Assembly: GCA_027314645.1 (NCBI GenBank)
Contig: DAHVAL010000018.1
Coordinates: 1 to 38,097 of the forward strand
Source of the DNA: Nitrospirota bacterium
GTDB taxonomy: Bacteria; Nitrospirota; Leptospirillia; Leptospirillales; Leptospirillaceae
Length of the DNA stretch: 38,097 nt
Direction of reading: 5' to 3'
The translations under genes were made by a program, and so were the position numbers. The notes under the pieces are model-generated. The model made no database searches. It saw only the letters and a list, made by a program, of their open reading frames with translations, and was not told where the DNA came from. The stretch's first letter is position 1. Every line of letters starts with the position of its first letter. Below are positions 1 to 38,097 of this stretch, piece after piece.

Positions 1-1
1 G

Positions 2-136
2 GAGGCCGCCCTATCCATTCAGAATGAGACGGCCCCCGTGCTCTCCGAGTCCTTTAAGATGATGGAAAGTGGCCGTAGACGAGTTCCGCTCCTCCTTCCT
101 CGATCAAAATCCGAGCGGATTCCCGTTGGCTGGTAG
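2..136 (+). CDS. C-terminal end of an unrecognised protein (5' end outside window)
   Basis: The + frame starting at base 2 is open from the window edge to a TAG at 134-136, giving 44 residues that begin EAALSIQNE and end RIPVGW. The first twenty or so codons are strongly G/C-ending, as in the real genes nearby, and a stable hairpin lies 35 bases after the stop. No family is recognisable from so short a tail. The overlapping minus-strand frame at 19-276 runs into the end of the isochorismatase gene and is less likely. This could still be a chance open stretch at the window edge. Confidence 0.35.
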   Translation, partial: EAALSIQNETAPVLSESFKMMESGRRRVPLLLPRSKSERIPVGW

Positions 137-170
137 GAATCAGGCCCCCCCAGTTCCCGCCCCAATGCCC

Positions 171-195
171 CCCCCGCGGGAGAAAAACGCGGGGG
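171..195. terminator. GC-rich hairpin between convergent genes
   Basis: Perfect 8-bp inverted repeat: CCCCCGCG at 171-178 pairs with CGCGGGGG at 188-195 around a 9-base A-rich loop. It lies between the end of the partial + strand gene and the end of the isochorismatase gene, where a terminator is expected. There is no T-tract on either strand, so intrinsic termination is uncertain. Confidence 0.3.
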
Positions 196-265
196 ATGGG
201 CCCACCGCTCTGCCCAGGGTCGGAGGGGATTCTGAAGAGGCGTCGCCATCACGATCCCAACAGGG

Positions 266-835
266 TCATACGCCAAACGAAAGGTCCGCGGTCCGGACCA
301 CCCGGCCGATCCTGGGAAAGATTTTTTTCATGGCGAAATCGTGCATCTCCGCAGAAAAGGAGGTGCTCAGGTCCTCCGGGAGGAGCAGGGCATAGCCGTG
401 TTCCCAGGCCTGGCGGGCCGTCGACTCCACCCCCATGTTGGTGGCGATCCCCCCCATGACGAGGGATCGGATGCCCCGCCGCCTCAGCGCAAGGTCCATT
501 TCGGTCCCATAGAAAGCGCCCCATTGGCGCTTGGTGATCCGGATGTCCCCGGGTTTCGGGAGACCGTCGGAAAGCTCGGTCCAGTCCGGCGGCCATCCGC
601 CGGGAGGGGCCGAAGAGGGCTGGTCTACGGGCTGGCGCAAGGCGTCCTTCCCGTCCGGGGAGAAGGCGACATTCACGAGGACCACAAGGGCGCCTTCCGC
701 CCGGAATCGATCGGCAAGCCCGATCACGGTTTTGAGAACGGCGGTGCCCGGGTGGGGGGAAAGGTCCCGCCCCACGACGCCTTTCTGAAGATCGATGAGG
801 ACGAGGGCCGTGGTTTTGGGATCGAGCGCAATCAT
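266..835 (-). CDS. isochorismatase-family hydrolase lacking the nucleophilic Cys
   Basis: A 189-residue cytoplasmic alpha/beta hydrolase of the isochorismatase/nicotinamidase superfamily. The start at 835 is chosen over an upstream in-frame start because AAAGGAGG sits 5-6 bases before this ATG and the family begins with the strand LVLIDLQKG. Asp15 (LIDLQ) and Lys102 (ITKRQ) fit the first two catalytic positions. At the third position, where amidases have Cys, the motif reads GGIATNMGVES with Gly135. Members with Gly here, such as PhzD-type isochorismatases, do not use a thiol nucleophile, so nicotinamidase activity is unlikely. The substrate cannot be told from sequence. It is a single gene, separated by about 200 bp from the efflux operon upstream on the same strand. 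Confidence 0.9.
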   Translation of the reverse strand: MIALDPKTTALVLIDLQKGVVGRDLSPHPGTAVLKTVIGLADRFRAEGALVVLVNVAFSPDGKDALRQPVDQPSSAPPGGWPPDWTELSDGLPKPGDIRITKRQWGAFYGTEMDLALRRRGIRSLVMGGIATNMGVESTARQAWEHGYALLLPEDLSTSFSAEMHDFAMKKIFPRIGRVVRTADLSFGV

Positions 836-1038
836 GAAGGCCTCCTTTGGCGAGTGGAAGGGTGCAAAATCCTCTCCCATCTTATACGCCCGGTCGGCTC
901 TTTCCCAGACTTAGTCCCGAGCCCCTTGCGATCTGGGTCCGAGACGCCGCATTCTCGCGTCCTGACGATGCCCGACGAAGCGCTCTTGCCCGGAAGGGGA
1001 GTCTTCCCCCTGATGACGAGGGCGAAGAGGGCATCGGT

Positions 1039-2508
1039 TCATTGGCTGGGTTTTTTGGGGGGCGTGCGGCTCTTCGGTTTGATGGGGCCATTTATTCCTG
1101 ATATTCCTGGAAAATCGTTCACGGCGATAAGGTCGGGGCGGACTCCGATCGCCGCCATCAATTGAAATTGGGAGGACTCAAATTCTTCGACGACGCTGAT
1201 ATATCGGAGTTGTGCATGGATCAGGTCCCGGAGCGAAATGATCAGTTCCAATGCATGGAAAAGCCCGAGCTGAACCCGGACGCGCGTGGCGTCGAATGTC
1301 AGCTTCGCCAGGCGGACGTCCTCGAGGGCGACCGCTTCCTCCTGGCGCGTTTTGTGAAAGGACTCGAAGCTCTCGGACACCTGGCGATGAACGATGAAGC
1401 TTTCCCTTGAAAGCCGGGCTTCCTGGAGCCGGATATTATTGCGGGCCAAAAGGATTCCTCCCGGGTCGAGAAGGCCTCCCGGTCCAATATTCCAGAAGGC
1501 CATGGTGATGGTTTGATTCATCCCGACCACGCTGTTGAAATCCGGCCCGAGAGAACCGTTTAGGAATCCGGCGGTGATCGTCGGGAAGGCCGGACCGAAA
1601 AGGACATTTTGGAATACTTGCTGTTTTGCCGTGACCTGTTGATGGACGCCCACAAGAAGCGGCCGTTTGTGGTCCGACAATGCCAGAAGATGAGGAAGGT
1701 TCTCTCCTTCGCTCAAATAAAGCCGGGGAAGGATGAAGGGCTCCCGCGGAGTCGGAAGGATCGGGGGACTTTCTCCCAGGATCTGGGCGAGACGAAAAGA
1801 GAGATGGTAGGCCCTGTTTTCCTCCTGAACCAAAAAACGTGTATTCCTGGCCACTTCATGGGCGGCTCGAAGGATCCCGACCACACTGGCCCCGCCGAGT
1901 TCGACCAGGCGACGCTCCTCCTCGAGAATCAGATCCGAAATGCGGACGGCCTCCTGGTAGACGGCAATTTTGGAATACGCCCCGAGGGTTTGGAAATAGA
2001 GGGAGGCGGCCTGGGCCATTTTCTGATTTTCCGTCTCGGAAAGGAAGGACCGGGCACTGTCCAGGTTCGTGTTGGCGACGAGGGTTTGGAAGGACGAGGA
2101 CAGAGGGTTGACGGAAAAAAACAGGCCGTGATTGAGCTGGGAGTTTTGCTTCGTGACGTTGTGGAAGATCCCCTCGGTATTCTGGATCTCCCCGGAGTAG
2201 GTCATCGTTCCGCCACCCACCGCAATGGTCGGGAAAAACGTTTCGATGGCCGTGATCCTCTGGGCGAACCGGACGGAGACCTGTCGCCTTGAAATCACGA
2301 TCGAAGGGGATTCCCCCAGGGTCTTCATGAGGACCTGAGACAGGGTCAAGGGCTGAATATCGTACCTGGGGTTCGGGAAAGGGGGACGGGGAGAAAGGAC
2401 GGGCAACGGACTTTTGTTGTCGAAAAATGCCGATCCATTCGCGGAAAACGCCCTCCCGGGGACCAGGAGAAGAATCGCCAGCACCATGAAACTCCCGGAA
2501 ATTTTCAT
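1039..2508 (-). CDS. TolC-family outer membrane efflux protein
   Basis: A 489-residue outer-membrane channel of the outer membrane factor family, the exit duct of a tripartite efflux pump. It opens with a signal peptide (residues 1-23, hydrophobic MVLAILLLV then AFSA before Asn). It then shows the usual duplicated coiled-coil/strand layout: a first repeat with SPSIVISRRQ and ETFFPTIAVGGG, and a second with FPTITAGFLNGSL. Length matches the family. Its ATG overlaps the stop codon of the adaptor gene by four bases (ATGA at 2505-2508) and lacks a good ribosome site, so it is probably translated by coupling. It is the last gene of the pump-adaptor-channel operon. No terminator with a T-tract is visible between its stop and the next gene. 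Confidence 0.93.
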   Translation of the reverse strand: MKISGSFMVLAILLLVPGRAFSANGSAFFDNKSPLPVLSPRPPFPNPRYDIQPLTLSQVLMKTLGESPSIVISRRQVSVRFAQRITAIETFFPTIAVGGGTMTYSGEIQNTEGIFHNVTKQNSQLNHGLFFSVNPLSSSFQTLVANTNLDSARSFLSETENQKMAQAASLYFQTLGAYSKIAVYQEAVRISDLILEEERRLVELGGASVVGILRAAHEVARNTRFLVQEENRAYHLSFRLAQILGESPPILPTPREPFILPRLYLSEGENLPHLLALSDHKRPLLVGVHQQVTAKQQVFQNVLFGPAFPTITAGFLNGSLGPDFNSVVGMNQTITMAFWNIGPGGLLDPGGILLARNNIRLQEARLSRESFIVHRQVSESFESFHKTRQEEAVALEDVRLAKLTFDATRVRVQLGLFHALELIISLRDLIHAQLRYISVVEEFESSQFQLMAAIGVRPDLIAVNDFPGISGINGPIKPKSRTPPKKPSQ

Positions 2509-3587
2509 GGAGACACATCCCGGGGACGCACCTTGTCGCCCGCCATGACTTGGTGTTTTCCCTTGATGACGACCCGGTCTTCGGGAGTGAGGCCCGCCAG
2601 AACCTGGACATCCACCCCATCATCCTCTCCAAGAACGACCGGTCGGATCGCGATCTGGTCGTTTGGGGTCAGGACATAGACGACCGGGTGCTGTTCCTGG
2701 GTGACGATCGCCTGGTCCGGGATGGTGAGAACATGCCGCAGGGTTTTCAACAGCATGCCGACGGAGACGAACATCCCGGGTTTCAGGACATGCGTGGAAT
2801 TGCTGAAGACCGCCTGCACGGGCATGGTCTTGCTGATCCGGTTCAGCGATCCGCTGATCAGGGAGATGGTGCCAGACAGGGAAACGGGGGGATCCGTGAG
2901 ACGGATCGAGGCCGGGGCCCCCTTTCCAAGGATATTGACATACTGTTGGGGGAGGTCGATGGACACCCGGACGCGGTCGGTGTTTTCGATCCGGAAAAGG
3001 GGTTTGGAATGCTGGCCGACCGAGCCGGCGGCGCGCGTCAGGTCTCCGGTGTTGATGAACCTTCGGGTGATCGTTCCGGAGAATGGCGCACGGATGAGCG
3101 TCTGCTGGAGGATCTTTCCCAATTGATGGAGATCCGCGAGAGATTCGAGGTAAAGGGCCTTGGCCTGATCGACTTCCCCTTGGGAGACCACATCCGGGGA
3201 CTCCACGATGGAGCGTTCGTAGCGCTTCAGCACGACGAGCTTCAGCTGGAACTTTGCCAGGGCTTTCAGAAATTGGTTCGAGAGATCGGGGACGCGAATG
3301 GTCGCGAGGGTCTCCCCCTCCCGGACTTGCGAGCCGATATCGACCGGGACCGTTTGAACATAACCCGTCACCCAGGAGTAAAGGTCGGCCTCTTCGAAGG
3401 GCAGAACCATTCCCGGTGTCTTGATGAAAATGGGAAAATCGCGGAAGGCGGGACGCGTCACAGCGACCTCCTGAAGCGGCTGCGCCAGCCCCTTCGCCCT
3501 CTTTGAATTGTGACGGCATCCGCCCAGGAACACGGCAAGGCACAGGAGAAGGAGGAGTCCAGTCGCTCTGCGATTCATTCCGCCCAT
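2505..3587 (-). CDS. RND efflux periplasmic adaptor (HlyD/AcrA family lipoprotein)
   Basis: A 360-residue membrane fusion protein that bridges the inner-membrane pump and the TolC-like channel. The N-terminus is a lipoprotein signal with lipobox LGGC (Cys24), so it should be anchored to the inner membrane. Next come the barrel-sandwich half-motif VTGYVQTVPVDIGSQVREGE, a helical hairpin (about 105-160), the second lipoyl half IRAPFSGTITRRF, and the beta-barrel and membrane-proximal domains ending near VMAGDKV. Its ATG directly abuts the TAA of the pump gene (TAAATG at 3585-3590). An alternative ATG three codons in (3578) is possible. The substrate is unknown. Confidence 0.93.
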   Translation of the reverse strand: MGGMNRRATGLLLLLCLAVFLGGCRHNSKRAKGLAQPLQEVAVTRPAFRDFPIFIKTPGMVLPFEEADLYSWVTGYVQTVPVDIGSQVREGETLATIRVPDLSNQFLKALAKFQLKLVVLKRYERSIVESPDVVSQGEVDQAKALYLESLADLHQLGKILQQTLIRAPFSGTITRRFINTGDLTRAAGSVGQHSKPLFRIENTDRVRVSIDLPQQYVNILGKGAPASIRLTDPPVSLSGTISLISGSLNRISKTMPVQAVFSNSTHVLKPGMFVSVGMLLKTLRHVLTIPDQAIVTQEQHPVVYVLTPNDQIAIRPVVLGEDDGVDVQVLAGLTPEDRVVIKGKHQVMAGDKVRPRDVSP

Positions 3588-6500
3588 TTACACATTCTCC
3601 CGGCTGGAGATGTTTTCCCGTTCAAGAATCGGACGCATCAGCAACGGTGTCAAGAAGAGGGTGAGCGGGGTTGAGAGCAAGAGTCCTCCGATAATGGCCC
3701 GGGACATGGGAACGGAATTTTCCGACCCCGTTCCCCAGACGAAAGAAATCGGCAGCATGGCGAAGATGGTGACCGTCGTTGTGATGAGGATCGGCCGGAT
3801 GCGTTCGCTGGCCCCCCGCGCGAGGGAGTCCAGTGGGCTCTCTCCCATTCTCCGGTGCTCCAGAATCCGGTTGACGAGAATGATGCTGTTGCTGGTGACG
3901 ATCCCGATCGACATCAGGATTCCCATGATGGAGATGAGGTTCAGGGAGGACCCGGTCGCCTTGAGGAATAAGAGGCTTCCGGCAACTCCCAGGGGGATGG
4001 TGCCGAGCACGACGAGGGGTGCGAGAAAGCTTCGGTAGAAAACGAAAAGGAGGAGATAGAGGAAAAAGATCGCCAATAGAATTCCTTGCAAGAACTGGTC
4101 GAAGGATTGCCGGATGTAATGGGTCATGCCGACGAACCGGAGTCCGAGGTTCGCGGGAGAGGGGAGGGAGGCGATATCCTTTCCGATGAGACCCGAGACT
4201 TTGATCGATTGTCCCGGGACAGGAAAGACCAGAATGTTGACGGCCCGGTCGAGGGCGTCATGGATGATGGATTCGGGAAGTTCGGAATGTTTTACCGTGG
4301 CGACCTCTTGAAGAGAGGCGATATGCCCCTTCAGATCTCTTGTGACGGGAAGTTCCTTCATGTCGTGGATTTTTTGAAGCGACGCGGGATCGATGAAGGT
4401 GGTGAGAAAATAGGCGAAGCCGGTCTTGGGGTTGATCCAGAGGATCGGGTGGATCTGGTTGTTTCCGTTCAAGCTGATCAGAAGATTTCTCGCCACATGG
4501 TCCGACGAGGAGGACAAACTCCTGATGAGGGCCCTGTCGGGAGAGACCTCGAGGGAGGGATAGCGTTCGCGCTGGAAGACATTGGTCGACAGCACCCCCG
4601 GAATTTTCAGGATGCGATGAGAGAGCTGCTTGGCATAGAGCATGTCCTCCCGATAGTCGTCCCCGTGCACTTCGATCGTAATCGGACTCATCGCCCCGCG
4701 GCTCAGAAGGTCTTCGACGATCCCTGATTCTTTATAAATGAAGATGATATTGGGAAACCTGCGGTCAAGGTCGTTCTTCACTTTGACCAAGGCTTCTTTC
4801 AAAGAAAAAGGGCGATGCCTGCGGCTGTCGATGGCGACATCCAAAATGGCCGTGTCGGTCCCGGAATTCATGTTGAACAGGGCGCTCCATCCGGCCTTGA
4901 TTCCGATGTTTCCGATCATTGAGACGACATGCTGAGAGCCAAGGGTCTGTCGGATCGAGGCTTCGATGTTGGCCATGCGTTCCTGGGAGTTTTTGAGGCG
5001 GAGACCGCTGGGGAAGTGGATGAAAATCTTGAACTGACCGGTGTCGATGGAAGGATAGAGATCGACGGGAACATCATGCGCCAACCCGAGGATCAGGGTC
5101 CACGTCAAGACGATGGCTCCCAGGGAGCGGAAAGGATTTTCCAACACCTTGTGGAGAACGGCCGGATAGCGGGAGAAAAGTTTTTGGAAAAGAGGATAGG
5201 CGATTGTGGGCGGTTGGGCGTGCGTTTGGGAAGAAAGTGGTCGTATCGACCGGTCTCTCAGAAAATAGGCGACCCATGGGAGCACCGTGAGGGAAAGAAG
5301 AAGCGAGATCACGTTGGCGCCGATCAGCCCGATCACGAACTGGACGAACAGATAATGCACCAGGTCTTGAAAGAAAAAGATCGGAAGAAAGACGATGGAC
5401 ATCGCCCCTGTCGCCAGGGTGCTCGGAGCCGCGACCGGGATCATGGCAGGAAGGAGGGCGATGGGCCCTTGCCCCAGGTCGTCCTTTTTGTGGGCGTCGA
5501 AGCTTTCGAGCATCAGGACCAGATGGTCGATCATGGGGCCGATCGCCACCGCGATGCCTCCCAGGGTCATGATGTTGAGCGAGCTTCCGGAAACCCGCAG
5601 AAGGATGATGACACCCAGGATGGAGAGGGGGACCATGATGACTCCGATGGTGGCCTGGCGGATATCTCCAAGAACGATCCAGAGAATGACGAAGGCCGCC
5701 ATGAGTCCGAAAAATCCTTCATCGAAGACGGAGGAGATGGAGTCCCTGATATAGAGGGTTTGGTCGAACAGGAGCTTTATGTGGAGATCTTTGGGAACAT
5801 TTCGAAGGTGAGGAATTTCTTTTCGAATGGCGTCGATCACGGTCAGGGAGCTGTATCCACCTTCCCGATAGATCGGCATTACCACCTGGGGAACTTCGTT
5901 TGCAAGAAGCAGATTTTCCTGGGGGGCATACCCGTCCTCCACCGTGGCGAGGTCCTTCACGAAGATCGACGCTCCATTCACCGTCGCCACGGGAATGTTT
6001 CGAATCTCTTCTAAGTTTCCGGGCTGGTCGAATTTTGTGTAGTAGTTCAGGGGCCCGATCCGGATGTTGCCTGTCGGCACCAGAAGATTCTCCCGGTAGA
6101 TGGCATTGACGACGTCGAAGGGGGTCAGCTGAAGGGTCTGGAGTTTGAAGGGGTTCAATCCAATGTTGAATTGGCGGATTTTGCCTCCGAAGATGGGCGG
6201 AGCGGACACGCCCGGCAGCCCTCCGAACTGGGGCCGGACCACATTGGCCGTAAGGTCGTAGAGGTGGGCCTGGTCAATGATGGTCGAGGAGATGAGAAGG
6301 TGACAGATCGGAACGTTCGAGAAGCTGTAGGAGATGACCATGGGGGGATTGGTTCCGCGAGGGAGGCTCCCCAAGGTCGACATGGAGAGCTCGGAGATCA
6401 TCGACACGGCATGATCTTCCGAGATCGTCCCGCGAAAAATGATCTTGATGAGGCTCATGCCGTTGAGGGAGCGGGATTCGATCCGGTCCACTTCCCGAGC

Positions 6501-6770
6501 CATCGTATATTGCCGCTCGAGGATGTCCGTGATATTGCGCTCCACCTCGATGGCGTCCATTCCCGGGTAAAAGGTTGCGATCATCACAACGGGAATGGGA
6601 ATGTGGGGGAAAATGTCTCTGGGGATGCTCCGGTAGGCGATGGTCCCCCACACAAGGAGAACGATCACCAGGGCGAACATGGGGTAAGGGTTGCGCAAGT
6701 TGCCGGAGAGGAGCCGGACAAACAGGGGGGAGGCGGTCCGATCGTTTTTTTGATTCGTGAAGGTCTGCAA
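3588..6770 (-). CDS. RND efflux transporter, inner-membrane pump subunit
   Basis: A 1060-residue resistance-nodulation-division pump with the usual duplicated layout. TM1 is near 31-48, a large periplasmic loop follows with porter motifs (FYPGMDAIEVE), then TM2-6 near 350-500, a second loop, and TM8-12 ending near 1050. The TM4 relay motif is AVAIGPMID, with one acidic residue (Asp415), where AcrB-type drug pumps have Asp-Asp. A single Asp in AIAIGAMVD context is the heavy-metal (CusA) pattern, but the rest is not clearly CusA-like, so metal export is only a possibility. TM10 reads GIVTSNSIILVN, without the Lys of AcrB. The start codon is TTG with GGAG six bases upstream. First gene of its operon, behind a good promoter. 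Confidence 0.95.
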   Translation of the reverse strand: MQTFTNQKNDRTASPLFVRLLSGNLRNPYPMFALVIVLLVWGTIAYRSIPRDIFPHIPIPVVMIATFYPGMDAIEVERNITDILERQYTMAREVDRIESRSLNGMSLIKIIFRGTISEDHAVSMISELSMSTLGSLPRGTNPPMVISYSFSNVPICHLLISSTIIDQAHLYDLTANVVRPQFGGLPGVSAPPIFGGKIRQFNIGLNPFKLQTLQLTPFDVVNAIYRENLLVPTGNIRIGPLNYYTKFDQPGNLEEIRNIPVATVNGASIFVKDLATVEDGYAPQENLLLANEVPQVVMPIYREGGYSSLTVIDAIRKEIPHLRNVPKDLHIKLLFDQTLYIRDSISSVFDEGFFGLMAAFVILWIVLGDIRQATIGVIMVPLSILGVIILLRVSGSSLNIMTLGGIAVAIGPMIDHLVLMLESFDAHKKDDLGQGPIALLPAMIPVAAPSTLATGAMSIVFLPIFFFQDLVHYLFVQFVIGLIGANVISLLLSLTVLPWVAYFLRDRSIRPLSSQTHAQPPTIAYPLFQKLFSRYPAVLHKVLENPFRSLGAIVLTWTLILGLAHDVPVDLYPSIDTGQFKIFIHFPSGLRLKNSQERMANIEASIRQTLGSQHVVSMIGNIGIKAGWSALFNMNSGTDTAILDVAIDSRRHRPFSLKEALVKVKNDLDRRFPNIIFIYKESGIVEDLLSRGAMSPITIEVHGDDYREDMLYAKQLSHRILKIPGVLSTNVFQRERYPSLEVSPDRALIRSLSSSSDHVARNLLISLNGNNQIHPILWINPKTGFAYFLTTFIDPASLQKIHDMKELPVTRDLKGHIASLQEVATVKHSELPESIIHDALDRAVNILVFPVPGQSIKVSGLIGKDIASLPSPANLGLRFVGMTHYIRQSFDQFLQGILLAIFFLYLLLFVFYRSFLAPLVVLGTIPLGVAGSLLFLKATGSSLNLISIMGILMSIGIVTSNSIILVNRILEHRRMGESPLDSLARGASERIRPILITTTVTIFAMLPISFVWGTGSENSVPMSRAIIGGLLLSTPLTLFLTPLLMRPILERENISSRENV

Positions 6771-6810
6771 GAATCACTCCGCCACTGGACGAGTCCGAGA
6801 TTCTTTCAAG

Positions 6811-6839
6811 AGTATATAGAAATCATGCCAAGGATGTAA
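6811..6839 (-). promoter_or_regulatory. sigma-70-type promoter of the RND efflux operon
   Basis: On the minus strand a -35 TTACAT (6834-6839) is followed after 17 bases by -10 TATACT (6811-6816). Predicted transcription starts near 6804, giving a leader of about 34 bases before the TTG start of the pump gene. No palindromic operator is evident and no regulator gene is adjacent. Confidence 0.5.
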
Positions 6840-7032
6840 CTTGGAGCTTCTGGAAAGGATCGGGGGCAAGCGGCGGTTCTTCGAGCGAGCCGCATCGTCC
6901 CACGGGAGGACCCCCTCTCCCCAATGTCGGATCTGGGTGTATAGTTTGCTCATTGGGACATGGCCGATACGATTTCCCTCCTGGCGAAGGACGGCCAGGT
7001 CCCGGAACCTTTGCGTCCGAAGAGGTGTTCTC

Positions 7033-7341
7033 ATGAAAATATTCCGTTCCTTTGTGCCGGTGCTGGTGACGGGCCTTCTGTTGTCTGCCCCCGTGGTCGC
7101 GGTGGCTGCGGATCAATCAGGCTCTGATGATATGTACGACCAGAATTCTTCCGGGGGGATGAACCAAAACGCCCCACAATCCCAGGACAAGACGATCTCC
7201 CCGCAAAAAGGCAACCAGGGGGATTCTTCGTCCCAGGACCCGGGGAAAGGACACTCGATGCAATCTCCCAAAGACAACTCGGGGTCTTCGGGGGATTCGG
7301 ACGAGTATGATCACGGAGGCACCGGAGGATCAGGGTATTGA
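7033..7341 (+). CDS. small secreted Ser/Gly/Asp/Gln-rich protein, function unknown
   Basis: A 102-residue protein with a clear signal peptide (MKIF, then a hydrophobic stretch to about 21, AVAA before Asp), followed by a low-complexity, acidic, disordered mature part rich in Ser, Gly, Asp, Gln and Asn, ending GGTGGSGY. There are no Cys residues and no known domain. The start is the ATG at 7033 after AGAGGTG; the same frame is open further upstream, but the signal peptide fixes this start. A weak promoter (TTGCTC, 16 bases, TACGAT at 6946-6973) lies upstream. Divergent from the efflux operon. Mature, it would be a periplasmic or exported disordered peptide of about 78 residues. I do not recognise a family. 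Confidence 0.7.
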   Translation: MKIFRSFVPVLVTGLLLSAPVVAVAADQSGSDDMYDQNSSGGMNQNAPQSQDKTISPQKGNQGDSSSQDPGKGHSMQSPKDNSGSSGDSDEYDHGGTGGSGY

Positions 7342-7438
7342 GTCCAGGCGGCCGCTCCGTCCGCTTATGGAGGCTGGGAAAGGGAAGGGCATTCACAGGG
7401 CCGGCTCCTTACGGGTCCCCCGAAGGGAGAGAGGTTTC

Positions 7439-7882
7439 ATGGACCCCTTGAACCAGCCCCGGAAGGTCGGCAAAGGCCCGTTTATCCTGGTGATCCTCGT
7501 TCTCGGCACGATCCTGGTGTTTGTCGGGTATCCCGTCCAGAAAATTTTCCTGGGGGGACAGCTGTTCCCCGGGTCGCGCTCGCGGTTTGTTCCCAAAAAG
7601 GGCCAGGTCGGATACCTGAAGGTGGAGGACGGTTACGGGATTTTCGCCACACGCGACAGGAAGGCGTTGTTCCTTTGGGAGCGGACCATCCGGGATCCGT
7701 CCGGACTTCCCAAGGCGCGGGAGATGCTGGACTCCGGCCAGGTCATCACGCTCATGCCCAATACCTCCGTCGTCTCCGTCGACCCTTCCAGGGGAATTCT
7801 CCAGATTTTATCCGGGTCCCAGTTCGGAAAGGACCTTTTTGTGTCGATGGAACACGTGCGGTTCATTGTGCTTCACCGGTGA
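7439..7882 (+). CDS. single-pass membrane protein of unknown function
   Basis: A 147-residue protein with a basic N-terminus, one transmembrane helix (about residues 15-32, FILVILVLGTILVFVGY) and a soluble C-terminal domain of about 110 residues rich in beta strands (GQVGYLKVEDGYGIF, VVSVDPSRGILQIL). The ATG at 7439 is preceded by AAGGGAGAGAGG, a strong ribosome site, so the longer open frame from 7307 is not used. It lies about 100 bp after the small secreted protein on the same strand and may be co-transcribed with it. It is convergent with the slipin gene. No family recognised. Confidence 0.75.
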   Translation: MDPLNQPRKVGKGPFILVILVLGTILVFVGYPVQKIFLGGQLFPGSRSRFVPKKGQVGYLKVEDGYGIFATRDRKALFLWERTIRDPSGLPKAREMLDSGQVITLMPNTSVVSVDPSRGILQILSGSQFGKDLFVSMEHVRFIVLHR

Positions 7883-7901
7883 AGGCGGTCGTTCCCGCCT
7901 T
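7882..7901. terminator. hairpin between convergent genes
   Basis: AAGGCGG (7882-7888) pairs perfectly with CCGCCTT (7895-7901) across a 6-base loop, starting at the last base of the stop codon of the upstream + gene and just before the end of the slipin gene on the other strand. There is no T-tract, so the terminator call is tentative. Confidence 0.3.
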
Positions 7902-7923
7902 GGAAACGTGAGCCCCTCCTTCG

Positions 7924-8679
7924 TCATTCCGAAGGCTTTTTCTGGAAATTTCTGATCCAGTCGAGCGGAAACGGGAAGACGATGGTGGAGGTCCTGTCTC
8001 CGGCAATCTGGCTTAAGGTCTGGAGATACCGCAATTGCATCGCCTCCGGGGTCGAGGAAAGCACCTGGGCGGCTTCCAGAAATTTCCCCGCCGCCTGAAG
8101 CTCTCCGTCTGCATAAATGACCTTGGCTCTCCGCTCCCGCTCCGCCTCCGCCTGCCGGGCGATGGCCCGGATCATGCTCTCGTCGAGGTCCACCCTTTTG
8201 ATCTCGACATTGCTCACCTTGATGCCCCACGCATCGGTATGTTCGTCTAAGATGGACTGGATGTCGGTATTGAGTTGGGTTCTCGCCGAGAGCATTTCAT
8301 CAAGGTCGTGCTGTCCAAGGACGGAACGGAGGGTGGTCTGGGAAATCTGGTTGACGGCCTGCAGGAAGTCTTCGACCGCGATGATCGCAAGCTTCGGGTC
8401 GATCACCCGGAAATAAACGACCGCACTGACCCTCACCGAGACATTGTCCTTTGAAATGACATCCTGGCTGGGAACATCCATCACGACGGTGCGAAGCCCC
8501 ACTTTGACCATTTGTTGGACCATGGGAACCAACAGGACCAGCCCGGGTCCCTTGACCTTCCAGAAACGGCCGAGAACGAACACGACCCCGCGATCGTATT
8601 CTCGAAGGATTCTGACGGACCGGGCAAGAATGATGACCCCCACGGCGATGATGAACACAGTCGGAAGCAGCTCGATCAT
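7924..8679 (-). CDS. slipin / stomatin-like SPFH-domain membrane protein
   Basis: A 251-residue prokaryotic stomatin homologue. An N-terminal membrane hairpin (about residues 3-20) is followed by the SPFH (band 7) domain beginning with the hallmark [13 protein letters not shown]. It continues through [12 protein letters not shown], the VSAVVYFRV strand and the [14 protein letters not shown] coiled coil typical of slipins. The family forms oligomers at the membrane and is commonly paired with NfeD proteases. Here the start ATG overlaps the NfeD stop (ATGA at 8676-8679), so the two are translationally coupled. The same frame stays open far upstream through the NfeD gene, but that part is an out-of-frame shadow. 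Confidence 0.95.
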
Positions 8680-10058
8680 GACTCCTCCTCTGAAACCGGC
8701 CTCACCTTGAGGGTGAGTCCCGAGATTCCATAAACGACGACGCGTTCGCCTTCCTTGACGGGAACGGGAGACGAGGCCCACCATATTTCGCTGTGCAGTT
8801 TGACCCGGCCTATTTTTCCGAAGCTTTCGAGCGCGGTGCCCGTTTCTCCTCCCATGGCGGGCGCGCCGGTGATGACGGGCCTGAGCCGGGCCCTGAGCGC
8901 CATCCCGAGAATCCCGAGGAAGAACATTGAGAAAAGAACGGTGAAGAGGAGGATCACTCCTATGGGAGTGTGGAAAGGAGGGGCGCCTTCTCCCGGAGGA
9001 GCCTGGAAAAAAAGGAGGGAGCCAAGGAAAAAGGAAAGGATGCCCGCAACCGCCAGCCCCCCGAAGGCCCCGATCAGAACCTCCGCGATCATCAGGCTCA
9101 CCCCCAAAAGGAGAAGGAGAAGCCCGGTCATGTTGACGGGGAGGATGGTGAACGCATAGAGGGCGAGAATGAAGGAGAGGGCTCCCGCAACTCCCGGGAC
9201 GACGAACCCCGGGTGGGAGAATTCGAAGGCGATCCCGGCCACTCCAAGAAGAAAAAGGAGATAGGCCAGTTCGGGTTGTGCGAGAACTTCCAGAAGGCGG
9301 TCTTTCCAGGTCTGATGGAAGACGCGAAGCGTGGCCGGCTCGAGATGGAGCGTGATCGTGCGGCCCTTTACCCTGACGGAGCGCCCGTCGAGCACGTGCA
9401 AAAGAGTGTGCATGTCGGGGGCGAGAAAATCGACGACATGCATTTTGAGGGCCGTCTGAGCGGAAAGATTGTCGGCGGACACGACCGCACGGATCGCCCA
9501 CGATTGGTTTCGCCCGTTCATTTCCGCCAGGCTTCGGATGAAGGCCACGGCATCGTTGAGAATCTTTCGTTCCTCCGCATCGGGGGGAGGAGGGGAGGGG
9601 GTCCCCTTTTTCCGGGCCGGGCCGGGGAAAAACGGCACGCCCCCCCCGATCTGGACCGGAGTGGCCGATCCGACGTTCGTCCCTTCGGCCATGGCGGCGA
9701 GAGGGCAGGCATAAAGAATATACGTTCCTGCGCTGGCGGCCCTGGCGCCGCTTGGGGCCACATAGCCGATCACCGGCACGGAAGAGGCGAGAATATCCTT
9801 GATAATGGCCCTCATGGAACTCGACAGCCCCCCGGGTGTGTCGATTTTCAGGATGATCAAGGAGGGCGTCTTTTTTTCCGCAAGGGCGAACCACCGATGG
9901 AGGGCGGAGGAGAGAGGGGGGGTGACGTCGCCGGTCAGGGGGAACACCCATACCCGATTGGGGGCATTCGGAGGATCGGGCGAGCCGATTCCGGGATCGG
10001 GGTGGAGGAAGCCCAGAAACAAGAGGCAATAGAGCGTGAAGGAAAGACATCGGCCCAT
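8676..10058 (-). CDS. NfeD family membrane-bound serine protease (long form)
   Basis: A 460-residue full-length NfeD protein. A signal/anchor segment (1-25) precedes a ClpP-class serine protease domain with [11 protein letters not shown] and the nucleophile motif [10 protein letters not shown] (Ser109). Archaeal homologues use a Ser-Lys dyad and cut the C-terminus of their partner stomatin. About five transmembrane helices follow (near 245-380), then the C-terminal OB-fold NfeD domain ([29 protein letters not shown]). An unusual Pro/Lys-rich insertion lies after [12 protein letters not shown] (about 140-165). It forms a two-gene operon with the slipin. Protease and stomatin partner are expected to act together in membrane quality control. 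Confidence 0.95.
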
Positions 10059-10271
10059 CGGCGATGGCCTTTCGTCAAATGGTCAGACCCTTGGGGCGGG
10101 AGGCCTTTCTATATTCTACCACGAGGATGGAAGGCCGCCGGGGACGGTGTGCGGGCAGGGACAAGAAGGGAGATGAAATTGCGGGAAGACCGATCCGGGG
10201 GCAATTTCCGCCTTCCGCGGGTGCCGAGGAACGAAGAAAGGGATCAGGGTACCGCGAAAGGGAGGGAAGGG

Positions 10272-10874
10272 TCATTTCTGTCCGGAAGATCTGGCCAGCA
10301 TGGCCGGATGGTCCAAGGCCGCGGATTTTTCCGCGGCGCGAAGAGTGTCGACGACCTCCTCCGTGGCCTTTTCGTCCGGCATTTTTGTCCGGGTGTAGGC
10401 GAAGGGATAGCGGGCCGCCTGGAACAGATCGAACATGAGTCCCAAGGCCATGCCGTCGGCCGAGAGAAGATTCGCCGTTCCGATGTAGGGGCCACCGCCG
10501 CAGGCCGGATCAAAGCTTCGGGAAATGTCGAACCAGTGGTTGCAGTCCGGATAGACCTTCCTCCCATTTTCCGGCTCCTGAAATCCCTTCACCACCATGT
10601 GCACGGTCTGGATGGTATAGACGGTGAGGCGGATCTCCGTCTTGTGCCCTTCAGGCTTCAAGAGGGCCCGGATGGTATAGTCCGGATGGTTTTTTTGGAT
10701 TTTCTCCAGGATGGCCTTGGCCTTCGACGCCTTCATGGCGACATTGACCCGGGTGGGTTTCTCGTTCGGGTTTGTCGGCGCCACCACGCATCCGCCCAGC
10801 GCGACCGCAAAGAGAAGGAGCAGCGTCGGAACGAATCCAGGAACAAAGGACGGCACAAGGTCAGATCCCCGCAT
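10272..10874 (-). CDS. lipoprotein of unknown function
   Basis: A 200-residue lipoprotein. The chosen ATG at 10874 has GGAGGG just upstream; a longer GTG-started frame from 10904 has no ribosome site. The signal peptide ends in lipobox ALGGC (Cys29). The mature part has an alpha/beta stretch (VNVAMKASKAKAILEKI, EIRLTVYTIQTVHMVVKGF) and a pair of Cys residues (DCNHWFD and PACGGGPYIG) that may form a disulphide. The residue after Cys is Val, not Asp, which points to the outer membrane if Enterobacterial sorting rules apply. It is a single gene, divergent from the NuoEF fusion. I do not recognise the family. Confidence 0.78.
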   Translation of the reverse strand: MRGSDLVPSFVPGFVPTLLLLFAVALGGCVVAPTNPNEKPTRVNVAMKASKAKAILEKIQKNHPDYTIRALLKPEGHKTEIRLTVYTIQTVHMVVKGFQEPENGRKVYPDCNHWFDISRSFDPACGGGPYIGTANLLSADGMALGLMFDLFQAARYPFAYTRTKMPDEKATEEVVDTLRAAEKSAALDHPAMLARSSGQK

Positions 10875-10933
10875 GGACCCTCCAGGTTTGGGGAGAGGTT
10901 TCACTTGAACATTGTCAGGACCGGTCCCGGTCT

Positions 10934-10963
10934 ATTATTGATGAGATGGATCGGAAATGACAA
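10934..10963 (-). promoter_or_regulatory. probable promoter of the 10874 lipoprotein gene
   Basis: Minus-strand -35 TTGTCA (10958-10963), an 18-base spacer and -10 AATAAT (10934-10939), about 55 bases upstream of the lipoprotein ATG. A GGACCGGTCC palindrome (10918-10927) lies near the predicted start point. It may regulate, but could be chance. Confidence 0.35.
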
Positions 10964-11064
10964 GTCTTACCCTTGAGACTCCCGCTCTTTGTTGAGAATG
11001 TCGGGTGAATTAGGCAAGATAAAATTTGGGAAGTGATTCGACGATCGATGGAAAAGGAGGAGAG

Positions 11065-12939
11065 ATGGAGCCTACGGATGACACAGTGCATGAGGATCTT
11101 TCCCGCATCCTCGCTGCATGGGACAACCCGGAACAGGCGGTTCTGCCGATGTTCCATTACTTCATGGAGAGAGACAGGCACATCAGCCCGGAAGCCCTGG
11201 AACACATCGGCCGATTGACCAAGGTCTCCCAATCGGAGCTTCTGGGAATCGGAACCTTTTATCAATATTTTTCTTTTCACGTCGAGGGACAGCATACCGT
11301 CCGTGTCTGTCTCACCACGCCCTGCATTTTCTGCGGTGGAAAAGGTCTTTTGGAGGCCGTCCAGAAAGAGCTGGGGGTGGGGCTCGACGAAACGACGGCG
11401 GACGGCCAGTTTACCGTCAAGCCTGCCCAATGCGTTGGGCAATGCATTGATGCTCCCGTCTTTCAGGTCGATTCCGACGTCTATCCCCGGGCGACTCCGG
11501 ATCAGGTGGCAGGCCTGTTGGCCCGCTATCGTCAAGGAACGGCCCAGCCCCAGGAGCCTGTCCCGTTCGGCCCTCCCATCGCCAACGCCCCAACCGTCTT
11601 TACGGGACTTTCGGAGGAGACGACTTTATGGATCGGCCGCTATGAGTCCAGGGACGGATATCGGGCGCTTCGGGAGGTTCTTTCCGCCAGGGATCCCGAA
11701 CGGGTCATCCGGGAGGTCGAGGCGTCCGGACTCGCCGGAAGGGGCGGCGGTGCCTTTGCGACCTCGAAAAAGCTCCAGGCGGTCCAGAAGAACAGGAAGC
11801 CGCACTACATCGTCGCCAATGCCGATGAAGGAGAGCCGGGCACCTTCAAGGACCGCTACATCATGGAGCGGGATCCCCATGCCTTCATCGAGGGGATGAT
11901 CCTTGCGGCCTACGCCATCGATGCCGAGGCCGGGTATATTTATCTGCGTGAAGAATATCCCCACTCCTATGCCATCTTGAACAAGGCCCTCGACGAAACG
12001 CGGTCCCGAGGCTTCCTCGGGCGCGATATCTTTGGCACGGGATGGACCTTCAATATTCGGGTGTATCGCGGGGGAGGGGCGTACATCTGTGGGGAGGATT
12101 CATCCCTTTTGAACAGCTTGGAGGGAAAACGCGGAATCCCCCGGAACAAGCCCCCCCGCTTAAGCGACGTCGGACTCTGGAAATCCCCCACCGATGTCCA
12201 GAATGTGGAAACCCTGGCCGCGATCCCACCCATCATGAGGAACGGGGGGCCTTGGTATCGGGCCCTTGGAGACGACAAGTCCGCGGGAACAAAGCTCTTC
12301 TGCCTCTCGGGGCATATCAACCGCCCGGGGCTTTATGAAGTGCCTCTGGGAATGACCCTCCGGGAGGTCATCGAAGATTTGGGGAGAGGGATTCCCGGAG
12401 GACGGGCGCTCAAGGCGGTTCTTCCCGCCGGTTCGGCCGGGTCCATGCTCTACCCCCCCCACCTTGACTTAAACCTCGATTATCCTTCCGTGCGCCAGGC
12501 CGGGTCCATTTTGGGAGCGGCCTCGCTCATCGTGATGGACGACTCGGTGTGCATGGTGGATCTGGCCTATTGGATGTCCGGATTTTTTCACCATGAATCC
12601 TGCGGCCAATGCACCCCCTGCAGGGACGGAACGGAGGATATCCATGAGGTCCTGCAGCGCGTCGTCATGGGGAAAGGGGAGCCGGGCCACCTCGACTTCG
12701 TGAAAAGCCTCGGGGAATACATGAAGACCGCTTCAATCTGCGGGCTGGGAACAACGGCTCCGAATGTTCCCCTGAGCTCGATCCAGCACTTCGAGGAGGA
12801 ATGGAGGGAGCATATTGTCGATCACCGGTGCCGCGCGGGTGTGTGCCCGATGACCCTGCGAAAAATCGTCGACTTCCCGATCCGCCGCTCCCGCGGATTG
12901 GTGGCGGAACTTCCGCAGTTCCATACCCACCAGCCGTAG
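11065..12939 (+). CDS. NuoE-NuoF fusion: NAD(P)H-binding flavoprotein with Fe-S clusters (HoxF/FdsGB-like)
   Basis: A 624-residue fusion. Residues 1-155 are NuoE-like with the [2Fe-2S] ligands Cys82, Cys87 (CLTTPC) and Cys123, Cys127 (CVGQC). Residues 180-600 are NuoF-like: NADH/FMN glycine loop GLAGRGGGAF (222-231), ADEGEPGTFKDR, CGEDSSLLNSLEGKRG, and the [4Fe-4S] ligands Cys513/516/519 (ESCGQCTPC) and Cys559. The end carries RCRAGVCPM (Cys589, Cys594), like the start of the extra ferredoxin domain of HydB/FdsB proteins, but it stops after about 30 residues. The same E-F fusion order occurs in HoxF; in FdsG-FdsB the two are separate genes. No hydrogenase, formate dehydrogenase or other nuo genes are adjacent, so the partner is unknown. 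ATG at 11065 follows AAAAGGAGGAGAG. A terminator follows. Confidence 0.95.
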   Translation: MEPTDDTVHEDLSRILAAWDNPEQAVLPMFHYFMERDRHISPEALEHIGRLTKVSQSELLGIGTFYQYFSFHVEGQHTVRVCLTTPCIFCGGKGLLEAVQKELGVGLDETTADGQFTVKPAQCVGQCIDAPVFQVDSDVYPRATPDQVAGLLARYRQGTAQPQEPVPFGPPIANAPTVFTGLSEETTLWIGRYESRDGYRALREVLSARDPERVIREVEASGLAGRGGGAFATSKKLQAVQKNRKPHYIVANADEGEPGTFKDRYIMERDPHAFIEGMILAAYAIDAEAGYIYLREEYPHSYAILNKALDETRSRGFLGRDIFGTGWTFNIRVYRGGGAYICGEDSSLLNSLEGKRGIPRNKPPRLSDVGLWKSPTDVQNVETLAAIPPIMRNGGPWYRALGDDKSAGTKLFCLSGHINRPGLYEVPLGMTLREVIEDLGRGIPGGRALKAVLPAGSAGSMLYPPHLDLNLDYPSVRQAGSILGAASLIVMDDSVCMVDLAYWMSGFFHHESCGQCTPCRDGTEDIHEVLQRVVMGKGEPGHLDFVKSLGEYMKTASICGLGTTAPNVPLSSIQHFEEEWREHIVDHRCRAGVCPMTLRKIVDFPIRRSRGLVAELPQFHTHQP

Positions 12940-12991
12940 CCTTCGTTTATTTGCGGAGACGCGAAAGGAGATCGGGGAGAGGGAGTGAAGG

Positions 12992-13026
12992 GGGGGCCTT
13001 GTCCGGCTTGGGCAAGGCCCCCTTTT
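12992..13026 (+). terminator. rho-independent terminator of the NuoEF gene
   Basis: GGGGGCCTTG (12992-13001) pairs perfectly with CAAGGCCCCC (13013-13022), the stem can extend inward by about three more pairs, and TTTT follows at 13023-13026. It lies 52 bases after the NuoEF stop and just before the convergent lipoprotein gene. Confidence 0.85.
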
Positions 13027-13038
13027 CGTGAGGAAGGA

Positions 13039-14640
13039 CTAGTGGTCGGAGTTCTGTGGGTTCTCCAAAAGCCTGTCGAGAGGATTTTCGTTCATGAAAA
13101 AGGAGGCGTTGTCGGAATTGGCGGTATAAATCATTTCGTTTGCCCCCATGACATAGTCGAGGGTTCCCCCTGACCCGCTGCCAAGGGGGACGGGACCGCC
13201 GGTAAGGATGAACGGGTACGACGTCCCTCCGCTGGTCACCGGGCCCATGGAAAGGGGCGAGGAGAGCGTTGCCGGCGTCGCGGTGTGGAAATCGTCTTCT
13301 CCCGGAAGGGATCCGTTCGAAAGTGTGAGATTGGGACTGATAGATGAGGTCAAGGCGCAGAGGTTGTAGGAATAGCCCCCGACAAGCGGTCCGAGTCCGT
13401 GCATCCGGAAGCCGATCAGGGAGGCGGAGCAGCCTGTGCCGTCTTCGGAGGTTCCGCTGATTCCGGCCCAGTTGGGCGTGGCCTTCTGCGTGACGAGAAC
13501 GGCGTCGAACTTTATAAGATTTCCCGAGCCGTCCTCACCCCCGGTCCGGATGCTGAATCCTTCCGAACCAGTGCCGGAGAGGAAGCCGGAGGGAAGAATG
13601 CCGGCCTTTCCCGAGAAGGAATCGGGGAATCCCCCGAGCACCAGGGAAAGAGAAACATAGTTGCCATAGATCTGCCCGGACACATTTCCGTCGCTCGAGG
13701 TGATCGCTCCGGAGAGGGAGACGGTGACGGCAGTGTCGTCGAAGATCGAGGGGGCGGCGGCGGGTCCGGAGGCCGCGGGATTGTTGGCATTGATGCCGGT
13801 GTCGGCGATCAGCCCTTGAATATGATAGGTTCCGGCGGGGATCACCGGGACGATGTTTTCCACCACATCCCCCAGATCGAGCTCAGGGGCCCAGTACTGG
13901 GAGGCCGAGACGGCCTGGAGAAGATTCATCAGTGTGGTCTGGCTGCAGGAGCTCCCGAGGGAATTCGAGACATTGGTGAGCGTTTGCAGTCCATTTGCCG
14001 TGGAGACCGCCGAGGTTCCCGTGACCATCACCCTCCCCAGACTGAAGGTATCGGGGTCCCCCGATGGCAGTGGACAGTTCGCATCCACGACCGCCATGAT
14101 CCCCGCCGCCGCGGCGAGGATGTCGTTTCGGGAGTTCGCCAAAAGGGTGGCATAGGCTGATGGGGTGAGGGAGGAGAGCTGGTTGGTGGCCGCAAGAATG
14201 GCCAGCGCCGCCGTGGTCACCTGGCTGATGGCGAGATTGGGGACACTTTGAGCGGAGAGGCTTGAAAGGGTCGCCAAGGTGTTGGCGGGGCCAAGGTAGC
14301 TCACAAGAAGGGTCGTTCCGCTTTGGGCGTTGGCATAGACCGGGGCGTTTGAGTGAGGAAAGGAAATGTTCAGGGTGAAGTTTCCCTGGGAGTCGGCCGT
14401 GGTGGTTCCAAGTATCTGGGCCCCCGCCTGATTCAAGGGAGCGAAGAGGGTCACGGAGATGGCCGCATTGGAAATGGGGGCGTCAATGGCCCGGCCGGTG
14501 ACGGCGGTCACTCCGCCGCCTCCTGCGCTCCCCCCTCCGCACGCGGAGAGCAGGAGGCAGATGACAAGAGGGAGAAGGGAGGAGATAAAGGATCGTCGGG
14601 GGGAAAGTCCGGAAATTCCGAAAAAACGGGATGAATTCAT
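13039..14640 (-). CDS. large surface/periplasmic lipoprotein, unknown function
   Basis: A 533-residue lipoprotein. The ATG at 14640 has GAGGAGAG upstream and is preferred to the upstream in-frame start at 14661. Lipobox LLSAC (Cys34) is followed by a Gly/Ser linker (GGGSAGGGG). Residues about 50-105 look like a carboxypeptidase-regulatory/CnaB-type beta sandwich (GRAIDAPISNAAISVTLF, ADSQGNFTLNI). The remainder is rich in Ser, Gly, Thr and Ala with few charges, as in surface beta proteins, and has several Cys in Gly/Ser contexts (for example GTGCSASL). Length and composition suggest an exported, possibly surface-exposed protein. Its promoter carries a perfect CRP/FNR-type palindrome, so expression may respond to energy or redox state. 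No specific family recognised. Confidence 0.85.
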   Translation of the reverse strand: MNSSRFFGISGLSPRRSFISSLLPLVICLLLSACGGGSAGGGGVTAVTGRAIDAPISNAAISVTLFAPLNQAGAQILGTTTADSQGNFTLNISFPHSNAPVYANAQSGTTLLVSYLGPANTLATLSSLSAQSVPNLAISQVTTAALAILAATNQLSSLTPSAYATLLANSRNDILAAAAGIMAVVDANCPLPSGDPDTFSLGRVMVTGTSAVSTANGLQTLTNVSNSLGSSCSQTTLMNLLQAVSASQYWAPELDLGDVVENIVPVIPAGTYHIQGLIADTGINANNPAASGPAAAPSIFDDTAVTVSLSGAITSSDGNVSGQIYGNYVSLSLVLGGFPDSFSGKAGILPSGFLSGTGSEGFSIRTGGEDGSGNLIKFDAVLVTQKATPNWAGISGTSEDGTGCSASLIGFRMHGLGPLVGGYSYNLCALTSSISPNLTLSNGSLPGEDDFHTATPATLSSPLSMGPVTSGGTSYPFILTGGPVPLGSGSGGTLDYVMGANEMIYTANSDNASFFMNENPLDRLLENPQNSDH

Positions 14641-14714
14641 GAATCTCTCCTCGATAAACATTTGTCGATTCGCCTTGGGGGCGTGGTCAAACCGGAACCA
14701 TTTTATCGGGAAGA

Positions 14715-14744
14715 ATATTAAAAAATCGTAAAAATATATGACAA
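14715..14744 (-). promoter_or_regulatory. promoter of the large lipoprotein gene
   Basis: Minus-strand -35 TTGTCA (14739-14744), an 18-base A/T-rich spacer and -10 TAATAT (14715-14720). Predicted start is near 14708, with a leader of about 68 bases. The CRP/FNR-type palindrome ends four bases upstream of the -35. Confidence 0.5.
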
Positions 14745-14748
14745 AAAT

Positions 14749-14766
14749 GTGTGATTTCGATCACAC
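14749..14766. promoter_or_regulatory. perfect CRP/FNR-family binding palindrome
   Basis: GTGTGAT (14749-14755) and ATCACAC (14760-14766) form a 7-bp perfect inverted repeat. The core TGTGA-N6-TCACA is identical to the E. coli CRP consensus half-sites and spacing. It lies in the divergent region between the large lipoprotein (-) and the CysQ-like gene (+), with its centre about 50 bases upstream of the predicted lipoprotein start point. That suggests activation of the lipoprotein gene by a CRP/FNR-type regulator, which is not encoded in this window. Confidence 0.55.
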
Positions 14767-14860
14767 TGAAGGGTCTGGATGCTGTCGGCGAATGGCGTCG
14801 TGTTCCTGCAGAAAGTGGAGTATGATGAGAACAGTTTCGTGAAGCTCCGTATGGAGGAGC

Positions 14861-14900
14861 GTTCTCTTTGTTCCCCGATGTGCGGGGAACGACAGAGAAC
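14861..14900 (+). repeat. large two-tier hairpin resembling a solitary type I-E CRISPR repeat
   Basis: Inner stem GTTCCCCG (14870-14877) with CGGGGAAC (14883-14890), loop ATGTG. Outer stem GTTCTCT (14861-14867) with AGAGAAC (14894-14900), separated from the inner stem by a small asymmetric internal loop. It lies in the leader just before the CysQ-like gene. The inner part resembles the stem of type I-E CRISPR repeats, but there is only one copy. It may be an mRNA leader structure instead. Confidence 0.5.
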
Positions 14901-14927
14901 CGCTTGGATCGTTCGGCTAGGGCAGGT

Positions 14928-15821
14928 GTGGACAAAACCTCTTGCATCAAACATCTCTCTGATCAACTGGGAAATTTCGTCGGACTCCTCCGGGAAGCCG
15001 GAACGAAAGTCCTGTCCGTCTACGAGGAAGATTTCAAGGTTGTCTTAAAGTCGGACGATTCCCCCCTGACGCTTGCGGACAGCGAATCCCACGATCTTCT
15101 CGCCGGAATGCTCCCCACCATCCTTCCCGTTCCCGTGCTGAGCGAGGAGGGTCGCCAGATTCCTCTTTCCGAGCGTGCGGCCTGGAAGGCGTTCTGGTCG
15201 ATCGACCCTTTGGACGGCACGCGGGAGTTTGTCAAGCGTTCGGGAGAATTCTGCATCAGCGTCGCCCTGGTGCTCGACGGCGTGCCGATTTTCGGAATGA
15301 TCGACATTCCTGTCGAAGACAGGATCTATTTTGGTGGAGAAGGCTTCGGAAGCTATCGGCTCCAAGGGAGGCGGGTCGAGTCGCTGAAGGGGCGGGGAAG
15401 GGAGGAGGTCCTGTCCGCCTCGGACAAGTTGGGGGCCGATGAGAATGCCGCCAAAGGAAAGGACCGGCCGTGGGTCCTCCTGGGAAGCATGTCACATCGA
15501 ACCGTGGTCCCTGATAAGATGATGAACGCGCTCGAGGCGAAGGAAACCTTCAAGAGGTGGTCCGTGGGGAGCGCCATCAAATTTTGTCGGATCGCCGAAG
15601 GGGCCGCCGATTTTTATCCCCGGTTCGGAAGAACGATGGAATGGGACACTGCGGCGGGGCAGGCGATCGTGTCAGGTATCGGGGGCGGTGTCGTGGAGAT
15701 CAAAAGCCGGAAATCCCTTCGCTACAACAAGGAGAATCTTGAGAATCCGGATTTTTTTTGCTACAGTCCCCGCTTCAAAAAGCATTTTCCGGATTTTTTC
15801 GTGTCGTCCGGAAGGGACTGA
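14928..15821 (+). CDS. cysQ: CysQ-like 3'(2'),5'-bisphosphate nucleotidase / inositol monophosphatase family
   Basis: A Mg-dependent, Li-sensitive-type phosphatase of about 297 residues. The family removes the 3'-phosphate of PAP made during sulfate assimilation. Metal-site motifs are in order: DSPLTLAD, the SEEG glutamate motif, IDPLDGTREFVKRSGEF, and near the C-terminus EWDTAAGQAIV. The frame is open from 14868, but that TTG lies inside a strong hairpin. GTG at 14928, after a weak AGGGCAGG, gives the usual family N-terminus (LREAGTKVLSVY), so it is preferred; the exact start is uncertain. No sulfate-assimilation genes are adjacent. Inositol-phosphatase activity cannot be excluded. Confidence 0.88.
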   Translation: MDKTSCIKHLSDQLGNFVGLLREAGTKVLSVYEEDFKVVLKSDDSPLTLADSESHDLLAGMLPTILPVPVLSEEGRQIPLSERAAWKAFWSIDPLDGTREFVKRSGEFCISVALVLDGVPIFGMIDIPVEDRIYFGGEGFGSYRLQGRRVESLKGRGREEVLSASDKLGADENAAKGKDRPWVLLGSMSHRTVVPDKMMNALEAKETFKRWSVGSAIKFCRIAEGAADFYPRFGRTMEWDTAAGQAIVSGIGGGVVEIKSRKSLRYNKENLENPDFFCYSPRFKKHFPDFFVSSGRD

Positions 15822-15885
15822 GAGTCGACGGAGGAGGAATCCGGGGAACGGATGATGCGGGGGAAGAATCGATCGTCCAGACGCG

Positions 15886-15971
15886 TGGTGCCGAAGGCGG
15901 GACTCGAACCCGCACGGAGTTGCCCCCACTAGACCCTGAACCTAGCGTGTCTACCATTCCACCACTTCGGC
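15886..15971 (-). tRNA. tRNA-Leu (anticodon CAG)
   Basis: An 86-base class II tRNA with encoded CCA. Acceptor GCCGAAG pairs with CTTCGGC, and the anticodon stem CTAGG/TCTAG encloses loop TTCAGGG with anticodon CAG. It has a long variable arm (GGGGGCAACTCC) as expected for Leu, and T-arm GCGGG-TTCGAGT-CCCGC. The strand is opposite to the flanking CysQ-like and fumC genes. Confidence 0.97.
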
Positions 15972-15985
15972 TTTAAAACTCAACC

Positions 15986-16014
15986 ATATTACAGATTTTT
16001 ACCGTGTCTGCCAA
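15986..16014 (-). promoter_or_regulatory. tRNA-Leu promoter
   Basis: Minus-strand -35 TTGGCA (16009-16014), a 17-base spacer and -10 TAATAT (15986-15991). The predicted start is about 8 bases before the mature tRNA 5' end. Confidence 0.65.
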
Positions 16015-16077
16015 GAGGGACGATCGAATTTACTCAAATCCCGACCCCGGGAGAACGGGAAAATCGGCCTTCACCGC

Positions 16078-16098
16078 CCCATCTCCGAAAGAGATGGG
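16078..16098 (+). other. hairpin in the fumC leader
   Basis: CCCATCTC (16078-16085) pairs perfectly with GAGATGGG (16091-16098) around loop CGAAA, ending 14 bases before the fumC ribosome-binding site (TAGGAGG at 16113-16119). There is no T-tract. It may stabilise the mRNA or block read-through; its function is not shown. Confidence 0.35.
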
Positions 16099-16129
16099 AC
16101 ACTTCATTGTCTTAGGAGGAAATCGCGCG

Positions 16130-17551
16130 ATGTCTGATCAGACCACAGGGGGAAAAATGCGGATGGAATCGGATAGCATGGGAGAGATCCCTGTTCCCTC
16201 TGATCGGTATTGGGGGGCCCAGACCGCACGATCCCTGATCTATTTCGCAATCGGGGCCGACCGGATGCCCGTTCCCGTCATCCGGGCCTTCGGCGTTCTG
16301 AAGAAGGCGTGCGCGCTCGCCAATCGGGACCTTGGCCTGATGACCCGCGAAAAGGCCGAACTGATTTCTCATGCCGCCCAGGAAATCATCGACGGACGGT
16401 TCGACGATGAGTTTCCCCTGAAGATCTGGCAGACGGGCTCGGGAACCCAGACCAACATGAATGCGAACGAAGTGATCGCGAACAGGGCGATCGAACTAGC
16501 CGGCGGAAGGCGGGGGGCGAAAAATCCGATCCATCCGAACGACGACGTGAACCGGAGCCAGTCCTCAAACGATACCTTTCCTACGGCCATGCATATCGCC
16601 GCCGCCATGGAGATCGGGGGGACGCTCCTTCCGGCGATCGATGTCCTCCGGAAGGCCCTCGCAGAAAAGGCGGGGGAGTTCAGCGAGATTGTCAAGATCG
16701 GGCGGACGCATTTGATGGATGCGGTCCCCTTGACCCTCGGACAGGAATTTTCCGGGTACGTCTCTCAACTCGATTCGGCCCGAAAATATATAGAGTCGAC
16801 GATCGGGGGGATTTACGAATTGGCCATCGGAGGTACGGCTGTCGGAACAGGGCTCAATTCCCATCCCCAGTTTGGCGAGACGGTCGCCGCCCACGTCTCC
16901 CAAATGACCGGCCACCCCTTCGTGTCGGCTCCCAACAAGTTCGCCGCCCTGGCGTCCCATGACGCGGTCGTGATGGCGAGCGGGGCCGTTCGAACGTTGG
17001 CGACCAGCCTGATGAAGATCGCCAACGACATCCGCTGGCTCGCTTCGGGTCCCCGTTGCGGCCTGGGAGAGATCTCTCTTCCGGAGAACGAACCGGGAAG
17101 CTCCATCATGCCGGGGAAGGTGAACCCCACCCAATGCGAAGCGATGACCATGGTCTGCGTTCAGGTCATGGGGAATGATACCGCCATCGGCATTGCGGGA
17201 TCTCAAGGAAATTTCGAACTCAATGTGTTCAAGCCGGTGATGATCCACAACCTCCTGGGATCCATAAGGCTCCTTTCGGAGGCCATGACCTCCTTCACCA
17301 CCCATATGGTCCGGGGGATCGCCCCCAATCGGGAACGGATCGCATCTCTTTTAAACGAGTCCCTGATGCTGGTGACGGCCCTTTCGCCGCACATCGGCTA
17401 TGACAAGGCGGCAAAAATCGCGCATGTGGCCCACAAGGACCATAAGACACTCAAGGAGGCGGGGATCGCGTTAGGCTTTGTGACGGAGGAAGAGTTCGAT
17501 CAATGGGTGAAGCCGGAACAGATGACGGGACCTTTTATCTATCATGATTAG
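16130..17551 (+). CDS. fumC: class II fumarate hydratase
   Basis: A 473-residue oxygen-stable fumarase that interconverts fumarate and L-malate in the TCA cycle as a cytoplasmic homotetramer. Signature regions are [10 protein letters not shown] (102-111), [16 protein letters not shown] (191-206) and the catalytic serine loop [13 protein letters not shown] (323-335). The N-terminal substrate-shaping YWGAQTARS is also intact. The ATG at 16130 follows TAGGAGG by about ten bases; the frame is open from 16004, but that leader has no family similarity. Length and motifs are complete. It is a single gene with a hairpin in its leader and a strong palindromic terminator immediately after the stop. Confidence 0.97.
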
Positions 17552-17580
17552 AAGGAGAGGGGGTCCCCCTCTCCTTCCTT
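17552..17580. terminator. perfect hairpin terminator between fumC and the ferredoxin gene
   Basis: AAGGAGAGGGGG (17552-17563) and CCCCCTCTCCTT (17565-17576) are perfect 12-bp arms separated by one base, so about ten pairs form around a small loop. Pyrimidines CCTT follow. It starts right after the fumC stop and lies between convergent genes, so it can serve both. Confidence 0.7.
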
Positions 17581-17595
17581 GGACGCAAGAACGGA

Positions 17596-17922
17596 TCATT
17601 CCCAGATCATGGAGGGAACCTTGAGACGTTCCACAGGCTTTCCTCCGACAAGGTGCTCCGATATGATGGTCGGAACATCTTCCGGCTTGACTCCACCGTA
17701 CATCACTCCGTCCGGGTAGATGATCATATTTGCACCCGTATCGCACGGCCCCAGGCAACCGGTATTGGTCACAGCAAAACGTCGTGAGAGTCCATCCATT
17801 TCAAGCTGCATGGCCATGGCCTGATAAACCTCCATAGCTCCCCGTTGCGCGCAGGAGCCCCGCGGATGACCGGGAGGGCGCGATTGGACGCAGATAAAGA
17901 CATGTTTTTCGGGCTTTGGCAT
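17596..17922 (-). CDS. thioredoxin-like [2Fe-2S] ferredoxin
   Basis: A 108-residue cytoplasmic [2Fe-2S] protein of the thioredoxin-fold ferredoxin family (Aquifex Fd1/NuoE-like type). The N-terminus MPKPEKHVFICVQSR is characteristic. Cluster ligands are Cys11, Cys24 (RGSCAQRG), Cys56 and Cys60 (TGCLGPCDTG). The C-terminal half has the usual YPDGVMYGGVKPEDVPTII. The ATG at 17922 has GAGGAG upstream. The minus frame is open far beyond this point, but only these residues match the family. It acts as a one-electron carrier; the partner is unknown. It is divergent from the P-type ATPase gene. Confidence 0.93.
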   Translation of the reverse strand: MPKPEKHVFICVQSRPPGHPRGSCAQRGAMEVYQAMAMQLEMDGLSRRFAVTNTGCLGPCDTGANMIIYPDGVMYGGVKPEDVPTIISEHLVGGKPVERLKVPSMIWE

Positions 17923-17986
17923 AGCATCTCCTCGCGGCAGAGTGTTCGTGTTAGTGCGTATGTGTGTGAAACGTAAAGATCCGGCA

Positions 17987-18015
17987 CGGACAGAATTCAT
18001 GCGGTTCCCTATCCT
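17987..18015 (+). promoter_or_regulatory. possible promoter of the P-type ATPase gene
   Basis: -35 CGGACA (17987-17992), a 17-base spacer and -10 TATCCT (18010-18015), about 36 bases before the ATPase ATG. Each element deviates from consensus, so this is tentative. Confidence 0.3.
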
Positions 18016-18051
18016 AACTGATCCCGGTCGTCCAAGACAAGCGAGGTCCCG

Positions 18052-20589
18052 ATGGAATGGAAGGGCCTGAGTTCTTCTTCCGCCCGCCGAATCCTCGAAG
18101 AAGAGGGGGAGAATCTTCTTCCCCATGAACGGGCCCGTTCCCCGCTTTCCCGGCTTCTCTCCCTTCTTTCCGAACCGATGCTTTTCATCCTCCTTGCGGG
18201 CGGGGCCCTCTATTTCCTTCTGGGAGACCGGACCGAAGGCCTGATTCTGCTCATGTTCGTCTTCGCGGTCCTCGGGATGGCCTTCATTCAGCGCGAGAAA
18301 TCGGAAAAAGCCCTCAATGCATTGAGAAAAATGGCCGTCCCGAGGACTAGGGTGATTCGTGACGGGAGACAGGTGACCATCTCCTCGCGGGAAGTGGTCC
18401 GCGGGGATGTATTGGTCCTCTCGGAAGGCGACAGGGTTCCCGCCGATGCGCGGCTCCTGGAAGGGCATCTGTTTGCGGACGAATCCATGCTGACCGGCGA
18501 ATCGGTGCCCGTTCTCAAGATCCCCGGAGCCGACGCGCTGCCGTTTGGAAGGCCGGGGGATCAGACGAGCCCGTTCGTCTTCGGGGGAACGACCCTCACG
18601 AAGGGGTCGGCCATTGCCCGGGTGGAGTTTACGGGAGACAAGTCCGCCGTTGGGCGGATCGGGCAATCCCTGGCAGGAGCGGGGGTCCGCCTTTCCCCGA
18701 TGGAGAGGGCCTCGGTCCGCTTCGTCAGAATGTTCTCGGTCGTCGGCATCGTTTTGTCCGCGGTGAACGTGGCCCTCTACAGGTTCGTCGCCCACCGGAC
18801 CCTTTTCGAAAGCCTACTGGGAGGGGTGGCACTGATCATGGCGCTCCTGCCGGAAGAAATCCCCGTCATCCTGACGATTTTCTTTTCGCTGGGAGCGCGA
18901 AGGCTGTCGGTCGTTGGAGTCCTTGCCAAGCGCCTTTCCGCCGTCGAGACATTGGGCTCCATCACCGTCCTCGCCGTGGACAAGACGGGAACCCTGACCG
19001 AAAATCGGATGGATCTCGTGGAAGTGGACGTGGAGGGGCGGATCTTCTCTCCGTTGGGCCGGGAGGCGCTTCCGGAGTCGTTCCACCGGTTGCTGGAATA
19101 CGCCATCCTGGCGACTCCGCCCTTGTCCCCGGACTCCATGGAACAGGCGCTTCTGAAATTCGGGGATACATATCTTCAAGGAACGGAGCACCTCCACAAG
19201 AATTGGAATGCCGTGAAGGTGTATGGGCTGGAACCTCCGATCCTCGCCATGGCCCGGGTCTTCGAGCCCCAGGACGGATCGCCCGCGTTATTCGCGACCA
19301 AGGGATCTCCTGAATCGATCCTCGACCTCTGCCATGTCTCTTCCGAAGAGGCCGCTACCGTCGGGGCCCGTGTCACGCGCATGGCGACCCGGGGATACAG
19401 GGTCCTGGGGGTCGCATATTCCCATTTTTCGTCACGGGAATTTCCGGACCGGCTTCACGATGTCCCGTTTTCTTTTGCGGGCCTGCTGGCTTTCCAGGAC
19501 CGCCCTCGTCCGGAGGTCAGGGAGGCCATAGGGGAGTGCCGCAGGGCGGGAATCCGGGTGATCATGATGACGGGAGACCATCCGGTGACCGCCAAGGCGA
19601 TCGCCCGCGAGGTCGGGATTCTTGACGCGGAAGTCATCACCGGGGCCGACCTTGAATCCATGGGCAGTCCTCTTCTCGACCGCCTCGGATCGGCGTCGGT
19701 ATGCGCCAGGCTTGCTCCGGAACAGAAGCTTCGTCTTGTCCAGGCTCTGAAAGAGGGCGGCGAGTGCGTCGCGATGACCGGGGACGGGGTGAACGATGCT
19801 CCTGCGCTGAAGGCCGCCCACGTGGGGGTGGCGATGGGCTTGAAAGGAACCGATACCGCGCGCGAGTCGGCGGCATTGGTCCTACTTCGGGACAGTTTCC
19901 TCGATCTTGTCCATGCGATCCGGATCGGACGCACGATCGCCGATAACATCCGCTCCGCCGTCCGCTTCGCGGTGTCCGTCCACGTTCCGCTGGTTGTGAT
20001 CGGGCTCCTGACGGTGCTCACAGGAGGGCCGATCTTTCTGACCCCTGTGGATATCGTCCTCCTGCAATTCATCATCGATCCGGCCTGTTCTCTCCTCTAT
20101 GAGGCGGAACCGGCGAGAAAGGAAATCATGGATGAACCGCCACGGCCCTCCGCCTGGACCCCCTTCACCTGGAGCTCTTTGAAGGGAGGCATATGGCAAG
20201 GGGCGGGCGTGAGCGTCATTTTTTCCATCGGGTTTCTTTTTCTTCGCACGTTTCATTGGCCCCAGGAAGTCCTGCGGACCATCTTGTTCGGAGCCCTCGT
20301 TCCGTCGATCCTCATCCTGATTCTTTCGAACCGGAATAAAGGGGTGGCAAAAACGGGAAGGATGTGGTCGGAAAATCCGGTCGCCCTTCGTCTCTTCCTG
20401 GCCGTTCCGATCTTTCTCCTTCTTCTCTATATCGTTCCCTTTTTTCGAAAAAGCCTCGAATGGACCCTTCTGAAAAGCCCCGGCCAGGTCATGGCGATGG
20501 CCGGTCTCATCGGCATCAGCGCCCTTTTTCTTTGGGCCATGAGGAAGGGACCCGGTTCCTCGGGCCGTGACGCCCTTTGGTCGGGATAA
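18052..20589 (+). CDS. P-type cation-transporting ATPase (PEEIP subgroup of P2-like)
   Basis: An 845-residue P-type ATPase with all core motifs: actuator TGES (148-151), phosphorylation site DKTGTLTEN (Asp310), nucleotide motif KGSPE (417-421), FQDRPRP, and hinge TGDGVNDAP (576-584). TM4 has LLPEEIPVILT where Ca pumps have PEGLP. TM6 has LQFIIDPACSLLYEAEP in place of the Ca-pump site NLVTDGLPA. This pairing defines a subgroup of bacterial P2-like ATPases whose ion is not established. The N-terminal cation ATPase domain is short and there is no heavy-metal-binding CxxC domain, so it is not a Cu/Zn P1B pump. About ten membrane helices. ATG at 18052 after GCGAGG. A single gene, divergent from the ferredoxin. 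Confidence 0.95.
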   Translation: MEWKGLSSSSARRILEEEGENLLPHERARSPLSRLLSLLSEPMLFILLAGGALYFLLGDRTEGLILLMFVFAVLGMAFIQREKSEKALNALRKMAVPRTRVIRDGRQVTISSREVVRGDVLVLSEGDRVPADARLLEGHLFADESMLTGESVPVLKIPGADALPFGRPGDQTSPFVFGGTTLTKGSAIARVEFTGDKSAVGRIGQSLAGAGVRLSPMERASVRFVRMFSVVGIVLSAVNVALYRFVAHRTLFESLLGGVALIMALLPEEIPVILTIFFSLGARRLSVVGVLAKRLSAVETLGSITVLAVDKTGTLTENRMDLVEVDVEGRIFSPLGREALPESFHRLLEYAILATPPLSPDSMEQALLKFGDTYLQGTEHLHKNWNAVKVYGLEPPILAMARVFEPQDGSPALFATKGSPESILDLCHVSSEEAATVGARVTRMATRGYRVLGVAYSHFSSREFPDRLHDVPFSFAGLLAFQDRPRPEVREAIGECRRAGIRVIMMTGDHPVTAKAIAREVGILDAEVITGADLESMGSPLLDRLGSASVCARLAPEQKLRLVQALKEGGECVAMTGDGVNDAPALKAAHVGVAMGLKGTDTARESAALVLLRDSFLDLVHAIRIGRTIADNIRSAVRFAVSVHVPLVVIGLLTVLTGGPIFLTPVDIVLLQFIIDPACSLLYEAEPARKEIMDEPPRPSAWTPFTWSSLKGGIWQGAGVSVIFSIGFLFLRTFHWPQEVLRTILFGALVPSILILILSNRNKGVAKTGRMWSENPVALRLFLAVPIFLLLLYIVPFFRKSLEWTLLKSPGQVMAMAGLIGISALFLWAMRKGPGSSGRDALWSG

Positions 20590-20638
20590 GGGGTGGTTTT
20601 TTTGGAAGAAAAGGGCGGGAATCCTGTCTGGGTCAAGG

Positions 20639-20668
20639 TGGACAGGGTTCTGAAAAGTATGCTAGGAT
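20639..20668 (+). promoter_or_regulatory. probable tRNA-Gln promoter
   Basis: -35 TGGACA (20639-20644), an 18-base spacer and -10 TAGGAT (20663-20668), placing the start about 20 bases before the tRNA. Confidence 0.4.
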
Positions 20669-20694
20669 GCATCCTTGTTTATTTCACCCGATGC

Positions 20695-20768
20695 TGGGGG
20701 ATCGTCTAATGGCAGGACGACAGTCTCTGGATCTGTCTATCTAGGTTCGACCCCTAGTCCCCCAGCCA
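20695..20768 (+). tRNA. tRNA-Gln (anticodon CUG)
   Basis: A 74-base tRNA with encoded CCA. Acceptor TGGGGGA pairs with TCCCCCA, anticodon loop CTCTGGA gives anticodon CTG, and T-arm CTAGG-TTCGACC-CCTAG is perfect. The T1-A72 pair is typical of tRNA-Gln. The anticodon stem ACAGT/TCTGT has a T-T mismatch at 31-39, an imperfection worth noting. The AT-rich island begins about 190 bases downstream. Confidence 0.95.
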
Positions 20769-20789
20769 ATTTCTTGCCCCCCTTTCCGC

Positions 20790-20815
20790 GGATTTTCCAA
20801 AAATCCTTCGAAATT
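20790..20815 (+). terminator. possible tRNA-Gln terminator
   Basis: GGATTTT (20790-20796) pairs with AAAATCC (20800-20806) around a 3-base loop, followed by a T-rich run ending TTTTT near 20814-20818. The stem is A/T-rich and weak. Confidence 0.35.
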
Positions 20816-21055
20816 TTTCCTTCCTTCCACCAGATTCTCAATGGGTCCGGGTTCGCGAGCAGAATTCAGAGCAGGACGCGGCCTGATGTTCCCTGGCCTT
20901 CTCGTTGTTCATGGCTTTCTGGGTGACTTCCCCCCCCGGGTCCCCCCTTCAGAGGCTCATAACCACAATTATCAATAAAATTATAAAATAAAACAGTTTA
21001 TATTTTAAAAACATATTCATCCATTAAAATTAAAAAAACGATAAAAATAAAAAAT

Positions 21056-21089
21056 TTAAATGAACGAAAATATAATATAGTTCATTTAA
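21056..21089. repeat. perfect 10-bp inverted repeat in the AT-rich island (candidate operator)
   Basis: TTAAATGAAC (21056-21065) and GTTCATTTAA (21080-21089) are exact reverse complements separated by 14 A/T-rich bases. The right arm ends two bases before the -35 of the consensus promoter. The half-site spacing is about two helical turns centre to centre (24 bp), which fits a dimeric regulator or a cruciform/hairpin. Confidence 0.6.
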
Positions 21090-21091
21090 TA

Positions 21092-21119
21092 TTGACAATT
21101 TACTATCATATGATATAAT
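21092..21119 (+). promoter_or_regulatory. full-consensus sigma-70 promoter
   Basis: -35 TTGACA (21092-21097) and -10 TATAAT (21114-21119) are both perfect consensus with a 16-base spacer and a TG-A extension just before the -10. The predicted start is near 21126. Both elements are inside the AT-rich island and point at the small ORF and lipoprotein downstream. Confidence 0.75.
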
Positions 21120-21211
21120 GCGATCTAACTATATATTCTACTTTAAAAAAACAAATAATTAAATATTTAAATATAAGATACTAAATTAATGGTTTTGTTC
21201 GAAAAGTTCTC

Positions 21212-21433
21212 TTGGTTCTTCGCGCGGAATCTCGTTGGCAACGATCCGTGGAAGGGCTTTCATCCGCTGTGGAAATCGGAGCGCGGGGACGGGAATCCGG
21301 CGCCAGGATCCGATTCATTCTCATTTCCGGTAAAGCGGGAGCGCGCCGGGTCGAAGGGGACGTTGAGGTTATTGTGGGGGGGCGACGCATTGTCGTCCCG
21401 AACGGGCTAACCCTTAGAGGATCTGTTCAATGA
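21212..21433 (+). CDS. small protein coupled to the downstream lipoprotein, possibly 5'-truncated
   Basis: A 73-residue frame starting at a TTG; it is open back to 21185, just inside the AT-rich island. Its TGA overlaps the lipoprotein ATG by four bases (ATGA at 21430-21433), the pattern of coupled genes. The C-terminal half alternates hydrophobic and polar residues like a beta sheet (VEGDVEVIVGGRRIVVPNG), which looks protein-like. There is no good ribosome site or ATG. Two readings fit: a genuine short gene, or the tail of a longer gene whose 5' end was replaced by the AT-rich island. An overlapping frame from ATG 21189 also exists but looks less protein-like. Confidence 0.4.
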   Translation: MVLRAESRWQRSVEGLSSAVEIGARGRESGARIRFILISGKAGARRVEGDVEVIVGGRRIVVPNGLTLRGSVQ

Positions 21434-22530
21434 ACGTCAAAACTCAAAAGAGGTGGAATCTGCGATCAACCATCTTGTGGAGCGGGCTCCTTGTTGTCGG
21501 GGTCCTCGCGGGATGTACCGCGCCTCCCCCCAAAAATGTATCAAGGACATCGTCTTCGGCAGAGGAACGCATGTCCGGTGGGGAACGGCAGAAATCGGTC
21601 CAGCTTATGGAAAACCTCAAGGCGGAGTATAAGAGCCCGAAGTATATGAAGGCGTGGTCCTGCCGTTCGGAGCGCGAAGCTCTCCGTGAACTGGTGATGG
21701 AGCTTTCGGCCTCCATCGACATGTCGAGCCTCTTGCTCTCCACGCGAAAAGACCTGGAAGTCACCCGTCGGCACGTGTCCAAGGTCAGCACGGAGTCCGT
21801 GGAAGGCTTGAAAGGATTGATCCTCCGGAAGGACGGGCCCTGCACATTCGTCGCCATCAACCTGAAAAACGCCAGGGACTACTACAAAGAGTCGGCAAAG
21901 ATCAAGGAGCAGGATGCCTCGTTGCTTCTCGCCTCCCTCGATCAGGGCCCCAGTTCCCTCACCAGGTTCCGGGCGGCGGAGAAGCTCGCAGGACTCTTAA
22001 AGAAGATTCGGAAGGAATGCGTGGCCCTGGAGCTTCTCGGAGGGTTCCCCCACCCGATGAGGATCAGCGAATCCAGCCTCAGGAGAATGAAGGAAGCGCT
22101 GTCTTTTCAAGTCGAATCAAAGGAGGAACTCGGATATGATACCCCCTCCGCGGTCCTCCGGTACCGTGAGGATTCCAAGGATGAAGAGGTCATCTCCCAC
22201 TATCTGACCAGGCAGGGATACACGGTCGTGAATCCGCTTGGGGATCCGGCGTTTCTTGTCCGTGTGGTGATCCGGAAGGTCGTTCTTCCCCCCAGATTAT
22301 GGTCCAGGGAGAAAAGTGTTGTTTTTTCCGTCGAGGCGATGCTCGTAGACCGAAAGTCCGGAAAGGTTCTCCGGAAGAAGAAGGTCGAAAACGAGGTGGC
22401 CGACGCCGATATCGGACCGGTCAATGCGCCTTATGCGGATACGGGAGCCACAGATTCCTTGATCGAGGACCTCCTCGCCTCCCTCAAGGATTCATCCTCC
22501 GAGGCCCAGAGAGACTCGGATCAATTCTAG
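21430..22530 (+). CDS. two-domain lipoprotein (LPP20/LpoB-like folds suspected)
   Basis: A 366-residue lipoprotein with ATG after AGAGGA at eight bases. Lipobox VLAGC (Cys29) is followed by a Pro/Ser linker. Residues about 70-165 (REALRELVMELSASIDMSS ... VSTESVEGLKGL ... FVAINLKNARDYY) resemble the LPP20-type domain of outer-membrane lipoproteins. Residues about 235-355 (VISHYLTRQGYTVVN, VVFSVEAMLVDRKSGKVL, ending in a helix) resemble the helper domain seen in CsgG/LpoB-like proteins. These are pattern impressions, not confirmed hits. It is convergent with a bifunctional penicillin-binding protein gene, so a role as envelope or peptidoglycan-synthesis helper is conceivable. It is expressed from the AT-rich-island promoter. 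Confidence 0.83.
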   Translation: MNVKTQKRWNLRSTILWSGLLVVGVLAGCTAPPPKNVSRTSSSAEERMSGGERQKSVQLMENLKAEYKSPKYMKAWSCRSEREALRELVMELSASIDMSSLLLSTRKDLEVTRRHVSKVSTESVEGLKGLILRKDGPCTFVAINLKNARDYYKESAKIKEQDASLLLASLDQGPSSLTRFRAAEKLAGLLKKIRKECVALELLGGFPHPMRISESSLRRMKEALSFQVESKEELGYDTPSAVLRYREDSKDEEVISHYLTRQGYTVVNPLGDPAFLVRVVIRKVVLPPRLWSREKSVVFSVEAMLVDRKSGKVLRKKKVENEVADADIGPVNAPYADTGATDSLIEDLLASLKDSSSEAQRDSDQF

Positions 22531-22783
22531 GGAACAGGATGCCCTGCGTTCGTTCATGAACGTGAAAGGCGTTTTGCTCACACCGCGCGATTTCCCTTGA
22601 GGTTCGAGTCCCTGTCTTCACACATCATTCGACTCCCCCTGAGCGCTCTTCTTTGGATGCGCGCGGCTCCTCCTCTGCACCATGCCCCGGTCGGGGCAAG
22701 TCCTCTCTTGGGGATTCCTTTTCCCGCCGCTTTACTCCGTGCGATTTTCTATTCCCGTCCCGAGCGCTTCCTCTCCGGCTCGA

Positions 22784-24772
22784 TCAGAAATATTGTCTGA
22801 AAAAATGAAGAATCGGATTTTCCGGAGACTGCGGCATGGTTTTCGTGCAGCTTTCCGAGGGCTCGGTTCCTGCCAGGAAGGGGAGCACAAGCGACGGACC
22901 GCAGGAAGGATCTCCCCTGAGGCCTGTTTTCTCGTCGACCGATGTCATCATGATTTCGGCGGGTGGGGAAGGAGGGGACGGAAAGGTGCCTCCTTGCCAG
23001 GTCAAGAGGGATGAGACGAGGGGGAGGGCGAGCTGGGACCCGAAGCGAAAGGTGGGAGTGTCATCGTCAAATCCGACCCATGCCAGGACAACCTCCTGGG
23101 AAGAAAGGGCCACGAACCAGGCGTCCCGTCCCTGGTTGGCCGTTCCGGTTTTAGCCGCCCACGCCTCCCGTCCGGGAGTCGTGTTCATGAACACGGAGGC
23201 GGTCCCTTCCTCCACGACCAGATGGAGTCCGCTCCATAGAAGGAAAACGGCCTCCGGGGAGAACAGACGTTCGGGCATGGCCATGCCCATTTCATTCGGG
23301 GGGGAGAGGAGGGTGGGGGTCACCGCAAACCCTCCGTTTGCAATGCGGCTGTAGGCCGTTGCCATCTGCAGAGGGGTTTCGGCGACCACCCCCAGGGGAT
23401 AGGACATGGGAACCCGCGTTGGTCCAGGGGTATCGAGACCCAGCTTTCTCGCCGTATCCACCATGGATTGTTTGTCCAGGGATTCGGTCAGGTGAAGAAC
23501 CGGGAGGTTCATCGAACGGGCGAGAGCCTTGTAGAGGAGGACGGTCTTTTCCGAATCATATTCGTTGTTCTTCGGGGTCCATCGCTTGCGGCCGAGGAAC
23601 AGATGGAGAGGGGTATTGGGAAGCGCGGTCGCCAGAGTGGCCTTGGGGGGAGAGGACCCTTGGGGAGAGAGGGCGGTCAGATAGGGAACGATCTTGAATA
23701 AAGAGGCCGGTTGCCGCCGTGACCGGGTGGCCCGATCAAGCGGGGAAGAGGCAAAATCCCGCCCCCCGACCAAGGCTCGAATTTCCCCTGTCCGTGGATT
23801 CATGACGACCAGGGCTGCCTGGAGAGAATCGGGGTGGGAACGGCGAATCTTGGGGGGAAGATAGCCCTCGAGCCTCTTGAGGATCGCCGGAACGATCCGG
23901 TCGGCCTGTTCCTGAAGAAGCGGATCCATCGTTGTCTGAAAAGAGGATGGGACGGCCGGGCGGATGATTTGGCGCTCCTGCCGGGCGAGGTCGTCCAGAA
24001 AATAGGGGCCGATGGGATGAAAGAGGCCTTTGGGTTCGATCAATCCCAGTGGCTGTTTCATCAGGAGTGACCATTGTTTTTGATTCAGAATCCGATGACG
24101 GTATAATAACGTCAGGATACGGTCTCGAAGGCGCTTGGTTCGTCGGGGGTGAAGAAAAGGGGAATAATACGTGGGCGCCCGGTTAAGGGCTTCAAGGGTC
24201 GCGGCTTCCTTCCATCCAAGGTCCCTTGCATGCCGCCCGAAGTAGCGAAGCGAAGCGGCTTCGACCCCGATGATCCTCTCTGTTCCGAATCCTCCAAGAT
24301 CAATATTATTCAAATATAATTCGAAAATTTCCTGTGGGGTGAGAATGGAGGCCATTCGAACGGCGAAGATGGCTTCCTCGAATTTTCTTCCCAGGGATTT
24401 TCTCCGGTTTAAAAACAGGATTTTCACCACCTGCTGCGTGATGGTGCTCCCCCCTTCCTTGAACCGATGCGCCTGGATGTCCCGGAAAAAGGCCCGGCCG
24501 ATTCCCCGGAGGTCGAGGGCGGGAGAACTGAAAAATCGGCTGTCTTCGGACAGAAGGAAGGCGGTCCTGATCTCCTGGGAGATTTGATCGTACGGAACAG
24601 GGCGGTATTCGATCATGGTTCCGTCCAGGATCGATCCGAGAAAGAGGGGAGGGAGCGTGAAGTCCGGGGTGAAGACCCGGGACGTGTCGTTGTCGATTTG
24701 GATGAGCGCCTCGATACGATTGTCCGGTCCCCAGGAAATTTCCACCGCCTTGTGATCGTCTAAGGGGGACAT
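22784..24772 (-). CDS. PBP1b-like bifunctional penicillin-binding protein, main frame (transglycosylase + transpeptidase)
   Basis: A 662-residue frame holding both enzymatic domains of a class A PBP, which polymerises and cross-links peptidoglycan. The GT51 transglycosylase has LLSEDSRFF (Glu76) and KEGGSTITQQVVK (105-117). The transpeptidase has SLFK (Ser357, Lys360), SMN (420-422) and KTGT (541-544). Family proteins also need a cytoplasmic tail, a membrane anchor and, in PBP1b, a UB2H-like region. These are encoded just upstream in another frame (24801-25103), so one frameshift splits the gene. The ATG at 24772 has no ribosome site, which supports one original gene from 25103 to 22784. As sequenced, this part alone would lack a membrane anchor. 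Confidence 0.92.
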   Translation of the reverse strand: MSPLDDHKAVEISWGPDNRIEALIQIDNDTSRVFTPDFTLPPLFLGSILDGTMIEYRPVPYDQISQEIRTAFLLSEDSRFFSSPALDLRGIGRAFFRDIQAHRFKEGGSTITQQVVKILFLNRRKSLGRKFEEAIFAVRMASILTPQEIFELYLNNIDLGGFGTERIIGVEAASLRYFGRHARDLGWKEAATLEALNRAPTYYSPFLHPRRTKRLRDRILTLLYRHRILNQKQWSLLMKQPLGLIEPKGLFHPIGPYFLDDLARQERQIIRPAVPSSFQTTMDPLLQEQADRIVPAILKRLEGYLPPKIRRSHPDSLQAALVVMNPRTGEIRALVGGRDFASSPLDRATRSRRQPASLFKIVPYLTALSPQGSSPPKATLATALPNTPLHLFLGRKRWTPKNNEYDSEKTVLLYKALARSMNLPVLHLTESLDKQSMVDTARKLGLDTPGPTRVPMSYPLGVVAETPLQMATAYSRIANGGFAVTPTLLSPPNEMGMAMPERLFSPEAVFLLWSGLHLVVEEGTASVFMNTTPGREAWAAKTGTANQGRDAWFVALSSQEVVLAWVGFDDDTPTFRFGSQLALPLVSSLLTWQGGTFPSPPSPPAEIMMTSVDEKTGLRGDPSCGPSLVLPFLAGTEPSESCTKTMPQSPENPILHFFRQYF

Positions 24773-24800
24773 GGATGGTTTGGGTGGTTTTTTGGAGGGT

Positions 24801-25103
24801 GGGGGGGGCGGGAATCATCCCTCCTTCTCGGGCGAGGGAAAGATAATGCCAGACCCGAAAGAGCGGGATCGGCTCCCCCGACCGGAGCGTCAGGGGACGG
24901 GAATAGACGGGAATGGCCCGGGCTCCCCGGATCTCCTCCACGCGGGTTCGAATCTTTTTGTCGATCCAGGCGACGGACCCAATCAAGGTGATGAAAACGA
25001 TGAAGAGGCTCACCACGATGAGCCACAAAAGCCGCATTCCGGGCCTGCGCTTGGGGCGGTTTTTTGAAGGCCGAGGAGAAGGAGCAGGATTATTTTGGTT
25101 CAT
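24801..25103 (-). pseudogene. N-terminal part of the split PBP1b-like gene (frameshifted)
   Basis: About 100 residues: a basic, Pro-rich cytoplasmic tail (KNRPKRRPGMR), one membrane helix (about 24-45, LLWLIVVSLFIVFITLIGS), and the start of a PBP1b-type ectodomain (RVEEIRGARAIPVYSRPLTL). The frame then passes a run of eight C on this strand (G at 24801-24808) and continues as Arg/Pro/His-rich nonsense to 24306. Removing one C joins it to the main frame through a Pro/Lys linker. This could be a true mutation, a phase-variable tract or a sequencing error. The ATG at 25103 has only a weak upstream AGGA, far away. Confidence 0.75.
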
Positions 25104-25153
25104 ATCTTTTTGAAATTGATCCTTTGTTATCCCCTGAGGGGAAAGGGAGGCCC

Positions 25154-25507
25154 ATGAAGACGCTTCGAATCCATCCAGGAAAAGTTGCGGGAGTGACCCT
25201 TTTGTGGATCGCCCTTGTCCTCTCCGTGTCAGCCTGTTCCCGTCATGAGGGACGTCCCATCCCCCAGTTCGACGTCAAGACGTTCACGGAAGGAAAAACC
25301 ACGGAACGCGATGTTCTCCAAAAACTTGGACCTCCTGAAAAAAAGGAGAAATTGCTGGGGGAAGAGGTCTGGATCTACCGCCATATCGTCCACACCGGTT
25401 TCGGCAAAAGGACCACGCAGATACGTGTCGTGAAGCTCAGGTTTGACGATAAGGGAGTTTTGCAGCATATCGAGGAAACAAATCGAAAATATGAGTCCCT
25501 CTTCTAG
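25154..25507 (+). CDS. BamE/SmpA-OmlA-like outer membrane lipoprotein
   Basis: A 117-residue lipoprotein. ATG at 25154 follows GGGAGG. Lipobox VSAC (Cys28) leads into a SmpA/OmlA-type domain: FTEGKTTERDVLQKLGPPEKK, then EEVWIYR, then VVKLRFDDKGVLQHIE, the alternating pattern of the family. BamE homologues assist outer-membrane protein insertion, but small paralogues with other roles are common, so the exact function is open. Divergent from the PBP1b-like gene with a 50-bp gap. Its stop overlaps the stop of the convergent exported-protein gene by three bases (CTAG at 25504-25507). Confidence 0.85.
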   Translation: MKTLRIHPGKVAGVTLLWIALVLSVSACSRHEGRPIPQFDVKTFTEGKTTERDVLQKLGPPEKKEKLLGEEVWIYRHIVHTGFGKRTTQIRVVKLRFDDKGVLQHIEETNRKYESLF

Positions 25508-26076
25508 CGGGTGCCGCCTCCATTTTTTGAAAGGTCTGAGATGAAGGGATGCGAATGGGGGATCGGCCCTTGCCATTCGACCCGGACATGGGCTCCGGTC
25601 CCGCAAAGCACCACGGGGTATTTTCGGACCGGCGGCCCGTATCCGTTCAGATGAACCCGGACAAACTCCCCTTGCGGGGTTCCCCGGGCGCGCAGAGTGA
25701 AGCACCCTGTACTGGTCTGGAAAGAAAATCCGGCCGTATGATGCGTCCCCGACGGGGCAATCAGAAACCGGATCGTATCCTTGGTCAGCTGCTCCAGAAC
25801 CATCTCGCGGTCCGGATCATGGTGCCGGGTGATGTGGACCCATCCACCCGGGTCCCGGACCGTTCCCGAGTAGGCGATCCCCGGTCGGACACGGACGGCG
25901 TGAATGGAAAAGATTCCAGGAATATGGGTCAAGTAGAGCCCTTCCTCGTCCTCCTGCAATATTTTCCAAAGGGAGGAGTCGCTCCCATGGGCGCAAAGGG
26001 GCGCGACCCCCATGAGAAGGGCCAGAGAAATCGTAAGGATCAGGGATCTGACCTTGAAATCAACGAACGACGGCAT
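25504..26076 (-). CDS. exported protein of unknown function, last gene of the PspA operon
   Basis: A 190-residue protein with an N-terminal signal sequence (RSLILTISLALLMGVAPLCAHG, cleavage near 31) and a mature beta-rich domain of about 160 residues with two Cys (TSTGCFTL and VVLCGTGAH) that could form a disulphide. The ATG at 26076 follows AGAGGCGGG and overlaps the end of the glycosyltransferase gene by 17 bases, so it is part of the same operon. The frame is open from 26169, but that extension lies wholly within the glycosyltransferase gene. No family recognised; the periplasmic location fits an envelope role. Confidence 0.75.
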   Translation of the reverse strand: MPSFVDFKVRSLILTISLALLMGVAPLCAHGSDSSLWKILQEDEEGLYLTHIPGIFSIHAVRVRPGIAYSGTVRDPGGWVHITRHHDPDREMVLEQLTKDTIRFLIAPSGTHHTAGFSFQTSTGCFTLRARGTPQGEFVRVHLNGYGPPVRKYPVVLCGTGAHVRVEWQGPIPHSHPFISDLSKNGGGTR

Positions 26077-27193
26077 GGCCCGCCTCTTTGGAAGGGAAAC
26101 TTTCGGGGTTTTCCTGGGAACGGCTCCCTCCGAGCATCGAGAGAAGTAGATTCGCCGCCACCCGGGCACCGGAGTGCCCGGTGGCGCCTTTGGCCCGTTT
26201 CATCTTTGGCTGGGGCGGGGATTCCAGCAAACGGTCGATCCCGTTTTCGAGCGATGCCCGTTCCCGATTTTTGGCATCCACCGCCCATCCGGCTTTTTCC
26301 GCGTCCCGGGTCCGCTTTGCCTGGTCGTCGAGATCCCGATCGAAGGGAATCAAAAGCGCCGGGATGCCCGAACGCTCCAATTCATTGACGGTATTGTATC
26401 CTCCGCTCCCGACCGCAAGGTCGAATGCCCCGAGCCATGGGGCCACGGGCCATGCGGGAAACCACTCCCTGGCGGTGATGCCGTCCGGAAGACCGGGGGA
26501 GAGGGGACCCGTGGCCACATAGACCTCGATTCCCCGTTCCCTCAACCGTCGGACAATGACGGGAAGGACGGTCCGGATTTCCGGATCTCCCCCACCGCCC
26601 AAGGTGACGAGAGCGGTTCGCGTGTCGGAAAACCCCAGCCGTCTTCTCAACTCTTCCCGCGATTGGGACCCCGATTCATCGATGATGGGACCGGTAAAGT
26701 GGACCCGGGGATCCCGTTTCAGGTACTCCGGAAGGGGGACCGCTCCTTGTTCATGGGCGATCAGGATCATCTGGTAGGGGGAGAGTTTTCGCCGCGTGTC
26801 CTCCCCGTCGAACCCGCCCGTTTTGGACTCCCGGTAGACAAAGGCCTTTCGGATCGGCCATCGCATGACCGGAGCCAGCTCTCCCTCCGGCCCTTCGGGA
26901 AAGGTATCGGCCACGAGGAGGTGGGGATCGAAAGAGGAGACGGTTTGCCAAAGAAGCGGATGGGTCACCTGGTAGTAGGACTTGGGGGAAAGGCCTGAGG
27001 ATTTGGCCCTTGATGTCGTGGGAATCCGCAGGGTGAAGGGGGCTTCCAAATCCGGAAAGGGACCCGCCTCGCATCGGCTAAGAAAGAGCCGTTCATGGGA
27101 CGGATCCAGGGCACGAACAGCGCAGCTGATCGAAAGAAGCCGCGTGACATGCCCAAGTCCCAGGCCGTTGGTGGCGTAAAAAAGAATCCGCAT
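26060..27193 (-). CDS. MurG-like GT-B glycosyltransferase
   Basis: A 377-residue cytoplasmic glycosyltransferase. The N-terminal motif MRILFYATNGLGLGHVTRLL is the nucleotide-sugar/acceptor Gly loop of the MurG/GT28-like group. The C-terminal donor-binding half has LVTLGGGGDPEI, then LAVGSGGYNTVNELERSGIPALLIPF, the signature ending in a conserved Asn-Glu pair, then DLDDQAKRTRDAEKAGWAV. Acceptor and sugar are unknown. It is too diverged to call MurG itself. The ATG shares one base with the TGA of the preceding TPR gene (TGATG), so the two are coupled. Fourth gene of the DUF4912-PspA operon. Confidence 0.88.
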   Translation of the reverse strand: MRILFYATNGLGLGHVTRLLSISCAVRALDPSHERLFLSRCEAGPFPDLEAPFTLRIPTTSRAKSSGLSPKSYYQVTHPLLWQTVSSFDPHLLVADTFPEGPEGELAPVMRWPIRKAFVYRESKTGGFDGEDTRRKLSPYQMILIAHEQGAVPLPEYLKRDPRVHFTGPIIDESGSQSREELRRRLGFSDTRTALVTLGGGGDPEIRTVLPVIVRRLRERGIEVYVATGPLSPGLPDGITAREWFPAWPVAPWLGAFDLAVGSGGYNTVNELERSGIPALLIPFDRDLDDQAKRTRDAEKAGWAVDAKNRERASLENGIDRLLESPPQPKMKRAKGATGHSGARVAANLLLSMLGGSRSQENPESFPSKEAGHAVVR

Positions 27194-28434
27194 CAGGATC
27201 GGTCTCCTTGACCATAGGCTCCGGATTCCCGGTCTTCCCTGTCCGCCATCCCTCCTCCGCCCCAGTCTCCCTGCGGGTGAGCATCGGGCATCTGGACCGG
27301 GGGCGCGTCGTGCCCCCCCTCGTGGGACATCCAGTCGAGCAGCATGAGATCTCCAAAGGAAAGGCCTCCCCCCATATAGGGGAGCCCTCCCGTATAGAAG
27401 GCCGAAGGGGGCTGGTAGGTTCCGGTCCTCTGGTAATTCTGCTCCATTTCGGCAAGACAGGTCGGACAAGCCCGCGCATAGGCGACTTTTCCATGGCGTT
27501 CGAGGGGGACCGTCCGGCCGTCCTTAGCATCCCTGCCGCAAAAGACGCAACGGTCCCCCCCAATGGGAGGGGAGGAGGTTCCGGGGGGGGGCATCTCTTC
27601 TGAGGAAGGCCCCTGTCCGGGCAAAGGAGGATTGTTCGTGACTCCGGGGGCTTCTCCCATGATTCCCCGGATATTGAGGATGGCGGAATCGATGGGAGCG
27701 AGGGCCGCTTCAAAGCGGGTGCGGCGCTCGCTCCAGTCGGTCTGCGGGGTTTCAGGCTCACGAAGGATGTTCAGGACGTTCCGGTAGGCGGGATCCAAGG
27801 CCCGAAATGCGGCTTCCAAAGCCTCTTTTTTGTCGGGGTGGTCAAGGAGATAGTAGTTCTTGTCATCGGAGACCTTGTCAACCGCTTTCATGAGACGTGC
27901 GGCCGTTCCTTCCAGCTCCTCCTTGTCATTGATTCCCGATTGAATCCGGGACTGGGTCCTCTTTCGGAGCGCGAGAAAGATCAGGAACGCTCCGACTCCC
28001 AAAAAGGCTAGAAACCATCCGGTGTGGGAAGGGGCTTTTTCGGGGTTTCCGGAAAAGGTGACCTGATGGGGTGGGGGGAGGGGGCTTTGGCCTTCGATGA
28101 CCTGATGCATGAGGCGCTTGTGCATGGACCGCACATGGCCCGGATTATTCGTGAAGGTGAGAGACGGGTTCGTATGGATCGCTCCTTCGAGATCCATGAA
28201 GGCCTGATGCTCCAACCCCAGGCGATCCTCGGAAAGGGCCATGAAGTATTGAAATTTCCCTGTTCCTGAGGGTTGGTGCTCATGGAGGGACTTGAATTCC
28301 TTGAGCGCATCTCCATATCGTCCGGTGTGATAAAGATGCAGTCCTTCCTTGAAGGAGGTTCCCGGCTCACCGAAGGTCGGGAAGGGACACGCAAGAAGGG
28401 AGAGGAAAAAAACGAACAGGAAAAATCGTCGCAT
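27193..28434 (-). CDS. TPR / zinc-ribbon membrane protein of unknown function
   Basis: A 413-residue protein. The N-terminus is a signal or lipoprotein signal (LLAC at 13-16 fits a lipobox). Residues 25-95 form one or two TPR-like helical hairpins (EGLHLYHTGRYGDALKEF). A membrane helix spans about 139-156 (WFLAFLGVGAFLIFLAL), a helical region runs to about 260, and a four-Cys zinc ribbon is Cys296/Cys299 and Cys323/Cys326 (CVFCGRD ... CPTCLAE). The tail is Gly/Asp/Met-rich and disordered. The likely topology is periplasmic TPR, cytoplasmic helices and zinc ribbon. ATG at 28434 follows AAGGGG, ten bases after the PspA stop. The architecture is not one I can name. Confidence 0.85.
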   Translation of the reverse strand: MRRFFLFVFFLSLLACPFPTFGEPGTSFKEGLHLYHTGRYGDALKEFKSLHEHQPSGTGKFQYFMALSEDRLGLEHQAFMDLEGAIHTNPSLTFTNNPGHVRSMHKRLMHQVIEGQSPLPPPHQVTFSGNPEKAPSHTGWFLAFLGVGAFLIFLALRKRTQSRIQSGINDKEELEGTAARLMKAVDKVSDDKNYYLLDHPDKKEALEAAFRALDPAYRNVLNILREPETPQTDWSERRTRFEAALAPIDSAILNIRGIMGEAPGVTNNPPLPGQGPSSEEMPPPGTSSPPIGGDRCVFCGRDAKDGRTVPLERHGKVAYARACPTCLAEMEQNYQRTGTYQPPSAFYTGGLPYMGGGLSFGDLMLLDWMSHEGGHDAPPVQMPDAHPQGDWGGGGMADREDRESGAYGQGDRS

Positions 28435-28444
28435 AAATCCCCTT

Positions 28445-29116
28445 TCAGGATTTTTTCTGTTTCAAGGCGGCAAGCTCCGCCTCGATATCGGGCTTCTTGC
28501 GGTCGAGGTCGGCAAAGGCGGTGTCGAGATTCGCCCCCGTTCTTTTGTCCGCATACTCCTTGGAAGCATCGGCCTGGGCTTCCATTCTGGAGATCTTTTC
28601 GGCCATTCTCCCCATTTCCTGGCCGATATGCTGGGGGTCGATTTCCGCCCGGACGGCATTGATCTCTTCCTTTGCCTTGGCCCGCTCTTCTCTTAAAGAG
28701 AGTGTGTTCTGCTGGCGGGCGAAGTCGTCGCGCATGGCCCCGAGCTTGTCGAGATCCGCCGACAATTCGTCCACGACGGTTTTCTGGTCGTCGCGCTGTT
28801 TCGTGAGGTCGCCGAGCTCCGACGAAAGGCGGCTTTTCTCGAGAAGGGCCTTTCGGGCCAAATCGTCATTGCCCGCCGTCACGGCTTTTTCTGCGCGCTC
28901 TGCATAAAGATCGATCTGGTTCTGGGTCTCCTGAACCTTTTGGTCGATCAGTTTGACCTCCGCCATCGCCTTCACCAGCTCCCCTCTCGCCTTTTGAAGT
29001 TTGTCGTCCAGATTCCTGAGCTGCTGGGCGATCATGACTTTGGGGTCTTCCATTGAGTCGAGGGCGCTATTGGCATTGGCCTGAAAAATTGTTTTCATTC
29101 GATCGAGCAATCCCAT
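28445..29116 (-). CDS. pspA: PspA/IM30 family phage-shock protein
   Basis: A 223-residue, almost entirely alpha-helical coiled-coil protein of the PspA/Vipp1 (ESCRT-III-like) family, which oligomerises on stressed membranes. The N-terminal amphipathic helix MGLLDRMKTIFQANANSALD and the following EDPKVMIAQQLRNLDDKL are diagnostic. A long charged coiled coil extends to about 160, and the C-terminus is short with no Vipp1 extension. ATG at 29116 after AAGGAG. It is the second gene of a five-gene operon. No pspF, pspB or pspC is present here, so regulation probably differs from the E. coli phage-shock system. Confidence 0.95.
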   Translation of the reverse strand: MGLLDRMKTIFQANANSALDSMEDPKVMIAQQLRNLDDKLQKARGELVKAMAEVKLIDQKVQETQNQIDLYAERAEKAVTAGNDDLARKALLEKSRLSSELGDLTKQRDDQKTVVDELSADLDKLGAMRDDFARQQNTLSLREERAKAKEEINAVRAEIDPQHIGQEMGRMAEKISRMEAQADASKEYADKRTGANLDTAFADLDRKKPDIEAELAALKQKKS

Positions 29117-29163
29117 GGGTTCTCCTTGATATCGGCGAAGCGGGCAACAGGCCCGGCCGCCTT

Positions 29164-30102
29164 TTATGGTTTGTAATGGCTGGAAGGGATCTCGTGCGAG
29201 GTTGGAAGTTTAATGCGCGAACGAGACAGCATATTTCTCCAGTGCTCTTCCATCGGGAAGTAGCCGGGAAGGAGAGATTCCTTGAGATGAAACAGCGATC
29301 CTGTGCGGGGGGACGGTCCTCCCAGGGGGGTCCTGATCCGTTTTGAGCGCGCCAGAACATTGAACGTGCCGTTGTCGTAATAGCCGAGCCAGGCCTCGAT
29401 CCACCGGTTCGAGGACCAGAGGGGGATGTACCAGCGCTCGGCCATTCCCGTCATGATGTCAAACACATGGTCCGTTTCAACCGTACCCCGGGTATCCCCT
29501 CGGAAAACGGCGCCGGTGATGTCCCGGATTTTCAGAACGAGACCTGAAGTATCGATCCGATGGGTCAAGGCGCGGTCAAGATTCCGGTCCACAGCGAAAA
29601 AGGCGATGATCCGGGTGGGTGCGATCGAGAGGATTGTCACGTGATGGCCTTTTTCCCGGTGGACAGGTTCGTAGGGAATATCCAGAAAGTCCTTCCACCC
29701 TGCAGCGGTGCGTGCTTGAGAGGCCGGCAGGGGGGGAGGGGGGGAGGGAAGGATCTCCGGGCGGGGCACGGGGTGAGAGACGGCTTCGGCGAGCGGAGGG
29801 GAGGGGGCAATGGGAGATTGCGTGTCACGCTTTCCGGGGATCGCGGTGCCCGAGGCGGACCGGATTTTTTCGATCAGATCGATGCGTCGGTCCTTGGGGC
29901 CGACCGGAAGCCGCATCGATTCGGCGAGGGCGATCAGTTCCGGACGGGTCTTTCTCGTGAGACCGGGAATGGATGAAGCGGGTTGGGCGGCGGAGGTCCT
30001 GACCCTTGCCTGCCTTTCACGCGGTGGACTGCTGGAGGCGTTCTTTTTTTTGGGAGTGGGGGCGCTGGTCTTTCCGGGCTTTTCTGTGGATTTCTTTTTC
30101 AA
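29164..30102 (-). CDS. DUF4912-domain protein with Rho_N/SAP-like helix
   Basis: A 312-residue protein with a TTG start preceded by GGGAGGG. A Lys/Ser/Pro-rich disordered N-terminus (1-45) is followed by a small SAP/Rho_N-like helical motif (about 48-82, LTRKTRPELIALAESMRLP). A Pro-rich linker leads to a C-terminal DUF4912 domain (about 137-265) with IPYEPVHREKGHHVTILSIAP, LVLKIRDITG and SSNRWIEAWLGYYDNGTFNVLARS. DUF4912 is uncharacterised. The Rho_N-like motif suggests nucleic-acid contact, but the basic tail may simply be disordered. First gene of the operon with pspA, 47 bases upstream of it and divergent from lipA. Confidence 0.85.
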   Translation of the reverse strand: MKKKSTEKPGKTSAPTPKKKNASSSPPRERQARVRTSAAQPASSIPGLTRKTRPELIALAESMRLPVGPKDRRIDLIEKIRSASGTAIPGKRDTQSPIAPSPPLAEAVSHPVPRPEILPSPPPPLPASQARTAAGWKDFLDIPYEPVHREKGHHVTILSIAPTRIIAFFAVDRNLDRALTHRIDTSGLVLKIRDITGAVFRGDTRGTVETDHVFDIMTGMAERWYIPLWSSNRWIEAWLGYYDNGTFNVLARSKRIRTPLGGPSPRTGSLFHLKESLLPGYFPMEEHWRNMLSRSRIKLPTSHEIPSSHYKP

Positions 30103-30193
30103 GGGACCCTCCCGATGCGATCGTCCTACCTTCGTCCAGTCCTATGGTATCATGGTCGAACAACCGGATTAATCTTGAGTCTAGGATAGCATA

Positions 30194-31105
30194 TTGGCGA
30201 TAAACTTTCCCCTCTCTCCCAAGCCGGACTGGCTTCGGGTTCCGGCTCCCTGGGGGCCGGAGGTCGCTAGGATGAAGGAGCGTCTGCGCTCGCACGGCCT
30301 CAAGACCGTGTGTGAGGAAGCGACGTGCCCGAATCTTGGGTCCTGCTTTCGGGAGGGGGTGGCGACGGTGATGGTCTTGGGCAGGATCTGCACCCGGGCC
30401 TGTCCGTTTTGTGATGTCGATCACGGCAAGCCCTCCCCCCCGGACCTGGACGAGCCGGCGCGTCTGGCGGCGCTGGTGAAGGAAACCGGGGTGCGATTCC
30501 TTGTCGTGACGTCGGTGGACCGGGACGATCTTCCCGATGGAGGGGCGGGCCATTTTAGAGACATCGTGAAGACCTTGAGACGCGAGATTCCGGGCCTGGG
30601 GATCGAAATCCTCGTCCCCGACTTCAGGCGCTCCCTCGACCTTTCCCTCTCTCTTTTGAGAAACATCGAGATCGACGTGTTCAACCATAACCTTGAGACG
30701 GTTCCCAGCCTCTATTCCATTGTCCGGCCGGGGGCGGACTACCGTCATTCTTTGCGGCTTTTGTCCCGATTCTCCAGCGAAAATCCCGGGATCCCCGTTA
30801 AATCGGGAATCATGGTCGGCCTTGGAGAGGCGGCCCCCGATGTCCGGGAGGTTCTCTCCGACCTCAGAGATTCCGGCGTGACGATCGTGACCATCGGCCA
30901 ATATCTTCCCCCTTCCCTTTCCCACCTTCCGGTTTCCAGGTACGTGCATCCCGATGAATTCCTGGCGATGGGCGAGGAGGCGCGCCAGATGGGTTTTTCG
31001 GTGGTCGAATCCGGCCCTCTGGTCCGCTCATCCTATCATGCGGAAAAACTCCTGAAGGCCCAGGAGGACACTTTCTTATTGACATATCGCGAAAGATCGA
31101 TATAA
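30194..31105 (+). CDS. lipA: lipoyl synthase (radical SAM)
   Basis: A 303-residue lipoyl synthase that inserts two sulfurs into protein-bound octanoyl groups of 2-oxoacid dehydrogenases or the glycine cleavage H protein. The auxiliary [4Fe-4S] ligands are Cys40, Cys45, Cys51 (VCEEATCPNLGSC). The radical SAM cluster is CTRACPFC (Cys66, Cys70, Cys73). The family Ser that ligates the auxiliary cluster lies in GPLVRSSYHAEK near the C-terminus. The start is a TTG after AGGAT. No lipB or lplA is next to it. Its stop shares a base with an ATG at 31105 (TAATG), and the promoter of the next gene lies in its last 30 bases. Confidence 0.96.
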   Translation: MAINFPLSPKPDWLRVPAPWGPEVARMKERLRSHGLKTVCEEATCPNLGSCFREGVATVMVLGRICTRACPFCDVDHGKPSPPDLDEPARLAALVKETGVRFLVVTSVDRDDLPDGGAGHFRDIVKTLRREIPGLGIEILVPDFRRSLDLSLSLLRNIEIDVFNHNLETVPSLYSIVRPGADYRHSLRLLSRFSSENPGIPVKSGIMVGLGEAAPDVREVLSDLRDSGVTIVTIGQYLPPSLSHLPVSRYVHPDEFLAMGEEARQMGFSVVESGPLVRSSYHAEKLLKAQEDTFLLTYRERSI

Positions 31106-31106
31106 T
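31079..31106 (+). promoter_or_regulatory. full-consensus sigma-70 promoter of the arsR-type gene, inside the end of lipA
   Basis: -35 TTGACA (31079-31084), a 16-base spacer and -10 TATAAT (31101-31106), both perfect. The predicted start falls at 31113-31114, exactly on the ATG of the ArsR-type gene, giving a leaderless mRNA. An inverted repeat fills the spacer. Confidence 0.75.
31084..31103. promoter_or_regulatory. operator-like inverted repeat within the promoter
   Basis: ATATCG (31084-31089) and CGATAT (31098-31103) are perfect reverse complements separated by eight bases, spanning from the last base of the -35 into the -10. A dimeric ArsR repressor bound here would block RNA polymerase, so autoregulation is likely. 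Confidence 0.5.
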
Positions 31107-31113
31107 GGACTTC

Positions 31114-31425
31114 ATGGAACCGGTCAATGTCTTCAAAGCCCTGGCCAACGCGTCCCGCATCCGGATGCTCAAGTGGCTCGGGGATCCGGACCGCTATTTC
31201 CCTTTCGACCCCGTGTCCCCGGAGGCGCTCTCAAGAAAACATGGGGTCTGTGTGGGGTTGTTGCAAAAAAAATCAGGCCTCTCTCAATCCACCGTCTCCC
31301 ACTATCTCGCCATCCTCCAGAAGGCTGGACTCGTCACGGCCAGTCGACAGGGGCAATGGACGTACTACAAGAGGAATGAAAAGGCCTTGAAGTCGGTGTC
31401 CCGGTTTCTGAAAGAAGAAATCTGA
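31114..31425 (+). CDS. ArsR-family winged-helix repressor
   Basis: A 103-residue repressor with a winged helix: N-terminal VFKALANASRIRMLKWLGDP, recognition helix SGLSQSTVSHYLAIL, and wing GLVTASRQGQWTYYKRN. It lacks the ELCVCDL metal-binding box of ArsR/SmtB and has HGVCVGLLQ, with a single Cys at that place. This pattern is common in ArsR relatives beside Old Yellow Enzymes and transporters, so a thiol or quinone-type redox signal is more likely than a metal. An ATG at 31105 is in frame, but it overlaps the -10 element and could be used only on lipA read-through mRNA. ATG 31114 coincides with the predicted transcript start. The probable target is the Old Yellow Enzyme 62 bases downstream. 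Confidence 0.88.
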   Translation: MEPVNVFKALANASRIRMLKWLGDPDRYFPFDPVSPEALSRKHGVCVGLLQKKSGLSQSTVSHYLAILQKAGLVTASRQGQWTYYKRNEKALKSVSRFLKEEI

Positions 31426-31487
31426 CGGTTCAGTTCCATGGACCAACCTCCCATATCTTCACATCCATCACACTCAAAGGAGTCGCA

Positions 31488-32582
31488 ATGGCAGACAATG
31501 ATCCACAGCCGCTCTTGACGCCCCTCGCCCTGGGGCCCGTGACGCTTAAAAACCGCATCGTCATGGCACCGATGACCCGAAGCAGGGCTGAAAACGAGGG
31601 CCGCGTCCCTGTTGAAATCATGGCGACGTATTATGCGCAAAGGGCCTCGGCCGGAGTGATCATCACCGAAGCGACCCAGGTCAGCCCCCAGGGGGTTGGA
31701 TACATGCACACCCCGGGCATCCATTCGAAGGAACAGGTGGAAGGATGGAAAAAGGTGACCGATGCCGTGCACCAACGCAAAGGGGTGATCTTCCTTCAAC
31801 TGTGGCATGTGGGGCGGATATCCCACCCCGACTTTCACGGGGGGCAGCTTCCGGTGGCTCCCTCGCCCATCGATCCCCAGATCGATGTCTATACCCATGG
31901 CGGTCTTAAGAAATCTGTGACTCCACGGGAACTCGCGACAAAAGAGGTGAAGGACATCGTTTTGGATTTTATCCGGGGAGCGAAAAATGCCCGGGAGGCC
32001 GGCTTCGATGGTGTCGAAATCCATGGGGCCAATGGATATCTGATCGAGCAGTTTCTCCGGGATTCGACCAATCACCGCCTGGATGAATACGGGGGATCGA
32101 TCGAAAATCGCTCCCGGCTCCTGATGGAAATCGTGGACGGAATCGGCAAGGAGATCGGACGGGAGAGGGTCGGGGTGCGTCTTTCCCCTGCCAATGTGTG
32201 GAATATTCCGGCGGATTCGGATACAAAGAAACTTTATGAGTCGGTGATCGGCCGTTTGTCGGGAACCGGGCTCGCCTACCTCCATCTTCGCGAGAAGGCG
32301 GCCGATGTATCGAACATTTCGAATATGGTGGCCAATGTGAGCGAATACTTCCGGCCCCGTTACAAGGGTGTCCTCATAACCAATACCGGATTCAACCGGG
32401 AAACCGGGAACAGAACGATCGCTTCCGGGTTGGCCGACCTTGTCGCCTTCGGTGCACCGTTCATCGCCAATCCGGATCTGGTGGAACGGTTTGCCAAGAA
32501 CATTCCCCTCGCGTCCCCGGATGCATCGACGTTTTATGCCGGAGGCCCGAAAGGATACATCGATTATCCCCCCCATCGGTAG
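31488..32582 (+). CDS. Old Yellow Enzyme family alkene reductase (NemA-like)
   Basis: A 364-residue FMN-dependent ene-reductase of the OYE/NemA type, which uses NAD(P)H to reduce activated alkenes, quinones or nitro compounds. The N-terminal strand LKNRIVMAPMTRSRA positions FMN. The ligand-binding His/Asn pair is in EIHGANGYLIEQFL, followed by the hallmark STNHRLDEYGGSIENRSR. FMN phosphate contacts are in ITNTGFNRETGNRTI and AFGAPFIANPDL. ATG follows AAAGGAG. Downstream of an ArsR-type repressor on the same strand, it probably shares its promoter and is induced by reactive electrophiles. Natural substrate unknown. Confidence 0.95.
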   Translation: MADNDPQPLLTPLALGPVTLKNRIVMAPMTRSRAENEGRVPVEIMATYYAQRASAGVIITEATQVSPQGVGYMHTPGIHSKEQVEGWKKVTDAVHQRKGVIFLQLWHVGRISHPDFHGGQLPVAPSPIDPQIDVYTHGGLKKSVTPRELATKEVKDIVLDFIRGAKNAREAGFDGVEIHGANGYLIEQFLRDSTNHRLDEYGGSIENRSRLLMEIVDGIGKEIGRERVGVRLSPANVWNIPADSDTKKLYESVIGRLSGTGLAYLHLREKAADVSNISNMVANVSEYFRPRYKGVLITNTGFNRETGNRTIASGLADLVAFGAPFIANPDLVERFAKNIPLASPDASTFYAGGPKGYIDYPPHR

Positions 32583-32595
32583 CGGTCAGGAGATC

Positions 32596-32617
32596 GGGGT
32601 GGAGGCCCCTCCACCCC
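32596..32617. terminator. hairpin between Old Yellow Enzyme and MFS genes
   Basis: GGGGTGGAGG (32596-32605) and CCTCCACCCC (32608-32617) are perfect 10-bp arms. A second perfect 14-bp palindrome, GAATCGATCGATTC (32626-32639), follows nine bases later. They lie 13 bases after the Old Yellow Enzyme stop and between convergent genes. No T-tract, but strong enough to stop or protect transcripts. Confidence 0.5.
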
Positions 32618-32718
32618 ACCGGATCGAATCGATCGATTCCAGGCCCTCCGCCTCTCATCCACAACCGGCCGGTTGGCGGCTCTCCTGAATCCCTTTACGC
32701 CCCTTTCCTGAACTCCCT

Positions 32719-33933
32719 TCAGGACTTCCTGGAGGGGTCGTGTCCGGAAAATGCCTTATAATAGAGCCCAAGGTACGCGCCCTGCAGTAGCGCCCCCAAA
32801 TAAAACGGAAGCCCCAGCATTCCGTGCGCAAGGAGAGCTGCACCCAAAGTGGGGCCGACCGATTGGGGAATCTGCATGGAGATATTGTGAAGGCTTGCCG
32901 CCAGGCCTCTCCTTGTCTCCCCCACAAGGCTGATTGAAAGGGCTTGTCTTGGTCCGATGGTGCTTTGGTTGAGGGCCACGCGGAGGACATGGGCCAGGAC
33001 CGCGAGCGGAAAGGTCGGCATGACCGGGATCAGGATGGTAAACAGCAACCCGGCTCCCCGGCCGACAATGACGGTCGGGACGGTTCCCAGCCGCGACGAC
33101 AGGCGGCCTGCCATCAGAGACAGAAACGCCGCCAAAAGATACCCCCCGGACATGGCGATTCCAATGGAATCTGGCCCTTTGTTGAATCGGACGGAAAACC
33201 AGTAGGCCATGAGGGGGGCATACAGCCCCAGGGAGATCCCGTTGAGGGCATTGATCCCGATCAGGGTCCGAAGAAGGGACCATTCGTGGGAAAGGGTCTC
33301 GGGGGGGATCGATTCATACGGGTCTATGGGGTCGGGGACAAGAAGGATCAGAAGAAGGGCAAGAAGGGCGCCTCCAAAAACGGTGAGAAAGACGAACTTG
33401 GCCAACCCCGATGCCGTAGCAGCGACAGGTATGAGGTGAGGATACAGTCCCGTCAGGGCTCCGGCCGACATTCCCAGAAATCCCAAGGCGGTATTCAGGC
33501 TGAACATGGCCCCCCGATTTTCGGGGGGAAGCAATCGCGACAGCCACGATTGTTCGACCGGTGAAAAGGCCCCGGCGCCACCTCCTGTCGTCTGACCGAA
33601 TCCTCCGACGATGGCGATCGTCCCGAGAATCCAGTTTGCCGGAGTTCCCAATTCCGTGAGGAAGCCACCCATCGCGCAGGCAAGCTGGAGAAATTCGTAC
33701 CCCAGAAGAAATTTTTTCCTTCCGTATCGGTCGCTGGCCGGTCCGATCATCAGGGTGGCAAAAATGGAAAAGAGGATGCCGGCCGTCAGGATCAGCCCGA
33801 TCGACGGGGCCGACCACCCCAGGCGTTTGAGCTCTAAAATGAAGTTTGCGGAAAGGGCTCCTTGGCCTAGGCTTCGGGCTGTTCTTGCAGCCATGAGGGG
33901 AAGAACCGATGTTTGGGTCCGGAAGTCAGTCAT
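32719..33933 (-). CDS. major facilitator superfamily transporter
   Basis: A 404-residue, 12-helix MFS permease. The loop 2-3 signature is present as GPASDRYGRKKFLLGYE. The two six-helix halves are joined by a cytoplasmic loop around residues 210-225 (DPIDPYESIPPET). A second-half counterpart is MAGRLSSRLGTVPTVIVGR. The SRLLPPENRG motif after TM4 is as in drug/proton antiporters of this superfamily. Substrate unknown. ATG at 33933 has no clear ribosome site; it lies 30 bases after the Memo-family gene, so they are likely co-transcribed. Confidence 0.93.
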   Translation of the reverse strand: MTDFRTQTSVLPLMAARTARSLGQGALSANFILELKRLGWSAPSIGLILTAGILFSIFATLMIGPASDRYGRKKFLLGYEFLQLACAMGGFLTELGTPANWILGTIAIVGGFGQTTGGGAGAFSPVEQSWLSRLLPPENRGAMFSLNTALGFLGMSAGALTGLYPHLIPVAATASGLAKFVFLTVFGGALLALLLILLVPDPIDPYESIPPETLSHEWSLLRTLIGINALNGISLGLYAPLMAYWFSVRFNKGPDSIGIAMSGGYLLAAFLSLMAGRLSSRLGTVPTVIVGRGAGLLFTILIPVMPTFPLAVLAHVLRVALNQSTIGPRQALSISLVGETRRGLAASLHNISMQIPQSVGPTLGAALLAHGMLGLPFYLGALLQGAYLGLYYKAFSGHDPSRKS

Positions 33934-33963
33934 GACGGATGGATCAGGCCATTGACCGCTGTG

Positions 33964-34764
33964 TCATTCTGAAAAACCAAAGGAGGCGTAGCCAGTGGTT
34001 TGCAGGGTGTCCCCGGTCCCACATTTCGAGTTGGCGAAGGAGAGGAGGCGAGGGGTCAATCCTCGGTCATGGGCGAGAATCGACAGGGCATTGATGCCAG
34101 TGGCCCCGCAGACTTGGGCCTGATCGACCGGTTCATGGGCAAGAATCCTCTGGATGCTGCCCTTGTCGATGCGGTCCGCGTCGTTGGCGCGATAGTAACG
34201 GGACAGGTCCGCGGAGAATAGAAAGAAGGTTTCGGGGTCGTCGATGAACGGGGCCAGGATATTGGCCAGCGTATCGGCAGGTAGATCGGCGACTCCGAGA
34301 GGAACGATGGGAACGGGTCCCCATATGTGCATCAAAAAGGGGAGTTGGACTTCGATCGCGTGCTCGAATTGATGCGCTTCGCCGGAATAAAGGGTTTCCG
34401 CATGAAAGGCAAGACGTTCAAGGGCTTTCCGGTCAACCGGCAATGACCCTGTCGGGATTCGGAACCCCGGGGAGCTGGGAAGGATGAGCCCGTATTCTGG
34501 AAAGTAATGAAGCGGGGCCAGGATCACCACCCTGTCCGGGATCTTTGAGCGGTTCCTCAACAGGCGATAGGCCCGGGCGGCCACAGGTCCTGATCGACCG
34601 AACTCCCCATGAGGAACGATCAGGGCTCGAAGGGTGTCGGGGGGGAGATCGTCTGGTTCCTTTGGGTCCAGATCCTCGAGAAGGGATGTCACGGTGGAGG
34701 TCAGAGAATCCGGGTTTTCCGGATAAAAGGTGCCGGCGTGCGCCGGAAGGCGTTCCTGGGTCAT
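33964..34764 (-). CDS. amrB: Memo family protein (AmmeMemoRadiSam system protein B)
   Basis: A 266-residue protein of the Memo/AmrB family, structurally related to extradiol dioxygenases. Diagnostic elements are AGTFYPENPDSL at the N-terminus, VPHGEFGRSG (family VPHAGY), LAPLHYFPE, HAIEVQLPFLMHIWG, and FSADLSRYYRANDADRID. A Cys in SKCGTGD fits the third metal ligand described for human MEMO1. In many prokaryotes it is encoded with an AMMECR1 protein and a radical SAM enzyme; neither is seen next to it here. Role unknown; metal (copper or iron) handling has been proposed for the family. First of a two-gene unit with the MFS transporter. Confidence 0.9.
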   Translation of the reverse strand: MTQERLPAHAGTFYPENPDSLTSTVTSLLEDLDPKEPDDLPPDTLRALIVPHGEFGRSGPVAARAYRLLRNRSKIPDRVVILAPLHYFPEYGLILPSSPGFRIPTGSLPVDRKALERLAFHAETLYSGEAHQFEHAIEVQLPFLMHIWGPVPIVPLGVADLPADTLANILAPFIDDPETFFLFSADLSRYYRANDADRIDKGSIQRILAHEPVDQAQVCGATGINALSILAHDRGLTPRLLSFANSKCGTGDTLQTTGYASFGFSE

Positions 34765-34930
34765 GGTTTCCAGAGGGCAGGACCCCCTGAGTTCTCCTTT
34801 CCAAGGCGTGGATCGTGGTCGTAGCGCGTCCCGACAGGAAGGGCTTCGTGGAAATTATGGTATCACGAGGCAGGTCCGGGCGTAATGGCACGCATCATGG
34901 GAAGGTCGCGGGCAATCCTTGCCCGGACTC

Positions 34931-36229
34931 TCAAGAGACCGGAACGGTCCTGAATTCCTTGATCGAAAGTGGCGTTCCCCCTTCCTTGACCAGCCGATCC
35001 CGGCAGCGGTTGATCCTTTCCCGGCAGATCGATCCGATCGTAGGGAAGCCGGGATGCGGCGTGGGATTTGCGGTCTCGACGAGGATGAATGGGCGGGCTC
35101 CGCCATCTTCCATGTTGAGTTCCATGACCGCCTGTCCTGTCGTTCCCGATCCGGCAAAGAAATCCATGACGGGGTCCGAGGATCCGTGGGGAGTGGCCCA
35201 CTTGATCAGGTCCCGGATCAACCGGGAGGGTTTTGGAAAATCCAGGAGCACTTCTCCGAAAAGGTCCTTCATTTCCTTCGTCCCGTCCGTCGTTGTGACC
35301 CGGTCGTAGTAGGATTCCGGAGTTCTTTGCCGCATCCCGCCGTCCTGCTTCAGATACTGTTTCGTATAAACGGACCAGCGGCCGTTTCTATTTCTTTCGA
35401 TCAGGATTTCGTTCGCCCGGCGCTCAAAGGTCTCCCGGCTCCAGCGCCACTGGTGGGTCGGGCATTCGATCCTGGTTTTGTCGGGAGCTTCGATGGGATA
35501 GACAAGATTGGGCCGGGGGGACTGCCGAGTTCCCGATTTTGCAAAGGGAATCTTTTTGAAGGGGCCATGATCATCGTGATGGAGATATTCGCGCTGCATG
35601 GCAGGGGACAGGGGTTCCGAAAACGGGGGAAGGGCTCCGATCTCCCGCGCATAGACGAGAATGTATTCGGTCTGGGGCAGAATATGCCGATTGCCCCGGC
35701 CCCGGACCACTTTTTTTCGCCATGTGATCATCGAGACGAAATTTTCCTCTCCAAAGATTTCATCGAGCAGGGACCTGAGATGGTGAACTTCGTTATCGTC
35801 GATGCTGGCGAAAAGGACCCCGTCCCGCCGGAGAAGCCGGTGTCCCAGAAGGAGTCGTGGATAAATCATGGAGAGCCAATGGTCATGCCGGTCGGTTCCG
35901 GACAGTCCTTGGGCATCCTTCCGGAACCGGTCGTGGTAGAGCATCCGGTTTCCGGTGTTGTAAGGGGGATCGATATACAAGACGCGTATCTTTTCCGAAA
36001 GCTCAGGCAGAAGGAGCTTCAAAACAGCGAGATTGTCTCCTTCGAAGAACAGGTGCGTCCTGGGTTCATAGTGGAAGGATGGTTCGAGGAAGCATCCGGG
36101 ATTGTCGCTCGCCTCTTTTTCCGAGGATGCCCGACCGGGCCATAGGAGCCGTGTGGCGGAAGGAAGCATGGGAAAAGAGACCCTCTTTCCATGAAAGGTG
36201 AACGCATGGGTTGTGAGACGCGGATGCAT
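34931..36229 (-). CDS. DNA N6-adenine methyltransferase, type III Mod-like, orphan
   Basis: A 432-residue beta-class methyltransferase: catalytic DPPY (87-90, LYIDPPYNTG) precedes the AdoMet-binding FAGSGTT (358-364), the order in type III Mod and some orphan enzymes. Between them is an in-frame target recognition region (about 200-320) with IECPTHQWRWSRETFERR and RWSVYTKQYLKQDGGM, as in Mod proteins. At 432 residues it is shorter than most Mod subunits, and no res or other nuclease gene is nearby, so it is probably a solitary epigenetic or protective enzyme. ATG at 36229 follows AAAGGT; a longer frame from 36337 overlaps the tRNA-Lys leader and is rejected. Recognition sequence unknown. Confidence 0.93.
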   Translation of the reverse strand: MHPRLTTHAFTFHGKRVSFPMLPSATRLLWPGRASSEKEASDNPGCFLEPSFHYEPRTHLFFEGDNLAVLKLLLPELSEKIRVLYIDPPYNTGNRMLYHDRFRKDAQGLSGTDRHDHWLSMIYPRLLLGHRLLRRDGVLFASIDDNEVHHLRSLLDEIFGEENFVSMITWRKKVVRGRGNRHILPQTEYILVYAREIGALPPFSEPLSPAMQREYLHHDDHGPFKKIPFAKSGTRQSPRPNLVYPIEAPDKTRIECPTHQWRWSRETFERRANEILIERNRNGRWSVYTKQYLKQDGGMRQRTPESYYDRVTTTDGTKEMKDLFGEVLLDFPKPSRLIRDLIKWATPHGSSDPVMDFFAGSGTTGQAVMELNMEDGGARPFILVETANPTPHPGFPTIGSICRERINRCRDRLVKEGGTPLSIKEFRTVPVS

Positions 36230-36287
36230 TATACCTTTTCGGTGCCTTCCCGAAAAGACTGAAATCGTGCACCCGTGCCTATCGTGG

Positions 36288-36316
36288 TTGAGATTTAAGG
36301 GAGAATCTGGTAAAAA
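36288..36316 (+). promoter_or_regulatory. tRNA-Lys promoter
   Basis: -35 TTGAGA (36288-36293), a 17-base spacer and -10 TAAAAA (36311-36316). The start would be at or just before the tRNA 5' end at 36323. Confidence 0.45.
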
Positions 36317-36322
36317 CATTGC

Positions 36323-36398
<76 letters not shown>

Positions 36399-36502
36399 TC
36401 ACTTATCCGTAATCTGGCAGATTCTCCTCTGCTTGATCATTCTTTCTGTCTTTGGCCTGTCCATGGACGAAAGAATAAAAACTTATTTTTGGGGGATCTG
36501 CA

Positions 36503-36667
36503 ATGGATAGCCAATCCGAAAAACTGCGAAAAGCGATTAATGATATTCTTGCGCAAGCCCAGAATGCGAATGACTGCTTTGAGGCTGGGAAAGAAACTGA
36601 GGCGAACCAGGCGTTACAGGCGATTCACCGGATAGTCGGAGGATATTTATATCCTCACCTTCGCTGA
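36503..36667 (+). CDS. small protein of unknown function (54 residues)
   Basis: ATG after GGGGGA at six bases, open to a TGA at 36665-36667. The 54 residues begin MDSQSEKLRKAINDIL and look like a mostly helical, Ala/Asn/Glu-rich peptide (AQAQNANDCFEAGKE) ending GGYLYPHLR. Residue spacing fits amphipathic helices, unlike random frames. Upstream, TTGGCC-N17-ATAAAA (36452-36480) could be a promoter. An 8-bp inverted repeat ATTCTTTC/GAAAGAAT (36439-36476) could end the tRNA-Lys transcript. No family recognised. Codons are less G/C-rich than in the large genes. Confidence 0.45.
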   Translation: MDSQSEKLRKAINDILAQAQNANDCFEAGKETEANQALQAIHRIVGGYLYPHLR

Positions 36668-37234
36668 ATATCAATGATCGCAGAAATCACGATCGGCGGA
36701 ATATTGGCGGGGTAAGAATCCCGCTCTTCCTCCCCGGGGCACCGGGGCGTCCTTTCCCTCTCCCGAACTCGTAATGTCCTTGGCGAAAACGTTGGTTTTC
36801 CCCAAATGTCCTCTTTTTCTCCTCTTTCATTCGTATTCTTCAGGTATTAGATCCGGTGGTTCTTAAGGATTTTATCGCCGGCTCTCCTAAGTTTATGCGA
36901 ACCCCTGACTTTAGTAGGGTCTCTGAATTCCATGATGGATTTCGGATCAGATCTCCCCTTTTTCGATCGGGGAAGATCAGAGTCGACCCCTAAGAGATTT
37001 CGCTCGAAGAACGGGAGAGGGATCTGAAAAACCTGGAATATTTTCGTTGGAAAATCGCGAGGAAACATGAGGTCAGTTTCCAAGTCATCCCCGACATCAA
37101 AACGACATCATTTTAATGTCATTCTGAGACCGGGACCCCGGCACAGGATCTGAGGTATTTCGCGGACTTCTCAAATCGAAAATAACTCTTTAAGATTTTA
37201 ATATTTATGACTAAACAATCCGGGAACAATGTTT
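36668..37234. other. gene-poor intergenic stretch
   Basis: No convincing gene on either strand. A hairpin with arms GATCTCCCC (36950-36958) and GGGGAAGATC, and a 41-codon open + frame without a start codon (36994-37116), suggest decayed sequence. G+C falls below that of the neighbouring genes. Nothing else is identifiable. Confidence 0.6.
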
Positions 37235-37267
37235 TTGTCATCAATCCGCCTTATGTTATGATGACAA
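37235..37267 (+). promoter_or_regulatory. promoter overlapped by a perfect inverted repeat
   Basis: -35 TTGTCA (37235-37240), a 16-base spacer and -10 TATGAT (37257-37262). The same segment carries perfect 9-bp inverted arms TTGTCATCA (37235-37243) and TGATGACAA (37259-37267) that cover both promoter elements. The predicted start is near 37269. The next recognised gene begins at 37609, so the leader would be about 340 bases. That leader (37268-37608) holds only a doubtful TTG-started frame. Confidence 0.5.
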
Positions 37268-37608
37268 GAGTTGCCCTGTTTTTTTAGAATATTTTTCCGA
37301 TAGAGAGCCTGGAAAAGACGGAAACAAGGGGAAAAAGATTTCTTCTCTTTGAGAGGAAAAGATCCCGTGCATCCGTCAATCCCCCCTTATCGGTCGCGAA
37401 GAATGATTGTGAAGGGACTGACAGGATCCGAAGGTCTGTGGCCCAAGAAAGATTTTCATCCTTGGATTCCGCCGGGGATTGGGCGATTGGAAATTAAAAA
37501 TGCAGGAGGGAACGGGAAGAAATTGAATATGGAAAGACCGGTTTCTGGACCGGCTCGTCCCCTTGTTTTGCAACTTAGGCCCCTCATTCTCGTCGGCGGG
37601 AGCCTCGA

Positions 37609-38097
37609 ATGAGCGTAAAAGGCCTTTCTCTTCGCTATGTCTCCTTCTTCGTCTCCCTTGTCCTGCGCGTGATCAAGGGCTTGAACTCCTGCCATTTCGT
37701 CGGATTCGACCGGTACAAAGAACGTCTGAGAAATGGAGAAACCGTCCTGATTGCTTTCTGGCACAACCAGGGGCTTTTCATGCCGTTCGTCTACTTCGGA
37801 AAATTCGGAAGGATCAAGCTGATCGTGTCCCAGTCCCATGACGGCGAGCTCATCTCCTCCCTCCTTCGATGGTTTGGAATCGAAAGCGTCCGGGGATCTT
37901 CCAGCCGGGGAGGGGTTGCCGCTCTCCGCGAGTTCTTAAAACTTGCCAGAAGCGGAGAGGATTCTCTTGTCTTTACACCGGACGGACCCAAGGGGCCTGT
38001 CTACCAGGTCAAGGACGGAGTGGCCTACCTTGCCCTCCATTCCGACAAACCCCTGTATCTCCTGTCAGTGACGTGCTCGCGAGTCGCGGAACTGCGA
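37609..38097 (+). CDS. DUF374 family acyltransferase (partial, cut by window end)
   Basis: The first 163 residues of a DUF374 protein, a relative of LpxL-type lysophospholipid/lipid A acyltransferases acting at the inner membrane. The N-terminus is hydrophobic (LRYVSFFVSLVLRVIKGL). The family motifs follow: LIAFWHNQG (the WH acyltransferase motif), IVSQSHDGELIS, VRGSSSRGGVAAL and FTPDGPKGPVYQ. The ATG at 37609 follows CGGGAG. It overlaps by four bases the end of an upstream TTG frame that I do not accept as a gene. The stop codon lies outside the window. Members often sit beside KdtA or other lipid A genes, which might lie just beyond this edge. Confidence 0.9.
   Translation, partial: MSVKGLSLRYVSFFVSLVLRVIKGLNSCHFVGFDRYKERLRNGETVLIAFWHNQGLFMPFVYFGKFGRIKLIVSQSHDGELISSLLRWFGIESVRGSSSRGGVAALREFLKLARSGEDSLVFTPDGPKGPVYQVKDGVAYLALHSDKPLYLLSVTCSRVAELR

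Follow-up and report, generated by a model that had tools for sequence, protein, structure and literature searches.

A conserved five-gene block containing PspA and a candidate membrane receptor in one family of Nitrospirota

Layout and products of the gene block

The window analyzed here, a 38,097-nucleotide stretch from a Nitrospirota bacterium of the Leptospirillaceae (assembly GCA_027314645.1, contig DAHVAL010000018.1), carries five adjacent leftward genes, with that for a PspA/IM30 family protein in second place (Table 1). The open reading frames, positions, and spacing given for them in an earlier note on this DNA, with 47 and 10 bases between the first three genes and overlaps of 1 base and then 17 bases between the last three, were all exact, and its domain assignments held, as PF04012, PF16258, and PF04101 all scored above cut-off. 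Sequences resembling ribosome-binding sites were present upstream of starts in the block, and the TTG start of the DUF4912 gene aligned with TTG, GTG, or ATG starts of its orthologs from the same genus. No terminator-like site was found on the coding strand in the gaps between the five genes. Across the window, the only RNA elements were tRNAs, and searches for anti-phage defense families returned only coiled-coil noise.

Table 1. Genes of the block and its upstream region, in window coordinates
Feature	Position	Strand	Properties
DUF4912 protein gene	29164..30102	(-)	312 aa, TTG start; PF16258 match
PspA/IM30 family gene	28445..29116	(-)	223 aa, ESCRT-III-like; PF04012 match
TPR/TM/zinc-ribbon membrane protein gene	27193..28434	(-)	413 aa; single-pass
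GT28-like (MurG/YjiC-like) glycosyltransferase gene	26060..27193	(-)	377 aa, soluble; PF04101 match
Exported protein gene	25504..26076	(-)	190 aa; signal sequence
Operon upstream region	30103..30193	(-)	divergent from lipA

PspA matched PF04012 over its full length (residues 2-222; 145.2 bits against a cut-off of 33.9) and was the only match to that family in the 2.04 Mb genome. It also matched solved Vipp1 and PspA structures over its full length, and on these full-length matches we place it in the PspA/IM30 (ESCRT-III-like) family. Its N-terminal helix, a candidate for the amphipathic alpha0, aligned with known members and had a hydrophobic moment of only 0.31.

The product of the third gene is the only one in the block with a transmembrane (TM) segment besides a signal sequence. 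Specifically, it comprises a signal sequence (residues 4-22), TPR-like helices (28-113), the TM segment (138-156), a helical bundle (about 160-259), a zinc-ribbon-like CxxC/CxxC region (296-326), and a conserved Gly-rich tail. The TPR match was weak in the window protein and was detected in 10 of 12 orthologs. Since the TM segment is followed by RKR, the positive-inside rule predicts that the zinc ribbon and C-terminus lie inside and the TPR part outside. All four cysteines of the zinc motif (C296, C299, C323, and C326) are present, and three of these positions are invariant, with C299 replaced by Asp in one genus. A hairpin (307-322) and a helix (324-337) were modeled at the motif, for which all family matches were below threshold. 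The TPR, the zinc ribbon, and the Gly-rich tail, with PYMGGGLSFGDLMLLDW, were strongly conserved. Confidence in the model of the whole protein was low (pLDDT 58), with the helical bundle reaching about 85, and a fold search returned no significant match.

The GT28-like enzyme matched PF04101 over residues 254-335 (33.6 bits against a cut-off of 22) and scored 28.8 bits against the MurG equivalog TIGR01133, far below the cut-off of 250.25; its closest solved structures were MurG and YjiC rather than any glycolipid synthase. By these scores it is a GT28 superfamily C-terminal domain protein and not a MurG equivalog. The exported protein is a predicted beta-sandwich with two invariant cysteines, 125 and 158, that could form a disulfide. 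It matched no database family, and fold matches to the beta-sandwiches of cohesin, YcnI, and DsbD-alpha were rejected (all E >0.001, TM about 0.3).

Among 396 Nitrospirota genomes, profile searches found no full-length relative of either the TPR/zinc-ribbon or the exported protein outside the family that carries the block. Candidate relatives of the former were rejected because the matches covered only its TPR-like N-terminal part, and the one weak match to the latter (E 1.6e-4) spanned only 37 residues. These profile searches covered Nitrospirota only, and a scan of 84,980 species used close-relative patterns only.

Conservation of the block across the order

The order DUF4912, PspA, TPR/TM/zinc ribbon, GT28-like enzyme, exported protein was present in 16 of the 21 genomes of the order, representing five genera. 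In 13 of the 16 carriers, including the genome of the window, the block was complete on one contig and in the same order; in the other three the contig ends inside it. None of the five non-carriers, all incomplete bins, has an intact region without the block, its place being missing or cut, and operon loss is thus unsupported: in two of them (G010, G015) the contig starts 144 and 346 bases, respectively, before the flanking penicillin-binding protein gene, in two others (G011, G018) both flanks are missing as well, and the last (G002) is 64% complete. Within this one bacterial family, every locus with an assembled region holds the five genes together.

In the genus of the window, the block is flanked by lipA, ArsR, OYE, and MFS genes on one side and by a BamE-like gene and a penicillin-binding protein gene on the other, and none of these genes was near the block in the other four genera. 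In most of these four, a divergent gene for an Slp-family outer-membrane lipoprotein lies just upstream of the operon (L029, L031-L034, L140), with an HAD phosphatase beyond it in several. Because the flanks differ fully between the genus of the window and the other four while the block is intact, selection holds the five genes together, and the edges of the block are sharp at exactly these five. Protein identity outside the genus was 28-51% for four of the five proteins. The one-base TGATG overlap that joins the TPR/zinc-ribbon and glycosyltransferase genes was identical in all 15 loci checked (the window and 14 others). Within the genus, mean pN/pS was lowest for PspA (0.13), followed by the TPR/zinc-ribbon protein (0.29), the exported protein (0.38), the glycosyltransferase (0.40), and DUF4912 (0.44), synonymous sites being near saturation in this comparison; all values are below 1, and purifying selection acts on all five genes. 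The five genes are a genuine conserved unit. The earlier note had considered a single operon likely and had proposed comparing gene order in related genomes; that order is kept, as one unit in five genera with non-conserved flanks.

Several loci showed local peculiarities. In one genome of the same genus, the glycosyltransferase and exported-protein genes are separated by a HEARO RNA (RF02033) and, after it, an IscB-like RRXRR/HNH protein (L028, 10875-12541). In one bin (G005) the block occurs twice (L032, L140; contigs C104, C37); we rejected duplication, as both copies have the same flanks, which makes a mixed-strain bin likelier. One pspA copy contains an in-frame TAA near a contig edge (L038, 1-615), by assembly error or decay, and the lipA matches beside the operon run through one TGA codon in G016 and two in G014 (L126, L127). 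In the window, the BamE-like gene (25064-25507, (+)) is small and lipoprotein-like, and its BamE match is below threshold. It stands tail to tail with the operon, overlaps it by 4 bases (25504-25507), and adjoins the block in this genus only.

DUF4912 and PspA in other settings

The DUF4912 protein matched PF16258 at 44.6 bits against a cut-off of 29.4, as did 13 of 13 orthologs above that cut-off, and has no cysteine, no TM segment, and a lysine/proline-rich N-terminus. The Rho_N-like motif reported in the earlier note gave only weak matches, in 2 of 13 members (best E 0.047), and lies outside the conserved part. The long N-terminal part that contains this stretch is confined to the genus of the window; in the other genera the DUF4912 proteins are shorter and lack it.

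DUF4912 was found in 148 of the 396 Nitrospirota genomes and was almost absent from the literature searched. Outside the carrier family, a GH57 glucan branching enzyme adjoins it in 27 of the 30 best-scoring loci (L066-L095, L150-L161), a sample biased to strong DUF4912 matches, and this proximity ties DUF4912 to sugar polymers. In a single case (L157), an apparent glycogen synthase lies further on from the pair. The pair shares with the present block a DUF4912 protein with a long charged N-terminus, but in the block DUF4912 adjoins PspA, and in 8 of 9 genomes the carrier family has its GH57 enzyme at another site. DUF4912 thereby gains two contexts: in many Nitrospirota a glucan branching enzyme, and in the block described here PspA.

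Proteins of the PspA/Vipp1/ESCRT-III group have been studied in few model systems, and the receptors that recruit them to membranes differ between lineages. Like proteobacterial pspFABC, the block includes a PF04012 family member; unlike it, the present system has no PspC, no PspF equivalog, no PspA at the level of the proteobacterial equivalog TIGR02977 (101.8 against 242.95 bits), and no sigma-54 site above chance, the pattern being at or below chance in the region upstream of the operon. The absence of pspF, pspB, and pspC stated in the earlier note holds to differing extents. None of the 21 genomes in the order matched PspC (PF04024), against 7 of 14 control genomes, and the genome of the window has nine sigma-54-activator matches, none above the cut-off of the PspF equivalog TIGR02974; for PspB, the absence applies to the five genes of the block. 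The note had also called the system distinct from the classical phage-shock response, and its partner set indeed differs from pspFABC. That claim is weaker than it sounds because earlier work has already described PspA operons outside the classical type that include membrane anchors and zinc ribbons (PMC11237479, PMC8581546).

Other PspA genes in Nitrospirota, of which few were found with the present profile (25-39 bits against about 400), adjoin CesT/Tir and DUF4178 proteins, as confirmed with Pfam in examples; potassium-channel-like, DUF350-like, and spermidine-synthase-like neighbors were recognized by a look at the sequence only. These loci, in other families of the phylum, look like the described CesT/Tir-PspA operons with DUF4178, DUF350, a K+ channel, and spermidine synthase (PMC11237479), which also combine PspA with unusual partners, but none of those partners occurs in the present block. 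PspA operons with lineage-specific partners are a known kind (PMC11237479, PMC9239133), and the partners found here are not described for other PspA systems. The main texts of those two studies mention no DUF4912 or glycosyltransferase with PspA, and their only TPR passage concerns other proteins; earlier work on PspA in Leptospirillum was not found in the literature searched.

The closest parallel is pspA-ydjGHI of Bacillus subtilis, where the formation of PspA foci depends on YdjG and on YdjH, the latter of which interacts with PspA (PMC8581546). As in the present block, in which the anchor is a candidate, that operon joins PspA to membrane proteins that anchor it, has zinc ribbon(s) and a TM segment, and includes no PspF, PspB, or PspC (PMC8581546, PMC11237479). 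In contrast, its band-7 protein YdjI and TPM-domain protein YdjH are absent from the five proteins of the block, which has the TPR-TM-zinc ribbon protein, the GT28-like enzyme, DUF4912, and the exported beta-sandwich instead. The candidate anchor is likened to YdjG and YdjH by proposed role and layout, not by sequence homology.

A possible role in envelope maintenance

The reading that we favor, to which we give about an even chance, is a clade-specific PspA operon for envelope maintenance, a counterpart of pspA-ydjGHI in which the TPR/zinc-ribbon protein would serve as receptor and the glycosyltransferase would modify a membrane-linked substrate. Beyond the conserved unit itself its steps are ones we infer, with the membrane function of PspA taken from relatives. 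Where the inner membrane is damaged or under stress, PspA would oligomerize on the membrane's inner face. PspA systems depend on a partner in the membrane, and the lack of PspC throughout the order leaves room for another receptor, for which the TPR/zinc-ribbon protein, as the sole TM protein of the block, is the obvious candidate. Its outside TPR part may sense the periplasmic side, perhaps via the exported beta-sandwich protein, and on the inside its helical bundle, its zinc ribbon, and its Gly-rich tail may recruit or nucleate PspA. GT28 enzymes (MurG, plant MGDG synthase, UgtP) use UDP-sugars on membrane lipids or lipid-linked precursors, which fits an enzyme working at the site of PspA; the cytoplasmic GT28-like enzyme, encoded by the gene that overlaps that of the candidate receptor, would add a sugar to such a lipid or precursor in the same place, with DUF4912 as a putative cytoplasmic accessory protein for the sugar side. 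The whole would work like pspA-ydjGHI with other anchor proteins. In the TPR-TM-zinc ribbon protein the block offers a candidate family of receptors; of this family, and of the enzyme and exported protein that accompany it, we found no description.

The GT28-like enzyme, the exported protein, and the usual place of DUF4912 in the phylum, next to a GH57 glucan enzyme, would also suit an operon for envelope polysaccharide or lipid-glycan synthesis, in which these three proteins would make or handle a glycan of the cell surface, with the TPR protein as an assembly factor and PspA only shielding the membrane from the load. This is possible, if unlikely, given that the block lacks a flippase, polymerase, exporter, or second glycosyltransferase in every genus and that PspA is its most conserved member, as suits a central component better than a helper.

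Unrelated functions are often joined in operons, and up-regulation of PspA at low pH is reported for A. caldus, likewise an acidophile (PMC8425152), so the transcript might instead combine two functions, a PspA and TPR/zinc-ribbon pair and an unrelated glycosyltransferase and exported-protein pair, co-regulated for instance under acid or metal stress. We regard this as unlikely, because order and gene content are constant in five genera despite changed flanks and because the invariant overlap sits exactly between the two supposed halves. That the five are chance neighbors inherited together without a functional link is very improbable: the known carriers all fall within one family, which means that shared ancestry adds to the synteny, but the block persists, tightly spaced, where four of its proteins have diverged widely and the flanks of the window have been fully replaced.

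A bolder form of the envelope-maintenance reading, which we consider improbable, would couple membrane repair on the spot to membrane glycolipid synthesis, with the receptor recruiting both PspA and the glycosyltransferase, DUF4912, borrowed from the glucan-branching module, reporting sugar supply, and the whole being an adaptation of acidophilic iron-oxidizers to extreme proton leak.

NfeD and band-7 genes go with PspA in other bacteria. In the window, a slipin (Band_7) gene immediately follows an NfeD gene at 7924-10058 (-), about 15 kb from the operon.
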